This document shows, in pieces, positions 1 to 64,000 of a stretch of DNA of 64,000 nt. This DNA is from Dysgonomonas sp. ZJ279 (GTDB lineage: Bacteria > Bacteroidota > Bacteroidia > Bacteroidales > Dysgonomonadaceae). The stretch spans positions 248,001 to 312,000 of the forward strand of contig NZ_JAAKEL010000001.1 of assembly GCF_011039205.1 (NCBI RefSeq), given 5' to 3'. Positions within the stretch are counted from its first letter, which is position 1, and the number at the start of each line of letters is the position of its first letter. The position numbers were made by a program, and so were the translations under genes. Under the pieces are notes generated by a model that was not told the DNA's origin, did not search any database, and saw nothing but the letters and a program-made list of their open reading frames with translations.

Positions 1-2
1 AA

Positions 3-1976
3 ATGGGGAATAAAAGAACGCTAAGCGAAACCTATGGCGGTGGCGGTTGGGAGGAAACTTTTACCGATCTTAAGCGATTAGGCGATTGGGAATATGTATT
101 AGGTGTCAATTTTATGAACCAGCACTTAAGTCACCTCACCATATCGGGCGCACGAAAATACGACTATCCACCCTCATTCTCTGCTCATACACCTTGGTGG
201 CCTTATTATAAGACGTTGAACGATCATTATGCTCGTTTGTCTATGGCATTATCATCAGGTCAGCAAAAGAACGATATTCTTGTATTGGAACCGACAACCT
301 CGGTATGGCTTTATTATTCTTATCGAAAAAGTAGTCCCGAATTAATGACTATTGGAACTAACTTCCAGAACTTTGTTACAACACTGGAAAAAGCACAAGT
401 AGAATATGATCTCGGTTCGGAAAACATTATCAAAGATCAAGGGAAGGTAACTAACAATGGTTTTGGTATCGGGAAAAGAAATTATTCGAAAGTTGTGATT
501 CCTCCTTTAACAGAGAATCTTGATGAGCCAACATTTAAATTGTTGAAAGAATTTTCTGACAATGGGGGAACTATCCTAGCTTTCTCTAAACCGACATTAC
601 TGAATGGTAAAGCGAGTAAAGAGGTAACAGACTTTTTTGCCGAAAGTAAAAATATAACTTATCTCCAGGATTTGACATCTGCTGTTATCAGTGAGCATTT
701 CTCATCACCTAAAATATCTTTTGCAGATGTTCAAGGGGGCAATTTATTGCATCACCGCCGCGAAATGAAAGACGGTAATGTTTTGTTTCTTGTAAATTCC
801 AGCTTGGATGAGGCTGTCAACGGAAAAGTCTCGATAGTAGGAAAAGATGCTGTGGAATTGAATACACTAACAGGTGAAATACTGGATTATACTGAGACAA
901 TAGAGGGCAACAAAGTTATTGTCGATTATAATATTCCTCCTGCTGGCAGTCTGCTTCTATATGTTTTCGATAAAAAACAAGATAAGTTTGAGCCTTCGCC
1001 TAAGAAAGCAAATAAATATGAGCCTGTAGTTGCCAAAGGTGAGGTGAAAGTGAAAGCTGATAAGGATAATATACTAGCTGTCGACTTCTGTGATTTATAT
1101 CTTGGTAAGGATGTATTTAAAGACATTCATATGTTTGATGCAGCGGATAAGGTATTTAAATATCATGGCTTTGTAGATGGGAATCCATGGAATACATCTG
1201 TACAGTACAAGGATAATATAGTAAAGAGGGATATATTCCAAACGGGAGGCTTTAAAGTGATTTATAAATTTGCCATCGATGGAGACTTCGATATGTCTGC
1301 TATGCAGGCGACTATCGAAAGATCGTGGTTGTATAAGATATCGCTGAATGGCAAAGAAATTAAAACAGAGCAAGGTGTTAGTCCTATCGATCCTCAAATG
1401 AGAGTGTTCAATATAGGAGGCATAGTGAAAAAAGGGGAGAACCAATTAGTCCTCGAATTATCACCAATGAAGATCATGGCTGAAATAGAGCCTATCTATA
1501 TATCGGGTGCGTTTGCTGTAAAACCGATAGCCAAAGGTTTTGCGATAATAGCACCACAATCACAGTTAAATCTTGGTAGCTGGAAAGAACAAGGCTTACC
1601 TTTCTACGGACAAATCGTTACATATAGTAAAGCATTCGATATTCCGAAGGTGGAAGGTGCATATCGTGTAAGCTTAGGCGAATGGACTGGTACTGTTGCC
1701 GAAGTATTGGTTAATGGTAGATCGGCAGGACTGATTATAACTAAGCCTTACAATATCGATGTAACTAAGCTTATGAATCAAGGTGAAAATAAAGTAGAGA
1801 TAAAGATCGTTGGTAGTAATAAGAATTTGTTAGGACCATTTCATAAAGCTCAAAAAGGTATTGTAGGACCTTGGCAATTTAGGGGTGTTCCTACTTATCC
1901 CGCAGGTAAAGATTATAATCAATTGGATTATGGGTTGATGACTGATTTTAATTTAGAGGTTGGTCAGGTGAATTGA
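3..1976 (+). CDS. GH106-like glycoside hydrolase (alpha-L-rhamnosidase type), 5' partial
   Basis: This is the C-terminal 657 residues of a large secreted or periplasmic glycosidase. The reading frame is open at the window edge, so the ATG at 3 is probably an internal Met and the N-terminus lies outside. The stretch SETYGGGGWEE (about residues 8-18), followed by aromatic-rich sequence (HTPWWPYYKTLNDHYARLS), resembles the catalytic region of GH106-type enzymes that cleave terminal L-rhamnose from plant or bacterial polysaccharides. The last ~110 residues look like a galactose-binding beta-sandwich (motifs LGEWTGTVAEVLVNG and YNIDVTKLMNQGENKVEI). A strong terminator follows the stop. Family is assigned from memory of sequence style, and the substrate is inferred. 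A related GH2-like clan is the main alternative. Confidence 0.7.
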   Translation: MGNKRTLSETYGGGGWEETFTDLKRLGDWEYVLGVNFMNQHLSHLTISGARKYDYPPSFSAHTPWWPYYKTLNDHYARLSMALSSGQQKNDILVLEPTTSVWLYYSYRKSSPELMTIGTNFQNFVTTLEKAQVEYDLGSENIIKDQGKVTNNGFGIGKRNYSKVVIPPLTENLDEPTFKLLKEFSDNGGTILAFSKPTLLNGKASKEVTDFFAESKNITYLQDLTSAVISEHFSSPKISFADVQGGNLLHHRREMKDGNVLFLVNSSLDEAVNGKVSIVGKDAVELNTLTGEILDYTETIEGNKVIVDYNIPPAGSLLLYVFDKKQDKFEPSPKKANKYEPVVAKGEVKVKADKDNILAVDFCDLYLGKDVFKDIHMFDAADKVFKYHGFVDGNPWNTSVQYKDNIVKRDIFQTGGFKVIYKFAIDGDFDMSAMQATIERSWLYKISLNGKEIKTEQGVSPIDPQMRVFNIGGIVKKGENQLVLELSPMKIMAEIEPIYISGAFAVKPIAKGFAIIAPQSQLNLGSWKEQGLPFYGQIVTYSKAFDIPKVEGAYRVSLGEWTGTVAEVLVNGRSAGLIITKPYNIDVTKLMNQGENKVEIKIVGSNKNLLGPFHKAQKGIVGPWQFRGVPTYPAGKDYNQLDYGLMTDFNLEVGQVN

Positions 1977-1999
1977 TTTTGGATATAATAAATAATTAA

Positions 2000-2035
2000 A
2001 AAGCCTTGCCGTTCAATATACTGCAAGGCTTTTCT
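2000..2035 (+). terminator. Intrinsic terminator of the GH106-like gene
   Basis: A 9-bp perfect stem (aagccttgc at 2001-2009, gcaaggctt at 2023-2031) with a 13-nt loop is followed by a short T-rich run. It lies 24 bp after the glycosidase stop codon and before the palindromic repeat. Confidence 0.85.
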
Positions 2036-2052
2036 ATGCTTGGTGATCAGTT

Positions 2053-2251
2053 TAACGTGAGTTCTATATAAGCATCGTATAATTATGAGTCATTATCTGA
2101 TATCTATCTTTCGTCTATTCTGTCATCCCGATACGTAGTGAGGGATCTGTTATCCTGTAACAAGGTATAATCGAGATCCCTCACTACGTATCGGGATGAC
2201 AAAATATTTATTCCATTTTTTTGTTCCTTTCCTTATATAGAACTCACGTTA
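2053..2251. repeat. MITE-like palindromic element, copy 1 (complete)
   Basis: The 199-bp element is bounded by a perfect 20-bp inverted repeat (2053-2072 and 2232-2251, outer end TAACGTGAG). Inside is a perfect 28-bp inverted repeat (2121-2148 and 2174-2201, starting TGTCATCCCGATACG) around a 25-nt loop. The two flanking arms differ: a 68-bp arm 'A' on the left and a 50-bp arm 'B' on the right. Related copies lie at 28254-28458 and 35824-35974. It carries no ORF and fills the gap between the convergent glycosidase and phosphoesterase genes, ending 6 bp from the latter's stop codon. Confidence 0.9.
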
Positions 2252-2257
2252 GGTTTA

Positions 2258-3250
2258 TTATTTTTTAGAAAAAGTCTTAGGATATTCCACAGGATATAGC
2301 TTTTCTCCACCAAGTAAACGTATATAAGTCGTAAACTCTCGTTTGCCTTCTTTCATTTCGATAACACGACAACCGTTCTTTCCGAGGTTGTTATAAACTG
2401 TTTTACCACCCGAATAACGACCATAAGCAAGATATATATTGTAGTATTCACCGATGTAATCATTATCGTGATCATGTCCTACAAATGTGCCCATCACATC
2501 ACCTGCCTGACGCATTGCTGCAAACATGCCCGAATTTAGTTTACCATTACATTCATCTTCTCTTTTTTCTCCGATTATCTTCGCATCCTTAGCAGTAGTC
2601 ATCAATGGATATTCAGCTAGTGGGATATGGAAAAATGCTAGAGCCGGATAAGGTTTCCCATTGTTGTTTTTAGTATAAGCAGCACTTTGATTCGTGTACC
2701 ATTGTATCTGGCTCAGTCGCATCCAGTCGTAGCTTCCAAGATTCTTTATTGAGGTATATGCTCCCGAATCAAATAAATAAAGAAGAGTTTTTAGCTTTTC
2801 ATTTTTCTTATCTTTCACTTCTAATATATAGTTGCCCACACCATCAAGACTTTCGTCTCCTGCTTGTGCTAGACAATATGGTTTTTGTACCACATAATCC
2901 ATTAATTCTTGTCGCGACATGCTAAATTCATCATCATGATTGCCAAAAACATAAGCCCAAGGTATCCCTCTTTCTATAACCGGAGCAAAAACTTCATCTA
3001 AGCCTTGTTTTACAGGTTTAGCCCATATAACATCGCCAGTGAATATAACAAGGTCTGGTTTTTCGGCATCCAATACTTCGTTGATTAGTTCTATTGCCAC
3101 TGCCGATTCAGCTTTTCCTTGTTTGTAATGAACATCTGTGAACTGGATTATTTTAAAATCTCCGCTTGAGTTGAATTTCAATGTTTTTTCTTGTGCTTGT
3201 ACCGAATAAGTAAATAGTAGCAAGCAAAAAGCTAATAGTAATTGTCTCAT
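2258..3250 (-). CDS. Secreted calcineurin-like metallophosphoesterase
   Basis: A 330-residue protein with a Sec signal peptide (hydrophobic residues 3-18, ending SVQAQ) and a calcineurin-like phosphoesterase domain. The metal-binding motifs are in the expected order: D-x-H at 39-41 (FTDVHY), GDV at 72-74, GNHD at 103-106 (GNHDDE), a His in FFHIPLAEYP near 210, and GHDHDND near 260. The family hydrolyses phosphomonoesters or phosphodiesters with a dinuclear metal centre. Export and similarity to purple-acid-phosphatase-like proteins suggest periplasmic phosphate scavenging, but the substrate is unknown. It is monocistronic and convergent with the glycosidase. It diverges from the trp leader, so its promoter lies in the same intergenic region. 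Confidence 0.9.
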   Translation of the reverse strand: MRQLLLAFCLLLFTYSVQAQEKTLKFNSSGDFKIIQFTDVHYKQGKAESAVAIELINEVLDAEKPDLVIFTGDVIWAKPVKQGLDEVFAPVIERGIPWAYVFGNHDDEFSMSRQELMDYVVQKPYCLAQAGDESLDGVGNYILEVKDKKNEKLKTLLYLFDSGAYTSIKNLGSYDWMRLSQIQWYTNQSAAYTKNNNGKPYPALAFFHIPLAEYPLMTTAKDAKIIGEKREDECNGKLNSGMFAAMRQAGDVMGTFVGHDHDNDYIGEYYNIYLAYGRYSGGKTVYNNLGKNGCRVIEMKEGKREFTTYIRLLGGEKLYPVEYPKTFSKK

Positions 3251-3387
3251 GATTAAATTTTATTTGAAAATTAGATTTTGAATACCGCTAAATTACTAAA
3301 AAAGAGAAGATGATAAAGCCTTTTTAGTTGCAAAAAGGGTTAATTAGCTGACAGTTCTCCAAAAAGGCAAAAAAAAGTAAATTAAGA

Positions 3388-3417
3388 TTTGACAATATCA
3401 TTTTTTTTATATCTTTG
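3388..3417 (+). promoter_or_regulatory. Promoter of the trp operon
   Basis: A close match to the Bacteroidota housekeeping promoter: TTTG at 3388-3391, an 18-nt spacer, and TATCTTTG (TAnnTTTG) at 3410-3417. Transcription would start near 3424, about 16 nt before the trpL start codon. Confidence 0.8.
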
Positions 3418-3439
3418 CAAATACATAAAGAAAGAAAAG

Positions 3440-3499
3440 ATGCAGTTTCAATTATTAAATACATATTGGTGGTGGCGTTCTCAACTCAAAAAGTCGTGA
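3440..3499 (+). CDS. trpL: trp operon leader peptide (three consecutive Trp codons)
   Basis: A 19-residue ORF (MQFQLLNTYWWWRSQLKKS) starts about 16 nt after the predicted transcription start. Its hallmark is three consecutive TGG codons at 3467-3475, preceded by a Tyr codon. It lies between the trp promoter and an intrinsic terminator, upstream of trpB. By analogy with the enterobacterial trpL, it senses charged tRNA-Trp: a ribosome stalled at the Trp codons should leave 3493-3500 free to pair with 3558-3565, while a ribosome at the stop codon (3497-3499) should cover that segment. No sequence similarity to E. coli TrpL is needed for this call; codon content and position support it. Confidence 0.85.
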   Translation: MQFQLLNTYWWWRSQLKKS

Positions 3500-3577
3500 G
3501 CAGAATCGCTATGTATTAACTAAATTGAATGAAAATAGAATACAAGGCCTATCGTTACTCACGATGGGCTTTTTTTA
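3493..3577 (+). promoter_or_regulatory. trp transcription attenuator (antiterminator/terminator)
   Basis: The terminator is the stem aaggcctatcg (3544-3554) with cgatgggcttt (3562-3572), loop ttactca, followed by a T tract. It ends 30 bp before trpB. The competing helix pairs tcgtgag (3494-3500, overlapping the trpL stop) with ctcacga (3558-3564), extended by one G-U pair. The competing helix uses the terminator loop and the first bases of its 3' arm, so the two structures exclude each other. This is the logic expected for ribosome-mediated tryptophan attenuation. Confidence 0.82.
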
Positions 3578-3607
3578 TGAACAAGAAATAAATAAAAACA
3601 AAATATA

Positions 3608-4798
3608 ATGGGAAAATTTAACGTCGATAGCAATGGATTTTATGGAGAATTTGGAGGGGCTTATATCCCTGAAATTCTTTATGATAATGTTGAGGATTTG
3701 AAGAATACATATCTGAAAGTATTGAATGATCCTTCGTTTCAGAAAGAGTTTCACGACTTATTAAGAGATTATGTCGGTCGCCCTTCTCCGCTTTATCTGG
3801 CAGAACGTCTTTCCGAAAAATACGGATGTAAAATTTATCTTAAACGTGAAGACTTAAATCATACAGGTGCTCATAAAATAAATAATACCATCGGTCAGAT
3901 ATTGCTTGCCCGCCGTATGGGTAAGACTCGTATTATTGCCGAAACAGGGGCCGGACAGCATGGTGTCGCCACTGCTACTGTATGCGCCTTGATGGATATG
4001 GAGTGTATTGTCTACATGGGTAAGACTGATGTAGAACGCCAGAACCTGAACGTGCAAAAAATGGAAATGCTTGGTGCGACAGTTGTGCCTGTTACCAGTG
4101 GAAACATGACACTGAAAGATGCGACCAACGAAGCCATTCGAGACTGGTGCTGTAATCCATCCGATACGTATTATATTATAGGTTCTACCGTAGGACCTCA
4201 TCCTTATCCCGATATGGTTGCTCGTTTGCAATCGGTAATCAGTGAAGAGATTCGTAAACAATTGCTCGAAAAAGAAGGGCGTGAGACTCCCGATTATATG
4301 ATAGCATGTGTTGGCGGAGGTAGTAATGCAGCCGGAGCAATCTACCATTTTATCGATGAGCCTGATGTGAAAATAATACTTGCCGAAGCTGCCGGAAAAG
4401 GTGTATATTCAGGAGAATCAGCCGCAACTATTCATTTAGGAAAAACAGGAATTATTCATGGTAGTAAAACTCTGATTATGCAATCGGAAGACGGACAAAT
4501 AGAAGAACCGTATTCTATTTCTGCCGGACTCGACTATCCGGGTATAGGACCTATGCACGCTCATTTAGCAAAGACAGGACGCTCGGAAGTGCTTGCTGTT
4601 ACCGACGATGAAGCAATGGAATACGCATTCGAATTGACAAGACTTGAGGGCATCATACCCGCTATCGAATCGGCACATGCGTTAGGTGTATTAGGGCAAA
4701 AGAAATTTAAGGCAGATGATGTTGTTGTTCTATGCCTATCTGGACGTGGCGATAAGGACATGGAGACTTATATCAAATATAATGAAGCTAAAAGCTAA
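3608..4798 (+). CDS. trpB: Tryptophan synthase beta chain (TrpB1 type)
   Basis: A 396-residue PLP enzyme that condenses indole with L-serine to give tryptophan, as the beta subunit of the TrpA2B2 complex. The PLP lysine is K90 in HTGAHKINN. The phosphate-binding loop is GGGSNAAGA near 236. Length and motifs match the standard TrpB1 that binds TrpA. It is the first structural gene after the attenuator, which is the usual Bacteroidales order (trpB first). trpE follows after 4 bp. A second, divergent trpB lies three genes downstream. Confidence 0.97.
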
Positions 4799-4802
4799 AA
4801 AT

Positions 4803-6209
4803 ATGAACTATAATATAAAGGTAAAAACGACAAAGCTACTTGCCGATCTACAAACACCGGTAGGTATCTATCTTAAGGTACGGGATATATACCCCGAGTC
4901 GGCATTGTTGGAAAGTTCTGATTATCATGGTGGTGAGAATAGTTTTTCTTTTATCGGTATTGACCCGATCGCTCGGTTCAAGGTGGAAAAAAATCAAATT
5001 ACGACGACCTATCCCGATAATACAATTAAGCACCAGGTATTGCTTGATAATGAAAAATTGACTGACAAATTCAACGAATTTATTCATCAATTTAATGTAC
5101 AAGGCGAAAACGCTACAAACATCAATGGCTTCTTTGGTTATACTTCGTATGACGCTATCCGCTATTTTGAAGCCGTAGATCCTATCAATAAGAAACTGAA
5201 TAATTCCGATATCCCTGAATTTTATTATATTCTTTACCGTTTTATTTTGGTTATCAATCATTTGAAAAACGAATTGACAATTGTAGAAAATATCGCAGAA
5301 GGAGCACAGGCAGAATCATCTAAACTCGAAGGCATCTTGGCGAATAACAATATCGCTTCTTACAATTTCGAAGCAATAGGTAACGAGCAATCGATGATTA
5401 CCGATGAGGATCATAAAGAGATGATAGAAAAAGGTATTGCTCATTGCAAACGTGGAGATGTATTCCAGATCGTACTATCGAGATGTTTCACCCAACGATT
5501 TGCAGGCGATGATTTTAAAGTATATCGCTCGCTCCGTTCTATCAACCCATCGCCTTACTTATTCTACTTCGATTTCGGATCGTTCCGCATATTCGGTTCA
5601 TCGCCCGAAACTCATTGCCGGATTCAAAAAGGAAAGGCTTACATAGACCCTATAGCAGGAACATATTTCCGTACAGGAGACGACGAAAAAGATCGTATTT
5701 TATCGGAAGCCTTATTAGAAGACGAGAAAGAGAATGCGGAGCATGTAATGCTTGTCGATCTGGCTCGCAACGATCTTAGCCGCAATTGCCACGATGTGAA
5801 AGTCGATTTTTATAAAAATGTACAGTTCTACTCGCATGTTATCCATCTGGTATCACGTGTTAGCGGTATTGTCGATAAAGACAAAGACAGCATATCGGTT
5901 TATGCCGATACTTTCCCTGCGGGTACTCTTTCGGGAGCGCCTAAGGTGAGAGCAATGCAATTGATTCGCGATATAGAAAAACAAATGCGGGGTGCTTATG
6001 GTGGTTGTATCGGTTATATCGGATTCAACGGCGATCTTAATCAGGCAATAACGATACGTACCTTTATGAGTAAAAATAATACACTCCATTATCAGGCAGG
6101 TGGTGGTATCGTATCCAAATCGAACCCAGATACCGAAGTAATGGAAGTGAAAAATAAACTCGGAGCATTGAAAAAAGCTGTGGATGCAGCCGTGAATCTA
6201 AAAAATTAA
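4803..6209 (+). CDS. trpE: Anthranilate synthase component I
   Basis: A 468-residue subunit that converts chorismate and ammonia (or glutamine via TrpG) to anthranilate. I start it at the ATG at 4803, four bases after the trpB stop. The frame also has an ATG at 4716, but that would overlap trpB by 83 bp and add 29 residues unlike TrpE. The N-terminal motif LLESS (residues 35-39) is the known feedback site for tryptophan, so the enzyme is probably inhibited by Trp. The C-terminal ~270 residues form the chorismate-binding domain (motifs GDVFQIVLSR, GSSPE and AGTLSGAPK). Confidence 0.95.
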   Translation: MNYNIKVKTTKLLADLQTPVGIYLKVRDIYPESALLESSDYHGGENSFSFIGIDPIARFKVEKNQITTTYPDNTIKHQVLLDNEKLTDKFNEFIHQFNVQGENATNINGFFGYTSYDAIRYFEAVDPINKKLNNSDIPEFYYILYRFILVINHLKNELTIVENIAEGAQAESSKLEGILANNNIASYNFEAIGNEQSMITDEDHKEMIEKGIAHCKRGDVFQIVLSRCFTQRFAGDDFKVYRSLRSINPSPYLFYFDFGSFRIFGSSPETHCRIQKGKAYIDPIAGTYFRTGDDEKDRILSEALLEDEKENAEHVMLVDLARNDLSRNCHDVKVDFYKNVQFYSHVIHLVSRVSGIVDKDKDSISVYADTFPAGTLSGAPKVRAMQLIRDIEKQMRGAYGGCIGYIGFNGDLNQAITIRTFMSKNNTLHYQAGGGIVSKSNPDTEVMEVKNKLGALKKAVDAAVNLKN

Positions 6210-6213
6210 GAAA

Positions 6214-6789
6214 ATGAAAATATTAATATTCGATAATTACGACTCATTCACATACAATCTGGTACACCTCGTTAAGTCACTTGGTTATACAGATGTCGAT
6301 GTGTATCGTAACGATAAGATCAGCCTTGCGGACGTAGCGCAATACGATAAAATCATCCTATCTCCCGGTCCCGGTATTCCATCCGAAGCAGGCTTATTAC
6401 TCCCTCTGATAAAAGAATATGCGGGTAAGAAACCAATTCTAGGTGTCTGCCTCGGTCATCAGGCAATAGGAGAGGCTTTTGGGGCTAAGCTAATCAATCT
6501 GGAAGATGTATATCATGGGGTAGCTACACAAATAAAGGTAGTGCGACCCGATTATTTGTTTGAAGGATTGGACAATGAATTTGAAGTGGGGCGTTACCAT
6601 TCGTGGATTGTCGATCCTCAAAACTTGCCCGACTGCATTGAAGTAACAGCAGTAGACGGTAGTGGGCAGATCATGGCTCTAAAGCATAAGCAGTACGATA
6701 TACACGGTGTGCAATTTCATCCCGAATCGGTGTTAACTCCTGTGGGAGAAACTATAGTAAAGAATTTTTTAACCTACGAATCAAAATAA
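6214..6789 (+). CDS. trpG: Anthranilate synthase component II (glutamine amidotransferase)
   Basis: A 191-residue class I glutamine amidotransferase that supplies ammonia to TrpE. The catalytic triad is visible: C79 in GVCLGHQ, and H169 and E171 in QFHPES. The oxyanion region is SPGPG at 50-54. It starts 4 bp after trpE, as expected for subunits made in equal amounts. In many bacteria this subunit also serves 4-aminodeoxychorismate synthase; no pabB is visible here. Confidence 0.95.
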   Translation: MKILIFDNYDSFTYNLVHLVKSLGYTDVDVYRNDKISLADVAQYDKIILSPGPGIPSEAGLLLPLIKEYAGKKPILGVCLGHQAIGEAFGAKLINLEDVYHGVATQIKVVRPDYLFEGLDNEFEVGRYHSWIVDPQNLPDCIEVTAVDGSGQIMALKHKQYDIHGVQFHPESVLTPVGETIVKNFLTYESK

Positions 6790-6798
6790 TTAGAAAAC

Positions 6799-8157
6799 AT
6801 GAACAAGAAAATTTTATTAAGCGAAAACGATATTCCTAAGCAATGGTACAACATAGTGGCAGATATGAAGACCAAACCTCTTCCTCCACTCAATCCTAAA
6901 ACAAAAGAGGTCATAAATCCGGCTGATTTGGAACCTATTTTTGCAAAAGAATTAATAGGACAGGAGCTATCTCAAGAAAGATGGATCGATATTCCGGATG
7001 AGGTGAGAGAACTATATAAAATATGGAGACCAACTCCACTTGTTAGAGCTACCGGTTTAGAAAAAGCGTTGGGTACACCAGCTCACATCTATTTCAAGAA
7101 CGAAGGTGTAAGTCCTATCGGTTCTCATAAATTGAACTCTGCGTTACCTCAGGCATATTATAATAAAAAACAAGGTATTAAACGTCTGACTACCGAGACA
7201 GGAGCCGGACAATGGGGTACGGCATTAAGTTTCGCTGCAAGCGTATTCGGTCTTGAATTGGATGTATATATGGTAAAGGTTAGTTACGAACAAAAGCCAT
7301 ATCGCCGTTCTATGATGCAAACGTGGGGAGCGAATGTAATACCGTCGCCAAGTAACAAAACCGAAGCGGGTAGAAGTATTCTTGCTAAAGATCCCAATAA
7401 TTCGGGTAGCTTGGGTATTGCGATATCCGAAGCGGTAGAAATGGCGCTTAAAGATGATGATACACGATACACTTTGGGTAGTGTACTGAATCACGTTTCT
7501 CTTCATCAGACTGTTATCGGCTTGGAGAGTGAAAAACAAATGGAGATAGCAGGCGAATATCCAGATATTGTAATCGGTTGTTTCGGTGGTGGATCAAATT
7601 TCTCAGGGATCAGTTTCCCATTCTTACGACATAAAATCCTTGATGGAAAAGGAATTCGCATAATTGCTGCCGAGCCGGCAAGTTGTCCTAAACTGTCGAG
7701 AGGTAAATTCGAATATGATTATGGTGATAGTACTGGTCTGACTCCTTTGTTGCCAATGTACACACTCGGTCACGACTTCCAACCGGCGGATATCCATGCA
7801 GGCGGATTGCGTTATCACGGTGCAGGTACAATTGTTAGCCAACTGCATAAAGACGGGTTGGTTGAGGTACAGGATATTCCACAATTAGAGACTTTCGAAG
7901 CCGGACAAATGTTTGCCAATACAGAGGGAATTATCCCTGCTCCCGAATCGACTCATGCTATTGCAGCCGCAATCAGAGAAGCGTTGAAGGCTAAAGAAGA
8001 AGGAGTGCAAAAGAATATCTTATTCTGTCTGTCGGGTCATGGATTGATTGATATGAGTGCTTACGATCAATACCTGAGCGGCACAATGACAAATTTCAAG
8101 TTGACTGACGAAGATATTGCCAAAACAACAGATACGTTAGAAAAATTAGCCCCCTAA
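6799..8157 (+). CDS. TrpB2-type tryptophan synthase beta-like protein
   Basis: A 452-residue PLP enzyme of the TrpB2 branch. It has the longer N-terminus and WRPTPL segment (about 76-81) typical of that branch, and the PLP lysine is K111 in GSHKLNSA. The phosphate loop is FGGGSNFSG near 258. TrpB2 proteins make tryptophan from indole and serine but generally bind TrpA weakly, and have been proposed to salvage indole or deaminate serine. Here it sits within the same operon as a normal trpB. Its last codons (LAP-stop) lie in the left arm of a palindromic repeat at 8148-8247, so the C-terminus may have been altered by that insertion. Confidence 0.93.
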
Positions 8158-8247
8158 TCCCCCAAGGGGGACTTAGGTCAATAAAATAGTAATGATGAAT
8201 AATAATAGTAAAATCAAAGCCTCTCTTATGGGGAGGTTGGAGTGGCT
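8148..8247. repeat. Palindromic repeat inserted between trpB2 and trpD
   Basis: The left arm (8148-8174) holds the near-perfect hairpin TCCCCC-AA-GGGGGA at 8158-8171. The right arm (8219-8247) reads, on the other strand, AGCCACTCCAACCTCCCC, which resembles the left end AGCCCCCTAATCCCCC. An AT-rich spacer lies between. The left arm contains the trpB2 stop codon and the right arm ends 3 bp before the trpD start. Such C-run/G-run hairpins are, from general knowledge, common dispersed repeats in Bacteroidota. This is the largest gap in the trp operon. Confidence 0.6.
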
Positions 8248-8250
8248 GAT

Positions 8251-9249
8251 ATGAAACAAATACTAAATAGACTTTTTGAGCATCAATATCTCAACCGTGA
8301 CGAAGCGAAAGAGGTAATGACCAAGATGGCAGCAGGAGAATACAACGAATCGCAAATTGCCGCTTTTATAAGCGTATTTCTGATGCGTAGTATCAATGTC
8401 GATGAATTTCTCGGTTTTGCCGATGCTTTGCTCGATCTGCGTACCAATGTAGACGCTTTAGTTCCTTACAATCCGATCGATATCGTAGGAACGGGAGGCG
8501 ACAACAAAAATACGTTCAATATTTCTACACTTTCGTGCTTTGTTGTTGCAGGCGCAGGATATAAAGTTGCAAAACATGGTAACTATGGTGCGACTTCTGT
8601 TAGTGGGGCATCTACTGTAATGGAACAGCATGGTGTGAAATTCACGAAAGATATAAGTAAACTCGAAGAGTCGTTGGATAAACTGAATATTGCTTACCTG
8701 CATGCACCATTATTTAATGACGCGTTAAGAATAGTAGCACCTGTGCGTAAAGCATTGGGAGTGCGTACATTCTTTAATATGTTAGGGCCGATAGTGAATC
8801 CTATCAAACCCAAAAGGACAGTGTTAGGGGTATTCAATCTTAAAATGGCTCGTATGTATTTCTATACATATCAGCAGACCGATGTGGATTATTCGATAGT
8901 ACATAGTCTGGATGGGTATGATGAAATTTCGCTTACGAATGACTTTAAGGTTATCAACAAGTTTGGCGAGAGTATTTATTCACCCGAAGACCTTGGCTTT
9001 AATCGTTGTACAGACAAAGATCTGGATGGTGGCACAACGAAGGAAGATGCGGCAGTAATCTTTAGCAGTGTCATAAATAATACGGCTACCGAGGCGCAGA
9101 AAAATGCAGTTATAGCTAATTCGGCGATTGCTATTCAGACAATAAATTCAAATCTATCTCTTGAAGAATGTATTGCACAGGCTCGCGAGTCGATAGATAG
9201 CGGCAAGGTGAAGATTCTGTTTAAGAAATTTATTGAACTAAATAGCTAA
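8251..9249 (+). CDS. trpD: Anthranilate phosphoribosyltransferase
   Basis: A 332-residue enzyme that transfers phosphoribose from PRPP to anthranilate. I prefer the ATG at 8251 (MKQILNRLFE, the usual family N-terminus) to the GTG at 8242. The PRPP-binding motif GTGGD is near residues 80-84, followed by NTFNIST, and KHGNYGATSVSGASTV (near 107-122) matches the family's second signature. It lies directly behind a palindromic repeat, so its translation start region is supplied by that element. It is unfused to trpG, unlike in enteric bacteria. Confidence 0.95.
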   Translation: MKQILNRLFEHQYLNRDEAKEVMTKMAAGEYNESQIAAFISVFLMRSINVDEFLGFADALLDLRTNVDALVPYNPIDIVGTGGDNKNTFNISTLSCFVVAGAGYKVAKHGNYGATSVSGASTVMEQHGVKFTKDISKLEESLDKLNIAYLHAPLFNDALRIVAPVRKALGVRTFFNMLGPIVNPIKPKRTVLGVFNLKMARMYFYTYQQTDVDYSIVHSLDGYDEISLTNDFKVINKFGESIYSPEDLGFNRCTDKDLDGGTTKEDAAVIFSSVINNTATEAQKNAVIANSAIAIQTINSNLSLEECIAQARESIDSGKVKILFKKFIELNS

Positions 9250-9254
9250 TTATA

Positions 9255-9569
9255 ATGAACGACTTTACTGTTCCTAAAGATCATATCAACTTTTTGGCAA
9301 AGAAATTATTTGACAATTGTGGCGAAATCATTGATGGTTCTATCGCTTACTTAGATGTAGACGGCGGCGGTCCAATTGAATCGCATACTCACGAGCATTC
9401 TCATCTGTTTATTGTAATCAGTGGAGAGGCTCGAATAAAGTTAGGCGATAAAGAAACAATAGTAGGGGCTAATGAGTCGTTTCTTGTAGATGGCATGATC
9501 CCTCATTCGGTATGGAATAATATAAATATACAAACGGTGATGATTGGTATTTCGGTAAAGAGTAATTAA
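9255..9569 (+). CDS. Small cupin-domain protein
   Basis: A 104-residue single-domain cupin. The first cupin motif is visible as ESHTHEHSHLFIVISGEA (about 38-55), with three His residues suitable for metal binding. The second motif is seen around GMIPHSVWNN (near 85-94). Small cupins can be metal-dependent isomerases, dioxygenases or ligand-binding proteins, so the activity cannot be named. It starts 5 bp after trpD and is followed 19 bp later by a chorismate mutase-like gene, so it is co-transcribed with tryptophan synthesis. No obvious signal peptide. Confidence 0.85.
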   Translation: MNDFTVPKDHINFLAKKLFDNCGEIIDGSIAYLDVDGGGPIESHTHEHSHLFIVISGEARIKLGDKETIVGANESFLVDGMIPHSVWNNINIQTVMIGISVKSN

Positions 9570-9588
9570 GAATAGAAAAGGATAACTT

Positions 9589-9915
9589 ATGGAATCAAAT
9601 AATATTACTCATTGCACTTCCTTAGATGAAGTCCGTCTCAATATAGATAAGATAGACAACGCTTTGGTGAAGCTTATAGCAGACAGAAGCCGCTATGTGG
9701 ATCAGGCTGCGCAATTTAAAAAGACAACGAACGATGTTGTTGCAGTAGATAGGGTGAGCTTGGTAATTAATAAAGTAAAATCATTAGCAGAACAGCATAG
9801 TTTAGACCCTTCTATTGTGGAAAAGGTATATAGAACAATGATTAGAGTTTTTACGGAAGAAGAGCTTGCAAAACAAAATCCATTATATAGTGATATGAAA
9901 AAATCATATTATTAA
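9589..9915 (+). CDS. AroQ-type chorismate mutase domain protein
   Basis: A 108-residue all-helical protein of the type II chorismate mutase fold. The sequence shows LDEVRLNIDKID near 13-24, then ADRSRYVDQAAQFKK near 31-45, with the Arg and Lys positions expected to hold the substrate's carboxylates. The Asp-Arg region is VAVDRVSLV. The C-terminal helix reads FTEEEL where many mutases have a Gln, so the pericyclic-reaction site is slightly atypical. The family converts chorismate to prephenate; a related subgroup (PchB) is an isochorismate-pyruvate lyase. In a trp operon this would compete with TrpE for chorismate, so a regulatory or lyase role should be considered. Confidence 0.82.
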   Translation: MESNNITHCTSLDEVRLNIDKIDNALVKLIADRSRYVDQAAQFKKTTNDVVAVDRVSLVINKVKSLAEQHSLDPSIVEKVYRTMIRVFTEEELAKQNPLYSDMKKSYY

Positions 9916-9936
9916 TAGAGTTTTAGAAAAGATAAA

Positions 9937-10509
9937 ATGAAAAAAGTTCTGATTATAAACGGACACCCTGACAGAGAAAGTTTTTGTCATGCTTTACATC
10001 AAAGCTATAAAAAAGGGAGTTTAAGTAAAGGTAGCGAAGTACAAGAAATAGCTCTTGCTGACATGGTATTCAATCCCAATCTGGCTTATGGATATAGAAA
10101 GCGTACAGAATTGGAGCCCGATATGTTAGAAGCTTGGGCAAAGTTGCAATGGGCTGAGCATATTGTATGGATCTATCCTACATGGTGGGCTTCTATGCCA
10201 GCTATTTTGAAAGGATTTATAGATCGATTGTTTCTCCCCGGATTTGCTTTCGAGTACCAAGAGAAATCTCCATTCCCTAAAAAGCTATTAGTGGGTAAAA
10301 CTTCCGAAATAATCAGCACAATGGACTCTCCTGTCTGGTATTACAAATGGATAGTAGGAGATATCGGTGGCAAACTCATCCGTAAAAATATCGGAGCTTT
10401 TTGCGGAATAAAAAATATACGCACCACGTATCTGGCTGTAATGAAGACATCGACAGCAGAACAGCGAATCAAATGGCTGCAAAAAGTAGAAAGAATAGCA
10501 TCTAAGTAA
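9937..10509 (+). CDS. NAD(P)H:quinone oxidoreductase-like flavodoxin-fold protein
   Basis: A 190-residue protein of the NQO1/MdaB/KefF flavodoxin-like family, which binds FMN or FAD and performs two-electron reductions of quinones or similar acceptors with NAD(P)H. Visible features are the N-terminal strand and phosphate loop (VLIINGHPDRESFCHAL, about 4-20), IYPTWWASMPAILKGFIDR (near 84-102), and an internal GGKLIRKN region. It starts 21 bp after the chorismate mutase-like gene and precedes the MFS gene by 62 bp. No signal peptide, so it is cytoplasmic. The substrate is unknown; an aromatic metabolite from the chorismate branch is possible but inferred only from position. Confidence 0.85.
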   Translation: MKKVLIINGHPDRESFCHALHQSYKKGSLSKGSEVQEIALADMVFNPNLAYGYRKRTELEPDMLEAWAKLQWAEHIVWIYPTWWASMPAILKGFIDRLFLPGFAFEYQEKSPFPKKLLVGKTSEIISTMDSPVWYYKWIVGDIGGKLIRKNIGAFCGIKNIRTTYLAVMKTSTAEQRIKWLQKVERIASK

Positions 10510-10571
10510 TATTAATTAGTTACGAGTTACAAGGTTGTTTTTAAGAACAACAAATCAAGAAATAGAATTTA

Positions 10572-11777
10572 ATGGAAACCCAACAATTACAGCTCAAGCG
10601 CATACGTTTAGCAGTCTTTGCATTTTATTTTTGCCAGGGCTTATGCTTTTCGAGTTGGGCAAGTCGCATACCCGATATTAAATCGTTTCTCAGCCTCGAC
10701 GATGCCGCTTGGGGAACAATTTTATTTATGATACCTATCGGGCAGGTTTGTGCCATGACCATATCGGGGCTACTTGTTTCGAAACTGGGGAGTAGAAATA
10801 TCTTAAAGTATGCCTTTCCATTATATTCTCTAAGCTTGTTGGCTATCGGTTTGTCAACTACTCAATACTCATTGATCTTGAGCCTTGTGTTTTATGGAAT
10901 ATGTGGTAATTTCTGCAACATATCGGTAAATACGCAAGGTGTCACAACCGAGAATTTATATGGGAAATCTATCATGTCGTCCTTTCATGGAGGTTGGAGC
11001 CTGGCAGGATTCACAGGCTCGTTGATCGGACTCTTGATGATCAATCTGAAAGTCAGCCCCTTTCATCACTTTATTTTCATTATTATTCTTGTTAATTGTA
11101 TTGCGTTCTTCAATCATAAATACTTGCAGCCGGATATGAAAAAAGTGAGGGCTAATCCCGAAGATCAATTGGCTAAAAAGAGAAATAAACCTGAAAAATT
11201 CCTCTTTATGCTCGGTATAGTGGCTTTCTGTGGAATGGCAGCCGAAGGCAGTATGTTCGATTGGAGCGGTATCTATTTCAAAGATGTGGTGAAAGTGCCC
11301 GAATCGCTTGTTCCGATTGGATTTACAGCTTTTATGATAATGATGGCATCGGGGCGTTTTGTTGCAGACAAGGCTATAAGAAGATGGAGCAGAATGCGGA
11401 TCATACAAATGAGCGGATTTTTAATTTTTCTTGGTCTACTCATTTCAGTTGCCTATCCACATATTATTGTGACCACTATCGGTTTTATGATTGTAGGATT
11501 GGGCACATCGAGTATAGTACCTACAATATATAGTATTGCCGGACAAAAAACAAGGATACCGACAGGTCTGGCACTGACAATCGTATCGAGTATCAGCTTT
11601 CTTGGATTCCTTGCAGGACCGCCATTGATAGGCTATATTTCGCATGTAACCAGTTTGCGGTACTCGTATGCAATGGTTAGCTTGTTAGGGATATGTATTA
11701 TAATACTTGTGTCACAAATAAGAGTGTTTAAGAAAGATAAGACAGAGATCGTCGAGAATGTAGTAATTAATGAATAA
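10572..11777 (+). CDS. MFS transporter in the trp operon
   Basis: A 401-residue major facilitator protein with about 12 hydrophobic segments. The first half contains SRIPDIKSFLSLDDAAWGTILF, typical of the YbjJ/fucose-permease-like group, and the second half restarts after a charged loop near 195-208 (KKVRANPEDQLAKKRNKPEK). It sits between the flavodoxin-fold gene and trpC with only 14 bp to trpC, so it is part of the operon. Export or uptake of an aromatic compound (tryptophan, anthranilate, indole or a derivative) is a reasonable guess, but nothing in the sequence fixes the substrate. Confidence 0.85.
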   Translation: METQQLQLKRIRLAVFAFYFCQGLCFSSWASRIPDIKSFLSLDDAAWGTILFMIPIGQVCAMTISGLLVSKLGSRNILKYAFPLYSLSLLAIGLSTTQYSLILSLVFYGICGNFCNISVNTQGVTTENLYGKSIMSSFHGGWSLAGFTGSLIGLLMINLKVSPFHHFIFIIILVNCIAFFNHKYLQPDMKKVRANPEDQLAKKRNKPEKFLFMLGIVAFCGMAAEGSMFDWSGIYFKDVVKVPESLVPIGFTAFMIMMASGRFVADKAIRRWSRMRIIQMSGFLIFLGLLISVAYPHIIVTTIGFMIVGLGTSSIVPTIYSIAGQKTRIPTGLALTIVSSISFLGFLAGPPLIGYISHVTSLRYSYAMVSLLGICIIILVSQIRVFKKDKTEIVENVVINE

Positions 11778-11791
11778 TTAACCCAAAAGAT

Positions 11792-12574
11792 ATGGACAAT
11801 ATATTAGATAAGATAATAGCAAATAAACGTATCGAAGTAGCGCAGCAAAAGAGTGTTATCAGTATCGCTGAATTAGCAAAGAAGATTATCGACACTACGA
11901 ATAAGTATTCTTTTAAAGAGTCCCTTTTAAATTCTTCTACGGGAATTATATCCGAATTTAAGAGAAGGTCACCATCTCGTGGATGGATTTTCGAGAATGC
12001 TAGGATCGAAGAAGTTATTCCTTTCTACTCGAAAAACGGAGCAAGTGCTATATCGGTACTTACCGATCTTGATTTCTTTGGTGGTACGCTCGCCGATTTG
12101 GAATTAGCTCGTAGTATAACTGAAACTCCCCTTTTGCGTAAAGATTTTATGATAGACGAATATCAGCTTTATCAGGCAAAAATATATGGGGCGAATGCCA
12201 TATTGCTTATTGCATCCGCATTATCGGTTGACGAAACAAAACAATTGGCTGCTAAAGCAAAAGATTTAGGCTTAGATGTTTTGTTAGAAATACATAACGA
12301 AAAAGAGTTAGACCATATTAACGATAAAGTGGATGTGGTAGGCGTAAACAACCGCAACCTGAGCACTTTCGTTACAGACATACAAATATCGTTCGATTTA
12401 GTAGAAAAGATACCCAATGAATTTGTGAAAATATCGGAAAGCGGAATTTCTCAACCTCAAACAGTAATCGATTTGCAAGGGGTCGGATACAGAGGATTCC
12501 TGATGGGAGAGAACTTTATGAAAACCGATAATCCGGGTAAAGCATTAGACGATTTCATTAAGCAATTGAAATGA
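11792..12574 (+). CDS. trpC: Indole-3-glycerol-phosphate synthase
   Basis: A 260-residue (beta-alpha)8 barrel that closes the indole ring of CdRP to give indole-3-glycerol phosphate. Family motifs are present: SEFKRRSPSRGWI (near 54-66) with the catalytic lysine segment, LLRKDFMIDEYQ (near 114-125), VGVNNRNL (near 183-190), and ISESGIS (near 216-222). It is a stand-alone TrpC, not fused to TrpF. Its stop overlaps the trpF start by 4 bp (ATGA), which implies translational coupling. Confidence 0.96.
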   Translation: MDNILDKIIANKRIEVAQQKSVISIAELAKKIIDTTNKYSFKESLLNSSTGIISEFKRRSPSRGWIFENARIEEVIPFYSKNGASAISVLTDLDFFGGTLADLELARSITETPLLRKDFMIDEYQLYQAKIYGANAILLIASALSVDETKQLAAKAKDLGLDVLLEIHNEKELDHINDKVDVVGVNNRNLSTFVTDIQISFDLVEKIPNEFVKISESGISQPQTVIDLQGVGYRGFLMGENFMKTDNPGKALDDFIKQLK

Positions 12575-13197
12575 AGATAAAAGTTTGCGGGATGAAAGAT
12601 CCCAAGAATATAGAGGCTCTGGGCAAATTGCCGGTCGATTTTATGGGATTGATATTCTATCCTAAATCGCCACGGTGTATAAATGATCTGGACCCGCAGG
12701 TTTTGAATGTATTGCCTAAAACAATCGAGCGGGTAGGAATATTTGTCAATGAGGATATAGATATCGTTTTAGGGCGAATAGCTGAATACAATCTGAATAA
12801 GGTTCAATTGCACGGACAGGAATCTGCTGAATATTGTTCTCAGTGTAAAAGCTTATCTAAAGCCGAGGTGATTAAAGCATTCAATGTATCGGACGAAAAG
12901 GATTTTGAGCAAACGAAAGAATATGAGACTGTTTGCGACTATTTCTTATTCGATACAAAAACAAAACATCACGGTGGCTCGGGTCTGAAATTCGATTGGT
13001 CTATCTTAAAAGCATACGATGGTGAAACCCCTTTCTTTTTAAGCGGAGGAATATCGATAAATGATGTCGAAAATATAAAAACATTGTCCTTTCCAAAACT
13101 ATACGCTTTAGATTTAAACAGCAAGTTCGAGACAGAACCCGGAATAAAGGATATTCCATTAATAGAGAAATTTATAAAAGAACTAAGATATGAATAG
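12571..13197 (+). CDS. trpF: Phosphoribosylanthranilate isomerase
   Basis: A 208-residue (beta-alpha)8 barrel that performs the Amadori rearrangement of phosphoribosylanthranilate to CdRP. The start [13 protein letters not shown] contains the catalytic Cys (residue 5). The catalytic Asp is in FDTKT (near 128-132), followed by [10 protein letters not shown], and the phosphate loop is FLSGGIS. It overlaps trpC by 4 bp and trpA by 8 bp, so trpC, trpF and trpA form a tightly coupled trio. Confidence 0.95.
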
Positions 13198-13963
13198 AAT
13201 AAAACAACTTTTTGAAAGTAAACAAAAGGATATACTTTCCATCTATTTCACAGCAGGGTATCCGCAATTGAATGATACATGCGATGTGATTCGCGAGTTG
13301 CAGGCTAACGGCATCGATTTGATCGAGATAGGTATACCTTTCTCCGACCCGATGGCAGATGGTCCGACAATACAGGCTAGCGGTACAGTAGCTCTCCGTA
13401 ATGGTATGACTCTAAGAATACTATTCGACCAGTTAAAAGACATTCGTAAAGATGTAACGATACCATTAATCTTGATGGGCTATTTAAATCCGATTATGCA
13501 ATATGGCTTTGAGGATTTTTGTAAGAAATGTAAGGAAGTGGGTGTAGACGGAGCTATTATTCCCGATCTGCCTTTCAAGGATTATATTGAAGAATATAAA
13601 CCGATAGCCGATAAATATGATATCAAGATAGTAATGCTTATTACCCCCGAAACTTCGGATGAGCGTGTTCGTCTGATAGATGAGCATACCGATGGATTTA
13701 TCTATATGGTATCGTCAGCATCGACTACAGGTGCGCAAAAAAGCTTCGACGAGGGTAAACAGGCTTATTTCCGAAAAATCAATGGAATGAATCTGCGTAA
13801 TCCTCGTCTTATCGGCTTCGGAATATCGAACAAGGCGACTCTTGACGCAGCGCAAGCTAACGCCAGTGGTGCAATTATAGGCAGTAAATTTATTACCTTA
13901 TTGAAAGAGTCGGCTAGTATAAAAGAAGCGGTGAGCGAATTAAAGAAGAGTTTGGAAAGTTAA
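13190..13963 (+). CDS. trpA: Tryptophan synthase alpha chain
   Basis: A 257-residue (beta-alpha)8 barrel that cleaves indole-3-glycerol phosphate to indole and glyceraldehyde 3-phosphate and channels indole to TrpB. The catalytic Glu and Asp are visible in [18 protein letters not shown] (near 45-62). [15 protein letters not shown] (near 168-182) and IGFGIS (near 208-213) match the phosphate-binding and barrel-closing segments. It overlaps trpF by 8 bp and is the last gene before the operon terminator at 13990. Its partner TrpB1 is the first structural gene of the same operon. Confidence 0.96.
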
Positions 13964-13989
13964 TCGATAACTTAGAATTTATATAAGAG

Positions 13990-14021
13990 AGCTTGAATGT
14001 GAATATTCAAGCTTTTTTTTT
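13990..14021 (+). terminator. Terminator of the trp operon
   Basis: A 9-bp perfect stem (agcttgaat at 13990-13998, attcaagct at 14005-14013) is followed by an uninterrupted T run to 14021. It ends directly in front of the next promoter. Confidence 0.9.
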
Positions 14022-14023
14022 GA

Positions 14024-14031
14024 TACCTTTG
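14024..14031 (+). promoter_or_regulatory. Putative -7 box for the glycan cluster
   Basis: TACCTTTG fits the Bacteroidota TAnnTTTG element 24 bp before the flippase ATG. No good TTTG lies at the expected -33 distance, because that position falls inside the trp terminator stem. A weak promoter is likely. Confidence 0.5.
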
Positions 14032-14054
14032 TCTTACAAAGATGTACAAAATAA

Positions 14055-15494
14055 ATGTCTGAACCTCTCAAGAAAAAAACAGCAGTAGCTCTTACATGGA
14101 GCTTTATAGATAAAGGTGGACAACAAGTTATCCAACTTGTGTTCATGTTTATATTGGCTCGTTTGCTCTCTACCGACGATTTCGGATTAATCGCAGTATT
14201 GGCTATTTTTACTGCAGTAGCAAACTTGCTTCAAGAGAGTGGATTCTCTTCCGCCCTTATTCGCAAGAAAGAGGTATTAAATCAAGAATATAGCTCTATT
14301 TTTTACTTCAATATTTCGATTAGTATATTTCTATATATTGTACTTTTCTTTTGTGCACCATTCATTAGCGCATATTATGATAAACCGATACTGACTAATC
14401 TATCACGCTTCATATTCCTTTCTTTCGTTTTTAATGCGTTAAGCATTATTCAAAACGTGAATCTGGTACGTAATATGGATTTCAAAACCAATACCCGAAT
14501 CACGCTTATTGCTGGCTGTATATCGGGCATAATTGCTATTGTAATGGCATTTAGTGGTTATGGAGTTTGGAGCCTTGCAGCACAATTGGTAATCCAAAGC
14601 TTTCTGCGAAGTGTATTCCTTTGGATTTTTATCAAGTGGAGACCGCAGGGCGGCTTTACATTTCTGCATATCAAGCGGATGTCTTCTTTCAGTATAAAGG
14701 TTTTACTGACAGCTATTCTCAATCAGGTTTGTAGTAATATTTATGCTATTATTATAGGGAAATATTTTTCGATATCTCAGGCGGGTATATATGGTCAGTC
14801 GGTCAAATTGAACAATATACCTCAATCGGTGATAAGCGATGGCATCAAAAGTGTAGCATACCCATTGCTTACACATATAAACGATGATGAGAGAGGGATC
14901 AGAGCCTATCGGAAAATAATGCGCATTACAGCATTTATATCGTTCCCTATTGCGCTAATAATGATTGTGATGGCAAAGCCTATCGTCATGATACTGTTGT
15001 CCGAAAAATGGATTGATGCCATCCCTATCTTACAGATATTAGCGGTTGGAGGATCGGTATTCCCACTATATAGCCTTATAGCTACCCTTCTTCAACATAG
15101 GGGGAAGTCGGGGCGATTCTTTATTATCGAATTGATACGTAATATTCTATCTCTTACTTCTATTCTGATATCTATCCGATATGGCGTTTTAGGATTGGTA
15201 ACGGGGGTAAGTATTGTCAATATTTTAGCCTTTTTTATAGGGTATGTGTTTGTAGGTCGGGTTACAACCTATAAGTTGAAACATGTATTATCGGATATAT
15301 TTCCCTATATCTCAATTGCAATTATATCTTTTGCCCCACTCTATTTTTTTAATAGAATAATTGAGAATAATTTCCTGCTATTGGCTGTACAGTTAATTTT
15401 AGGTACAGGGATATATATATTGATCGTAAAACTTCTGGGGTCGAAAGTGTTGGATGATTGTATCAATCTGATAAGGCGAAAAGAGCAGGATTAA
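14055..15494 (+). CDS. Wzx-like oligosaccharide flippase (MATE/MVF superfamily)
   Basis: A 479-residue polytopic membrane protein with about 12-14 hydrophobic segments, beginning with the family's amphipathic start (KKKTAVALTWSFIDKGGQQVIQL). The pattern matches polysaccharide transporters (Wzx/TuaB-like) that flip undecaprenyl-linked repeat units across the inner membrane. It is the first gene of a four-gene cluster with a fucosyltransferase, a GT2 and a LicD protein, all closely spaced, which supports a role in surface polysaccharide or O-antigen export. No polymerase (Wzy) is visible, so the locus is small or incomplete. Confidence 0.9.
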   Translation: MSEPLKKKTAVALTWSFIDKGGQQVIQLVFMFILARLLSTDDFGLIAVLAIFTAVANLLQESGFSSALIRKKEVLNQEYSSIFYFNISISIFLYIVLFFCAPFISAYYDKPILTNLSRFIFLSFVFNALSIIQNVNLVRNMDFKTNTRITLIAGCISGIIAIVMAFSGYGVWSLAAQLVIQSFLRSVFLWIFIKWRPQGGFTFLHIKRMSSFSIKVLLTAILNQVCSNIYAIIIGKYFSISQAGIYGQSVKLNNIPQSVISDGIKSVAYPLLTHINDDERGIRAYRKIMRITAFISFPIALIMIVMAKPIVMILLSEKWIDAIPILQILAVGGSVFPLYSLIATLLQHRGKSGRFFIIELIRNILSLTSILISIRYGVLGLVTGVSIVNILAFFIGYVFVGRVTTYKLKHVLSDIFPYISIAIISFAPLYFFNRIIENNFLLLAVQLILGTGIYILIVKLLGSKVLDDCINLIRRKEQD

Positions 15495-15509
15495 TTTTAT
15501 TTTATACGA

Positions 15510-16385
15510 ATGGTTACAGTTATATTATCGGGAGGGTTAGGCAATCAGATGTTTCAATATGCTGCGGCTAAGGGATTAGCAAAACGTTTGAATACATCTG
15601 TGGCTATAGATTTATACGCTCTTGAAAAGAAGACTCAAACTACTAACCGATTGTATGCCCTTGATATCTTTAATATAGATGAGAAAATAACTTCATCACT
15701 TAAAACCAAGCTATTCGTAAAAGCCCGCCCCTTTATCCAGAAACACTACCCGTTCTTTCAGAAACTGGGATTCTTTTCCGATCGATGGGCTATCTTGTAC
15801 GAACCGAAGTTCGAGACGCTGGGAGGTAATATTTTTATGTCGGGTTATTTTCAAAGCGAGCGGTATTTTAAAGAAACAGAAGAAGACATTCGACGTGATT
15901 TTACGTTCAGATATCCTCTTGATGGCAAGAATTTAGAATTGTCAGAGGAAATTAAAAATACAAACTCTGTTGCGGTGCACATTCGTCGCGGAGACTATGT
16001 TACAGATAAAAGTGCAGTTAATAATTTTGTAACTTGCGATAAAGGTTACTACGAAAAAGCTATTGAAATTATCCGCACGAAGGTGGTTAATCCTGTATTT
16101 TATATCTTTTCCGAAGATTTTGATTGGGTGAAAGAAAATCTTAGCTTTGGTGATGCTCCTATTCATTATGTTAGAGGAAATAGTGGTAATAAAAGCTATA
16201 TTGACCTCCAACTGATGAGTTTGTGCAAGCACAATATTATAGCAAACAGCACTTTTAGTTGGTGGGCTGCATGGCTCAACAATAACTCAGATAAAATAGT
16301 CATAGCACCCGATAAGTGGTATGCTGATGAGAATAAAAACGAATTACTGGATGAATTTTACCCGAAAGGGTGGATTAAAATATAA
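15510..16385 (+). CDS. GT11 alpha-1,2-fucosyltransferase-like protein
   Basis: A 291-residue cytoplasmic glycosyltransferase of family GT11. Signature motifs are GGLGNQMFQYAAAKGLA (residues 8-24), the GDP-fucose-binding motif HIRRGDYV (near 155-162), and a C-terminal NSTFSWWAAWLN (near 247-258). The family transfers L-fucose from GDP-fucose in alpha-1,2 linkage, usually to galactose. It lies 15 bp after the flippase. GDP-fucose synthesis genes are not in this window. Assignment to the family is firm; acceptor sugar is not known. Confidence 0.93.
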   Translation: MVTVILSGGLGNQMFQYAAAKGLAKRLNTSVAIDLYALEKKTQTTNRLYALDIFNIDEKITSSLKTKLFVKARPFIQKHYPFFQKLGFFSDRWAILYEPKFETLGGNIFMSGYFQSERYFKETEEDIRRDFTFRYPLDGKNLELSEEIKNTNSVAVHIRRGDYVTDKSAVNNFVTCDKGYYEKAIEIIRTKVVNPVFYIFSEDFDWVKENLSFGDAPIHYVRGNSGNKSYIDLQLMSLCKHNIIANSTFSWWAAWLNNNSDKIVIAPDKWYADENKNELLDEFYPKGWIKI

Positions 16386-16394
16386 TAAAAAACG

Positions 16395-17396
16395 ATGCCT
16401 AAAGTTTCAATCTTGATGCCTGTCTACAATGCCGAGTTATATATTGCTCAGGCTATTGAAAGTATCATTACCCAGACCTTTACCGATTGGGAATTGATAC
16501 TTATCAATGATGGCTCAACTGATAGGAGCGAGGCAATAGTATCGAAATACAAAGACAATCGGATTTATTACTTGAAGAATACCGGAAATATTGGCTTAAT
16601 CAAAACGCTTAATCGTGGTATCGATTATTGTGGCGGTGAATATATTGCCCGCATGGATGCCGATGATATTTCTTTTTGTGACAGATTGGAAAAGCAGGTG
16701 GAATTCTTAGATAAGCATCCCTCGCATATTATGTGTGGAACAAATGCATTGGTTATAAACAATTTTAATGATGTTACAGGTCGGATAAGGAATCTGGCAA
16801 GTAATAATCTATTACAGATAAATCTGTTATTCTCCGATCCTTTTGTACATCCGAGTATGATGATACGCCGCAATATCTTAATCGAAAATAGGTATGACGA
16901 AAGATATAAGCATGTCGAGGATTATGAATTGTGGTGTAGGATTGCTAATCTGGGAGAAATAGCGAATCTTAAAAAAGAACTATTCTTATATCGTTGGCAC
17001 AATTCGAATGTATCCGTTTTGAATGCTGATACACAAAGCATACTGAAAGATAAAATCATTATCGATGGATTAAAAGAACTCGGTATTCAGCCAAGTGAAG
17101 AGGAACTATATTGTCACAAAATTACATTTCAATTATATGCTTTAGGTAAGAAACAAGAAGTCTCGATAGATCAATTTGATAATATAGCCGCTTGGTTTTC
17201 CAAACTGACTCGCCAGAATAAGATAAAAAGGAAATACAAACAATCTGATTTTATAGCATTTATTTGGAGTCGGTGGGCTGTTTTATGTATCTCTCAGAAA
17301 AAATATAACAAGCTGCTTTTTCCTAAATTTGCTTCATACAACCCGATTGTATTAGTAAAATTAATAAAGCTGGTTTGTATTTTAAGCCGTAAATAA
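16395..17396 (+). CDS. Family 2 glycosyltransferase
   Basis: A 333-residue GT-A fold glycosyltransferase. The N-terminus PKVSILMPVYNAELYIAQA, INDGSTDRS (near 36-44) and the metal-binding MDADD (near 89-93) are standard GT2 features. EDYELWCRI (near 176-184) corresponds to the conserved ED acceptor/base motif. It would transfer a sugar onto a lipid-linked oligosaccharide. It starts 9 bp after the fucosyltransferase gene, and its stop codon overlaps the start of the LicD gene by one base. Confidence 0.92.
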   Translation: MPKVSILMPVYNAELYIAQAIESIITQTFTDWELILINDGSTDRSEAIVSKYKDNRIYYLKNTGNIGLIKTLNRGIDYCGGEYIARMDADDISFCDRLEKQVEFLDKHPSHIMCGTNALVINNFNDVTGRIRNLASNNLLQINLLFSDPFVHPSMMIRRNILIENRYDERYKHVEDYELWCRIANLGEIANLKKELFLYRWHNSNVSVLNADTQSILKDKIIIDGLKELGIQPSEEELYCHKITFQLYALGKKQEVSIDQFDNIAAWFSKLTRQNKIKRKYKQSDFIAFIWSRWAVLCISQKKYNKLLFPKFASYNPIVLVKLIKLVCILSRK

Positions 17397-18202
17397 TGAA
17401 ACAAGATATAGAAGATCTAAGTGTATATAATCCCGAAGGTTCTGAGCTAAGAATATTGCAACTGAAAATGTTTGATATTCTTGTTTCGGTAACAGATATC
17501 TGCAATAAACACAATATTCCCTATTGGATAAGCGGAGGTACTTTACTAGGTGCTAAGCGTCATGGAGGCTTTATCCCTTGGGATGATGATATCGACATCG
17601 AACTTATGCGCAGAGACTATAAGAAGCTGCTTAAAATACTTCCTGGGGAGTTGCCTGACAGCCTCTATCTGCAAACGCCGAAAGAGAAAAGCTATCGATT
17701 GCTATTCTCAAAAGTAAGAGATCGGTTCTCTATTGTCTATTCCGAAGAGGAAGATATGGCTTGTTATAAAGAAAAGGGTATCTTTATAGATATATTTTCC
17801 GAAGAGAGGAGTTACAGATGGCTTAAAAACAGTGTAGATTTCTTTTATGGTCGTGCATTCAGACGATTAAAGCGTGGACGACCTTTCCATTCGGCAAAAT
17901 ATTTCTATGAATATTCTATCTCTTTGCTGCTTTACCCGATTGGGGTTGTTTCTATGTGGGTAGCAAGGGCAATCTGTTCGGTCACTAAACCCGACAATAT
18001 CTTGCATAGCTATGGTATCGGTAACTCGACCAACCACAATGCGCAATATATGTTTCCATTAAACAAAATAGAGTTTGAAGGGAAGTCTTTTTCAGCTCCT
18101 AAGGATGTTGATAAATACCTGACTAAGCAATACGGAGATTATATGAATATTCCACCTAAAGATAAGCGGCTTACGCACTTTCTTAAAGTGGAATATCTAT
18201 GA
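17396..18202 (+). CDS. LicD family nucleotidyl/phosphotransferase
   Basis: A 268-residue protein with the LicD core: PYWISGGTLLGAKRHGGFIPWDDDIDIEL (about 40-69), where GGTLLGA and WDDDID are the nucleotidyltransferase-fold motifs. LicD proteins add phosphocholine or other phosphate-linked groups to surface glycans. It is the last gene of the glycan cluster, overlaps the GT2 gene by one base, and is convergent with the HU/LysM gene 14 bp away. Whether choline, ethanolamine or another group is transferred cannot be told from sequence. Confidence 0.92.
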   Translation: MKQDIEDLSVYNPEGSELRILQLKMFDILVSVTDICNKHNIPYWISGGTLLGAKRHGGFIPWDDDIDIELMRRDYKKLLKILPGELPDSLYLQTPKEKSYRLLFSKVRDRFSIVYSEEEDMACYKEKGIFIDIFSEERSYRWLKNSVDFFYGRAFRRLKRGRPFHSAKYFYEYSISLLLYPIGVVSMWVARAICSVTKPDNILHSYGIGNSTNHNAQYMFPLNKIEFEGKSFSAPKDVDKYLTKQYGDYMNIPPKDKRLTHFLKVEYL

Positions 18203-18216
18203 AATGATCTTGGACT

Positions 18217-19449
18217 TTAATTAGTTTCAGATATTATTTGTCCCTCCATTTTCTGAGCTTTCTTTACCTCTTGTGGATTGGTCGGATCGACATTATATTT
18301 ATCTAAAGATGGAATGACCAATCTTGTACCGATCGGCACATTATTCGGATTTCGTATCTTTGATTTATTCTCCTGATAGATATATACCCAAAAAGATTTA
18401 TTCCCATAGTATTTCAGAGCAATCAAGCGGAGGGTTTGTCCTTCTCGAATTGTTTCTTCACCGAGGCTTTTGCTCTTGGTATTAGATTTTATTACCTCTT
18501 CATTAACTGCATCCTTGGTTATTTCTGGCTTATTTGGAATTGAATCTTTTACGGTATTTACCGTTGATACGATATTTATTGTATCTGTTTTTCTTGGATT
18601 AAGATTATCTTTTTGTTCAGTTATTATTGCAATATCAATAGGTTCTTTATCACTAAAGAATCTGGATATTTCGTTAAAGAATAAGCCTCCTATCGTAAAG
18701 CAAGCAAGCATAATTGCAATAAAGAAGCCAAGATAGATATATCTCCATTTTCGGGAAGATTGCTTCGACGACTGATATTCGTCTTCTATATCTCTATCCT
18801 CTAAAAATGTAGTAATTTCTTTTTTCTCATTTTCTACAATTGGGAGTTCAGTTTCCTTTTCCTCTTCCTTTATTATTACAGCATCTTCTTTAGGGTCTGA
18901 TATATCTGATTTACGATCTTGTGTAGAATCTATCTCCGGGCTTTGATCTTCGATTATAATAGTATCTTCCGTTACCTCCTCTTGTATTTTATCTTCAGAC
19001 TTAGGATTCTCATTAACGATTTCTTCTATGCTATCTTCCTCTAAAATTGTTACCTCGTCCGTACTGTTATACTCATCATTTCCGTCTGCATTGAATGCCT
19101 CGTCTTCTATATTGTCAAAAGAAACACCATCTTCTAAAATTATACTTTCGAAATGAGAGAATGGTAGGTTGACAGCTTCGCGAAGAGATTTATCGGGAGC
19201 GAAGCTTAACTTATAATGAGCTGCTATTTCTATGGCTTCGCCCGTATTAACGTCTACACTTCGGCGAGAGTTAACTTTCACTAATTTGAACGTGCCAAAA
19301 TCTTTAATCTTTACAGGCTCATTTTTTTCTATATTTTCTGTGATGAGTGCAATTAATTCGCGCAAAAATAATTCTGCATCTTTCTTCGTAATCTCCTGCT
19401 TTTTAGCTAAAAGGTCGATTAAATCCTGTAGTGTAAGTCGCTCATTCAT
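18217..19449 (-). CDS. HU-family domain fused to a transmembrane segment and LysM domain
   Basis: A 410-residue protein with an unusual domain order. Residues 1-95 form an HU/IHF-like DNA-binding domain (KIKDFGTFKLVKVNSRRS near 47-64). Residues 100-226 are a highly acidic, low-complexity linker. Residues 237-258 form one membrane span, preceded by KQSSRKWR, so the positive-inside rule predicts an N-terminus in the cytoplasm. Residues 334-382 form a LysM domain (REGQTLRLIALKYYGN to VPIGTRLVIP) that would lie in the periplasm and bind peptidoglycan. It overlaps a short HU gene by 8 bp. The architecture suggests a link between nucleoid and cell wall, but that function is inferred. A membrane-anchored regulator is an alternative. 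Confidence 0.88.
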   Translation of the reverse strand: MNERLTLQDLIDLLAKKQEITKKDAELFLRELIALITENIEKNEPVKIKDFGTFKLVKVNSRRSVDVNTGEAIEIAAHYKLSFAPDKSLREAVNLPFSHFESIILEDGVSFDNIEDEAFNADGNDEYNSTDEVTILEEDSIEEIVNENPKSEDKIQEEVTEDTIIIEDQSPEIDSTQDRKSDISDPKEDAVIIKEEEKETELPIVENEKKEITTFLEDRDIEDEYQSSKQSSRKWRYIYLGFFIAIMLACFTIGGLFFNEISRFFSDKEPIDIAIITEQKDNLNPRKTDTINIVSTVNTVKDSIPNKPEITKDAVNEEVIKSNTKSKSLGEETIREGQTLRLIALKYYGNKSFWVYIYQENKSKIRNPNNVPIGTRLVIPSLDKYNVDPTNPQEVKKAQKMEGQIISETN

Positions 19450-19732
19450 TTACCTCTATTTTTTTAAGGTTATCTTTTATAGTCTGTCCCGGGCGGAAAG
19501 CTAATGTAATCTTTGGAGGAATGAGAAATCGCTGTTTCGAAACAGGATTTACAGAGATGCGTTCACCTTTTTTCTTTGTTTCAAACAAACCAAAACCTTG
19601 AATATTGATAGAATTGCTATCTTCAAGATTCGTATTAATAATGGATACGGTAGCATCAAGTGTATCTGATGTTTGTCGTTGTGTCCACCCTAAGCGTTTG
19701 GCTAAGGCAGCTATTAATTCCTGGTTTGTCAT
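19442..19732 (-). CDS. HU family DNA-binding protein
   Basis: A 96-residue HU/IHF-like protein. It has the N-terminal helices (NQELIAALAKRLGWTQRQTSDTLDATVSIIN) and NIQGFGLFETKKKGERISVNP (near 43-63), which corresponds to the beta-saddle and DNA-binding arm. The arm tip differs from classical HU, as is common in Bacteroidota paralogues. It precedes and overlaps the HU-TM-LysM gene by 8 bp, so the two HU domains are made together and may form heterodimers, which is an inference. It begins 19 bp after rimO. Confidence 0.9.
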   Translation of the reverse strand: MTNQELIAALAKRLGWTQRQTSDTLDATVSIINTNLEDSNSINIQGFGLFETKKKGERISVNPVSKQRFLIPPKITLAFRPGQTIKDNLKKIEVNE

Positions 19733-19751
19733 GGGTCTGCGTATTTAGAAT

Positions 19752-21050
19752 TTAGGAAACTATTTCTGCATATAAATCGAAAGGTTGTGCACCTGTTATT
19801 TTAACGTTATAGAATTCGCCGATGGTCAGCGATTTGTCTTTGTTGATCAATACTTCCGGATCTACCTCCGGAGAATCATATTCGGTTCTTCCTATATAAT
19901 AATCCTCTTCTTCTTTGTCAATGATGACTTTAAGGATTTTATCTATTTTTTGTTCATTGGTCTCTAATGCAATTCTTTCTTGCAAAGCCATTAGTTGATC
20001 CATTCTCTCTTGCTTAATAGCATCGGGAATACTATCCTTATAGTTGTCATACGCATAAGTTCCATCTTCGTGAGAGTAAGGAAAAGCTCCCATACGTTCG
20101 AACTGTACGTCTTTTACGAACTGCAATAGTTCATCAAAATCTTTTTGTGTTTCTCCGGGATGTCCTACCATTAATGTTGTACGAATATGAATGCCCGGAA
20201 CTTCTTCTCTTATTTGTTTTAAGAGATTATATGTTTGTTCTTTCGATATATTTCTGCGCATCTTGGTCAACATGTTGTCACTAACATGTTGTAAAGCGAT
20301 GTCGAGGTATTTGCAGACATTATCATTCTCGCGCATTACTCGCAATAAGTCTAAAGGGAAGTTTGTAGGATAAGCATAATGTAGACGAATCCATTCCACT
20401 CCTTCTATTTTTGCAATACGTTCAACCAGTTCAGGTAATTTCATATTTTTATACAGGTCTAACCCATAAAAAGTCAAATCCTGAGCGATCATCTGAAATT
20501 CTTTAACTCCCGATGCGACTAAACCACGTACTTCTTCTTCTATCTCCTCTATCGCTCTTGACTGATGCTTTCCTGTCATGATAGGAATAGAGCAATAAGA
20601 ACAAGTACGGTTACATCCCTCTGATATTTTAAGGTAGGCATAGTGCTGAGGAGTAGTAATGCTACGCTCCAGAGCCATATCCTGATTATATGATTTTCCT
20701 AAATCGCTGATTAATGTTTTCCAGTTGAACTTACCGTAAAAATTATCGACTTCGGGAATCTCGGCTTTTAGCTCGTCCATATACCTTTCAGTAAGGCAGC
20801 CCATTACAAATAGCTTATTAAGCCTACGCTCTTTTTTTGCTTCGGCAAATTCAAGAATCATATTTATCGATTCTTCTTTGGCATCGCCGATAAATCCACA
20901 TGTATTGATTACTACGATTTCTCCTTCCGATTTTTCGGGATCGTGTTTTACAGTATAGCCATTTGCTAATAGTTGCTTCATAAGCAACTCTGAATCTACA
21001 AGGTTTTTCGAACAACCAAGAGTTATGACGTCTATTCTATTTTTCTTCAT
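19752..21050 (-). CDS. rimO: Ribosomal protein S12 methylthiotransferase
   Basis: A 432-residue radical SAM enzyme that adds a methylthio group to an Asp of ribosomal protein S12. The N-terminal UPF0004 domain starts IDVITLGCSKNLVDSE, supplying cluster cysteines along with NTCGFI and a third Cys in VMGCLTERY. The radical SAM motif C-x3-C-x2-C is in EGCNRTCSYCSIP (near 145-157). A C-terminal TRAM domain ends the protein. The spacing and the GCSKNLVDSE motif distinguish RimO from MiaB. It lies 8 bp after ftsY. Confidence 0.95.
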   Translation of the reverse strand: MKKNRIDVITLGCSKNLVDSELLMKQLLANGYTVKHDPEKSEGEIVVINTCGFIGDAKEESINMILEFAEAKKERRLNKLFVMGCLTERYMDELKAEIPEVDNFYGKFNWKTLISDLGKSYNQDMALERSITTPQHYAYLKISEGCNRTCSYCSIPIMTGKHQSRAIEEIEEEVRGLVASGVKEFQMIAQDLTFYGLDLYKNMKLPELVERIAKIEGVEWIRLHYAYPTNFPLDLLRVMRENDNVCKYLDIALQHVSDNMLTKMRRNISKEQTYNLLKQIREEVPGIHIRTTLMVGHPGETQKDFDELLQFVKDVQFERMGAFPYSHEDGTYAYDNYKDSIPDAIKQERMDQLMALQERIALETNEQKIDKILKVIIDKEEEDYYIGRTEYDSPEVDPEVLINKDKSLTIGEFYNVKITGAQPFDLYAEIVS

Positions 21051-21058
21051 CCTAAAAA

Positions 21059-22012
21059 TTACTCACCAAACAAGCTATCCACAAATTCTTTTCGTCTAAA
21101 TACCTGAAGGTCTTCTATGCCTTCGCCCAGTCCGATGTATTTTACCGGAATCTTGAACTGGTCTGAAATACCAATTACTACACCACCTTTAGCAGTCCCA
21201 TCCAGTTTAGTGATAGCAAGTGCTGTAACATCGGTAGCTGCTGTAAATTGAGTGGCTTGTTCGAATGCGTTTTGCCCTGTCGAGCCATCAAGAACCAATA
21301 AGACTTCGTGCGGAGCTTCGGGTATGATTTTATCCATTACTTTTTTGATTTTGGATAATTCATTCATCAAACCTATTTTATTATGAAGACGCCCTGCTGT
21401 GTCTATTATCACAACATCCGCATTGTTCGCTTTAGCAGAACTCAATGTATCGAATGCTACAGATGCAGGATCAGATCCCATTGCTTGTTTTACAACCGGT
21501 ACGCCGACTCTCTCTCCCCAGATAACCAATTGTTCTACAGCAGCAGCTCTAAAGGTATCGGCAGCCCCGAGATAAACAGATTTGCCTGCTTTCTTGAACT
21601 GATTGGCTAGCTTTCCTATTGTAGTTGTTTTACCTACACCATTAACTCCTACAACCATTATTACATAAGGTTTTTTGTCTTCAGGAATGCTGAAGTCTTC
21701 GGTATCCGTTGTATTGTTTTCAGTTAATAATGCAACAATTTCTTCTCTTAGAATATTGTTTAGTTCTTCTGCATTTACATACTTGTCTTTCTCTGCACGA
21801 GCTTCTATCCGTTCTATAATCTTCAGGGTTGTATTGACGCCTACATCAGAAGTAATCAGTACCTCTTCAAGATCATCAAGCACATCCTCGTCAACCTTCG
21901 ATTTTCCGGCTACAATTCGTGATAGTTTAGAGAACATCGATTCTTTGGTTTTTTCGAGCCCTTTATCTAATGTTTCTTTTTTCTGTTTTGAGAAGAAATT
22001 AAACAATCCCAT
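21059..22012 (-). CDS. ftsY: Signal recognition particle receptor FtsY
   Basis: A 317-residue SRP-type GTPase that docks ribosome-nascent chain-SRP complexes at the inner membrane. A short basic N-terminal helix (GLFNFFSKQKK) replaces the long acidic A domain of E. coli, as in other Bacteroidota. The N domain is followed by the G domain with GVNGVGKTTTIGKLA (near 123-137), DTAGR (near 205-209) and TKLDGTAKGG (near 269-278). It heads a possible transcript with rimO and the two HU genes, separated from DUF4295 by a terminator. Confidence 0.96.
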   Translation of the reverse strand: MGLFNFFSKQKKETLDKGLEKTKESMFSKLSRIVAGKSKVDEDVLDDLEEVLITSDVGVNTTLKIIERIEARAEKDKYVNAEELNNILREEIVALLTENNTTDTEDFSIPEDKKPYVIMVVGVNGVGKTTTIGKLANQFKKAGKSVYLGAADTFRAAAVEQLVIWGERVGVPVVKQAMGSDPASVAFDTLSSAKANNADVVIIDTAGRLHNKIGLMNELSKIKKVMDKIIPEAPHEVLLVLDGSTGQNAFEQATQFTAATDVTALAITKLDGTAKGGVVIGISDQFKIPVKYIGLGEGIEDLQVFRRKEFVDSLFGE

Positions 22013-22208
22013 AGATTTATATTTTCAGGTCAGAGACCTATTTGTTATTTCCGGATCATAACAACAGTATCTGTTATGATTGCAAATATGTAATATTAGT
22101 AATTTGATAACACTTGGTACGATCCGGCACTATATACTTTGCCGAATAAGATTCTTTGTAATTATATTGTGCATCTAAGGTATTACAAAGCTAGTAAATG
22201 GGAAACAA

Positions 22209-22246
22209 AAAACCTCCCTGCATAAAAATGAAGGAGGCCTTTTAGA
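22209..22246 (-). terminator. Terminator after the rpmB-rpmG-DUF4295 operon
   Basis: On the minus strand a stem of cctcctt and agggagg encloses an AT-rich loop and is followed by a run of T. It lies about 15 bp after the DUF4295 stop and separates the ribosomal-protein operon from ftsY. Confidence 0.8.
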
Positions 22247-22260
22247 TATTTTTAACGAAA

Positions 22261-22422
22261 TTATTTCGTGAAATAGTCTTTTACTGATTCGTTAGGAACC
22301 ATTTCCTCTTTAAATGTGTAAGCACCTGTTTTAGGTGATTTTTCCATTTTGATTACTTTTGCGTAGTTACGACCATCTTTAGACGATGGGTCACGATAAC
22401 CAGCGACTGTTTTCTTTGCCAT
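22261..22422 (-). CDS. DUF4295 small basic protein
   Basis: A 53-residue ORF starting MAKKTVAGYRDPSSKDGRNY and ending KDYFTK, rich in lysine. DUF4295 proteins are short, found in Bacteroidota and normally encoded right after rpmG, exactly as here (13 bp downstream). The role is not known to me; genomic context suggests a ribosome-associated function. The start has the same MAKK opening as rpmG. Confidence 0.9.
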   Translation of the reverse strand: MAKKTVAGYRDPSSKDGRNYAKVIKMEKSPKTGAYTFKEEMVPNESVKDYFTK

Positions 22423-22435
22423 GGTTTATGTCTTT

Positions 22436-22624
22436 TTACTTGATTTCTTTATGAACAGTTACTTTCTTCAAAACAGCGTTGTATTTTTTCAACTCTAGTC
22501 TTTCTGTTGTGTTTTTTCTGTTTTTAGTAGTAATGTAGCGAGATGTACCCGGCATACCACTTTCTTTGTGCTCTGTGCACTCCAATATTACTTGGACTCT
22601 GTTTCCTTTTGCTTTCTTAGCCAT
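22436..22624 (-). CDS. rpmG: 50S ribosomal protein L33
   Basis: A 62-residue protein of the large subunit. [17 protein letters not shown], the R-Y-x-T-x-K-N-R segment ([11 protein letters not shown]) and the C-terminal [18 protein letters not shown] match bL33. It has a single Cys rather than the zinc-binding C-x-x-C pairs, so it is the zinc-free form. Upstream is a full AGGAGG at 22633-22638, 8 nt from the ATG, which is unusual for this phylum. It lies 19 bp after rpmB. Confidence 0.96.
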
Positions 22625-22632
22625 TTCTCGAT

Positions 22633-22638
22633 CCTCCT
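22633..22638 (-). promoter_or_regulatory. Canonical Shine-Dalgarno site before rpmG
   Basis: AGGAGG on the minus strand, 8 nt before the rpmG ATG. Most starts in this window have AT-rich, non-SD leaders, so a perfect SD stands out. Confidence 0.7.
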
Positions 22639-22643
22639 AATTA

Positions 22644-22883
22644 TTAAGCGTTCAAATAACCTGCTTCAGCCGCTTTCTTAAGAGCAGCATCTAAACCTAC
22701 TTTGTTGACTGTACGTAGACCTGCAGCAGATATATTTAGGCTGATCCAACAATCTTGTTCTACCCAGTAGAATTTTTTTCTGAATAGATTGACATTAAAT
22801 TTTCTCTTAGTCTTTTTGTTAGAGTGAGAAACGTTGTTGCCAACCATAGCTTTTTTTCCTGTAATTTGACAAATTTTGGACAT
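22644..22883 (-). CDS. rpmB: 50S ribosomal protein L28
   Basis: A 79-residue large-subunit protein. The start [20 protein letters not shown], the [16 protein letters not shown] segment and the C-terminal [16 protein letters not shown] are diagnostic of bL28. It is the first gene of the rpmB-rpmG-DUF4295 operon and has a full Bacteroidota promoter upstream. Confidence 0.96.
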
Positions 22884-22938
22884 TGCTATCTATTTTATTT
22901 ATTGTTTATTTTCTTCTTTTCCTGCTTAAATTGGGATG

Positions 22939-22969
22939 CAAATTTAGTTATATTTTTCAAAATCACAAA
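22939..22969 (-). promoter_or_regulatory. Promoter of rpmB-rpmG-DUF4295
   Basis: On the minus strand, TTTG (22966-22969), a 19-nt spacer, then TAAATTTG (22939-22946). This is an exact match to the Bacteroidota consensus and lies 56 bp upstream of the rpmB start. Confidence 0.85.
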
Positions 22970-23062
22970 TAATTATACTGTTAAAGTTCTTTTTATCTTT
23001 TATTTTGACAATCAGGTAGAAAAACATAGTTGGTGCAATATCTCGACAATGCTTATTTTTAC

Positions 23063-23070
23063 TACCTTTG
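23063..23070 (+). promoter_or_regulatory. Putative -7 box for the epimerase gene
   Basis: TACCTTTG, followed by GC-poor sequence, about 110 bp before the epimerase ATG. No TTTG lies at the expected -33 position. The rest of the 297-bp divergent gap holds the rpmB promoter and no other feature I can support. Confidence 0.45.
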
Positions 23071-23180
23071 GCAAAAATATCTGAGTGGCTCTGGATAATA
23101 GCAAACTAAACAGAATGCTTTTTAATAGCTTCATCTTTATTGTCTTACTTTAGGTGATTTGGAACTCAAAGGTTGATTGA

Positions 23181-24194
23181 ATGAATAAAAAGAAGATACT
23201 CATTACAGGTGCTAGCGGATTTATAGGTAGCTTTCTCGTCGAAAAAGCTTTGGAGAAAGGATATGCTGTGTGGGCTGGTGTGCGTAAAAGCAGTAGCAAG
23301 GAATATTTGCAGGATGAGCGTATTCAATTTATTGATCTGAATTTTGCTAATAAAGAATCTTTGACCAATCAATTACGTGAATTTGTTTCTTTGCATGGTA
23401 AGTTCGATTATGTTGTTCACAATGCAGGAGTCACCAAATGTCTCAAGAAGGAAGACTTCAATAAAATAAACTACCAGTATACAGTCAATTTTGTAGATGC
23501 GCTCAAGGCTGCAGATTGCACTCTTCAAAAGTTTGTTTTGATGAGTAGCCTTAGTGCAATGGGGGCCGGCGATGAAATCAACTATACCCCATTAAAATCT
23601 ACAGATAAGCCAAATCCTAATACGGAGTATGGGAGAAGTAAACTCAAAGCGGAGCAATATTTAGAATCAATAACTGACTTTCCTTATATAATACTTCGCC
23701 CGACAGGGGTGTATGGACCACGTGAGAAGGATTATTTTCTCATGGTTAAGACGGTAAGATCAGGATTGGATGTTGGAGCAGGCTTCAGACCACAGCATCT
23801 TACATTTATATATGTAAAGGATTTAGTAGATGCTGTGTTTCTCAGCCTGGAAAGCAATATTAGTAATAGAATATACTTTGTTGCCGATGGTGATGTATAT
23901 ACCGATAAGGAATATACGCAGCTTGTAAAGGAATCGATAGGCAAGAAGCATGTCTTGAGCCTGAAAGTCCCTTTGTGGTTGCTTAAAGTTATTTCTACAA
24001 TTGCCGAAGGTCTTTCTGTATTTACGAAGCAACCTTCGACCCTCAATAAAGATAAGTACAAGATAATGAAGCAAAGGAATTGGGAGTGCGATATACAACC
24101 GCTTGTCGATGATCTTGGTTTTTCGCCACAGTATAATCTTCGCCAAGGTTTGGCTGAATCAGTACAATGGTACAGAGAAAACCACTGGTTGTAA
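23181..24194 (+). CDS. NAD(P)-dependent epimerase/dehydratase family protein
   Basis: A 337-residue extended short-chain dehydrogenase. The Rossmann motif GASGFIG is at 10-16, the catalytic Tyr and Lys are in the YGRSK segment (near 151-155), and the active-site Ser is in SSLSAMGAG (near 120). The family includes sugar-nucleotide epimerases, hydroxysteroid dehydrogenases and dihydroflavonol reductase-like enzymes. The sequence between 205 and 337 does not let me choose. It stands alone between rpmB and gap, so context does not help. Confidence 0.88.
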   Translation: MNKKKILITGASGFIGSFLVEKALEKGYAVWAGVRKSSSKEYLQDERIQFIDLNFANKESLTNQLREFVSLHGKFDYVVHNAGVTKCLKKEDFNKINYQYTVNFVDALKAADCTLQKFVLMSSLSAMGAGDEINYTPLKSTDKPNPNTEYGRSKLKAEQYLESITDFPYIILRPTGVYGPREKDYFLMVKTVRSGLDVGAGFRPQHLTFIYVKDLVDAVFLSLESNISNRIYFVADGDVYTDKEYTQLVKESIGKKHVLSLKVPLWLLKVISTIAEGLSVFTKQPSTLNKDKYKIMKQRNWECDIQPLVDDLGFSPQYNLRQGLAESVQWYRENHWL

Positions 24195-24239
24195 GTTAAA
24201 AATAATGAACATTATACCCCCAATAAGAAATATTTTTGC

Positions 24240-24247
24240 TATTTTTG
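24240..24247 (+). promoter_or_regulatory. Putative promoter -7 box for gap
   Basis: TATTTTTG about 105 bp before the gap ATG, with an overlapping alternative TATTTTTG at 24231-24238. The leader between them and gap is AT-rich and includes a long untranslated stretch, as is common for highly expressed genes in the phylum. Confidence 0.4.
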
Positions 24248-24346
24248 TACTGCTTTTAGATGGAAGCTTTTTTCTTTGTGGAAAAGCAATATTTAGTCTA
24301 AAATACTAATTACGGATTTATTCAATTTTTTAACCAATAAAAGTAA

Positions 24347-25357
<1,011 letters not shown>

Positions 25358-25376
25358 TTATAAATTATCTCTATAT

Positions 25377-25413
25377 AAGAAAGCATCCCAATATTGGGGT
25401 GCTTTCTTGTTTT
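25377..25413 (+). terminator. Terminator of gap
   Basis: A 14-bp stem (25377-25390 with 25395-25408, one G-U pair) on a short loop, followed by a T-rich stretch, 19 bp after the gap stop codon. Confidence 0.9.
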
Positions 25414-25474
25414 ATAGCCCATCGTGCACTTTCTGTATAATTTGCTTGATCTCCCCTTATTTTCCGGAAATGTT

Positions 25475-25536
25475 AAAAGGTAACAAAAGTGACACTTTTT
25501 ACAATTTTTTTCATCATTCCTTTTTTGTTACCTTTT
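25475..25536. promoter_or_regulatory. Inverted TGTTACCTTTT sites upstream of the isomerase gene
   Basis: A perfect 14-bp inverted repeat (AAAAGGTAACAAAA at 25475-25488, TTTTGTTACCTTTT at 25523-25536) with 34 nt between the halves. A third TGTTACCTTTT is at 27284-27294, just before the AraC gene. The pattern fits an operator pair for the AraC-type regulator, but the distance to the isomerase start (over 300 bp) makes this uncertain. Confidence 0.4.
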
Positions 25537-25570
25537 ATCAACCTTAATTGCTAGTTATAGATAAATTATA

Positions 25571-25720
25571 GAAGTCGTCTTGACTTTTCAAAAGATTTTC
25601 TTTTTGTTTGTTTTTTACTCTCTTTGTCATTCTGAACGGTAGTGAAGCATCTCCTAACCGAGATCTTTCGTTCCTCAGGATGACAAAATAATACGAAAAA
25701 CAAAAAGTCAAGACGACTTC
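25571..25720. repeat. Second palindromic element family (TGTCATTCTGA type)
   Basis: The 150-bp element is bounded by a perfect 18-bp inverted repeat (GAAGTCGTCTTGACTTTT at 25571-25588, complement at 25703-25720). The trinucleotide ATA flanks both ends and could be a target duplication. The inner palindrome (25625-25653 and 25660-25685) is imperfect: TGTCATTCTGAACGG faces the complement of TGTCATCCTGAGGAACG. The ends are unrelated to the element at 2053, but the inner core starts with the same TGTCAT. No ORF. Confidence 0.75.
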
Positions 25721-25810
25721 ATAGTATAATTGATCTGTTCATTTATCCCTTCTATCAAAAAACAATCAATTAGTATCACTTTTCAAAAAAGAGATTGTAT
25801 CGGCCTGCCT

Positions 25811-25818
25811 TATTTTTG
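25811..25818 (+). promoter_or_regulatory. Putative -7 box for the sugar isomerase gene
   Basis: TATTTTTG, 24 bp before the isomerase ATG. No clear TTTG at -33, which is common for promoters that depend on an activator such as the downstream AraC protein. Confidence 0.5.
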
Positions 25819-25842
25819 CTATGAACCTAAATATCTATAATA

Positions 25843-27261
25843 ATGAAAAAACTCAAAGTTGGCGTAGTCGGAATAGGATTAGATACATATTGGACGCAGT
25901 TTGACCAATTACTTAACCACCTTCAGTCATATCAAAATACAATTGCAGCGAATATGCAGCAAGAAGAGATAGATATAATAAATGTCGGGATAATTGATAA
26001 TATGGATAAGGCTTTGATTGCTAAAACAAAAATGATTGTAGAGGAAGTCGACATTATCTTTCTCTATGTTTCTACGTATGCACTTTCATCGACGATACTG
26101 CCACTTGTGCAGCAACTCAATAAGTTCGTCGTTATTCTTAATATACAACCGGCAAGTCGGATTGATATTGATAGACTTAATAGCCTGCCTGACCGGAAAG
26201 ATAGAACCGGAATGTGGCTTGAGTATTGTCAGGCATGTGCTGTGCCTGAATTGTGTTCGGTATTCAATAGGGCGAATATCCGATACGATATTGTTTCGGG
26301 GTATATGCAGGATGAAGGCACTTGGCTCGAAATAAAGCAATATCTGAATGCGGCGAAAACTAAAAAAGGGCTTCAATGCTCTACTTTCGGAATACTAGGG
26401 CATTACTATAATGGTATGCTCGATGTATATACAGATGTCACTCGTCAGCAGGCTACTTTTGGTTCTAACTTCAAGATGCTTGAAATGTGTGAAGTGAAAA
26501 AATATAGAGATGAAGTCGAAGAATCAGAATTGGATAATAAGATAGTTGAATTTTCTGATGTATTTGATGTTTCTAAAGAATGTGATTCTTATGAGGTAAA
26601 ACGTGCAGCACAAACATCTGTTGCATTGGATCGCCTGATTGAGGATAATGATCTTGCCGGATTAGCTTATTATTATGAAGGAACAAGCGGCAATGAATAT
26701 GAGAATATTGTGACATCTGTAATTGCAGGCAACACCTTGCTGACAGCTAAAGGAATACCGGTAGCGGGAGAGTGCGAAGTGAAAAATCTGATAGCAATGA
26801 AAATCTTGTCTTTATTGGGTGCCGGCGGTTCGTTTGCCGAATTTTATGCGCTCGATTTTGATAAAGATATAGTGATGCTCGGTCATGATGGTCCGGCTCA
26901 CGTTGCAATAGCAGAAGAAAGGGTGGGACTGGTTCCGTTACCTATCTATCATGGTAAACCGGGCAAAGGACTGTCGATACAAATGACTGTTAGGCACGGG
27001 CCGGTAACACTGTTGTCGGTAGTCGAATCGAACGATGGAGTATTTCTTCTTATTGCTCAGGGTGAATCTGTTGCCGGCAAAATACTTCAGACCGGAAATA
27101 CTAACAGTTGCTATAAATTCCCTATTTCGGCAAAAGAGTTTATTAATAGCTGGTCGAAAGCAGGTCCGTCACATCATTGTGCAATAGGGGTAGGGCATTG
27201 TAGAGAAACAATAGAGAAGTTAGCTCAATTACTATCGATTCCAGTGAAAAATATATGTTAA
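25843..27261 (+). CDS. Sugar isomerase of the L-arabinose/L-fucose isomerase fold
   Basis: A 472-residue protein of the AraA/FucI superfamily, which interconverts aldoses and ketoses with a divalent metal. Likely metal and catalytic residues are the Glu of AGECEVKN (near 307), the acidic pair in FAEFYALDFD, His in LGHDGPAHVA and His in GPSHHCAIGVGH near the C-terminus, the same order of two acids and two His as in AraA. The N-terminal start KKLKVGVVGIGLDTYW also fits. It is followed 65 bp later by an AraC-type regulator, suggesting a small sugar-response unit. The true substrate is not clear from sequence; arabinose is the first candidate. Confidence 0.82.
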   Translation: MKKLKVGVVGIGLDTYWTQFDQLLNHLQSYQNTIAANMQQEEIDIINVGIIDNMDKALIAKTKMIVEEVDIIFLYVSTYALSSTILPLVQQLNKFVVILNIQPASRIDIDRLNSLPDRKDRTGMWLEYCQACAVPELCSVFNRANIRYDIVSGYMQDEGTWLEIKQYLNAAKTKKGLQCSTFGILGHYYNGMLDVYTDVTRQQATFGSNFKMLEMCEVKKYRDEVEESELDNKIVEFSDVFDVSKECDSYEVKRAAQTSVALDRLIEDNDLAGLAYYYEGTSGNEYENIVTSVIAGNTLLTAKGIPVAGECEVKNLIAMKILSLLGAGGSFAEFYALDFDKDIVMLGHDGPAHVAIAEERVGLVPLPIYHGKPGKGLSIQMTVRHGPVTLLSVVESNDGVFLLIAQGESVAGKILQTGNTNSCYKFPISAKEFINSWSKAGPSHHCAIGVGHCRETIEKLAQLLSIPVKNIC

Positions 27262-27326
27262 TGCTTTCTCTTTAGCAGGGGCGTGTTACCTTTTTATTTT
27301 ACTTTGTCTTACGTCATCAACCTTTT

Positions 27327-28247
27327 ATGCTAAATACTATGACACAAGATAGGCTTACCATTGTAAAATACTTAACTATAAACGAGCGGGATAATGACTG
27401 GGGAAGTTATGTTACGACCCTCGGTTATCAGAAAGTGAAGGCCGATAGCCCTTACCCTCCTCTGGGGCATCCCAAGGGGTATATGTTCGATAAATGCAAA
27501 GGACGGGTATTAAAGGAATATCAATTAATCTACATTACCGAAGGTGAAGGCTATTTTGAAAGTTCACATTGTTCGAATATGGTTGTGACAGCTGGTGATA
27601 TGATTCTTCTTTTTCCAAACGAATGGCATACTTACTACCCTAGTAAAAAAACAGGTTGGGCTACCTATTGGGTAGGATTTGAGGGGGAATATATTGATAA
27701 CCTGATTAAGAAAGATTTCTTTTCGATCGAAGAGCCTGTTTTCAATATTCATCTATCGGAATCTATTACAAGCCTTTTCATTCAGGCTATAACTACAGCT
27801 CAATCCGAGTATAGCGGTTATCAGCAAGTGTTGGGAAGTGTTGCTGTCCTTTTGTTGGGGTTGATGCGTTCCGAATCTATAAATAAGCAATTTGAAAGGA
27901 ATAAACTAGGCTCTATTGTCGAGCGGGCACGACTCTTGATGAAACAGGATGTTGATAGCAATGTCAGCCCACAAGATATAGCGTCCGCTCTTGATGTAGG
28001 GTACTCATGGTTCAGAAAACTATTCAAAAGCTATACAGGTATATCTCCGGCGAAGTATCAAAGCCAGTTGCGTGTAATACGTGCGAAAGAATACCTGACC
28101 TATTCGGCAATATCGATTAAGGAAATTGCATATCAGATGAATTTTGAATCAGTTACTTACTTTTCTGCATTCTTTAAGAAAAATACAGGACTCTCGCCTT
28201 CGGAATATATTAATAGATATGTTGTAACTAAACAACTTGTGGAATAG
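27327..28247 (+). CDS. AraC family transcriptional regulator
   Basis: A 306-residue regulator with an N-terminal cupin-like sensor domain (LKEYQLIYITEGEGYFES near 58-75, GDMILLFPNEWHTYYPS near 87-103) and a C-terminal double helix-turn-helix. The first HTH is in SPQDIASALDVGYSWFRKLFK (near 210-230). The second has the AraC signature, seen as SIKEIAYQMNFESVTYFSAFFK to GLSPSEYI. The start could be 27327 or the ATG at 27339. It sits behind the isomerase gene and probably responds to a related sugar. A TGTTACCTTTT site lies 33 bp upstream. Confidence 0.93.
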   Translation: MLNTMTQDRLTIVKYLTINERDNDWGSYVTTLGYQKVKADSPYPPLGHPKGYMFDKCKGRVLKEYQLIYITEGEGYFESSHCSNMVVTAGDMILLFPNEWHTYYPSKKTGWATYWVGFEGEYIDNLIKKDFFSIEEPVFNIHLSESITSLFIQAITTAQSEYSGYQQVLGSVAVLLLGLMRSESINKQFERNKLGSIVERARLLMKQDVDSNVSPQDIASALDVGYSWFRKLFKSYTGISPAKYQSQLRVIRAKEYLTYSAISIKEIAYQMNFESVTYFSAFFKKNTGLSPSEYINRYVVTKQLVE

Positions 28248-28253
28248 ATTATT

Positions 28254-28458
28254 TAAAGTGAGCTCGATATAAGGAAATAAACAATAAAAGCTTCATTTAA
28301 ATTTGTCATCCCGATACGCAGTGAGGGATCTGTTCTCCTATAAATCAAGGAGTAGTCAAGATCCCTCACTGCGTATCGGGATGACAGAATGGGCGAAAGA
28401 TAAATTGATCCTAGCTCATAACTTATAATTGCATAATGCTTATATTGAACTCACATTA
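28254..28458. repeat. MITE-like palindromic element, copy 2 (complete, arms reversed)
   Basis: The 205-bp element is bounded by imperfect 20-bp inverted repeats (28254-28273 and 28439-28458, 17 of 20 matching). The inner 28-bp inverted repeat (28304-28331, 28359-28386) is perfect. Relative to the copy at 2053, the 50-bp arm B is on the left and the 72-bp arm A on the right, yet the 27-nt loop reads in the same direction. Both inner arms carry a changed base pair (ACGCAGTG with CACTGCGT, not ACGTAGTG with CACTACGT). It starts 7 bp after the AraC stop and ends 2 bp before the thioesterase stop. Confidence 0.9.
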
Positions 28459-28459
28459 T

Positions 28460-28891
28460 TTACAATTCTTTTCCTTCAAATTCAGAAATGGCTTTTCTCC
28501 AAATATCGGGTATTGCCATCGATGATTGCGTATCGGGATTGTATGTAACGAATACAGACTCACATCTGCACTTTATTTCGTTTGTTTTGATATTTCTGAT
28601 TTGTTGAAGGCAGACTCCACTTTTCTCTCCCAGTTTTATAACTTTGGTGTCTACCGCAACAATCTCTTTGTAGTAGATAGGTGAAAAGAAATCGACACTG
28701 ATATGTGCAATAACGACAATACCTTCTGTCCAATTTACCAACGAAGATTTTATTTTCTCGAAATAGTCAGTCTTTCCAAGATCGAAGTAGCTGAAATATA
28801 TGTTGTTGTTGATGTGTCCTAAGGCGTCGATGTCACTAAAGCGAATTTGAATAGGGAGTGTGGTTTTAAATGTTTCTTCTTTTATTTCCAT
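28460..28891 (-). CDS. Hotdog-fold acyl-CoA thioesterase
   Basis: A 143-residue single-domain 4-hydroxybenzoyl-CoA thioesterase-like protein. The signature is IRFSDIDALGHINNNIYFSYFD (near 17-38), where the Asp after SDID is the catalytic acid of the YbgC/FadM type. The family hydrolyses short- or medium-chain acyl-CoA. It follows the DUF721 gene by 6 bp and so ends the recF operon. Physiological substrate unknown. Confidence 0.9.
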   Translation of the reverse strand: MEIKEETFKTTLPIQIRFSDIDALGHINNNIYFSYFDLGKTDYFEKIKSSLVNWTEGIVVIAHISVDFFSPIYYKEIVAVDTKVIKLGEKSGVCLQQIRNIKTNEIKCRCESVFVTYNPDTQSSMAIPDIWRKAISEFEGKEL

Positions 28892-28897
28892 AACGGT

Positions 28898-29191
28898 TTA
28901 TCTGAATATTATATCATTTACAACAGGCATGCCGGCATGCTTATTGAGATTTGTAATTAATCTTTCTTTTGCCATCAGTAGTTCAGACCTCAGTACCGAA
29001 GAGCTGAGGTGTACATATAATATACTGTTTCGCAAATAAATATTTGTTGTATATCCGCTGATAGAAGGACCTAACAGTTTAGACCATCCTGAGATAACAC
29101 GGCTTTCGGCAAACTTCTTTTTGAAAAACTGATTTTCTTCGAAGAACTGCCTGAGTACTTCACCAATAGTTTCTGTATTCTTCTTTCTCAT
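28898..29191 (-). CDS. DUF721 (DciA-like) protein
   Basis: A 97-residue protein of the DUF721 family. It shows the amphipathic N-terminus (GEVLRQFFEENQFFKKKF), the WSKLLGP segment (near 36-42) and the YLRNSILYVHLSSSVLRSELLMAKERLI segment, the core of the domain. DUF721 is the domain of DciA, the replicative helicase loader of bacteria without DnaC. It overlaps the recF stop by 4 bp, a gene pair seen elsewhere near replication genes. A helicase-loading role is therefore plausible, by family knowledge; this version lacks long extensions. Confidence 0.85.
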   Translation of the reverse strand: MRKKNTETIGEVLRQFFEENQFFKKKFAESRVISGWSKLLGPSISGYTTNIYLRNSILYVHLSSSVLRSELLMAKERLITNLNKHAGMPVVNDIIFR

Positions 29192-30294
29192 ACAGTAACA
29201 TTTGTTTGAATAACAGCACCTTTGTATACACTGTACAAGTGGTACAGGCTATTAGTCCGTGATAATATGTGGTCTAGATGCTCTCTATTGGTATCAGTGA
29301 TAAATATCTGCCCGAAATCTTTATCTAAAACAAGTTTTACAATTTGCTCTACGCGCGATGAATCCAGTTTATCAAAAATATCGTCGAGTAGTAATATCGG
29401 AGTAGTGGCAGTAGCCTGTCTCAGGAAATCGAATTGAGCTAGTTTAAGAGCTACTACATAAGTTTTATTCTGTCCTTGCGAACCTACCCTTTTAATTGAA
29501 TATCCGTCCATCTGCATGTCCAGATCATCCTTGTGGACGCCAATGCTTGTATAGCCTAATATCTTGTCCTTTTCTCTTTTTTGTTTGAGTAAAGCCTCAA
29601 AGTTATTGTCAGAAAAATGAGATTCGTATTTTAATTCTACTCTTTCATTCGAAAGGCATATAAAATCATAGAATTTCTGGAATGTAGGGATAAATTTTTC
29701 TATAAAATCAAATCTCTTCTTATAGATAATTTTACCTTCTTCTATCAGTTGTTCGTCCCAAAGTTCCAGAAGTGTTTCGTCGATACGCCCATCACTTTTT
29801 AATAAAGCATTACGCTGTTGAAGGGCTTTGCCGTACCTTATAAGTGAGTGTAAATATTCTTTGTCGAATTGCGACAGAAAAAGGTCCATAAACTTTCTTC
29901 GTTCATCACTTCCTCCATTTATTAAATCGGTGTCGGAAGGCGAAACCATAACAAGTGGTAATGTTCCTATATGGTCGGAAAAACGTTCGTATTCCTTTTT
30001 ATTTCGCTTAAACTGTTTCTTTTGTTTTCGTCGCAGACTACAGAAAAACTCTTCTTGCTTCCCCTCTAATTGATACCAGCCTTGCATAACGGCAAAGTCT
30101 GCATCATGATAGATATTTTGCGAATCGATAGGATTGTTGTGACTTTTACAGAACGAAAGGTAATAGATCGCATCCAGTAGGTTAGTTTTACCCATACCAT
30201 TGCTGCCTAAGAAGCAGTTTATCTTAGGAGACAGGCTCAAGTCGGCTTGCTCTATATTTTTATAGTTGAGTATGGATAAACGTTCTAGAATCAT
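29188..30294 (-). CDS. recF: DNA replication and repair protein RecF
   Basis: A 368-residue SMC-like ATPase of the RecFOR pathway, which helps load RecA at single-strand gaps. Walker A is GSNGMGKTNLLDAIYYL (near 30-46), the signature is VGSQGQNKTYVVALKLAQF (near 271-289), and Walker B is PILLLDDIFDKLD (near 303-315). It starts the recF-DUF721-thioesterase unit. A TAttTTTG box lies 22 bp upstream on the minus strand. Confidence 0.96.
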   Translation of the reverse strand: MILERLSILNYKNIEQADLSLSPKINCFLGSNGMGKTNLLDAIYYLSFCKSHNNPIDSQNIYHDADFAVMQGWYQLEGKQEEFFCSLRRKQKKQFKRNKKEYERFSDHIGTLPLVMVSPSDTDLINGGSDERRKFMDLFLSQFDKEYLHSLIRYGKALQQRNALLKSDGRIDETLLELWDEQLIEEGKIIYKKRFDFIEKFIPTFQKFYDFICLSNERVELKYESHFSDNNFEALLKQKREKDKILGYTSIGVHKDDLDMQMDGYSIKRVGSQGQNKTYVVALKLAQFDFLRQATATTPILLLDDIFDKLDSSRVEQIVKLVLDKDFGQIFITDTNREHLDHILSRTNSLYHLYSVYKGAVIQTNVTV

Positions 30295-30315
30295 TCACAT
30301 ATAAATTTGCTCTTA

Positions 30316-30323
30316 CAAAAATA
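30316..30323 (-). promoter_or_regulatory. Putative -7 box for recF
   Basis: TATTTTTG on the minus strand, 22 bp before the recF start. No matching TTTG could be assigned at -33. Confidence 0.45.
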
Positions 30324-30349
30324 CAATTTTTATATGTGATATCGGAAGT

Positions 30350-30961
30350 TTATAATAATTTAAAGGTATAACCTTGCTCTTTAAGCCACTCTATGCTCTT
30401 AGGTAGAGCATATTTCATATTCTTCTCTGCTTTTATTGAATCGTGGAATACAATAATAGATCCGTCACGTGTATATTTCTTCACCGCATTCAATACTTTA
30501 TCGGGAGTCATACACTTGCTGTAATCGCGGGTGACAACATCCCACATAATAATCTTGTATTTTTTTCTCAGAGTGAGATATTGAGGTATTCTCATATGTC
30601 CGTGTGGTGGACGGAAGAGATCGGAATCTATGTATTCAGATGCGAGACGGGTATTTTCCACGTATCTTTTTGTGAACTTACGTATACCCTGAATGTGATT
30701 GAATGTGTGATTGCCTACACGATGCCCTCTGTTGAGTACCATTTGATAGATATCGGGATGTTTACGGACATTATCGCCTACGCAGAAAAATGTCGCTTTG
30801 ACCTCGTATTGATCCAACAAATCTAATACCCATGGAGTGATCTCCGGTATAGGTCCATCGTCGAAAGTTAAGTATACCGTTTTCTCCCCTTCTACAGGTA
30901 TCCTCCATATAGAGTCTTTGTATAAGAGACGGTATAATATAGGCGGCTGTTCTATTAGCAT
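30350..30961 (-). CDS. Polysaccharide deacetylase family protein
   Basis: A 203-residue NodB-type carbohydrate esterase (family 4). TFDDGP (near 33-38) carries the catalytic base and metal Asp, and GNHTFNH (near 88-94) gives the two metal-binding His residues. RPPHGHMR (near 118-125) corresponds to the motif 3 Arg-Pro-Pro, and FHDS near 180 is the last conserved motif. The enzyme removes N- or O-acetyl groups from polysaccharides such as peptidoglycan. No signal peptide is evident, so it may act in the cytoplasm or the start may be further upstream. It is 71 bp downstream of the DUF2723 gene, separated by a terminator. Confidence 0.9.
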   Translation of the reverse strand: MLIEQPPILYRLLYKDSIWRIPVEGEKTVYLTFDDGPIPEITPWVLDLLDQYEVKATFFCVGDNVRKHPDIYQMVLNRGHRVGNHTFNHIQGIRKFTKRYVENTRLASEYIDSDLFRPPHGHMRIPQYLTLRKKYKIIMWDVVTRDYSKCMTPDKVLNAVKKYTRDGSIIVFHDSIKAEKNMKYALPKSIEWLKEQGYTFKLL

Positions 30962-30987
30962 AAACTTATTTTATGAACATAAACAGA

Positions 30988-31012
30988 CTTGCAGCACTTT
31001 TATTGCTGCAAG
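30988..31012 (-). terminator. Terminator of the DUF2723 gene
   Basis: A 9-bp perfect stem (cttgcagca at 30988-30996, tgctgcaag at 31004-31012) with a 7-nt loop, followed on the minus strand by T-rich sequence. It lies 20 bp after the DUF2723 stop codon. Confidence 0.75.
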
Positions 31013-31032
31013 TATATTTTAATTCATCTTTT

Positions 31033-34000
31033 TTATTGACCAAAATATTTTTGTAAAAGTTCAGGTTTGTATTTTTGTATCAATCCGGCTGCTTTTTCCA
31101 TTGTTGCACCTTCTGCTTTTTTAGCAGTGGTATCCTCTTCGATCATATAGCCTCTTATGGCTACTCTCATCAAAAAGTCAAGTGGATGGGCACGATCGTT
31201 GAAACTTACTCCATTGCTTAAGAATAGATCAGTTTCAGCCATAATCTGATCAAGTAGCGGTTGATATTTTGTTCTGTCGTATCGTTGATAAATATCTAAT
31301 ATTTTCAGTTTGATATCCATATACTCTCTGATATCCGAACTGCAATATACCATATCTTGTTGTTTCAGACGTTTGTACCATTGCAATGATGCATCAACCC
31401 GATCCATAATCTCATTTGCAACCATTTGCCCCTTCTCTTTCTCTCCCAATTCGAAGTATGCATCCGCAAATAGTATGGATTCTCCTCCTCTTGGAACGGT
31501 GTTGCCCGGGATGGCGGTAATACACTTGTCGAGAGCTACCAGAGCTTTGTCATTTTTTCCTTGTTCTAATAACGCTGTGATAAGTCTGTCGAACATCATG
31601 CGGAACGAACGGCACATTCTTAGATTATTTTCATCCAGATATACTTTCGGATTCTCTATTCCACCCCACTGGTATTTGTTTACCATATTGTCGAACATTA
31701 CTTCGGTATTTACTCCGGTGCTATCCAGTACTCCCGGAAGTATTCGATAAGTAATACCTTCAAGCATTGCTTGATCAGACAGGTTTATAGGGCTTTCTCC
31801 AATTGTTACAGCATAATATAATGGGCGCTTCCAATCATCTTTATTAATGTTGTAAAGCATTTCCATAATCATAATCTCTTGGCGGTATACTGCATTCTTA
31901 TCATCACCCACGTTGATCGTAAAATCTGATTTAGGCTTAGTTCCCAATTTAGCCCAGTCTACATTCGCTGTATTAATTGGAGTTGTGTATATGCTGCTCG
32001 GTATAACTACGCCTTTCTCGATAAATGGATTGCGTGGCACATGGTTATCCTGCGTTTTCAATATCTCTGTTACCTCACTTAGTTGCATTGTGTCTTTAAA
32101 TGCTGCTACATCGAAGTAATCATTGAAACGAATATGTCCCATGAAATTCTTCATATCCGATTGTTGAAGCTGGCTTGTAATTGCTTTTTCAAGATCTTTT
32201 CTCGATAAAACATAAGCAGCCTGACCTTTATTACCGAAATAACGATCTCGTTCCCAGTTGATAGGTAGTGGTTCCGAATCGTATGCTTGTCTACGCATTT
32301 GATCTACATACCAGTCTGTTTGCAGGTAGCTGAGATTACATACACGTACATCGGTACGGAATCCTTCTACTTCCTGTGCATACCATAACGGGAAAGTATC
32401 ATTGTCTCCCATCGAGAAGAGTATCGAATTCGGTTCGCAACCACGTAAGTAGTTCATACCGAAATCTCTCATCGTATATCTGTCCGAGCGATCATGATCG
32501 TCCCAGTTTTGACTGGCCATTTGTATCGGAATCAGTATTGTGGCAACTGTTGCTATGGCAGCGGCAGGTGCTTCGGGCAGTACCTTTTTGAGTAGTCTCC
32601 AAAGGAATGCGACTCCAAATCCTATCCATATACAGAAGGCATAGAAAGAGCCTGCGTAAGCATAATCACGCTCGCGTGGTTCGAATGGTTGCTGATTCAG
32701 GTATAATATGATGGCTATACCGGTCATAAAGAACAACATGAACGTAATTAGGAATTGTTGTTCCCCTTCTTTTTTACGGGTCAATTGGAAGAAAATTCCA
32801 AGAACTCCGAGAAGGAATGGTAGTGCATAATATGCATTATGCCCTTTGTTGTCGGCTATATCTGGTGGTAGATTGTCTTGCGGACCTCTGCCCAGCATTT
32901 CATCTACAAAACTGATGCCTGTTATCCAGTTTCCATTATTCAAAGAACCTGTTCCTTGTATATCGTTCTGACGACCCGAGAAGTTCCACATAAAATAGCG
33001 GAAGTACATGAAATCTAACTGATAGGTAAAAAAGAACTGAAGGTTTTGGAACATCGTAGGCTGTACCTTTGTATCTTTTATTCCTCCCCATATCTGATAA
33101 CCGATCAAATGTCTGTTTTCATCGGAATACATACGTGGGAATGTCATTGTATTTGAATATTCGTAAGTTGGAGCTGTTCCGCTTACAACATACATATCTT
33201 TTTGATCAGGCGATTTTTTTACAACCTTATCATAATTCTTTTTTTCACTTACCGGCGGTTTGATTCTTCCTGTTTGAGGGTCACGAGCTTCGCTCGAAGC
33301 AAATGTTTTTCCATGAAAAAGAGGTCTGTCACCATATTGTTCACGATTCAGGTAATTGGCTAATGTAAACAGATGCTCAGGTGAGTTCTGATCCATAGGC
33401 GGATTTGCAATCGAACGGATAGGTATTAGTGCAAATGAAGAATACCCTATAAGGATAACCATCAGACATAAAATAGTTGTATTTAATTGTCTGAAATTTA
33501 TTTTCTTATTGATAAATATAAATGCAACTAAAGCACCTATTAGCAGAATAGACAGAATAGCGTTCGACCCGATGAATGTAACACCACTTAATATCATGCA
33601 AATGATAAAAGCAATCTTCGCTCTGGTCATATTTCCTTTGACTGACATTGTTTCGTACAATCCCCAAATAATAGAGATAGCTATCAAGATGATGTATACG
33701 AAAGCACCGGTATTGTATGAGAAGCCTAAATCGTTAACGAAAAGAAGTTCGAACCATCCGCCAACTTTTGTAAAGCCCGGTATTATACCGTACATTAACA
33801 ATACGATAAGCGCAAATGAGCCAGCCAGAGCTAGTAATGTTCCTTTCAGATTGGCATTTTCTCTTTTCTTAAAGTAGTAAACCAATACAATGGCCGGAAT
33901 ACATAATAGATTTAATAGATGGACACCGATAGATAGCCCCATTGCATAAGCAATGATTATCAGCCATTTGTCCGATCCGGGTTTGTCTGCCCTGTTTTCC

Positions 34001-34494
34001 CATTTAAGTATCAGCCAGAATACGAGAGCTGTAAACATAGATGAATAGGCGTACACTTCGCCTTCTACAGCCGAAAACCAGAATGTATCTGTAAATGTAT
34101 AAGTCAAAGCACCTACCAGTCCGCAGCCCATGATAATGATAAGCTGCCCTAAAGTCATTTCATTACTTTTGTCACTATATATAAGCTTCTTAGCTAAGTG
34201 TGTAATAGTCCAGAAAAGGAACAGAATAGTCAATGCACTGAGTAGTGCCGACATTGCATTCACCATCATGGCCACCTGCGAAGTATCAGACGCAAATAGT
34301 GTGAAAAACTTTCCTGTAAGCATAAAGAACGGCGCACCCGGCGGATGTCCTACTTCTAGTTTGTATGCTGAGGTTATAAACTCACCACAATCCCAGAAGC
34401 TTGCTGTAGGCTCAATGGTCATTAGGTAAACAATTGCTGCGATAGCAAAACTAAACCATCCGAAGACGTTATTTATTAAGTTATATCTTTTCAT
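31033..34494 (-). CDS. DUF2723 large membrane protein
   Basis: A 1153-residue protein. Residues 1-370 contain about ten hydrophobic segments, with WDCGEFITSAYKLEVGHPPGAPFFML (near 34-59) as the DUF2723 signature, which resembles the acidic loop of protein O-mannosyltransferases and related GT-C enzymes. A further membrane block lies near 560-680. The rest, about 690-1153, is soluble, with helical repeats at the end (ALLEQGKNDKALVALDKCI). Family members in Bacteroidota have been linked to glycosyl transfer, but I know of no proven reaction for this one. It is divergent from a glycosyltransferase gene (224-bp gap). Confidence 0.9.
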   Translation of the reverse strand: MKRYNLINNVFGWFSFAIAAIVYLMTIEPTASFWDCGEFITSAYKLEVGHPPGAPFFMLTGKFFTLFASDTSQVAMMVNAMSALLSALTILFLFWTITHLAKKLIYSDKSNEMTLGQLIIIMGCGLVGALTYTFTDTFWFSAVEGEVYAYSSMFTALVFWLILKWENRADKPGSDKWLIIIAYAMGLSIGVHLLNLLCIPAIVLVYYFKKRENANLKGTLLALAGSFALIVLLMYGIIPGFTKVGGWFELLFVNDLGFSYNTGAFVYIILIAISIIWGLYETMSVKGNMTRAKIAFIICMILSGVTFIGSNAILSILLIGALVAFIFINKKINFRQLNTTILCLMVILIGYSSFALIPIRSIANPPMDQNSPEHLFTLANYLNREQYGDRPLFHGKTFASSEARDPQTGRIKPPVSEKKNYDKVVKKSPDQKDMYVVSGTAPTYEYSNTMTFPRMYSDENRHLIGYQIWGGIKDTKVQPTMFQNLQFFFTYQLDFMYFRYFMWNFSGRQNDIQGTGSLNNGNWITGISFVDEMLGRGPQDNLPPDIADNKGHNAYYALPFLLGVLGIFFQLTRKKEGEQQFLITFMLFFMTGIAIILYLNQQPFEPRERDYAYAGSFYAFCIWIGFGVAFLWRLLKKVLPEAPAAAIATVATILIPIQMASQNWDDHDRSDRYTMRDFGMNYLRGCEPNSILFSMGDNDTFPLWYAQEVEGFRTDVRVCNLSYLQTDWYVDQMRRQAYDSEPLPINWERDRYFGNKGQAAYVLSRKDLEKAITSQLQQSDMKNFMGHIRFNDYFDVAAFKDTMQLSEVTEILKTQDNHVPRNPFIEKGVVIPSSIYTTPINTANVDWAKLGTKPKSDFTINVGDDKNAVYRQEIMIMEMLYNINKDDWKRPLYYAVTIGESPINLSDQAMLEGITYRILPGVLDSTGVNTEVMFDNMVNKYQWGGIENPKVYLDENNLRMCRSFRMMFDRLITALLEQGKNDKALVALDKCITAIPGNTVPRGGESILFADAYFELGEKEKGQMVANEIMDRVDASLQWYKRLKQQDMVYCSSDIREYMDIKLKILDIYQRYDRTKYQPLLDQIMAETDLFLSNGVSFNDRAHPLDFLMRVAIRGYMIEEDTTAKKAEGATMEKAAGLIQKYKPELLQKYFGQ

Positions 34495-34557
34495 ATCGAA
34501 AATGGTATACTTACAAAATTCTTTGTAATAAATGATTGTATTTTATACATTTGGGTG

Positions 34558-34565
34558 CAAAGATA
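34558..34565 (-). promoter_or_regulatory. Putative -7 box for the DUF2723 gene
   Basis: TATCTTTG on the minus strand about 63 bp upstream of the DUF2723 start. The -33 region has no clear TTTG. Confidence 0.5.
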
Positions 34566-34667
34566 GTTAAAACACTGAAAGTATCGGTTCACATATCTCT
34601 GTTTTTGAGTTCGAAATTTAAAAACTTCTTAATTTCTGAACAGATATACATTGTTTGATCGTTTCCT

Positions 34668-34701
34668 TTTGTGTGATGTATCGATACTTGTGTTACTTTT
34701 G
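34668..34701 (+). promoter_or_regulatory. Promoter of the 34719 glycosyltransferase gene
   Basis: TTTG at 34668-34671 and TACTTTTG at 34694-34701, spacer 22 nt. The -7 box is 17 bp before the ATG, so the leader is very short. Confidence 0.55.
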
Positions 34702-34718
34702 TATAAAACGATTACTTT

Positions 34719-35822
34719 ATGCGAATACTTCTTATCGGAGAATATAGCCGTGTGCATCTAACCTTAGCTGAGGGCTTACGGGTTCTAGGTCATGAGGTTG
34801 TGGTAGCTTCAGACGGAGACCGGTTTAAGGATTATCCGCGTGATATAGATTTGACGCGTAAGAGCTCGGGGTTTATTGATACACTATTATGTTTAGTATC
34901 AGTCTTCAATAAATTCTCTAAATTCAAAGGCTATGATGTCGTGCAAATAATTAATCCCTGTTTTGTAACGCTTAATGTACGTATCAATCAATACCTTTAC
35001 AAACAGCTGAAGAAAAATAACAAACGGGTTTTCTTAGGTGCTTTCGGAGATGATTCCTACTGGGTAAGGGCTTGCTTAGCGAAAAATGTTTTTAAATATT
35101 CTGAGTTTTTTGTCGATGGCAAAAGCACAAATTTGCAGTATAATCAGAAGCTGGAGTCTCTATGGATTAATTCAAATAGGGAGATTGCTAACAATGAGAT
35201 GGCTGTGTCGTCTGATGGTATTGTAGCTTGTCTCTACGAATACTACAAATCGTATGAGCCTTATTATTCGGAAAAGCTTGCTTATATTCCTTTACCTATT
35301 AATACGTCAAAGATAGAATTTCAACCCATTGATCGTATTCCGGACAGAATCAATTTTTTTATTGGAATCAATAAAGACAGAAGTGAATATAAAGGTACTG
35401 ATGTAATGGACAGAGCATTGATTCGTTTGGCTCGGAAATATCCTGATCAGGTAGTTGTCTCTCGTGTAGAATCGGTAGGTTATGATGAGTATCAAAAACT
35501 TATGATGCAGGCTCACGTCGTCTTGGATCAGCTTTATTCGTATAGTCCGGCAATGAATGCCTTACTGGCGATGGCGCAGGGAAAGGTTGTGGTAGGAGGT
35601 GGAGAGCTCGAAATGTATGAGTTATTGGACGAAGAAGAGAACCACCCAATTATAAATGTCTACCCAACGGAAGATGATGTGTTTAATAAGTTAGAATATA
35701 TCGTTCTGAATAAGTATAAGATTCCTGAATTATCTCAAAATGGGAGATTGTTTGTCGACAAGCATCACGATTTTATAAGTGTCGCCCGACAATATCTAAA
35801 TTTTTGGGGTGAGGAAAAATAA
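34719..35822 (+). CDS. GT-B fold glycosyltransferase
   Basis: A 367-residue protein whose N-terminus (MRILLIGEYSRVHLTLAEGLRVLGHEVVVASDGD) and C-terminal half (LDQLYSYSPAMNALLAMAQGKVVVGGGELEMYEL, about 266-299) follow the GT1/GT4 pattern, with the glycine-rich loop and the acidic residue for nucleotide-sugar binding. It is a single gene with its own promoter. Its stop codon (35820-35822) lies at the edge of the truncated left arm of a palindromic element, so the gene's 3' end may have been trimmed. Donor and acceptor are unknown. Confidence 0.85.
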   Translation: MRILLIGEYSRVHLTLAEGLRVLGHEVVVASDGDRFKDYPRDIDLTRKSSGFIDTLLCLVSVFNKFSKFKGYDVVQIINPCFVTLNVRINQYLYKQLKKNNKRVFLGAFGDDSYWVRACLAKNVFKYSEFFVDGKSTNLQYNQKLESLWINSNREIANNEMAVSSDGIVACLYEYYKSYEPYYSEKLAYIPLPINTSKIEFQPIDRIPDRINFFIGINKDRSEYKGTDVMDRALIRLARKYPDQVVVSRVESVGYDEYQKLMMQAHVVLDQLYSYSPAMNALLAMAQGKVVVGGGELEMYELLDEEENHPIINVYPTEDDVFNKLEYIVLNKYKIPELSQNGRLFVDKHHDFISVARQYLNFWGEEK

Positions 35823-35823
35823 G

Positions 35824-35974
35824 ATTACATGTCTTTCTCTCTCTGTCATCCCGATACGTAGTGAGGGATCTGTTATCCTACAACAAGGAGTAGCCAAGAT
35901 CCCTCACTACGTATCGGGATGACAAATTCAAAAAAAGACATTATTGTACCTTTCCTTATATCGGACTCACCTTA
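35824..35974. repeat. MITE-like palindromic element, copy 3 (left arm truncated)
   Basis: The inner 28-bp inverted repeat is perfect (35844-35871, 35897-35924). The right arm B is complete and again exactly 50 bp (35925-35974), ending TTA, which is also the complement of the stop codon of the downstream minus-strand gene. Only about 20 bp of arm A remain on the left, and the outer repeat is missing there. Loop and right arm have the same order as in the copy at 2053. Confidence 0.88.
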
Positions 35975-37456
35975 AAATCTATAAGTCATCATTAGATAGC
36001 CTTCTTTTGCATGAGCTCTCACATCCTCATATTGGTCATAATTAGTTATGCGACTATAAAAATAAGACATGAGTGTAAAGTATATGCGTCTATGAAGTTT
36101 CACATCTGCTCTCAAACTAAAAGCTTGAAGAGTAGCCTGAGATTTGTCTCCCTGTACATTTAAAGTATTAGGATCGATAGTATTCCAATCTATTCCGACG
36201 GGATAACCTTTCCATGTAAACATACGGTAACCTTCGTAGGTACTATGTAATCCGAATATATCTTTATATGTTAAATTAAACCCTGCTTGCCAGCCCAAAC
36301 CACTTCCCATATTATAATTACGCATATCCACTTTGTAGTGATCACTTAGGGATGCCCCTAAAATGACAGCATTGAGATGTGTATACGCATCAAATAACCA
36401 ACTGGCAGATCTTTTGTTTTGATAGATTAATCCTCCTCCAAAAGATGCCGGAACAGAAAATCGATAGGGTATTCTGTTCGATTCAGATGAGATGGTATCT
36501 GAATCGTAATAGGCAAAGTGTTGGTATAAACCAAGACTCAAGTAATCTTTCTCGGTATCTATCAGCTCGGTTCCGTGAAGCCGCGCGGTTAAATTAAATC
36601 TGCCTAGGATAGGTTGTGATTTATGGGCATTTAAACTGGCTCTGAACATAAAATAATCGTAGGGCTGTTTGTTATATGTGTCGAATCGATCTCCATATTC
36701 GACATTAAGATTTGTTGTCCAGATCATTTCTTTCGCCCAATATGTTTTTCCAAGACTCAATGTCCTCACTCCTGTAGATGCTTCTATACGTATTTCGGGT
36801 ATACCATATTGCCGTCCCGAAGTTGGTTTCTTTTGCCATGCATCACCATTCATAATACGGGTAAGCCCACGAGTAGGTGATATGAGAAAGGCTGCAAATT
36901 CACGTCCTAAACGTTCTGTACCTTCAGCTCTATTGTCCAAAACTAAATCTGATGCACTATAGGACACTTCACCTATAACAATTCCTCCGATAGAAGTGGC
37001 AATTAGATCGTTGGTAGATGGAGGTTGATTTTCAAGAAGGACTTCCCATATAACACTGCCTCCAAGGGTAAAAGCAGCAGATTCCCAAAAATTGAATCCA
37101 TTTGCACGAGCTGAGTTGTAATACAAACTACCGGTATATGGATGCCCGAACATATTGGTCGCCATCTGATCGTTATCCCATTTAAAGCCATTTTTTAAAT
37201 TATTCTCTACTGTATTGATACTGATATAAGCATAATTTGCTTTTAGTGCGTATCGGTCAAATGCCCAGAGTCCTATATTCATTCCTACAATCTGTCCTAC
37301 TGCCAACTTCCAGTTCTTTTTAGAGTTGTAAGCTATGTCTATTGAGTCAGGAAGTACACGTTTCATCGCTGGCGCCTGATGCATAGAGTATTGAGCAGAT
37401 ACAGAAATGCAAGAAAAAAATGCAATTACTGATATTAAAAAAAATAAGCCTTTCAT
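35972..37456 (-). CDS. DUF3943 outer-membrane protein
   Basis: A 494-residue protein with a signal peptide (residues 1-21, ending CISVSAQ) and a beta-barrel-like second half rich in alternating aromatic residues, ending LMMTYRF with a C-terminal Phe typical of outer-membrane barrels. The middle contains the DUF3943 region (FGHPYTGSLYYNSARANGFNFWESAAF near 103-129), which carries a conserved HPY-G-YY-AR pattern. Function of the family is unknown to me. The stop codon's complement coincides with the outer end of a palindromic element. Confidence 0.85.
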   Translation of the reverse strand: MKGLFFLISVIAFFSCISVSAQYSMHQAPAMKRVLPDSIDIAYNSKKNWKLAVGQIVGMNIGLWAFDRYALKANYAYISINTVENNLKNGFKWDNDQMATNMFGHPYTGSLYYNSARANGFNFWESAAFTLGGSVIWEVLLENQPPSTNDLIATSIGGIVIGEVSYSASDLVLDNRAEGTERLGREFAAFLISPTRGLTRIMNGDAWQKKPTSGRQYGIPEIRIEASTGVRTLSLGKTYWAKEMIWTTNLNVEYGDRFDTYNKQPYDYFMFRASLNAHKSQPILGRFNLTARLHGTELIDTEKDYLSLGLYQHFAYYDSDTISSESNRIPYRFSVPASFGGGLIYQNKRSASWLFDAYTHLNAVILGASLSDHYKVDMRNYNMGSGLGWQAGFNLTYKDIFGLHSTYEGYRMFTWKGYPVGIDWNTIDPNTLNVQGDKSQATLQAFSLRADVKLHRRIYFTLMSYFYSRITNYDQYEDVRAHAKEGYLMMTYRF

Positions 37457-37567
37457 TGAAATATACTTATCCAGTTTGTATTATGTCGATATAAAATATT
37501 AACATAATACATCTTAAAATGTTCGGCAGATTTCAATATTAAGACAAATCTGATTTTTAGATTATGT

Positions 37568-38059
37568 TCAGATTTTCAGCACTTTATTTTCTTCTTTAAT
37601 TCTGACAAACAGCATTATACTATTAAGTAATGTGAAAATAATGGCAGTGTAATATAGACCAAATGCAAGAGGGATAATTGCTATCTCAGCAATGACAATG
37701 ATGTAATTAGGATGCTTGAAGTATTTATAAGGGCCTTTCTTTATCAATGGAAAATTGGGTGCACGGTATATTTTTGTATTCCAAAATCTACCTAGCGACA
37801 AAATAGTCCATGCCTTTAAGGCAATCAAAATGAAAAATAATATAAGCAAGAGGTAGTTGTACGAGCCTGTTCCTGCAAGAGTGTATTCTGTGATCAACGA
37901 AATGAAAAACAAGGTATGAAGTGCAATCATAAACGGATAGTGCTTCTGCCCGTATTCTATCGCTCCGTGTTTTAAAAGCCATTGTCCATTACTTCGGGCA
38001 AGAATTAATTCACCGATTCGTAGTAGAATTACAAATGAAATAAAAAAGAAAAAGGCCAT
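37568..38059 (-). CDS. ICMT-like membrane methyltransferase
   Basis: A 163-residue membrane protein with about five hydrophobic segments. The motif GPYKYFKHPNYIIVIAEI (near 110-127) is the S-adenosylmethionine site of isoprenylcysteine carboxyl methyltransferase-like proteins. It starts 1 bp after the type III polyketide synthase gene, so the two are translated together. In Bacillus subtilis, a related pair (BpsA/BpsB) makes alkylpyrones and methylates them; the same O-methylation role is inferred here. This protein also resembles a DUF-type family with unassigned substrates. Confidence 0.85.
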   Translation of the reverse strand: MAFFFFISFVILLRIGELILARSNGQWLLKHGAIEYGQKHYPFMIALHTLFFISLITEYTLAGTGSYNYLLLILFFILIALKAWTILSLGRFWNTKIYRAPNFPLIKKGPYKYFKHPNYIIVIAEIAIIPLAFGLYYTAIIFTLLNSIMLFVRIKEENKVLKI

Positions 38060-38060
38060 A

Positions 38061-39122
38061 TTATTTTTTCATTTGAAGTAGAACAATCTCACAAGAAAAT
38101 CCCGGTCCCATAGACATCATCAATCCATAACCGTCTTCAAAATCATGAGTGAAAAACTGTTCCAAGACATACAATACAGTGGAACTCGACATATTGCCGT
38201 AATTGTTCATTACCGTTCTGGTTGTCTTCAAAAAATCACCTTCTACACCCAGTGCTTCCTCATAAGCAGCAAGTACTTTTTTACCTCCCGGATGAAAAAT
38301 GAAATTCTTTATATCTGAAATTTTCAACTGATATTTGGCTAAGAAAGAAGAGACATCATTGTGTACATTTTGAGCAATAATAGCAGGAATACCCGAAGAA
38401 AATAAAACTTTAAAGCCATTATCTGTAAAATTCCATCCCATTATTTCTTGCGAATCGAAATATAATTTGCTTTCGTTACCAACAAATTTGATTTGGTGCT
38501 TAGCTTTATTTATACGATTATCTCCCATAACCAGGCAGGCAGCAACCCCGTCCGAAAATAAACTGGAACCGATAAAGTTGCTTTTACTAAAATCATCACG
38601 CAGAAAAGTAAGTGAACATAATTCTACCGCTACTAACAATACCACAGCTTCAGGATTTGCTTTAGCTACAGTACATGCTTTTGCATAACCCGATACGCCT
38701 CCTCCACATCCCAAACCAAAAATAGACATGCGGTTGACATGCTGGTTGAGCCTCATTTTATTTATTATCAGGGCATCCATGCTTGGAGTGGCAAGTCCGG
38801 TGGTTGAGATGAAAATAATATCGGTTATATCGTCCTTATTAATTTGTGCGGAAGAAATACACTTTTCAATCGCCTTGACGGAATATTCAAGAGCAAGCCT
38901 GATGTATTCGAGATTCTGCTCTTGAAAAGTATGCACGTCAGAATAGTAATCAAGCGACTTACACAAATTTCTTGTTACAATCTCTGTGTTATCAAATGCA
39001 CCCAACATTCTTTCTACTGCAGGAAATGATACAGCAAATAAACCTTTGGCATACTCTTTTACATCTTGTTGATTCGTTTTGAAAGGAAAATCTATTGTAG
39101 ATATTGCTGCTAATGAGGGCAT
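38061..39122 (-). CDS. Type III polyketide synthase (chalcone synthase-like)
   Basis: A 353-residue homodimeric ketosynthase that extends acyl-CoA starters with malonyl-CoA. The Cys-His-Asn triad is visible: C139 in FGLGCGGGVSGY, H277 in FIFHPGGKKVL, and N310 in NNYGNMSSST. The thiolase fold is complete and length is typical. It forms a two-gene unit with an ICMT-like methyltransferase. The likely products are alkylpyrones or alkylresorcinols from long-chain acyl-CoA, by analogy with bacterial homologues. The 305-bp region upstream (39123-39427) contains only the terminator at 39313 and no promoter I can define with confidence. Confidence 0.93.
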   Translation of the reverse strand: MPSLAAISTIDFPFKTNQQDVKEYAKGLFAVSFPAVERMLGAFDNTEIVTRNLCKSLDYYSDVHTFQEQNLEYIRLALEYSVKAIEKCISSAQINKDDITDIIFISTTGLATPSMDALIINKMRLNQHVNRMSIFGLGCGGGVSGYAKACTVAKANPEAVVLLVAVELCSLTFLRDDFSKSNFIGSSLFSDGVAACLVMGDNRINKAKHQIKFVGNESKLYFDSQEIMGWNFTDNGFKVLFSSGIPAIIAQNVHNDVSSFLAKYQLKISDIKNFIFHPGGKKVLAAYEEALGVEGDFLKTTRTVMNNYGNMSSSTVLYVLEQFFTHDFEDGYGLMMSMGPGFSCEIVLLQMKK

Positions 39123-39312
39123 AATTTATAATTTTATGAAATAAATAAAATGAAGGAGTCTGCTGTAATATTGTCGTTTTAAACAATTAACAGAGTATAA
39201 TAGTTTTGCCTTACTCTTTATCTTTATTCATAATTCTAAAATTACCCGATAGTTTCTCATAAAAGGTAAGGAAGGAATGAAGAACCAATCGAAGATTTCC
39301 GACGTGATAAAC

Positions 39313-39356
39313 TAAACAGAAATGGCTATTCGATTAAGAATAGCCATTTCTGTTTA
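39313..39356 (-). terminator. Long hairpin terminator after the PBP1A gene
   Basis: An 18-bp perfect stem (39313-39330 with 39339-39356) on an 8-nt loop. On the minus strand it is followed by T-rich sequence, about 70 bp beyond the PBP1A stop. The stem carries its own A/T tails, so it could also act in the other direction. Confidence 0.75.
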
Positions 39357-39427
39357 AACATTTATATATTACACCACATTAATACAAAGTTATGGATGAT
39401 AACTTTGTGGTTCGAAGCGTATTCTCT

Positions 39428-41797
39428 TTAATTAAACATCTTGTCAATCACAACAGGCTGATGATCTATTATATCGTCATCATCGGAGGCTCTGTCGCAC
39501 GGACTATATTTGGCCGATTGAAACTGGTCTGTTTGCTTATACTCTAAATCGGGGTCGGCATATACTTTTTTCATAAATAATCCGAATATAGGTAATGCCA
39601 TACTAGCACCTTGGCCGTCGCTTGTGCGATCGAAGTGAATAGAGCGATCTTCTCCACCGACCCAACATCCGGCAGATAATTTCGGCGTGAAGCCCATATA
39701 CCAACCATCGGAGTTGTTTTGTGTTGTACCCGTCTTACCACCCATCGGAGCTGTTATCCCATAATTCCGTCTGACGCGGCCTCCTGTTCCTCCATCCACT
39801 ACGCCGCGGAGCATATCTATCATTTTCACATAAGTGCTTTCTCCGAATACTTCATCGAGTTTAGGAGTGAAAGTAGCTACAATGTTTCCGTACATGTCTT
39901 CGATGTGAGTAACATATATAGGATTTGATCGGATACCCTTGTTTGCAAATGCAGTGTAAGCAGCAGTCATTTCAGCGACAGATACATCATGTGTTCCCAA
40001 CGACATAGATACTACGGGATCTATTCGTCCTGTAATTCCAAACGAGTGTAGCAGACGTGCAAATGTATAAGGGGATGTTTGTTTCATTAAATAGGCTGTA
40101 ACCCAGTTGTCAGAATTTTGTAGCCCCCATTTGATAGTTACTACTTCGCCAACTCTACGTGCGCTCGCATTTCTCGGACGCCATTCTTTTCCGGTTTCGG
40201 TTATAAGAACTTGCTCCACATGCAGCATTTCATCGCAAGGAGTCATACCTTCCTCCATAGCAAGCGTGTACAGATATGGTTTGATTGTTGAACCAACTTG
40301 TCGTCGTCCCATATTTACCATATCGTATTGAAAGTATTTGAAGTCAATTCCGCCGACATAAGCTCTCACAAAACCTGTTTGAGTATCCATTGCCATAAAT
40401 CCGGTACGGAGAAATCCTTTGTGATAACGAATCGAATCCCATGGAGTCATCGTGGTATCGATTTCTCCCTTCCACGAAAAGACTTTCATGTCGGTAGGCG
40501 TCTTGAATTCTTTGAGGATTTCTTTTTCAGATAATCCTTGATTCTTAAGCCCTCTGTATCTGTCAGTCACTTTCATTGCGCGCAGCAAAAGAGAATCTAC
40601 ATTCTTGGCTACAGAAGATGAAAATGGAGCATACGAACGGCCTTTCTTTTCTCTGTCGAAATCGGGTTGTAACTCTTTGCTGAAATGTTCTTCTACAGCT
40701 TCTTCTGCATATTTCTGCATGCGGGAATCAATTGTAGAATATATCTTTAACCCGTCAGTTGTCAGATTGTAATTTGAGCCATCGGCTTTTTTATTTTTGC
40801 TACACCAACCGTACAACGGGTTTGTTTCCCACTGCAGCGAATCGGATGCAAACTGTTCTGTTTGCCATGATGCGTAGTTCGATTTACTGGGTTTTTTTGC
40901 ATTCATTGCCATGCGCAGATATTCGCGGAAATAAGGAGCAAGCCCGTCCTTATGGTCTACCTTTTTGAAATCTAGTACTAATGGCAATTGCTTTAACGAA
41001 TCCAGTTCTTGTTTTGTAATGTAGTCGGCATTATACATTTGCTCAAGCACAACATTGCGCCGTCCTCTGGTGCGTTCATTTTTACGAAGAGGATTGTAAT
41101 ACGAAGGATTTTTACACATCCCGATCAGGGTTGCTGCCTCTTCTATTTTTAAGTCTTTAGGTGTTTTGTTGAAATATACCTGAGCGGCAGATTGGATACC
41201 CACTGCATTATATAAGAAGTCGAATTTGTTGAGATATAGGTTTATAATCTCATCTTTGGTGTAATATCTCTCCAATTGAACTGCAATAACCCATTCAATA
41301 GGTTTTTGCAATACACGTTCTACTACATTTTCGGCAGTAGGCGAATATAACTGTTTTGATAATTGTTGAGATATGGTACTACCTCCGCCTCCGCTGGATT
41401 GCTGAAGAATTCCTGTTTTTACAACAGCGCGGATTAATGCGAAAATATCTATTCCCGAATGGGAGTAGTATCGTGCATCCTCTGTTGCAACAAGAGCTTC
41501 GACAAGATAAGGCGATAAGTCGCTATAGCTCGAGTTGATCCGATTGTTCTTATCTTGAGAAAATGTTCCTAGCAACTGTCCATCTACCGAGTATACCTGT
41601 GAAGCGTATTTGTCGATGGGATTCTCAAGGTCTTTGATAGGAGGCATATAGCCGATAATACCTGTGCCTATAAGGATAAATATAAGTGTAACTGATACTA
41701 TGCCTGCTATGAAAAGTACCCACAATGCTTTAACAATCTTGTTGGGACTAAGTTGCTTAAAGAATGTGTTTTTATTTTTCTTTGTTTTCTTGCTCAT
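39428..41797 (-). CDS. Bifunctional penicillin-binding protein 1A
   Basis: A 789-residue class A PBP that polymerises glycan strands and cross-links peptides. After one N-terminal membrane span (near 28-50), the GT51 transglycosylase domain has EDARYYSHSGID (near 107-118) with the catalytic Glu, and GGSTISQQLSKQLY. The transpeptidase domain shows SxxK as STIK (in RRQVGSTIKPYLY, near 502), SDN as QNSDNWVT, and KTG as GGKTGTTQ. It lies 125 bp after priA and is followed by a terminator, so it may have its own promoter (TAAATTTG at 41820-41827, minus strand). Confidence 0.95.
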   Translation of the reverse strand: MSKKTKKNKNTFFKQLSPNKIVKALWVLFIAGIVSVTLIFILIGTGIIGYMPPIKDLENPIDKYASQVYSVDGQLLGTFSQDKNNRINSSYSDLSPYLVEALVATEDARYYSHSGIDIFALIRAVVKTGILQQSSGGGGSTISQQLSKQLYSPTAENVVERVLQKPIEWVIAVQLERYYTKDEIINLYLNKFDFLYNAVGIQSAAQVYFNKTPKDLKIEEAATLIGMCKNPSYYNPLRKNERTRGRRNVVLEQMYNADYITKQELDSLKQLPLVLDFKKVDHKDGLAPYFREYLRMAMNAKKPSKSNYASWQTEQFASDSLQWETNPLYGWCSKNKKADGSNYNLTTDGLKIYSTIDSRMQKYAEEAVEEHFSKELQPDFDREKKGRSYAPFSSSVAKNVDSLLLRAMKVTDRYRGLKNQGLSEKEILKEFKTPTDMKVFSWKGEIDTTMTPWDSIRYHKGFLRTGFMAMDTQTGFVRAYVGGIDFKYFQYDMVNMGRRQVGSTIKPYLYTLAMEEGMTPCDEMLHVEQVLITETGKEWRPRNASARRVGEVVTIKWGLQNSDNWVTAYLMKQTSPYTFARLLHSFGITGRIDPVVSMSLGTHDVSVAEMTAAYTAFANKGIRSNPIYVTHIEDMYGNIVATFTPKLDEVFGESTYVKMIDMLRGVVDGGTGGRVRRNYGITAPMGGKTGTTQNNSDGWYMGFTPKLSAGCWVGGEDRSIHFDRTSDGQGASMALPIFGLFMKKVYADPDLEYKQTDQFQSAKYSPCDRASDDDDIIDHQPVVIDKMFN

Positions 41798-41922
41798 ATA
41801 TAGAACTTCTAAATTGCTGCAAATTTATATAAAACGTTTCAATTATACAGATAAAAAAACTTAAATGCCTATGCTATTCATTTCTCTGTTTATAATATTC
41901 CTCTCTGGATATAGCCGCATAC

Positions 41923-44361
41923 TCACACCGGATCGACATCGAAATGAAATAATACGGCCTTGAATGCAGGATCGGTCAGTAGAGTTTTCTGATGAAAAAC
42001 AATAGACTCCCTTACCTTTTGTATCGATGCCTGATTTTCTATCTTTAATAGGATTTTTCTGATATATAGTGCCTGCACTCGGGCAACAGGCGGTTTGCTT
42101 GGGCCAAGTATGCGATCGCCGAATGATTGTTTCAGTAATTGAGTGAAGTGTCGTGCGCCACCATCAACAATATTTTCATCTCGTCCTCGGATAACAATTG
42201 CTATTAATCTGAAAAATGGGGGGTAATGAAACAGCCGCCTTTCGTCCGTTTGAAGTTCGTAGAATGATTCATAATCATTATTCCTAACATAATTGATAAC
42301 AGGATGTCCGGGATGCGATGTTTGAAGAAGTACAAGCCCTTGTTTGTTTTTGCGACCGGCTCTTCCGCTAACTTGCGTCATCAGCTGAAACGCTCTTTCG
42401 TGTGCCCTGAAGTCGGGATAATTGAGCAGATTGTCGGCATTCAGTATTCCTACAACACTAACATTGTCGAAGTCCAGACCCTTAGATACCATTTGTGTGC
42501 CGATAAGGATATTTGTTTTATTGTCTTCGAAATCAGAAATGATTCTCTCATATGATCTTTTCCCTCGAGTTGTATCAAGATCCATTCTTCCGATAGATGT
42601 GTCGGGGAAAATGGTGCTTACCTCTTCTTCTATACGTTCTGTTCCATAGCCTATTACCTCTAGGGTGGGGGTTTCGCATTCTTCGCAGACCGAAGGTGCA
42701 GAATAAGTTGCTCCACAATAATGGCAGATCATCATCCGTTGTCCTTTGTGATAAGTGAGACTCACATCGCAGTGCTTGCAATGCGGAGTCCATGAGCATG
42801 TTTTACATTCTAATAAAGAGGAGAAGCCTCGTCTGTTTTGGAATAATATAACCTGTTCTTTCTTAGATAAAATATCTTTCATCACCTCAATTAGAGGAGG
42901 AGATAAGACAGATTTCATTTGTTTCTTCCTTCGAAGTTCCTTCGTGTTGATAACAGATATATGAGGTAGCTTTATATCTTCGTGTCTTTTGGTTAGTTTT
43001 ACTAATCCATATCTCCCGTTCAGTGCATTATAGTAGGTTTCGATAGCAGGTGTTGCCGTACCGAGTAGTGTTTTTGCTTTATGTATATTTGCCAGAACAA
43101 TAGCAGCATTACGGGCATTGTACCGTGGTGCAGGGTCTTGTTGTTTATACGAAGCCTCATGCTCTTCATCTACAATAACGAGTCCAAGATCGGTGAAGGG
43201 TAAAAATACGGCAGATCGTGCACCTAAAACAACTTTGCATTCATCATTTTTCAGTAGTTTATTCCATATTTCGGCTCGTTCGTTATCGTTGAACTTGGAA
43301 TGGTAGACAGCTAATTGATTTCCGAATACACTTTTTAACCGCTCTGTAATCTGTGTTGTCAGGGCTATTTCTGGCAATAGGTACAACACCTGTTTGCCTT
43401 TACTGATCATGTCTTTAATCAGATGAATATATATTTCTGTTTTTCCGCTCGATGTTACTCCGAATAATAAAGTTACGTCTTTTTCTACGAATGAAGTTTG
43501 GATTTCATTATATGCCTCTTGCTGATAGTCATTCAAAGCGTATGCCGATTCTATATTCGATTCTCCATAGTAAAGCCGATTGACTTCGTTGTTGTATATT
43601 TCTAAAAGACCTTTTTTTACCAGTTCATTAAGTACGACAGATGATACATCAGCTTTTTCAAGAAGCTGTTTTTTTAATATGAGACCCTGGTTTTCATTGA
43701 GATGCAAAAAAGTCGTGAACAAATGCTGTTGCTTTTTGGCTTTACTGAGGCTGTCTAATAAGTTATTCAGTTCTTCGTCTGTATGCGATTTTGTTAGTCG
43801 AACGGCTGATTGTGTTTTTGGAGAATAAGTATTCTGGATATCTTCGCTGATGAAAGCTGCCTGCTTGTCTACTAATGATTTTATTGCAGGAAGGGGATTC
43901 GGTAAGCCTGTTAGCTTTTCTATATCTGCAATTGTTTGAGCTTTTGTTGGTGAAAGCTGATTGAAAACCTTCTGTTCATTTGGTGTAAATATTTCTTGTG
44001 CCTCAAATTCGGGATTAAGAATCACAAAAGTTTTGCTTTCAAGTTTGAGGGAAGACGGAAGTGCAGCCTTATATACATCACCGAGGGTGCACATGTAATA
44101 AGTGGAAATCCATTCCCAGAAACGCAATTGAGTAGGTAAAACAATTGGGTGATCTTCCAGTATGGACGTGATTTCTTTTATCTCATTTCGGGCTTCCGAT
44201 TTGTATACACGGAAAATGATACCTGTGTAGTATTTCTTTTTGCCGAAATGCACCACTGCCCTTACACCCTCTTTCGCTATATTACTTAATTCGCTGGGAA
44301 CTTCGTATGTGAAAAGAGTATCTAAGGGCAGTGGCAATATTAGATCGGCATATAGTGGCAT
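41923..44361 (-). CDS. priA: Primosomal replication restart helicase PriA
   Basis: An 812-residue superfamily 2 helicase that reloads the replisome at stalled forks. Walker A is FGVTSSGKTEIY (near 302-313), Walker B is VIVDEEHEASYKQQ (near 396-409). The zinc-binding cysteines lie in CKTCSWTPHCKHC and CHYCGATYSAPSVCEECE (near 520-565). The N-terminal DNA-binding domain (ADLILPLPLDTLFTYEVP) is intact. It precedes the PBP1A gene. Confidence 0.96.
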   Translation of the reverse strand: MPLYADLILPLPLDTLFTYEVPSELSNIAKEGVRAVVHFGKKKYYTGIIFRVYKSEARNEIKEITSILEDHPIVLPTQLRFWEWISTYYMCTLGDVYKAALPSSLKLESKTFVILNPEFEAQEIFTPNEQKVFNQLSPTKAQTIADIEKLTGLPNPLPAIKSLVDKQAAFISEDIQNTYSPKTQSAVRLTKSHTDEELNNLLDSLSKAKKQQHLFTTFLHLNENQGLILKKQLLEKADVSSVVLNELVKKGLLEIYNNEVNRLYYGESNIESAYALNDYQQEAYNEIQTSFVEKDVTLLFGVTSSGKTEIYIHLIKDMISKGKQVLYLLPEIALTTQITERLKSVFGNQLAVYHSKFNDNERAEIWNKLLKNDECKVVLGARSAVFLPFTDLGLVIVDEEHEASYKQQDPAPRYNARNAAIVLANIHKAKTLLGTATPAIETYYNALNGRYGLVKLTKRHEDIKLPHISVINTKELRRKKQMKSVLSPPLIEVMKDILSKKEQVILFQNRRGFSSLLECKTCSWTPHCKHCDVSLTYHKGQRMMICHYCGATYSAPSVCEECETPTLEVIGYGTERIEEEVSTIFPDTSIGRMDLDTTRGKRSYERIISDFEDNKTNILIGTQMVSKGLDFDNVSVVGILNADNLLNYPDFRAHERAFQLMTQVSGRAGRKNKQGLVLLQTSHPGHPVINYVRNNDYESFYELQTDERRLFHYPPFFRLIAIVIRGRDENIVDGGARHFTQLLKQSFGDRILGPSKPPVARVQALYIRKILLKIENQASIQKVRESIVFHQKTLLTDPAFKAVLFHFDVDPV

Positions 44362-44439
44362 TTTATAAGTACTATAAATGTATTGTTGTTACGCATCTAG
44401 TCATAACAAGCTTGTTTATGACACCTATAAAATTACAAA

Positions 44440-45060
44440 TTAAAAGTAATATGCAGCAGTTATAGACCAGATATTTCTATCTACCTTGTTGTATCGACTA
44501 AGATCTGTAGTAGAACTAGAATAGGTATCACCTAGTTTGTGACGGTAGATAAAACCTAATTCCAAATGATTTAATAGGCTAACTCCAGCTCCCCCACTTA
44601 ATCCGGTTTGGAAACCTTTAGCTTCATATTTTGCTCCGTCTAGTGTAAGGTCGCCACCACTTAGTTTAATGTTACCATATGCACCAGCAGTAAAATATAA
44701 GCCAGCAAGACCTAATATAGAGAATTTCTGTTTTATAAATGCAGGTACTTGCAAATAGTTAAAGCTAGATATGTCATTGTTTTGATTTTGCATAAGACTA
44801 TTTGAGTCGTAGTTGTGACGACCGAATAGTGCTCCTGTTTCTAGACCAAGGCCTATAATAGGTACTGTTAAGTCAAGAGATGCTCCTAATTGATAGCCAA
44901 CACGATTACTCACTTTAAGAGCATCAGAGTTAAAGCTAGGATTTATAACATCAATGCCTCCTCTAAAGCCATAGCGAACTATTTGGGCTGAGGCTGTTTG
45001 TATGCTTAGTACAGCTAGGCTGAATGTTAAAGCAAGAATAATTTTCTTTGTCATTTTCAT
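44440..45060 (-). CDS. Small outer-membrane beta-barrel protein (PorT-like)
   Basis: A 206-residue protein with a signal peptide (KKIILALTFSLAVLSIQTASAQ) and the pattern of the outer-membrane beta-barrel 2 group: repeated Gly/aromatic strands such as YGFRGGIDVINPSF and YQLGASLDLTVPIIGLGLETGALF. The C-terminus (WSITAAYYF) ends in Phe. Function cannot be named. Monocistronic, between priA and tRNA-Arg. Confidence 0.85.
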   Translation of the reverse strand: MKMTKKIILALTFSLAVLSIQTASAQIVRYGFRGGIDVINPSFNSDALKVSNRVGYQLGASLDLTVPIIGLGLETGALFGRHNYDSNSLMQNQNNDISSFNYLQVPAFIKQKFSILGLAGLYFTAGAYGNIKLSGGDLTLDGAKYEAKGFQTGLSGGAGVSLLNHLELGFIYRHKLGDTYSSSTTDLSRYNKVDRNIWSITAAYYF

Positions 45061-45173
45061 TTTTAGTTTTTGTTTGTTCTACATCGAATACTATAGCAGT
45101 TAAACAAATGTGGTTTTCTTTTGTTCGGTTCCTGTTAAATTATGTTCACAGTCATTGCGTTAGTGAGTAAAAG

Positions 45174-45245
45174 TAGCACAGCCGGGAATCGAACCCGAAT
45201 CTAAAGTTTAGGAAACTTCTATTCTATCCATTGAACTACTGCGCC
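45174..45245 (-). tRNA. tRNA-Arg (anticodon CCT)
   Basis: A 72-nt gene that folds as a cloverleaf: acceptor GGCGCAG with CTGTGCT, D-arm GTTCAATGGATAGAAT, anticodon stem GAAGT with ACTTT around TTCCTAA, and T-arm TCGGG-TTCGATT-CCCGG. The anticodon CCT (bases 45210-45212 on the plus strand, agg) reads AGG codons. CCA is not encoded. The T-loop and D-loop consensus bases are present. Confidence 0.93.
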
Positions 45246-45405
45246 AGATATTTCACTTTGGTCAGAGTGAAAAATTCAACTGCAAAAGTAAAAGAATTTC
45301 GGACAATAGTCAAATAGAATTCAATTTTAATCAAATTGTGTTAAAAGAAATCTCTCTTTTGCTCAATTAGCAGTTCTGATAATGGCATGTTGTAGCAAAA
45401 ACAGT

Positions 45406-45413
45406 TATCTTTG
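45406..45413 (+). promoter_or_regulatory. Putative -7 box for the DUF3109-Nudix-TPR unit
   Basis: TATCTTTG, 35 bp before the DUF3109 start codon. The -33 element is not clear. Confidence 0.5.
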
Positions 45414-45448
45414 CTAAGTAATTTTTTGATAACTGCAAACAATAAAAA

Positions 45449-46033
45449 ATGTTTCAAATAAACGATACGATAGTTGCAACAGATATAGTTGAAGAGAGCT
45501 TTTTGTGCGACTTGTCTGCCTGCAAAGGTGAGTGCTGTGTTGAGGGAGACTCCGGAGCTCCGCTAGAGGATGAGGAAGTGAAAATAATTGAAGACATATT
45601 GCCTCATGTATGGGATGATCTATCTCCCGTAGCTCAAGAACTAATAAAAAAAGAAGGTGTTGCTTACAAAGATAGTGACGGTGAGATGGTAACATCTATT
45701 GTCAATGGTAAAGACTGTGTTTTTACTTACTACGATGAGAAAGGTATCTGCAAATGTGCCATAGAAAAAGCTCATAAAGAAGGAAAGATTGATTTTTACA
45801 AACCAATTTCTTGCCATTTGTATCCCATACGTTTACAGCGTTATCGTGAATTTACTGCGGTAAATTATCACCGATGGAAAGTCTGCAAAGCAGCAGTAGC
45901 TTTGGGTAATAAAAACGGATTGAAAATTTATCAGTTTTTGAAAACTCCGCTTATTCGTCGTTTTGGCGAGGGGTGGTACAACGAACTGGAATTGATAGCC
46001 GAAGAATATGCTAAGAGCAAAGAAAATCAGTAA
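45449..46033 (+). CDS. DUF3109 family cysteine-rich protein
   Basis: A 194-residue protein with conserved cysteines in three groups: CDLSACKGECCVEGDSGAP (near 18-36), CKCAIEKAHKEG (near 106-117) and SCHLYPIRLQRY (near 126-137). Such Cys patterns are typical of metal or iron-sulfur binding, like the YkgJ/DUF3109 type. The reaction is unknown. It begins 35 bp after a TATCTTTG box and is followed 14 bp later by the Nudix gene. Confidence 0.88.
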   Translation: MFQINDTIVATDIVEESFLCDLSACKGECCVEGDSGAPLEDEEVKIIEDILPHVWDDLSPVAQELIKKEGVAYKDSDGEMVTSIVNGKDCVFTYYDEKGICKCAIEKAHKEGKIDFYKPISCHLYPIRLQRYREFTAVNYHRWKVCKAAVALGNKNGLKIYQFLKTPLIRRFGEGWYNELELIAEEYAKSKENQ

Positions 46034-46047
46034 TTCGCTATAATCTA

Positions 46048-46581
46048 ATGAAAAATACCCTACACCCATTATCTCAGTTTCGCTTTTGCCCCAAATGTGG
46101 CTCCCACCACTTTGTTGAGAATAATTTCAAATCGAAAAAGTGTGAAGATTGTGGTTTTGTGTATTATTTCAATTCCTGTTCATCTACAATAGCCCTCATC
46201 ATAAATGATAAAGACGAGTTGCTAGTAGCTACTCGTGCTCATGAGCCGGCTATGGGTACACTCGATTTGCCTGGTGGTTTTGTAGATATGTACGAAACCG
46301 GAGAAGAGGCTGTTACCAGAGAGGTAAAGGAAGAAACTAATCTGAATATTTTAGACCTACGTTATTGGTTCTCTATTCCAAATACTTATGTTTATTCCGG
46401 ATTTGAAGTTCACACTTTAGATCTTGTTTATTTGTGCAAAGTTTCGGATAAAGAACAATTAAAAGCGGATGACGACGTTGAAAAATTAGAGTTTATCAAA
46501 ATATCGGAACTCGATCCTGAGCGGTTTGGGTTACACTCGGTAAAAGAAGTAATTAAGAAAATAAAAAATACTACTATATGA
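46048..46581 (+). CDS. Nudix hydrolase with zinc ribbon
   Basis: A 177-residue protein. The N-terminus has a zinc ribbon (CPKCGSHHFV to CEDCGF, near 13-36), and the Nudix box is GGFVDMYETGEEAVTREVKEE (near 75-95; the family pattern G-x5-E-x7-REV-x-EE is intact). The combination resembles NudC/NADH-pyrophosphatase-like or ADP-ribose pyrophosphatase-like enzymes that hydrolyse nucleoside diphosphate derivatives. Its stop overlaps the TPR gene's start by 4 bp (ATGA). Confidence 0.9.
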   Translation: MKNTLHPLSQFRFCPKCGSHHFVENNFKSKKCEDCGFVYYFNSCSSTIALIINDKDELLVATRAHEPAMGTLDLPGGFVDMYETGEEAVTREVKEETNLNILDLRYWFSIPNTYVYSGFEVHTLDLVYLCKVSDKEQLKADDDVEKLEFIKISELDPERFGLHSVKEVIKKIKNTTI

Positions 46582-49577
46582 AAAAAATACTCGTAGTACT
46601 GGGTATCGCTGCAAGTGTACAATTTGCACACGCACAGAAATCTGTGTATGCCGAATTGCCTAACAGGCTCTTTACGCAGGGCCAAGAAATGTTTATGAAC
46701 AACAACTATGTGGGGGCTATAAATGCTCTTGAAGAGTTCAAGAAACAGTCGAAAGATGCAAAACTTCAGCAAGAGGCCGATTACATTATTCTGAGTTCTA
46801 TGTTTTATCAGGGTAAAGCGGGAATCGGTAATATGTTGAAAGATTATCTGGAAAAATATACTGAAACCTATCACCGTAATCAGTTGGCTTTTTTTATCGG
46901 TTCGACTCACTTTAGTGAAAAAGACTGGCAGAAAGCTGTTTACTGGTTATCGCAATGCGATGTGGATTATCTCTCCATAAATGAGCAGGAAGATTATAGC
47001 TACAGAACTGCTTTTGCAAATTTACAGATTGGCAATACAGCTAAGGCAGTACAATTGTTTGAGGTACTATCGAGAAGAAGCAATAGATATGGTGAGCCTG
47101 CATCTTACTATCTGGCATATATCCATTTCCAAAATAAAGATTATGCACACGCTACTCCCATATTTCGTAAGTTGAAGAATAAGCCGGAATATAAGGAAAA
47201 TGCAACATTCTTTTTAATTCAAAGCGCATATATGGAAGGTAATCTTTCGGAAACCATAACTGAAGGATTAGATTACTTAGCTTCTTATCCAAATAGTAAA
47301 AATTCGACAGAAGTTTATCGTTTATTGGGTAATAGCTATTATCGCACAGGAAATACGAGTAGCGCTATAAGTTATTATGAAAGATATTTTCAGGCAGAAT
47401 CGAATCCGATTCGTGAAGATATGTACCAACTTGGAGATGCTTATTATAGTATAGGTAATTATACAGAGGCTGCACACGCTCTTAAGTTCGTAGCTTCGAG
47501 TATAGATCAGCTGGGGCAGGCAGGTAATATGTTGCTTGGTCAATCTTATCTAAAACTAAATGATACTCAAAATGCTTTGTTGGCTTTCGATGCAGCGGCA
47601 CGTAGTCAGTTTGATTCTACAATCAGCGAAGAAGCTCTGTATAATTATGTAATGCTGGTAAACAGAGAGTCTGTTTCTGCATTTGGGCAGTCGGTGACAG
47701 CTTTCCAACGCTTCCTGACTGAATATCCGAATTCGAAACATGCAGATGAGGTGAACAGTGCATTAGCTACAACCTTACTGTCTGTGAAGAATTATAAAAT
47801 GGCGCTCGATGTGATAGATAAGATAAAATCGCCCGGTAAACCGGTATTGGATGCCAAGCAGGTAATACTTTATCAATTAGGTGTTCAGGAGTTTATTGAC
47901 GGGGACTATGTTTCTGCAACAAAAGACTTCAATGCAACCATCAATATGGGTACTTACAATACGGATGCTAAAAATGAAGCTTATTTCTGGAGAGGTGAGA
48001 CGGCTTACCGTCAATCGAATTATCAATCGGCAGCCAAAGATTATAGTACATATATCGGGCAGGTAAGTTCTTCACAAAAGAATTATCCGTTGGCACTATA
48101 TAACTTGGGTTATACCAACTTCCAGACAAAAAACTACAGTGCTGCACTGACAAACTTTAAGAAATATGTATCTGTCGAGAAAGATCGCTCATCGTCTAAT
48201 TATCATGATGCACTTAACCGAATAGGTGATTGTTATTTGTACAGCCGTAATTTCTCCGAAGCGGAAAACTATTATGCACAAGCCGTAAATGCTAACCCTG
48301 CGAATGCAGATTATTCGGAATTCCAAAAGGCTTTCGTTTTAGGACTGCAACGCAATTATAGTGGTAAGATTACTGCTTTGAATAGCATGATGTCTAAATA
48401 TCCAAATTCTCAATATTACGATGATGCTTTATTTGAAAAGAGCAGGGCATTAGTTATGTTGAATAAAGAGCCGGAAGCAATATCGGTACTGGAAAAGCTA
48501 TTGAGTGAACACCCTAAAACAAATCTAGCTCAAAAGGCAGGTGTGCAATTGGGACAATTATATTTCAATACAAATAATCCTCAAAAATCTATTGCAGCTT
48601 ACAAGCAAGTGGTATCCAACTATCCGAATACAGATGAAGCACGTATTGCAATTCAAAGTATGGAAGGGGTATATAAAGATATTAACGATATCGGTTCATA
48701 TGCTTCGTACGTAAATTCGTTGGGTAAAGGAAATATTCTATCTGCAAGCCGTCAGGATTCATTAACTTATCTGGCTGCCGAGAATGTATTTATGAAAGGT
48801 CGTAAAGATGAAGCAAAATCTGCGTTAAATAAATATTTACAAGCTTATCCTAAAGGAGTTTTTGCTAGCGATGCCAGTTTCCATTTAGGAACTATGGCGT
48901 TCGATACTAAAGATTTTACGACAGCGCTCGATAATTTTAAGAATGTAATAAGTTCTAATAATCCGAAATATCTGGACGATGCACTTATTTATGCTTCGGG
49001 TATAGAATTCGATAACAAAAATTATGCAGCTGCGTATGCTACATACGAACATCTTAACCAATCGGCTTCAAGTGCTGAGAATAGAGATGTGGCACAACTC
49101 GGTATGTTACGCTGTGCATATCTGATGAAGAAAGATAATGATGTTGTTACCGCAGCAAGCAAGATTTTAGCTAGTACTAAGGTTTCAGCTGATGTTGCTA
49201 ACGAGGCTCGCTTTTATAGAGGACAATCGCTGAGAAATCTGGGTAAGGTAGATGAGGCTATTGTAGACCTGCAATTTGTAGCTAAAAACACCAGAACAGT
49301 ATTCGGTGCAGAATCTCAGTTCTTATTGGCAGAGGCATATTATAAAGCCAAATCGTACGATAGGGCAGAAGCGCAAGTGGTTTCATTTATGAAAGAAGGT
49401 ACTACTCACGAATACTGGATGGCACGAGCTGTGATCGTTCTGGCAGATGTATACGTTGCTAGAGGAGATAAATTCCAGGCACGTCAGTATCTTGAAAGCT
49501 TGCAGGCGAATTATAAAGGTTCGGAGCAGGATATTACCGATATGATAGCAGGACGTTTATCTAAATTGAATAATTAA
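46578..49577 (+). CDS. Large periplasmic tetratricopeptide-repeat protein
   Basis: A 999-residue protein with a signal peptide (KKILVVLGIAASVQFAHAQ) and many TPR-like helix pairs across its length. Examples of the pattern are ALEEFKKQSKDAKLQQEADY, AVYWLSQCDVDY, ALYNLGYTNFQTKNYSAALTNF and AIAAYKQVVSNYPNTDEARI-type units. Such proteins assemble protein complexes; similar ones in Bacteroidota resemble YbgF/BamD-type envelope factors. It is translationally coupled to the Nudix gene and is followed 14 bp later (or 50 bp, using the preferred start) by an outer-membrane barrel, so an envelope-assembly or transport function is inferred from the pair. Confidence 0.88.
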   Translation: MKKILVVLGIAASVQFAHAQKSVYAELPNRLFTQGQEMFMNNNYVGAINALEEFKKQSKDAKLQQEADYIILSSMFYQGKAGIGNMLKDYLEKYTETYHRNQLAFFIGSTHFSEKDWQKAVYWLSQCDVDYLSINEQEDYSYRTAFANLQIGNTAKAVQLFEVLSRRSNRYGEPASYYLAYIHFQNKDYAHATPIFRKLKNKPEYKENATFFLIQSAYMEGNLSETITEGLDYLASYPNSKNSTEVYRLLGNSYYRTGNTSSAISYYERYFQAESNPIREDMYQLGDAYYSIGNYTEAAHALKFVASSIDQLGQAGNMLLGQSYLKLNDTQNALLAFDAAARSQFDSTISEEALYNYVMLVNRESVSAFGQSVTAFQRFLTEYPNSKHADEVNSALATTLLSVKNYKMALDVIDKIKSPGKPVLDAKQVILYQLGVQEFIDGDYVSATKDFNATINMGTYNTDAKNEAYFWRGETAYRQSNYQSAAKDYSTYIGQVSSSQKNYPLALYNLGYTNFQTKNYSAALTNFKKYVSVEKDRSSSNYHDALNRIGDCYLYSRNFSEAENYYAQAVNANPANADYSEFQKAFVLGLQRNYSGKITALNSMMSKYPNSQYYDDALFEKSRALVMLNKEPEAISVLEKLLSEHPKTNLAQKAGVQLGQLYFNTNNPQKSIAAYKQVVSNYPNTDEARIAIQSMEGVYKDINDIGSYASYVNSLGKGNILSASRQDSLTYLAAENVFMKGRKDEAKSALNKYLQAYPKGVFASDASFHLGTMAFDTKDFTTALDNFKNVISSNNPKYLDDALIYASGIEFDNKNYAAAYATYEHLNQSASSAENRDVAQLGMLRCAYLMKKDNDVVTAASKILASTKVSADVANEARFYRGQSLRNLGKVDEAIVDLQFVAKNTRTVFGAESQFLLAEAYYKAKSYDRAEAQVVSFMKEGTTHEYWMARAVIVLADVYVARGDKFQARQYLESLQANYKGSEQDITDMIAGRLSKLNN

Positions 49578-49627
49578 TAATTCTGTTACAGATGGAATCA
49601 ATAAGAACGAATTCAAAAAAGAGTAAA

Positions 49628-51415
49628 ATGAAAAATATACATAAATCCATTTTAGTAGCAGCGTTAGGTTTAATAAGCCTTACTACCGCAGCACAGAAAG
49701 ATACAACACTCACCCGTCAGGTAATGCTCGAACGTGAATACACTCCGACATTGCAGGATGCGTCTAAAATAAATTCGCTCCCTTCTATTTACGAGCCAAC
49801 AATAGCTAAGAGGGATGCCCGCTTTGTAAGTCAGCCGCCACAAATATCTTTAGCTAACAATCTGTTGGGCAGTGTAGCTTCGGGTGATATCAAAACAGAT
49901 ATAGAGTATAGCAAAAAGCGTGGCTATCTGATATTCGGGGGAGGTACTAATGCCAATTTAGATGGAGCTTTCGGATATAGATTAGTAAACTCCGGCAATG
50001 ATAGATTAGATATATCGGCAACTCATAATTCGATGAATGGTGACGTTAAGTTCGCCGATCAGGGATATGTATTCGATGAGGTAAAAGCAAAATATGCCGA
50101 TACCAAAGTAAAATTGAAATATGAGCATGCTTTCGAACCGTCTGTTTTATCGTTCTATGGTTCTTATTTCAATACAGCTTATAATTATTATGGTAACAGT
50201 TTCTGGTCTCTGTCAGCAGCTGAAACTTTCCCTTACGATATAAAATCGAAACAGAATGTCGATGTTGTAAGTTTTGGCGCAGGATTGAAATCGACCGATA
50301 CGAATGGCGGCTTGTTGAAATATAAAGGGAATGTAAGCTACGACTATTTCAAAAGTAAATACGGACTTCAAAAATCAGATAAAGCTCCCGGTGGAGGAAT
50401 TATAAATTTGGATGCTGATATTTATACAGAGTTCGGCTCTGATAAGGTTGTAGGGGTGAAAGGGTTAATAATGAATCAATCGTTCAATAGCCCTACTGAG
50501 CATCTGAAAGATGCCTATCATTCGTTTACGAATGTCACAGGAACTCCTTATATCCGTTTCGAAGGTGTATCATGGACTGCTGAACTGGGTCTGAATGCCA
50601 GTGCATTGTTCGACTCTGATAATGCAATATTTTTGAGCCCGAATATTATCGCTAATGTTCATGTTGACGAAACAAGTACACTTTATGGTGAGATTACAGG
50701 AGGTGTGAATAATAATACATTCTTAGACATTCTTCAAGAAAACAGATATACATCGCCGATGGCTCGTGTAGAGTATTCCAAAACTGTTTATGATGCTAAA
50801 ATAGGATTTAAATCGGGAGTTGTTCCCGGTTTTGAATTCGATATATTTGGTGGTTATAAACATACAAAGAAAGACCATCTGTTTATTGCACGTCCAATGT
50901 TTGAATGGGGAAATATGAGTGTACCTGTTTATGCGAATATATCGACTGGTCATATTGGTGGTTTGCTTAAGACAAATCTGATTCCTTATACAACTTTGTC
51001 TGCAAAGGCTATTGCTTATTTCTACAATGTGAAATATACGAAACCTTTTGTTTATGACAGGGAAAATCCGATAATGGATACTTATCCTACCGAGCAAAAA
51101 GCATGGGGGCTTCCTACTTTTACCGCTGAACTGAATGCTGATGTGAAACCAATGGATCAATTAACGATGTCAGCAACTTTTCTGTTTGCCGGAGGACGAA
51201 AAGCGTATTTAGAAGATATTACTCCTACTAATAGAGTGTCATCTGTAAGCATGAATGATATCACAGAACTGAATCTTAGAGGAGAGTACCAGATTAACGA
51301 TTGGGTATCTGTCAATGCCAGACTGAACAATATACTATATGGGAAATATGAATTGGTGAAAGGTTATACTTTGCAAGGATTTAATATCTTGGGTGGAGTA
51401 AGCTTGAAATTCTAA
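49628..51415 (+). CDS. Outer-membrane beta-barrel protein (TonB-receptor-like, no plug seen)
   Basis: A 595-residue protein. I choose the ATG at 49628, because it opens a normal signal peptide (KNIHKSILVAALGLISLTTAAQ); the ATG at 49592 would add 12 polar residues. After a short mature N-terminus (TLTRQVMLEREYTPTLQDASKI) it has long alternating beta-strand sequence to the end (ILGGVSLKF, C-terminal Phe). There is no recognisable plug domain, so it is a receptor-like or porin-like barrel. It follows the TPR gene and ends at a bidirectional terminator. Function unknown. Confidence 0.85.
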   Translation: MKNIHKSILVAALGLISLTTAAQKDTTLTRQVMLEREYTPTLQDASKINSLPSIYEPTIAKRDARFVSQPPQISLANNLLGSVASGDIKTDIEYSKKRGYLIFGGGTNANLDGAFGYRLVNSGNDRLDISATHNSMNGDVKFADQGYVFDEVKAKYADTKVKLKYEHAFEPSVLSFYGSYFNTAYNYYGNSFWSLSAAETFPYDIKSKQNVDVVSFGAGLKSTDTNGGLLKYKGNVSYDYFKSKYGLQKSDKAPGGGIINLDADIYTEFGSDKVVGVKGLIMNQSFNSPTEHLKDAYHSFTNVTGTPYIRFEGVSWTAELGLNASALFDSDNAIFLSPNIIANVHVDETSTLYGEITGGVNNNTFLDILQENRYTSPMARVEYSKTVYDAKIGFKSGVVPGFEFDIFGGYKHTKKDHLFIARPMFEWGNMSVPVYANISTGHIGGLLKTNLIPYTTLSAKAIAYFYNVKYTKPFVYDRENPIMDTYPTEQKAWGLPTFTAELNADVKPMDQLTMSATFLFAGGRKAYLEDITPTNRVSSVSMNDITELNLRGEYQINDWVSVNARLNNILYGKYELVKGYTLQGFNILGGVSLKF

Positions 51416-51429
51416 GTTACCTATCAGAT

Positions 51430-51474
51430 AAAATAAAAGCACCTGTAATTTCATATTACAGGTGCTTTTATTTT
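51430..51474. terminator. Bidirectional terminator
   Basis: A perfect 20-bp inverted repeat (51430-51449, 51455-51474) with a 5-nt loop. Both ends consist of A/T tracts, so it can act on the barrel gene (plus strand) and the MFS gene (minus strand), which converge here. Confidence 0.9.
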
Positions 51475-51481
51475 ATGACTA

Positions 51482-52657
51482 CTATCTTAATCTCTTCTTT
51501 TCAAAAACAATTCTTGCCCAGAACCAGTATACAAATATGCTTACTACACAGAGAGCAGAACATATCAAAAATAAGAATTCAAATGTTTTGATTCCTGTTA
51601 TATATCCGCCAATGAGCATGCCTAATGCCAGACCTAAATCGAATCCCAGCAGGTAGGTAGAGTTGGCTGTACCGCGTTGGTTATTTGGGGCGAGATTGAT
51701 ATAGAGCGTTTGCAAGGCGGGTGCCATCATACCGAATCCAATACCGATAAATAATCCGGAGGCACAGAATGCATAAATATTATGGACAGTTGCGAAGGCG
51801 AAAAATGAGAGTGCAACAATGACCATTGCCGATACATTTACGATATGTATTTTACCTCTGTCGACTAATTTCCCCGAAAAGACACGTGAAGCAATAATAC
51901 CTCCAGCCCAGAAAATAAAGAATATACCGGCATTCGATATATTTACTTGTTTGGCATACTGGGCAACGAAAGGCCCGATTGTACCCCATGCAAAACATGG
52001 AAGTAATTGATTTAAGAATATAGGCCAGCCCTTGAATAGGAAGAAGCGGTCTAACGAGAGCTTTTCCCGTTCCACTTTAGGTCTTACAGGTGCTTTTATT
52101 AATGAAACGGCTACGATTCCGAGCATTCCCATACCTACAGCTCCCCACAATAGTATTTGGAAACTGTAGTGATTGTAGATATGCAGAGCGACAAATGGTG
52201 CGATAGCCATTGCGACATTCATAAATGTACCATAATAACCAATCCCTTCGGCTCGTCTTTCGGATGGAACTACGTCAATCGCCAGTGTACTGGATGATAC
52301 GGTGGATAATCCCCATGTGATTCCATGTATGAATCGAACGAGGATAAATAATAATACGGTGGTAGCAAAGAAGTATCCGAAAAAGATAAGCACATAGCAT
52401 GTGAATGCAAGGAGCAGTACTTTTTTTCGGGGGAAGATGTCGACCATATATCCCGAAAATGGGCGGACAATGAGCAATGCAATAGCATACGAAGCTAGTA
52501 CGATACCGGTTTTAGATTGAGCAACACCCATTTGCTCTGTAATATATAAGGGGATGGCAGGCATTAACAGGTTAAATGAACATGCCATCAGAAAGTTAGC
52601 TATACATACATTCAGGTAGCTTAACGACCAGAGTTTGGGTTTAGATAATACTTCCAT
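51482..52657 (-). CDS. MFS transporter
   Basis: A 391-residue protein with about 12 membrane segments. The start SKPKLWSLSYLNVCIANFLMACSFNLLMPAIPLYITEQMG and the loop signature VRPFSGYMVDIFPRKKVL (near 59-76) fit drug/metabolite MFS exporters of the YfcJ/YhhS type. The C-terminal half repeats the pattern after a charged loop (KAPVRPKVEREKL). Substrate unknown. It follows the ABC-F gene by 36 bp on the same strand. Confidence 0.88.
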   Translation of the reverse strand: MEVLSKPKLWSLSYLNVCIANFLMACSFNLLMPAIPLYITEQMGVAQSKTGIVLASYAIALLIVRPFSGYMVDIFPRKKVLLLAFTCYVLIFFGYFFATTVLLFILVRFIHGITWGLSTVSSSTLAIDVVPSERRAEGIGYYGTFMNVAMAIAPFVALHIYNHYSFQILLWGAVGMGMLGIVAVSLIKAPVRPKVEREKLSLDRFFLFKGWPIFLNQLLPCFAWGTIGPFVAQYAKQVNISNAGIFFIFWAGGIIASRVFSGKLVDRGKIHIVNVSAMVIVALSFFAFATVHNIYAFCASGLFIGIGFGMMAPALQTLYINLAPNNQRGTANSTYLLGFDLGLALGMLIGGYITGIKTFEFLFLICSALCVVSIFVYWFWARIVFEKKRLR

Positions 52658-52693
52658 TTTTTGATTGCTTATTGAAAAGAAAACACTTCTTAT

Positions 52694-54574
52694 TTATATA
52701 TGTTCACTGAGTTCTATCCAACGCATTGTTTTTTCGTCAATTTCATTAATAAGTTCACTGATACGGCTCGATTTAGCTAGGAGTTCCTCGTTCGAGAGTG
52801 AACCAGTGGATAGTTCATTTTCTATTTTAGCTTTCTCCTCTTCAAGTTTGGGTATCAGAGCATCGAGTTGTTCAAATTCACGTTTTTCGTTGAATGTGAG
52901 TTTCTTTTTTTCTTCTTTCTTTGGGGCTTCAGCCTGTGGTTTTATTTCTTTAGGTGCGACAGATGCAGATACTTTTTCTTTTTCTATTAGTTCGCTGACT
53001 TCTTTCCATTCGCGGTAATCAGTATAGTTTCCCGGAAAATCTTTAATAGCAGCATTTCCGCTGAAAGCCAGTAAATGATCTACAACCTTATCCATGAAAT
53101 AACGGTCATGAGATACAACAATAACACAGCCTTTGAATGTTTGCAGATATTCTTCCAGAATATTCAGAGTCATTATATCCAGATCGTTTGTCGGCTCATC
53201 GAGTACAAGGAAGTTCGGATTCTTAATAAGAACAGTACAAAGATATAAGCGTCTTTTTTCGCCTCCCGATAACTTGTAAACGAAACTGTGTTGTTTCTCA
53301 GGTGCGAATAGGAAGTGTTGTAAGAATTGCGATGCAGTCAATTTATTTCCATTACCCAAGTCAATAACTTCGGCAATGTCCTGAATAACATCGATAACTT
53401 TCATTTGCTCGTCAAACTTCAATCCATCCTGACTATAATAGCCAAATTTGACTGTTTCGCCAATATCGAATAATCCTTTGTCGGGAGCAACTTCACCCAT
53501 CAGCATTTTGATGAAAGTCGATTTACCTGTTCCGTTGTTTCCAACGATGCCTAATTTCTCATAGCGTGAGAATACATAGTTGAAATCTTCGAGGATTTTG
53601 ATATCACCGAACGCTTTATATACGTGCTGTGCTTCGAATATTTTGTTTCCTATATAAGAGCCTTTCATTTCGAGTTTCACATTACCCGCATCACGTGTTT
53701 GTTGTGCTTTCTTTTCCAAATTGTAGAAAGCCTCTATACGTGATTTTGCTTTTGTTGCACGAGCTTGCGGCTGACGGCGCATCCATTCCAATTCTTTGCG
53801 TAAAAGGTTATTCGCTTTGTCTAATACTACATTTTGTGTGCTGACACGTTCGTCCCTCTTTTCCAAAAAGTAGGAGTAGTTACCTTTGTATTGATAGATC
53901 TGTTTTTGATCTATTTCGATAATCTCAGAACATACACGATCTAGAAAATAACGGTCATGCGTTACCATTAGCAGGCTAAGGCGTGAGCGTTGCAAATATC
54001 CTTCGAGCCATTCCACCATATCCAGATCGAGGTGATTGGTCGGCTCATCCAGAATGATAAGATCGGGTTCGGTAATAAGTACATTAGCGAGTGCAACACG
54101 TTTAAGTTGTCCTCCTGATAATTCCGATATTTTCTGATCGAAATCTGTAATTTTCAGCTGGGCTAATATTTGTTTCGCTCTGTGTTCATAATCCCATGCT
54201 TGAAGCATATCCATGCGTTGAAGTATATCGTCAAGAGTAGAATGTTCTGTCGAATTAATAACCCGCTCGTATTCAGCAATAAGATCGGTTACTTCGTTGC
54301 CCGATAAGAAGCAGGCTTGTAAAACTGTAATATCTTCGGGGTAACCGGGATCTTGCTCGAGGTAAGCTACACGTAAATCGCGACGAAAGCTTATAGTACC
54401 TTTGTCGTACGACTCTTTTCCTGTAAGAATATTTAGTAGAGTTGTTTTACCTGAACCGTTTTTTGCAATTAGTCCGATGCGTTGTCCTTCGGCTATACCA
54501 AAAGAAATATTTTCGAATAGAATCAGATCACCAAAGCTCTTTGTTAATCCTTCAACTTGTAAATAGGATGCCAT
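52694..54574 (-). CDS. ABC-F family ATPase (Uup-like)
   Basis: A 626-residue cytoplasmic protein with two ABC domains and no membrane segments. Walker A motifs are LIAKNGSGKTTLLNIL (near 34-49) and VGNNGTGKSTFIKML (near 346-360); signatures are LSGGQLKRVALANVL and LSGGEKRRLYLCTVL. Between the domains is the ABC-F linker (RRQPQARATKAKSRI). The C-terminal ~100 residues are a lysine/glutamate-rich coiled coil, as in Uup. ABC-F proteins act on the ribosome, and Uup members also affect DNA metabolism. A TACCTTTG box is at 54598-54605 on the minus strand. Confidence 0.94.
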   Translation of the reverse strand: MASYLQVEGLTKSFGDLILFENISFGIAEGQRIGLIAKNGSGKTTLLNILTGKESYDKGTISFRRDLRVAYLEQDPGYPEDITVLQACFLSGNEVTDLIAEYERVINSTEHSTLDDILQRMDMLQAWDYEHRAKQILAQLKITDFDQKISELSGGQLKRVALANVLITEPDLIILDEPTNHLDLDMVEWLEGYLQRSRLSLLMVTHDRYFLDRVCSEIIEIDQKQIYQYKGNYSYFLEKRDERVSTQNVVLDKANNLLRKELEWMRRQPQARATKAKSRIEAFYNLEKKAQQTRDAGNVKLEMKGSYIGNKIFEAQHVYKAFGDIKILEDFNYVFSRYEKLGIVGNNGTGKSTFIKMLMGEVAPDKGLFDIGETVKFGYYSQDGLKFDEQMKVIDVIQDIAEVIDLGNGNKLTASQFLQHFLFAPEKQHSFVYKLSGGEKRRLYLCTVLIKNPNFLVLDEPTNDLDIMTLNILEEYLQTFKGCVIVVSHDRYFMDKVVDHLLAFSGNAAIKDFPGNYTDYREWKEVSELIEKEKVSASVAPKEIKPQAEAPKKEEKKKLTFNEKREFEQLDALIPKLEEEKAKIENELSTGSLSNEELLAKSSRISELINEIDEKTMRWIELSEHI

Positions 54575-54597
54575 ATATAAGTACTGTATATTTTCTA

Positions 54598-54605
54598 CAA
54601 AGGTA
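54598..54605 (-). promoter_or_regulatory. Putative -7 box for the ABC-F gene
   Basis: TACCTTTG on the minus strand, 23 bp before the ABC-F start codon. Confidence 0.5.
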
Positions 54606-54719
54606 AGTAATTAAGATTGTTCTAATCTGTAATAGCTATATAATCTAAATTAAATATAACAAAAGAGTTACATACCTTCTTGTAATACTCTTGAACACAG
54701 TAAGAAAAAAGTCATAAAA

Positions 54720-54750
54720 GTTGAATACATCGTTTATTTTATTATTTTTG
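54720..54750 (+). promoter_or_regulatory. Promoter of the 54858 beta-propeller gene
   Basis: GTTG at 54720-54723, a 19-nt spacer, and TATTTTTG at 54743-54750. The -7 box matches and the spacing is ideal, and the ATG is 107 bp downstream, leaving a ~100-nt leader without a clear structure. Confidence 0.6.
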
Positions 54751-54857
54751 CAATAATAAACATTCTTTATGAAAAGGGACATCTGACACACCTTTAATAA
54801 ATACATTTGCGCTTATCACGAAATACTTTTACAACATATTACTAAATTAACCTATTC

Positions 54858-56762
54858 ATGAACAAAAAAAACACGCTATTACTGCTTTGTATTTTGATAC
54901 AAAGTAGCTTGCTTTTTGCGCAGCAAAAGGCTGATGTAGTCGTTCCTTTCGGAGCGAAAGTCGAATCAATCTTAATCAACCACTACACAGGAAGTGTTAT
55001 CGTTAAGGATCGGGATGCTGTTCAGAGTTATAACCCTGAAACTAACACTATAGAGTGGAAGATAAATGATAAAGAGATATCGAATGGTAATGCTCTCAAT
55101 AATGCTCAGGCTGTTATAGATAATGTCGAAAGTGGCGATTTCCTGAAATTGCTGGAAGCTAAAAAAGACGAAATTAACTTTATCGATAATTCGCCCTTCA
55201 TCTCATTAGCTATTGATAACAAGGATGTTATTATTAATTCTGCAGATGGTAAAGTTGTCTATAATTCCGGAGAATTTGGGTATCGTGTGTTGCAATCCGA
55301 ATTTATGCCGGCAGAAAATGCTTTGCTTCTGATGGTGATTAACAATAAAACATATAGCTGTGTATATTACGATTTGGAAAAAGGAACCCAGAAATGGATA
55401 ACTGAACTTGCTTCGGTCGATTCGTTTTTGAAGTCGTTAAAGTCTTTGCTTAGCTTCAAATCCGAGAATCTTTCGGAGGATAAAGTTATTACTACCGATT
55501 CGGATTTATATGTTTCAATAAACGGATCCTTATATAAGATGAATAAGGCAGACGGTAAAATTGCATGGCAGACCGATTTCAAGATGAGTAATTTTTTCCT
55601 GTCGGAAAGTCAAAAGAACTTAGTCATGATACGTACAACCGGTAATATTTTATCATCCAAAATAGCATTGAATCTATTGGATGTTAAAACCGGAGACAAA
55701 CTTTGGAAAGATGATATTACGACTAAGTATATTACATATATAGAAGATGCCGGAGACAAAATTCTGATTGCCCATGCCAACGGGTTTAATTTCTACTCAT
55801 ATGCAGATGGCAAAAAAGTGTGGAAGAAAGATGCTAAGGGTAATAAGATAAAAAAAGTAATCTCTGTTGGAAATGACTATCTCTATGTTGCCGATAAAGA
55901 AATGAACCTGATTGGTAAAGATGGTATAAGCAAATGGAAGAAATTCATTGAGATTTGTGATAATGATGAGGATGAGATTTATAATTTAGGTAAAGTAGAC
56001 AATAATCGTGTTTTCTATTTGACAGATAGCTATGGAAATATGGTAGATTATACGACCGGTAAGAAGGTATGGAAAAAAGATATCAACTTCGATAAGAATC
56101 GTCCCGTTCTATATAAATATGATGAAGGACAGAAAGTTTATCTTGTATACAATGACAAGAAGCTGTATAAGTTTGATCCTAAAAGTGTTGATGAAAAAAA
56201 GAACGAACCTTTTGCTAAACTGAAAGATGTAAAAAGCGATCATACAATGGCCGATATTGAATTGTTTGATTGGGGAGTATCTTTGATTGGTCAAAGCGAT
56301 GCAATTGGAGTTGGTTTCGATGGCGAAGTTAAATACCACAATACATATAAAGAACCGGGTGGTAATAAACGAGGATGGCTTAAAGGCGGAAGAGCGTTGT
56401 ATTCATTTGCTACAACAGGGCAGGCTTCGTTTGCAACAGATTCAGGAAAAGGTGGTTTCGGTATGAGTTTTAGTGGTGCTGAAGACGAAAATGGGAGACC
56501 TGATTTTAGCAATACAGATCCTTTGTTTACTGCAAGAATGGAATCTCGTTTCAATGCTCTTAAGCACAACAGCGAATATGCCTTCCTGATAAATAAAGCA
56601 GAAAGCGGTGGCGAAGAATTGGTGAAAGTGCGTAAATCGGATGGCAAAGAAGTCGATAGAATATCAGTCGAAAGTGAAAAGCCAATCTATGAGATCGATC
56701 ATGTAACAAACAATGTGTATTATATATACGACAACGAAATGAGAGTTTACAGCCAGAAATAA
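54858..56762 (+). CDS. Secreted PQQ-like beta-propeller protein
   Basis: A 634-residue protein with a signal peptide (LLLLCILIQSSLLFAQQ) and repeated blade-like units: Y-x-x-x-T-G-x-x-x-W-K-K-D segments such as DGKKVWKKDAKGN (near 317-329) and TGKKVWKKDINFD (near 402-414). The repeats resemble PQQ-binding or BamB-like propellers. Metal/PQQ-binding residues of the enzymes are not evident, so a scaffold or binding role is more likely. It is followed by a terminator and then by an unrelated membrane protein. Function not known. Confidence 0.82.
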   Translation: MNKKNTLLLLCILIQSSLLFAQQKADVVVPFGAKVESILINHYTGSVIVKDRDAVQSYNPETNTIEWKINDKEISNGNALNNAQAVIDNVESGDFLKLLEAKKDEINFIDNSPFISLAIDNKDVIINSADGKVVYNSGEFGYRVLQSEFMPAENALLLMVINNKTYSCVYYDLEKGTQKWITELASVDSFLKSLKSLLSFKSENLSEDKVITTDSDLYVSINGSLYKMNKADGKIAWQTDFKMSNFFLSESQKNLVMIRTTGNILSSKIALNLLDVKTGDKLWKDDITTKYITYIEDAGDKILIAHANGFNFYSYADGKKVWKKDAKGNKIKKVISVGNDYLYVADKEMNLIGKDGISKWKKFIEICDNDEDEIYNLGKVDNNRVFYLTDSYGNMVDYTTGKKVWKKDINFDKNRPVLYKYDEGQKVYLVYNDKKLYKFDPKSVDEKKNEPFAKLKDVKSDHTMADIELFDWGVSLIGQSDAIGVGFDGEVKYHNTYKEPGGNKRGWLKGGRALYSFATTGQASFATDSGKGGFGMSFSGAEDENGRPDFSNTDPLFTARMESRFNALKHNSEYAFLINKAESGGEELVKVRKSDGKEVDRISVESEKPIYEIDHVTNNVYYIYDNEMRVYSQK

Positions 56763-56795
56763 AGGTTCGGTAAACTAATTAAGAGTATAATTATG

Positions 56796-56846
56796 CGCTC
56801 AGCAGAGACTTGTGTAAGCAAATTCTGTTGAGCGTATTCTTTTTAA
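56796..56846 (+). terminator. Terminator of the beta-propeller gene
   Basis: An 11-bp stem (cgctcagcaga at 56796-56806, tctgttgagcg at 56824-56834, one G-U pair) followed within a few bases by a T run. Confidence 0.8.
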
Positions 56847-56895
56847 AATTGGTGAAATAGATATAAATATAGATATTCTGTTTTGCTGAAAATAC

Positions 56896-56903
56896 TATCT
56901 TTG
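56896..56903 (+). promoter_or_regulatory. Putative -7 box for the 56947 gene
   Basis: TATCTTTG, 43 bp before the ATG. The -33 element is unclear. Confidence 0.5.
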
Positions 56904-56946
56904 GGTCGATTTTAAAACTAATTGTATAATTCTAACGACATACGAT

Positions 56947-57726
56947 ATGGTAGATATTCTTTTTGGTTATAAGGCTTTGATGGCTGATTATTTAAATCCT
57001 GCAGATGTCTTGTTTTGGGGCATTGTCGGTGGTTTAATTGGTTTTACAATAACTCTTCTTGTTGAGCTTCTACTTCGTAAGAAGATTATGGTTAAACGTT
57101 GTCATTGGAGTTTGACAATTTTATCATATGTTTATATGTTCTTTTTACCTCTTTATGCCGGATTTTGTTTTACACAATGGTTTGCATTCCATAATTGTGA
57201 AACCCAATTGGTTGAAAATATGCCGAAGTACTTAGGGGATACCAAAACATTGTTCAATACATATCTGAACGATGAGATACAGGAAGTGGTGGCACAGAAA
57301 TACCCAGAGTTTGCCGCATCCATGAATGGTGTATCTGTTGCTTCATTGGCAAAAGGGTTAGGCATGAATGAGAATGATTTGAGAGCTAAAGCTGTTGAAT
57401 ACATTGAATCTAATCCCGACGAAGCCGATTTTTTACAAGAGAAAGCAAGGGCTTATGTGGAACAAAAGATTGCCCCTTTTATAATAATAGATAAAGATCT
57501 ATCAGAAAGATTGGCACGTGTTAGAATCGAAGATTTGTTGGTAGATGGTGCATTGAATATAATAGTTGAAGATCAGATTAGACAATTTTTCGGTGGTCTT
57601 AAACTACAAGCAATATTGCTGTTATTAGTTGGTATTCTGATTCCCGTAACAGAAATTGTTATCGCCAATCGATTAGAAAAGAAACGGTTGTCTCCTCCAC
57701 CTTTCCCTCCGCATATAACTGCTTAA
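56947..57726 (+). CDS. Membrane protein of unknown function
   Basis: A 259-residue protein that I do not recognise. It has two hydrophobic segments near the N-terminus (about 20-42 and 55-78), a long soluble middle (about 85-215) rich in acidic and helical residues, and one hydrophobic segment near the C-terminus (about 222-243, LQAILLLLVGILIPVTEIVIA). The final residues are proline-rich (SPPPFPP). The topology suggests a large loop outside the cytoplasm, which is inferred. The stop codon shares the tetramer TTAA with the lrgB-like gene's stop. Confidence 0.8.
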   Translation: MVDILFGYKALMADYLNPADVLFWGIVGGLIGFTITLLVELLLRKKIMVKRCHWSLTILSYVYMFFLPLYAGFCFTQWFAFHNCETQLVENMPKYLGDTKTLFNTYLNDEIQEVVAQKYPEFAASMNGVSVASLAKGLGMNENDLRAKAVEYIESNPDEADFLQEKARAYVEQKIAPFIIIDKDLSERLARVRIEDLLVDGALNIIVEDQIRQFFGGLKLQAILLLLVGILIPVTEIVIANRLEKKRLSPPPFPPHITA

Positions 57727-58412
57727 AGTATCTGATGTATAATCGGAATAAGCAGTGCTGTAATAACACCCATCAGCCCGATTGCTAGACCGCTTATCGC
57801 ACCTTCGAGTGCTCCCATTTCCATTGCTCGTGCTGTACCCACACTGTGCGCCGATGCTCCCATGGCCAGTCCTTTAGCAATACTGCTTTTGATGCGAAGT
57901 AGTCGCAAAACGGGAGGTCCGATGATGCTGCCGAATATACCGCAGAAAACAACGATTATGGCAGTTAGTGATACGTTACCGCCTGATTGTTCGGCGATAC
58001 TCATGGCAATAGGTGTCGTTACCGATTTTGGTTCGAGGGAATGTATCAATATCTGATCGGCTCCTGTCAGGTTAGCCAGGATTATAACGCTGGTGATCCC
58101 TACGATACTGCCAATAAATACAGATGTAAGTATAGATATAACATTGCCTCGCAGATAGTCTAACTGTTCATATAATACATAGCCCAAGGCTACAATAGAT
58201 GGTCCGAGCATGAAACTAACAAACTGACTGCCTTGTTCAAATTTTGCATAGTCAATATCTGCAATCTTGAGAAAGGCTATAACAAGTGCGATAGATATAA
58301 TTAATGGATGGAAAAGTGCAAATCTGGTTTTCTTAAATACCCATTGTCCAAACAGATATGTGCCGAAAACGAGGATAAGACAAAATTCTGTAGATTCAAA
58401 TAGTGCTCTCAT
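57723..58412 (-). CDS. LrgB family membrane protein
   Basis: A 229-residue membrane protein of the LrgB/CidB family. I start it at the ATG at 58412 (MRALFESTEFCLILVFGTYLFGQ), whose first bases overlap the LrgA-like stop by 4 bp; a longer frame up to 58484 runs back through the LrgA gene and is rejected. Conserved segments include EPKSVTTPIAMSI, GNVSLTAIIVVFCGIFGSIIGP and HSVGTARAMEMGALEGAISG. The pair has been called murein-hydrolase export regulators, and some members transport small carboxylates. Confidence 0.92.
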   Translation of the reverse strand: MRALFESTEFCLILVFGTYLFGQWVFKKTRFALFHPLIISIALVIAFLKIADIDYAKFEQGSQFVSFMLGPSIVALGYVLYEQLDYLRGNVISILTSVFIGSIVGITSVIILANLTGADQILIHSLEPKSVTTPIAMSIAEQSGGNVSLTAIIVVFCGIFGSIIGPPVLRLLRIKSSIAKGLAMGASAHSVGTARAMEMGALEGAISGLAIGLMGVITALLIPIIHQIL

Positions 58413-58756
58413 TTTTTTTGTTTCTCCATTTTTTGTTGAACGATGCCAACTACGGCAATTACCAATATTGTGCTTATAGAGCATACAATAAGGATAGACA
58501 TCCAGAATTGACTAATTATACCATAAGAACCTAATAATCCGGCTCCGGCAGGTATGAAAAATATAGCCATATTTCTAGTGAATGCATTAGCTATATCGCG
58601 TACGCTATCGGGTGAGATTGCTTTGAAATAAAGACTTAGGAATAATAATATCATTCCGATTATGCTACCCGGAACAAAGCCGTTTATAAGATAACTGAGA
58701 CATTGTCCTACAAAATAGAACAGCAAAACGATGAAGATACCCTTTACCATTTTCAT
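58409..58756 (-). CDS. CidA/LrgA family membrane protein
   Basis: A 115-residue protein with four hydrophobic segments, and PGSIIGMILLFLSLYFKAI (near 29-47) as the family motif. CidA/LrgA proteins are holin-like and act together with LrgB/CidB, encoded in the next gene, with an ATGA start/stop overlap. The physiological role in Bacteroidota is not settled. Confidence 0.92.
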   Translation of the reverse strand: MKMVKGIFIVLLFYFVGQCLSYLINGFVPGSIIGMILLFLSLYFKAISPDSVRDIANAFTRNMAIFFIPAGAGLLGSYGIISQFWMSILIVCSISTILVIAVVGIVQQKMEKQKK

Positions 58757-58877
58757 AATGAAAACCTTCTAAATTAAATAGAGTAATAAAAAAAAGTCTG
58801 TGACTCTAAACTGCCGCAAAGGTACTACAAATTTGAACCGGAGATAAGGCGGCAGAGTTAAAAAAATAGCTGGAATG

Positions 58878-59684
58878 TTATTCTTCGTAAACGTCCAAAA
58901 CGAAATTCTCACCATCCCATACTCCATAGGAGAAATAACGAAGCCAGTCGCCGAGTATAACAATCCGGCCTGACTGTGAAAGCATCAGATCGAGCATAAT
59001 GTGACGATGTCCGAAGATGAAGAAATTAATATCCGTCTTCGTCTTTAATTCTTCCTTAGCATAAAGCACAAGGTGTTCTTTGTCTTCACCCATATAGTCG
59101 GGCATCTCGCCTGTACTTCTGTTATGATTAGACCACCAATGGGCAAAGCCTACTGTCCAACGGGGGTGTATTGCGGCAAAAGGTATTCGGCATATACTGC
59201 TATGGAATAGTTTACGTAGTAATTTAAATGATCGGGAGTCATCTCCTAATCCGTCGCCATGTGCGAGGAAGAACTTCTTACCTAAAAGCTCTGTTGTTAA
59301 TGCCTCTCTGTGGATAATCATTCCACATTCATTTTGAAGATAATCGGTAAGCCAAATGTCGTGATTACCAATAAAAAAATGTACTTCTATACCCGAATCA
59401 GTTATTTCTGCTATTTTTCCTAAAAAGCGTGTATAGCCTCGAGGAACAACATTCTTGTATTCGAACCAGTAATCAAATATATCTCCCAACAAATAGATTG
59501 CTTTTGCATCCTGTTTCACCATGTCGAGCCATCGGCAGAGTTTTTGCTCTACTTTGAGTTGGGCATAATGGTTGATGTCTATCCCTTTAGATGCCAGTGA
59601 TATCGATTCGTCTTTATTCACGTGTTTTCTGTGATAAGCCGAACCTAAATGTACATCTGACAAGAAGTAGATTTTTTTCTTCAC
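58878..59684 (-). CDS. lpxH: UDP-2,3-diacylglucosamine diphosphatase
   Basis: A 268-residue metallophosphoesterase that hydrolyses UDP-2,3-diacylglucosamine to lipid X and UMP in lipid A synthesis. Metal motifs are D-x-H at 10-12 (LSDVHLGS), GDIFDYW (near 67-73), GNHDIW (near 106-111), and paired His in HGDGLGDD and FGHRH. The order and the long C-terminal part match LpxH of Bacteroidota. A soluble phosphoesterase of unknown substrate is an alternative. It is 10 bp after the MIP18-family gene. Confidence 0.85.
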   Translation of the reverse strand: MKKKIYFLSDVHLGSAYHRKHVNKDESISLASKGIDINHYAQLKVEQKLCRWLDMVKQDAKAIYLLGDIFDYWFEYKNVVPRGYTRFLGKIAEITDSGIEVHFFIGNHDIWLTDYLQNECGMIIHREALTTELLGKKFFLAHGDGLGDDSRSFKLLRKLFHSSICRIPFAAIHPRWTVGFAHWWSNHNRSTGEMPDYMGEDKEHLVLYAKEELKTKTDINFFIFGHRHIMLDLMLSQSGRIVILGDWLRYFSYGVWDGENFVLDVYEE

Positions 59685-59694
59685 ACTGTTCTGT

Positions 59695-60009
59695 TTAGAG
59701 GAATCCTAGTTCCAGTTTAGCTTCTTCGCTTAGCATATCTCTGTTCCATTCCGGTTCGAAAGTAAGATTAACAAGAACATTGTTAACCTCTTTTACCGAT
59801 TGTACTTTCATTCTTACATCTTCTAATATGAAATCGGCAGCCGGACAATTAGGTGCAGTCAATGTCATTGTGATTGTCACATTCTTGTCATCGTCGATCT
59901 CTACATTATATATAAGTCCAAGGTCGTAAACATTCACAGGTATTTCGGGGTCGTAAACTGTTTTTAGCATGTATACGATATCTTCTTCTAATTTTAGTAA
60001 TTCGCTCAT
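59695..60009 (-). CDS. MIP18/DUF59 family metal-sulfur cluster assembly protein
   Basis: A 104-residue protein of the MIP18 (DUF59, SufT/PaaD-like) family. TVYDPEIPVNVYDLGLIYNV (near 17-36) and TMTLTAPNCPAADFI (near 48-62) with a single conserved Cys are diagnostic. The family assists maturation of iron-sulfur proteins. It precedes lpxH by 10 bp on the same strand. Confidence 0.9.
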   Translation of the reverse strand: MSELLKLEEDIVYMLKTVYDPEIPVNVYDLGLIYNVEIDDDKNVTITMTLTAPNCPAADFILEDVRMKVQSVKEVNNVLVNLTFEPEWNRDMLSEEAKLELGFL

Positions 60010-60245
60010 TCTCTTTTGTTATTATGTTAAAAAGTGACAAAGGTGACACTTTTACGCTGTTTTTGATCGTAACTTTTCTTGTTTACTTTCGGACAATATT
60101 ACCGTGTATTATATAGATAAATCAGGAACTAATATATCCATCGATATACGGTTATTACCGTCTCTTATAAACATACAGAATAATAGATAGTTTATAATAC
60201 ATCTAAATTCTATCGACAAAAATAATCAAAAAACAGATATAAACC
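60010..60245. other. Gap between the MIP18 gene and radC
   Basis: A 236-bp AT-rich gap. It contains a weak CACCTTTG box on the minus strand near 60040 (one mismatch to TAnnTTTG) and a small hairpin (ACGGT-TATT-ACCGT) near 60148. I see no ORF or RNA gene. Confidence 0.5.
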
Positions 60246-60944
60246 TTACAATCTTCCTTTATCCAGATAACTGTAATACGAATGATCGCATACAATAATA
60301 TGATCGAATAGTTGGATATCCATTATTCGTCCTGCTTCTTTCAACTTCTGGGTAATTGTATCGTCTTCTCCGCTTGGATTTGCGCTACCAGATGGATGGT
60401 TATGGCATAGTACCATGCCCGAGGCTAGGGTCTCTATTGCTTCTTTCATTATCATGCGTATGTCGACCACAGTTCCTGCTACGCCGCCCTTGCTGACTTG
60501 TACCTTCTTCAATACTTTATTTGCCCTGTTGAGTAATAGTACCCAAACCTCTTCGTGTCTCAGATCGGCTAGCACGGGATGGAAAATTTGATAGACATCT
60601 TCACTTGATGTTATCTGTGGTTGTGTGATAACTTCAGATAATTTTCGTCGTTTGCCTAATTCCAACGCGGCTACAATCGTAATAGCTTTTGCTTCACCTA
60701 TCCCTTTAAAGTTTTTGATAAGGTCTTTTATTTCAAGCTTACCAAGGGTGTTGAGATTATTGGATACATTGTGTAGAATGCGTTGGGATAATTCGACTGC
60801 TGTTTCATTTTTATTGCCCGAACCAATAAGAATAGCTAGTAGTTCGGCATCAGAGAGAGCAACCATACCTTTAAGTAGCATTTTCTCTCGTGGGCGATCT
60901 TCCTCTGCCCAATCTTTTATGTTGAGTTTTGTAATGTTATTCAT
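60246..60944 (-). CDS. radC: RadC family JAB-domain protein
   Basis: A 232-residue protein of the RadC (UPF0758) family. The N-terminal helix-hairpin-helix is in LIKNFKGIGEAKAITIVAALELGKR (near 74-98). The C-terminal JAB/MPN domain has the metal motif H-x-H-x7-S-x2-D, seen as CHNHPSGSANPSGEDD (near 181-196). Despite the name, its role in DNA repair is doubtful. A TATCTTTG box is at 60964-60971 on the minus strand. Confidence 0.94.
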   Translation of the reverse strand: MNNITKLNIKDWAEEDRPREKMLLKGMVALSDAELLAILIGSGNKNETAVELSQRILHNVSNNLNTLGKLEIKDLIKNFKGIGEAKAITIVAALELGKRRKLSEVITQPQITSSEDVYQIFHPVLADLRHEEVWVLLLNRANKVLKKVQVSKGGVAGTVVDIRMIMKEAIETLASGMVLCHNHPSGSANPSGEDDTITQKLKEAGRIMDIQLFDHIIVCDHSYYSYLDKGRL

Positions 60945-60963
60945 GTACAGTAAAAATATAGAT

Positions 60964-60971
60964 CAAAGATA
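60964..60971 (-). promoter_or_regulatory. Putative -7 box for radC
   Basis: TATCTTTG on the minus strand, 19 bp before the radC start codon. Confidence 0.5.
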
Positions 60972-61008
60972 TATCTCTTTTGTGGAAACTTAATTTGTTT
61001 TGAAATAA

Positions 61009-61044
61009 AAAGGCTCATAAACTTTTATGAAGTTATGAGCCTTT
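61009..61044 (-). terminator. Terminator of efp
   Basis: A 12-bp perfect stem (61009-61020, 61033-61044) with a 12-nt loop, followed on the minus strand by T-rich sequence, about 22 bp after the efp stop. Confidence 0.88.
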
Positions 61045-61065
61045 CAGTATTTTATATAAAAAGAA

Positions 61066-61632
61066 TTATCCTTTTACTCTTTCTACGTACGAACCGTCTT
61101 TTGTGTTGATTTTGATTTTCTCTCCTTCGTTGATGAATAGAGGAACACGTATTTCAGCACCGGTTTCTACAGTTGCAGGTTTTGTTGCATTTGTTGCAGT
61201 ATCACCTTTCAGACCCGGCTCGGTATATGTGATTTGGAGTACTACTGTTTGAGGAAGCTCTACTGTAAGAACAGTTTCGCTTTCTGCATGTACCTGAACC
61301 TCTACCATATCGCCTTCTTTAAGAAATGCCACACCTTCTATTTGGCTCCCTTGCAGTGATATTTGTTCATAAGTCTCGGTGTTCATAAAGTTGTACCCCA
61401 TATCATCCTGATAAAGGAATTGATAAGGACGTCTTTCGATACGCACTTCGTCAAGTTTTATACCGGCATTGAATGTTCTGTCCAGAACGCGACCTGTAGC
61501 TACGTTTCTCATTTTAGTACGGACGAATGCAGCGCCTTTACCCGGTTTAACATGCAGGAACTCAATGATTACATAGTATTGTCCTTCGATATCGAGGCAC
61601 ATTCCGTTTCTTATATCTGATGTAGTTGCCAT
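61066..61632 (-). CDS. efp: Elongation factor P
   Basis: A 188-residue translation factor that relieves ribosome stalling at proline runs. The three-domain layout is present: KOW-like domain 1 with the loop [18 protein letters not shown] (near 28-45), whose exposed Lys is the usual modification site, and two OB-fold domains ending with [17 protein letters not shown]. It stands alone, with TATCTTTG at 61677-61684 on the minus strand as a possible promoter. Confidence 0.96.
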
Positions 61633-61676
61633 TAATTATATTATTAATTTATTGTTATGTTTCTTTTTTCGAGTTG

Positions 61677-61684
61677 CAAAGATA
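61677..61684 (-). promoter_or_regulatory. Putative -7 box for efp
   Basis: TATCTTTG on the minus strand, 44 bp before the efp start, just beyond the M3 peptidase stop. The -33 element would fall inside the end of the peptidase gene. Confidence 0.5.
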
Positions 61685-61687
61685 ATA

Positions 61688-63805
61688 TTATTTTACAAAA
61701 CCTCTATTTTTCAATAAATAGATTGGATTTGGTTCTGCACCTCTGAATTTTTTGTACAATACCATCGGGTCGTCTGTACCACCTTTCGATAATACATTTT
61801 CTCTGAATGATTTTGCTGTTGCCTGATCGAAAATATTACCTGTAGCTACAAATGCTTGGAAAGCATCGGCATCCAACACTTCAGACCACATATAGCTATA
61901 ATATCCCGCAGAATAACCACCACTGAATATGTGAGAGAAGTATGTGCTTCTGTATCTAGGTATAATATCCGAAGGTAATCCTATTTCGTTCATTGCATCA
62001 GCTTCGAATTTACGCACATCGAAGTCTTGCGCTTTGTCTATTGTATGCCATTTCATATCCAAGATAGATGCTGCAAGGAATTCTGTAGTTGCAAATCCTT
62101 GGTTGAAATATGATGCGTTTTGTATCTTTTTAATTAGTTCATTTGGTATAACAGCTCCTGTTTCATAATGCTTAGCATACATTTTTAGCACTTCCGGTTC
62201 GAATGCCCAATGTTCCATTACTTGCGATGGTAATTCTACGAAGTCACGAGGAACCGATGTGCCGGATAGTGTATAATATGTGCACTTAGATAGTAAGCCG
62301 TGCAGACCATGTCCGAATTCGTGGAAAAGTGTCTCTACTTGTTCCAGAGTCAACAGAGATGGTTTGTCACCAATAGGAGGATTGAAATTTCCTACATTGT
62401 AGATAATAGGATGAACAAATTTTCCTTTATATATTTCTTGTTTACGGAAGCTACCCATCCATGCACCGTTACGTTTTCTGCCGTCACGGGCGTAGTAGTC
62501 AAGGTATATGATACCGATAAGTGTACTGTCTGCGTCTGTAACCTCAAATACTTGAACATCTTCTTGATAAACAGGAATGTCTGTTACTTGTTTGAAATTG
62601 ATGCCATATAGTTTATTTGCAACCATGAATACACCATCACGTACATTATCAGCTTTGAAATATGGTTTTAATGCTTCTTCGTCAAGGGCATATTTTTCTT
62701 CACGAAGTTTTTCAGCATAATACCACCAATCCCATGATTCCAGTGTTATATCCTTTCCTTCTTTTTTAGCTAAAGCCTGAAGTTCTGCCGATTCTTTTTG
62801 GGCTTGAGGTAATGCATATTTCCATACATTATTCAGTAGTTCCATTGCGGCCGCTGGAGTTTTAGCCATTGTTTCGTCAAGCGAGAAGTCTGCATGAGTT
62901 GCATAGCCAAGCATATTTGCTTTTTCTAGTCGAAGGTTTACGATCTTGTTGATGATTGCTTTGTTGTCGTTTGCATTATCGTTATCACCACGGTTATACA
63001 TTGCTTTATACAATTTCGCTCTAAGATCGCGATTGTCTGCATATTGCAAAAATGGTACCCAGCTCGGTTTGCTAAGGGTAAACATCCATTTACCTTCTTC
63101 TCCATTGCTTTTTGCGGTTTGAGCAGCGGCAGCTATTATATCGTCAGGCAGACCGGCCAGATCTTCTTTTTTATCTATCGTTAGTTTGAAAGCAGCGGTT
63201 TCGGCCAATGTATTATTGGCGAAATTAAGGCTGAGCATACCTAATTCTTTGTTTATTTCGCGTAGGCGTGCTTGTTTCGATCCATCTAATAAAATTCCTG
63301 AACGAACGAATCTTTTATAATATTTGTCGATTAGTTGATTTTGCTCTGTCGTCAATTTTGTACGGTCAGCATTATCGTATACCGATTTAATGCGGGCAAA
63401 TAATTTTTCGTTAAGATAAATATTGTCACTATGTTCAGATAGTTTAGGATTTATCTCCTCATCTATTTTTTGTAAAACAGAATCCGTCTGAGCTCCGGTT
63501 AGTGCACCAAATACAGAGGATACTCCGCGTAACATCTGACCCGATTCGTCGAGAGCTACAAATGTGTTTTCGAAAGTTGCCGGTTCGGCGTTGTTCGCAA
63601 TCGAATCTACTTCGGCTGCATTTCTTAATATTGCTTCTTCAAAAGCCGGAAGGAAATGCTCCGCTTTTATTTTATCGAACGGAGGGACTCCGTTAGGGGT
63701 GTCAAACTCAGTGAAAAACGGGTTGTCACTTTTTTTCTGATCGCCTGTGCTATTACATGAATAAAGCATAGTTAACAAACTAAAGATTAATAGAAACTTT
63801 TTCAT
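61688..63805 (-). CDS. Lipoprotein M3 family peptidase (Dcp-like)
   Basis: A 705-residue zinc metallopeptidase of family M3. It has a lipoprotein signal (KKFLLIFSLLTMLYSCNST, lipobox LYSC with Cys17). The zinc motif HEFGH is in LFHEFGHGLHGLLS (near 495-508), with the downstream acid expected in FVELPSQVMEHW. Overall length and layout match peptidyl-dipeptidase Dcp or oligopeptidase A-like enzymes that trim short peptides. Membrane anchoring on the envelope side is expected. Upstream, TACTTTTG at 63842-63849 on the minus strand is a good -7 box. Confidence 0.95.
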   Translation of the reverse strand: MKKFLLIFSLLTMLYSCNSTGDQKKSDNPFFTEFDTPNGVPPFDKIKAEHFLPAFEEAILRNAAEVDSIANNAEPATFENTFVALDESGQMLRGVSSVFGALTGAQTDSVLQKIDEEINPKLSEHSDNIYLNEKLFARIKSVYDNADRTKLTTEQNQLIDKYYKRFVRSGILLDGSKQARLREINKELGMLSLNFANNTLAETAAFKLTIDKKEDLAGLPDDIIAAAAQTAKSNGEEGKWMFTLSKPSWVPFLQYADNRDLRAKLYKAMYNRGDNDNANDNKAIINKIVNLRLEKANMLGYATHADFSLDETMAKTPAAAMELLNNVWKYALPQAQKESAELQALAKKEGKDITLESWDWWYYAEKLREEKYALDEEALKPYFKADNVRDGVFMVANKLYGINFKQVTDIPVYQEDVQVFEVTDADSTLIGIIYLDYYARDGRKRNGAWMGSFRKQEIYKGKFVHPIIYNVGNFNPPIGDKPSLLTLEQVETLFHEFGHGLHGLLSKCTYYTLSGTSVPRDFVELPSQVMEHWAFEPEVLKMYAKHYETGAVIPNELIKKIQNASYFNQGFATTEFLAASILDMKWHTIDKAQDFDVRKFEADAMNEIGLPSDIIPRYRSTYFSHIFSGGYSAGYYSYMWSEVLDADAFQAFVATGNIFDQATAKSFRENVLSKGGTDDPMVLYKKFRGAEPNPIYLLKNRGFVK

Positions 63806-63841
63806 ATAGTTCTAATTGTATGATTGAAATGATTTTAGCTG

Positions 63842-63849
63842 CAAAAGTA
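63842..63849 (-). promoter_or_regulatory. Putative -7 box for the M3 peptidase gene
   Basis: TACTTTTG on the minus strand, 36 bp before the peptidase start codon. Confidence 0.5.
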
Positions 63850-63957
63850 ATCAAAAAAACAGAACAAGTCGAAAGATATTAGAATCTTAGGTTTAAAAAA
63901 CACACTATTTTATCAAAAAATCGGATTAAATTTAGTAAACTTGTAATAATTAAGAAC

Positions 63958-64000
63958 ATGAATTTGTTTGTGATTAATTATATTGAAATTAAATGGAACG
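63958..64000 (+). CDS. Possible start of a CDS running past the window
   Basis: An ATG at 63958 opens a frame without stop to the window end (14 codons seen, starting MNLFVINYIEI). It is preceded by AT-rich sequence with a near-promoter TAAACTTG at about 63935. Too little is visible to recognise a family, and chance openness is quite possible. Confidence 0.25.
   Translation, partial: MNLFVINYIEIKWN

Follow-up and report, generated by a model that had tools for sequence, protein, structure and literature searches.

HU-L of Dysgonomonas sp. ZJ279, a membrane-anchored HU protein with a LysM-like domain and a candidate part of a nucleoid to cell-wall link

In the window, the 64,000-nt stretch of Dysgonomonas sp. 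ZJ279 DNA analysed here, we confirmed that a single open reading frame encodes an HU-TM-LysM protein, designated HU-L, in which an HU domain, a long acidic linker, one transmembrane (TM) helix and a LysM-like domain follow one another. The original prediction had interpreted this protein as a possible tether between nucleoid and cell wall, and this interpretation was partly supported: together with a small HU protein encoded by an overlapping gene, HU1, HU-L could form a trans-envelope link, with DNA held by the HU1:HU-L pair and peptidoglycan contacted by the LysM-like end. We prefer this reading to its rivals but advance it tentatively, as possible rather than probable.

The HU-L gene, its domains and predicted topology

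The gene, its parts and its upstream neighbours are located as follows, with the evidence for each in brackets.

18217..19449, minus strand: HU-L, whole gene (410 aa)
19168..19434, minus strand: HU domain of HU-L, residues 6-94 (PF00216, AlphaFold2/Foldseek HU fold, arm comparison)
19147..19170, minus strand: family-specific motif NLPFSHFE of HU-L, residues 94-101 (alignment, motif counts)
18754..19146, minus strand: acidic linker of HU-L, predicted to be disordered and cytoplasmic, residues 102-232 (composition, pLDDT)
18676..18732, minus strand: single TM helix of HU-L with a positive N-terminal flank, residues 240-258 (hydropathy 2.37, model helix 226-266)
18463..18675, minus strand: predicted periplasmic spacer of HU-L, residues 259-329 (pLDDT < 50 at 268-325)
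18295..18462, minus strand: divergent LysM-like domain of HU-L, residues 330-385 (Pfam, NCBIfam, AlphaFold2 model, PDB profile match)
19442..19732, minus strand: HU1, a 96 aa HU protein with an NP arm (PF00216 E 1.5e-21; 8-nt overlap with the HU-L start)
19752..21050, minus strand: rimO-like radical SAM/TRAM gene, upstream neighbour (Pfam; ends 19 nt before HU1)
21059..22012, minus strand: ftsY-like SRP GTPase gene (PF00448 E 2.8e-76; 8 nt before rimO)

The HU domain that the original prediction had assigned to this minus-strand frame was recovered by Pfam, AlphaFold2 and Foldseek in agreement. PF00216, of which the genome contains four matches in total, matched residues 6-94 with an E value of 1.7e-23 (83.1 bits against a cut-off of 22.4), residues 1-100 were modelled with a pLDDT of about 77-93, and HU/IHF or histone-like chains made up nearly all of the matches listed by Foldseek against the PDB. 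The AlphaFold2 run used 13 sequences, and its overall pTM of 0.28 leaves the domains unplaced relative to one another. In HU and IHF, the RNP motif of the arm carries the intercalating proline; the HU-L arm reads SVDVNTGE and is devoid of an RNP-type proline. At the end of the domain lies the family-specific motif, in which N94, P96, F97 and F100 are invariant among 17 aligned homologues.

Behind the motif, an acidic linker of roughly 125 residues had been described originally, and the composition bore this out, with 47 acidic and 11 basic among the 134 residues from 99 to 232; the net charge of the linker was below zero in all 41 HU-L proteins compared. AlphaFold2 gave pLDDT values below 50 at residues 119-228 and 268-325, which predicts disorder on both sides of the membrane segment. 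Four proteins of genera g6, g13 and g15 (L052, L053, L054 and L055) reach 669-721 aa because their cytoplasmic linker is much longer. Residues 240-258 are the sole hydrophobic segment of HU-L and are preceded by 15 residues with a net charge of +4 and followed by a net charge of −2, in keeping with the one span with positive charges on its HU side that was originally proposed. Among homologues, this was evaluated in 37 of the 46 collected proteins, the 9 truncated or split ones being left out: each of the 37 has one TM segment, and the N-terminal side is the more positive one in 32, while the charge bias is absent in five. The charge bias, which is the one line of evidence used here for orientation, suggests an N-in/C-out topology, in which the LysM-like domain would be located in the periplasm.

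HU1 and HU-L, two unlike HU proteins and a proposed heterodimer

The genes of this region form the row ftsY-rimO-HU1-HU-L, of which HU1 had gone unreported in the original prediction. Of 46 loci encoding a long HU protein (near-copies included), 38 also have a separate HU1, and a rimO match was found in 115 of 144 loci, with the HU start no more than 100 nt after rimO in 97 of the 115, in a set that contains many duplicates or short stretches. On the other side of HU-L, the plus strand carries a LicD-family gene (window positions 17396-18202) that faces HU-L, ending 14 nt away from the stop codon of HU-L; the two are probably unrelated. Elsewhere in genome G033 of genus g6, at positions 574-1709 of locus L068, a weak small HU-like ORF is followed by a TM-LysM ORF, which may be a paralogous pair.

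We then compared the arms of 42 HU-L and 38 separate HU1 proteins, near-copies included, after four of the 46 long ORFs had been dropped for their HU1-type N-terminus. An NP was found in the arm of 36/38 HU1 and only 1/42 HU-L proteins, the mean arm charge was +4.7 for HU1 and +0.9 for HU-L, and the HU1 arm was the more positive one in 37 of 38 pairs. Conversely, N-x-P-F-x-x-F was found in 41/42 HU-L proteins (with P, A, S or I accepted at the third place) and in none of the 38 HU1 proteins. The DNA-binding HU domain of the original prediction stood as an HU fold, but the tethered HU is atypical in its near-neutral and mostly NP-less arm. Given such an arm, without the proline, HU-L itself may not bind DNA, and DNA contact would depend on the overlapping HU1 gene.

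In genera g5, g10 and g11, seven genomes have two HU domains within a single open frame preceding the TM segment (one of the second domains is weak, E 0.024), and L064 and L070 each contain two PF00216 stretches. HU1-like and HU-L-like domains in one chain were seen in L064, L070, L084, L085, L088, L116 and L122, a natural counterpart of single-chain IHF, and the single-chain IHF structures 2iie/2iif resemble these fusions by profile match. The unlike arms, the motif confined to HU-L and the single-chain fusions, together with the g10 chains described below, make up the main case for HU1 and HU-L as a heterodimer. Such a pair would resemble the alpha/beta heterodimers of IHF and HU in combining two unlike subunits of HU fold, while HU-L differs from the subunits of those heterodimers in being membrane-anchored and without an intercalating proline.

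Soluble HU1, with its DNA-bending-type arm, and the proline-less, anchored HU-L would thus most likely form an IHF-like heterodimer. DNA would be gripped mainly via HU1, HU-L would keep the dimer at the inner membrane through its acidic tether, and the disordered spacer beyond the membrane would carry the LysM-like domain to peptidoglycan. Nucleoid and wall would thereby be joined by protein, and this link may have a role in nucleoid positioning.

A different picture emerged from genus g10, where, apart from the fusions, members have an HU1-like domain followed only by a C-terminal HU-L piece with the N-x-P-F-x-x-F motif. Of 28 g10 open frames, five carry an NP in the first HU domain, and the arm of this domain, parsed in 22 of the 28, has a mean charge of −2.2. 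In 25 of 30 g10 loci, a separate small HU was not observed upstream. The arms of the anchored protein are also without HU-type sequence in g3 and g12. Judged from these acidic or unrecognisable arms, it is as if DNA bending had been given up in that clade, and at least in the clade of g10 the HU fold may be used for pairing or as a scaffold more than for bending DNA. The mostly acidic, NP-less arms of g10 weaken the tether reading and strengthen a rival one, namely that HU-L is a membrane scaffold whose HU fold and N-x-P-F-x-x-F motif would bind HU1 or another protein, with no DNA held at the wall. This would be a landmark comparable to FimV/HubP, in which an acidic organiser on the cytoplasmic side is positioned by a periplasmic LysM. 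The loss of charge and proline from the HU-L arm, with the motif invariant in the 17 aligned members, agrees with a scaffold, as do the motif-bearing remnant in g10 and the domain composition of FimV. We rate this explanation somewhat below the tether; against it speaks that the window and its genus retain, next to HU-L, a separate HU1 whose arm is of the DNA type (charge +5 and NP in the window).

The likeness to FimV/HubP also has its limits. The accessible text of PMC12918733 describes a periplasmic LysM, one TM region and an acidic cytoplasmic part, which are shared with HU-L, and in addition a C-terminal TPR domain; an HU domain is not mentioned in that text. In HU-L, the LysM-like domain is C-terminal, so that the domain order is reversed, no TPR was listed by Pfam, and an HU domain is found instead.

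The LysM-like C-terminal domain and its distribution among relatives

The LysM domain of the original prediction held up in its fold, but it is divergent and scores under the Pfam threshold. PF01476 gave 15.7 bits on HU-L against a gathering cut-off of 20.9, and at E 0.01 it was matched by only one of 17 family members; the NCBIfam LysM model matched HU-L at E 2e-5. In the AlphaFold2 model, strand 330-333, helices 340-348 and 351-360 and strand 376-379 were placed with a pLDDT of about 93-95, which gives residues 330-379 the beta-alpha-alpha-beta fold of LysM. A family profile searched against the PDB matched Kbp and two LysM-named chains. Kbp, which carries the PDB name potassium-binding protein, is the closest solved relative of the C-terminal part (E 0.0025 with the single sequence and 6.1e-8 with the profile). 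Peptidoglycan binding by the predicted LysM-like domain would be plausible. Alternatively, the domain would bind another ligand, as a Kbp-like LysM, and the protein would be an HU anchored in the membrane whose periplasmic part acts as a sensor or spacer; the rank of Kbp among solved structures and the sub-threshold Pfam score point in this direction, and we hold it to be unlikely, because LysM-named chains match the profile as well and the predicted location outside the membrane suits a wall ligand.

A survey of HU-TM-LysM proteins, as the original prediction had proposed, found them well beyond the window. At E 0.001, the window protein was matched in 60 of 61 family genomes, some of them via an ordinary HU alone, and the match extended over the LysM part in 56 of 61. 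Profile A2 at 1e-16 matched 94 of 100 genomes, including 61 of 61 well-assembled ones, again in some cases via the HU part alone. Within the order, profile A1 at 1e-12 matched 39 of 148 genomes, and 25 of these 39 matches, the own genome included, covered both HU and LysM parts in 16 families, most of the others being ordinary HU. Among the 198 genomes of a phylum sample, 78 were matched; 22 of these matches are long frames that begin with HU, and they all belong to a single family (f131) of a different class. The five of the 22 that were fetched each encode HU and LysM in a single frame that has an HU upstream. Conservation across the family genomes indicates that the HU-TM-LysM architecture is no chance product.

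A T10 tract at the end of the TM helix in a sister clade

In genera g2, g3, g5, g9, g10, g11 and g12, which belong to a sister clade of the window's genus, CTT TTT TTT TTC or a near variant encodes the last part of the TM helix. In the 54 sister-clade genomes with a fetched locus, the tract is T10 in 46, T9 in two, T11 in one and absent in four, and it is cut by a contig end in one (G425). The exact T10 lies at the helix end in, for example, L046, L047, L049, L051, L056-L065 and L070, with LysM in frame 0 or +1. Across the 48 genomes with LysM, the domain follows the tract in frame 0 in 29, in frame +1 in 19 and in frame +2 in none. The tails read in the other frames end within 25 codons in 96 of 96 cases (median 10), and they are mostly positively charged (80/96); at control positions in the tract genes, a stop within 25 codons occurs in both frames in 66% of cases, so that short other-frame tails alone are modest evidence. 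All 29 g10 genomes with T10 have CTT TTT TTT TTC, with the four codons invariant, whereas the residues P, G, G and A nearby, which are also invariant, use their commonest codon in 38-59%. Two codon phases of the tract were observed, of which phase 2 was seen in three genomes.

A rimO tree of 77 rows places the genomes bearing the tract in a single branch (support 100/100), to which g8, with LysM in frame and without a tract, also belongs. On this tree the +1 state requires eight changes, seven of which are forced by well-supported branches. The HU-L gene of the window has no T run of 7 or longer and thus no tract. Likewise, no T or A run of at least 9 was found in 28 fetched family genomes of g1, g6, g8, g13, g14 and g15, except for a T9 in the g8 locus L112, past the LysM match, and among the runs listed for loci L126-L144 there was only an A9 in L131 (L139 gave no HU).

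Several other origins of the tract and the split genes were considered. Codon use of the genes predicts a T10 in 2-5% per sequence as genus means (0.6-7% for single sequences, 44% for one), and exact T10 runs number 6-18 per genome on both strands in seven genomes searched; these low expectations, together with the invariant tract codons in g10, led us to reject chance or codon bias. A hairpin 5′ of T10, which could act as slippage stimulator or terminator, was also rejected: the raw folding energy is −8.3 compared with −3.5 in neighbouring windows, and this is not unusual against codon-preserving recodings (mean z −0.13, 0/49 at p <= 0.05). Assembly errors are an unlikely source of the split genes, as the G022 genome consists of a single contig and as many as 19 genomes show the +1 state. 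DNA phase variation of the tract, in place of recoding, is possible in this sample of one genome per species; a length of 10 in 46 of 49 tracts is unexpected for a fast-varying tract.

According to the accessible text of PMC3711429, transcriptional realignment sites are often homopolymers of at least 8, and the direction of realignment need not be kept among orthologues, in contrast to ribosomal frameshifting, where it is kept. The homopolymer tract would therefore fit transcriptional realignment, and the constant +1 would fit ribosomal frameshifting. Its occurrence in two codon phases favours a phase-blind process, namely RNA polymerase slippage with one U dropped, which we rate above ribosomal shifting as the most likely mechanism. 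Like dnaX of the Thermus type, a programmed transcriptional realignment gene described in the accessible text of PMC3711429, the sister-clade gene has a conserved homopolymer of at least 8 at a reading-frame transition; it differs in that the T10 lies in TM-coding sequence and joins HU-TM to LysM, and in that the direction is constant (+1). On balance, the T10 of the sister clade is probably a programmed recoding site, operated most likely by RNA polymerase slippage, through which one gene would give two products, an anchored HU-fold protein ending in a short tail that is usually basic, and a LysM-extended form.

Five genomes keep HU-TM but have lost LysM: G053, G427 and G434, which form one branch, G433 and G050. 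No LysM was found in any frame of the fetched stretch in these five, and a g10 LysM query against the whole genomes matched none of the five while matching all six control genomes. They fall in three places on the rimO tree, and their tract is absent in four and a T9 in G050. Five genomes on three branches have thus lost LysM and the intact T10 alike, which, with the tract and its frame pattern, suggests recoding into a long and a short isoform; exceptions to a strict rule are G016 (T9) and G032 (T11), which keep LysM, and g8, which keeps LysM without a tract. The core that is retained is the HU-fold part with its membrane anchor, and LysM is the optional part. That HU-L is a membrane-bound regulator, in which the LysM-like end would read wall state and alter HU1:HU-L DNA binding and with it local transcription or supercoiling, is permitted in principle by a LysM-like end outside and HU inside in the AlphaFold2 model, but is very improbable in view of the long, predicted disordered helix flanks, which make a poor lever, the dispensability of LysM in some relatives and the lack of any signalling or protease domain by Pfam; the 'wall-state sensing' suggested originally found no specific support.

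Discussion

Coupling of an HU-class protein to the wall is not a new idea. A chromosome-wall link was reportedly proposed for HU-CCDC81_bac/SPOR proteins by Burroughs and colleagues in Cell Cycle in 2017. Those proteins (PF18174, PF18175, PF05036) are like HU-L in having an HU-class part inside, a hydrophobic stretch and a peptidoglycan-binding-type domain outside. HU-L differs from them in its classical PF00216 HU, its long acidic linker, LysM instead of SPOR and the HU1 partner gene; it scores 14.9 bits against 35 with PF18175, and neither SPOR nor PF18174 was listed for it by Pfam. The same genome encodes a second HU-class/wall-domain protein (L072, positions 919-1884, contig C12), with HU-CCDC81_bac_1 and _2, a hydrophobic stretch and SPOR. 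In the literature searched, which most subscription journals lay outside, we found no paper naming an HU-TM-LysM protein or the T10 tract.

Weighing against the HU1:HU-L tether are the near-neutral HU-L arm, the predominant loss of the DNA-type arm in the sister clade, the sub-cut-off LysM score, Kbp as the closest structure, LysM losses on at least three branches and the five homologues without charge bias. If the T10 tract is indeed recoded, the cell could set the share of membrane anchors that are also tied to the wall, and slippage would be a means of adjusting how much of each of two forms is made of a cellular membrane protein. To our knowledge, how chromosomes are held and moved in Bacteroidota is poorly known. 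A recurrent gene pair with the potential to link DNA to the wall, HU1/HU-L next to ftsY-rimO, in a genome that also encodes an independent HU-CCDC81/SPOR protein, would make nucleoid-envelope coupling in these bacteria directly testable.
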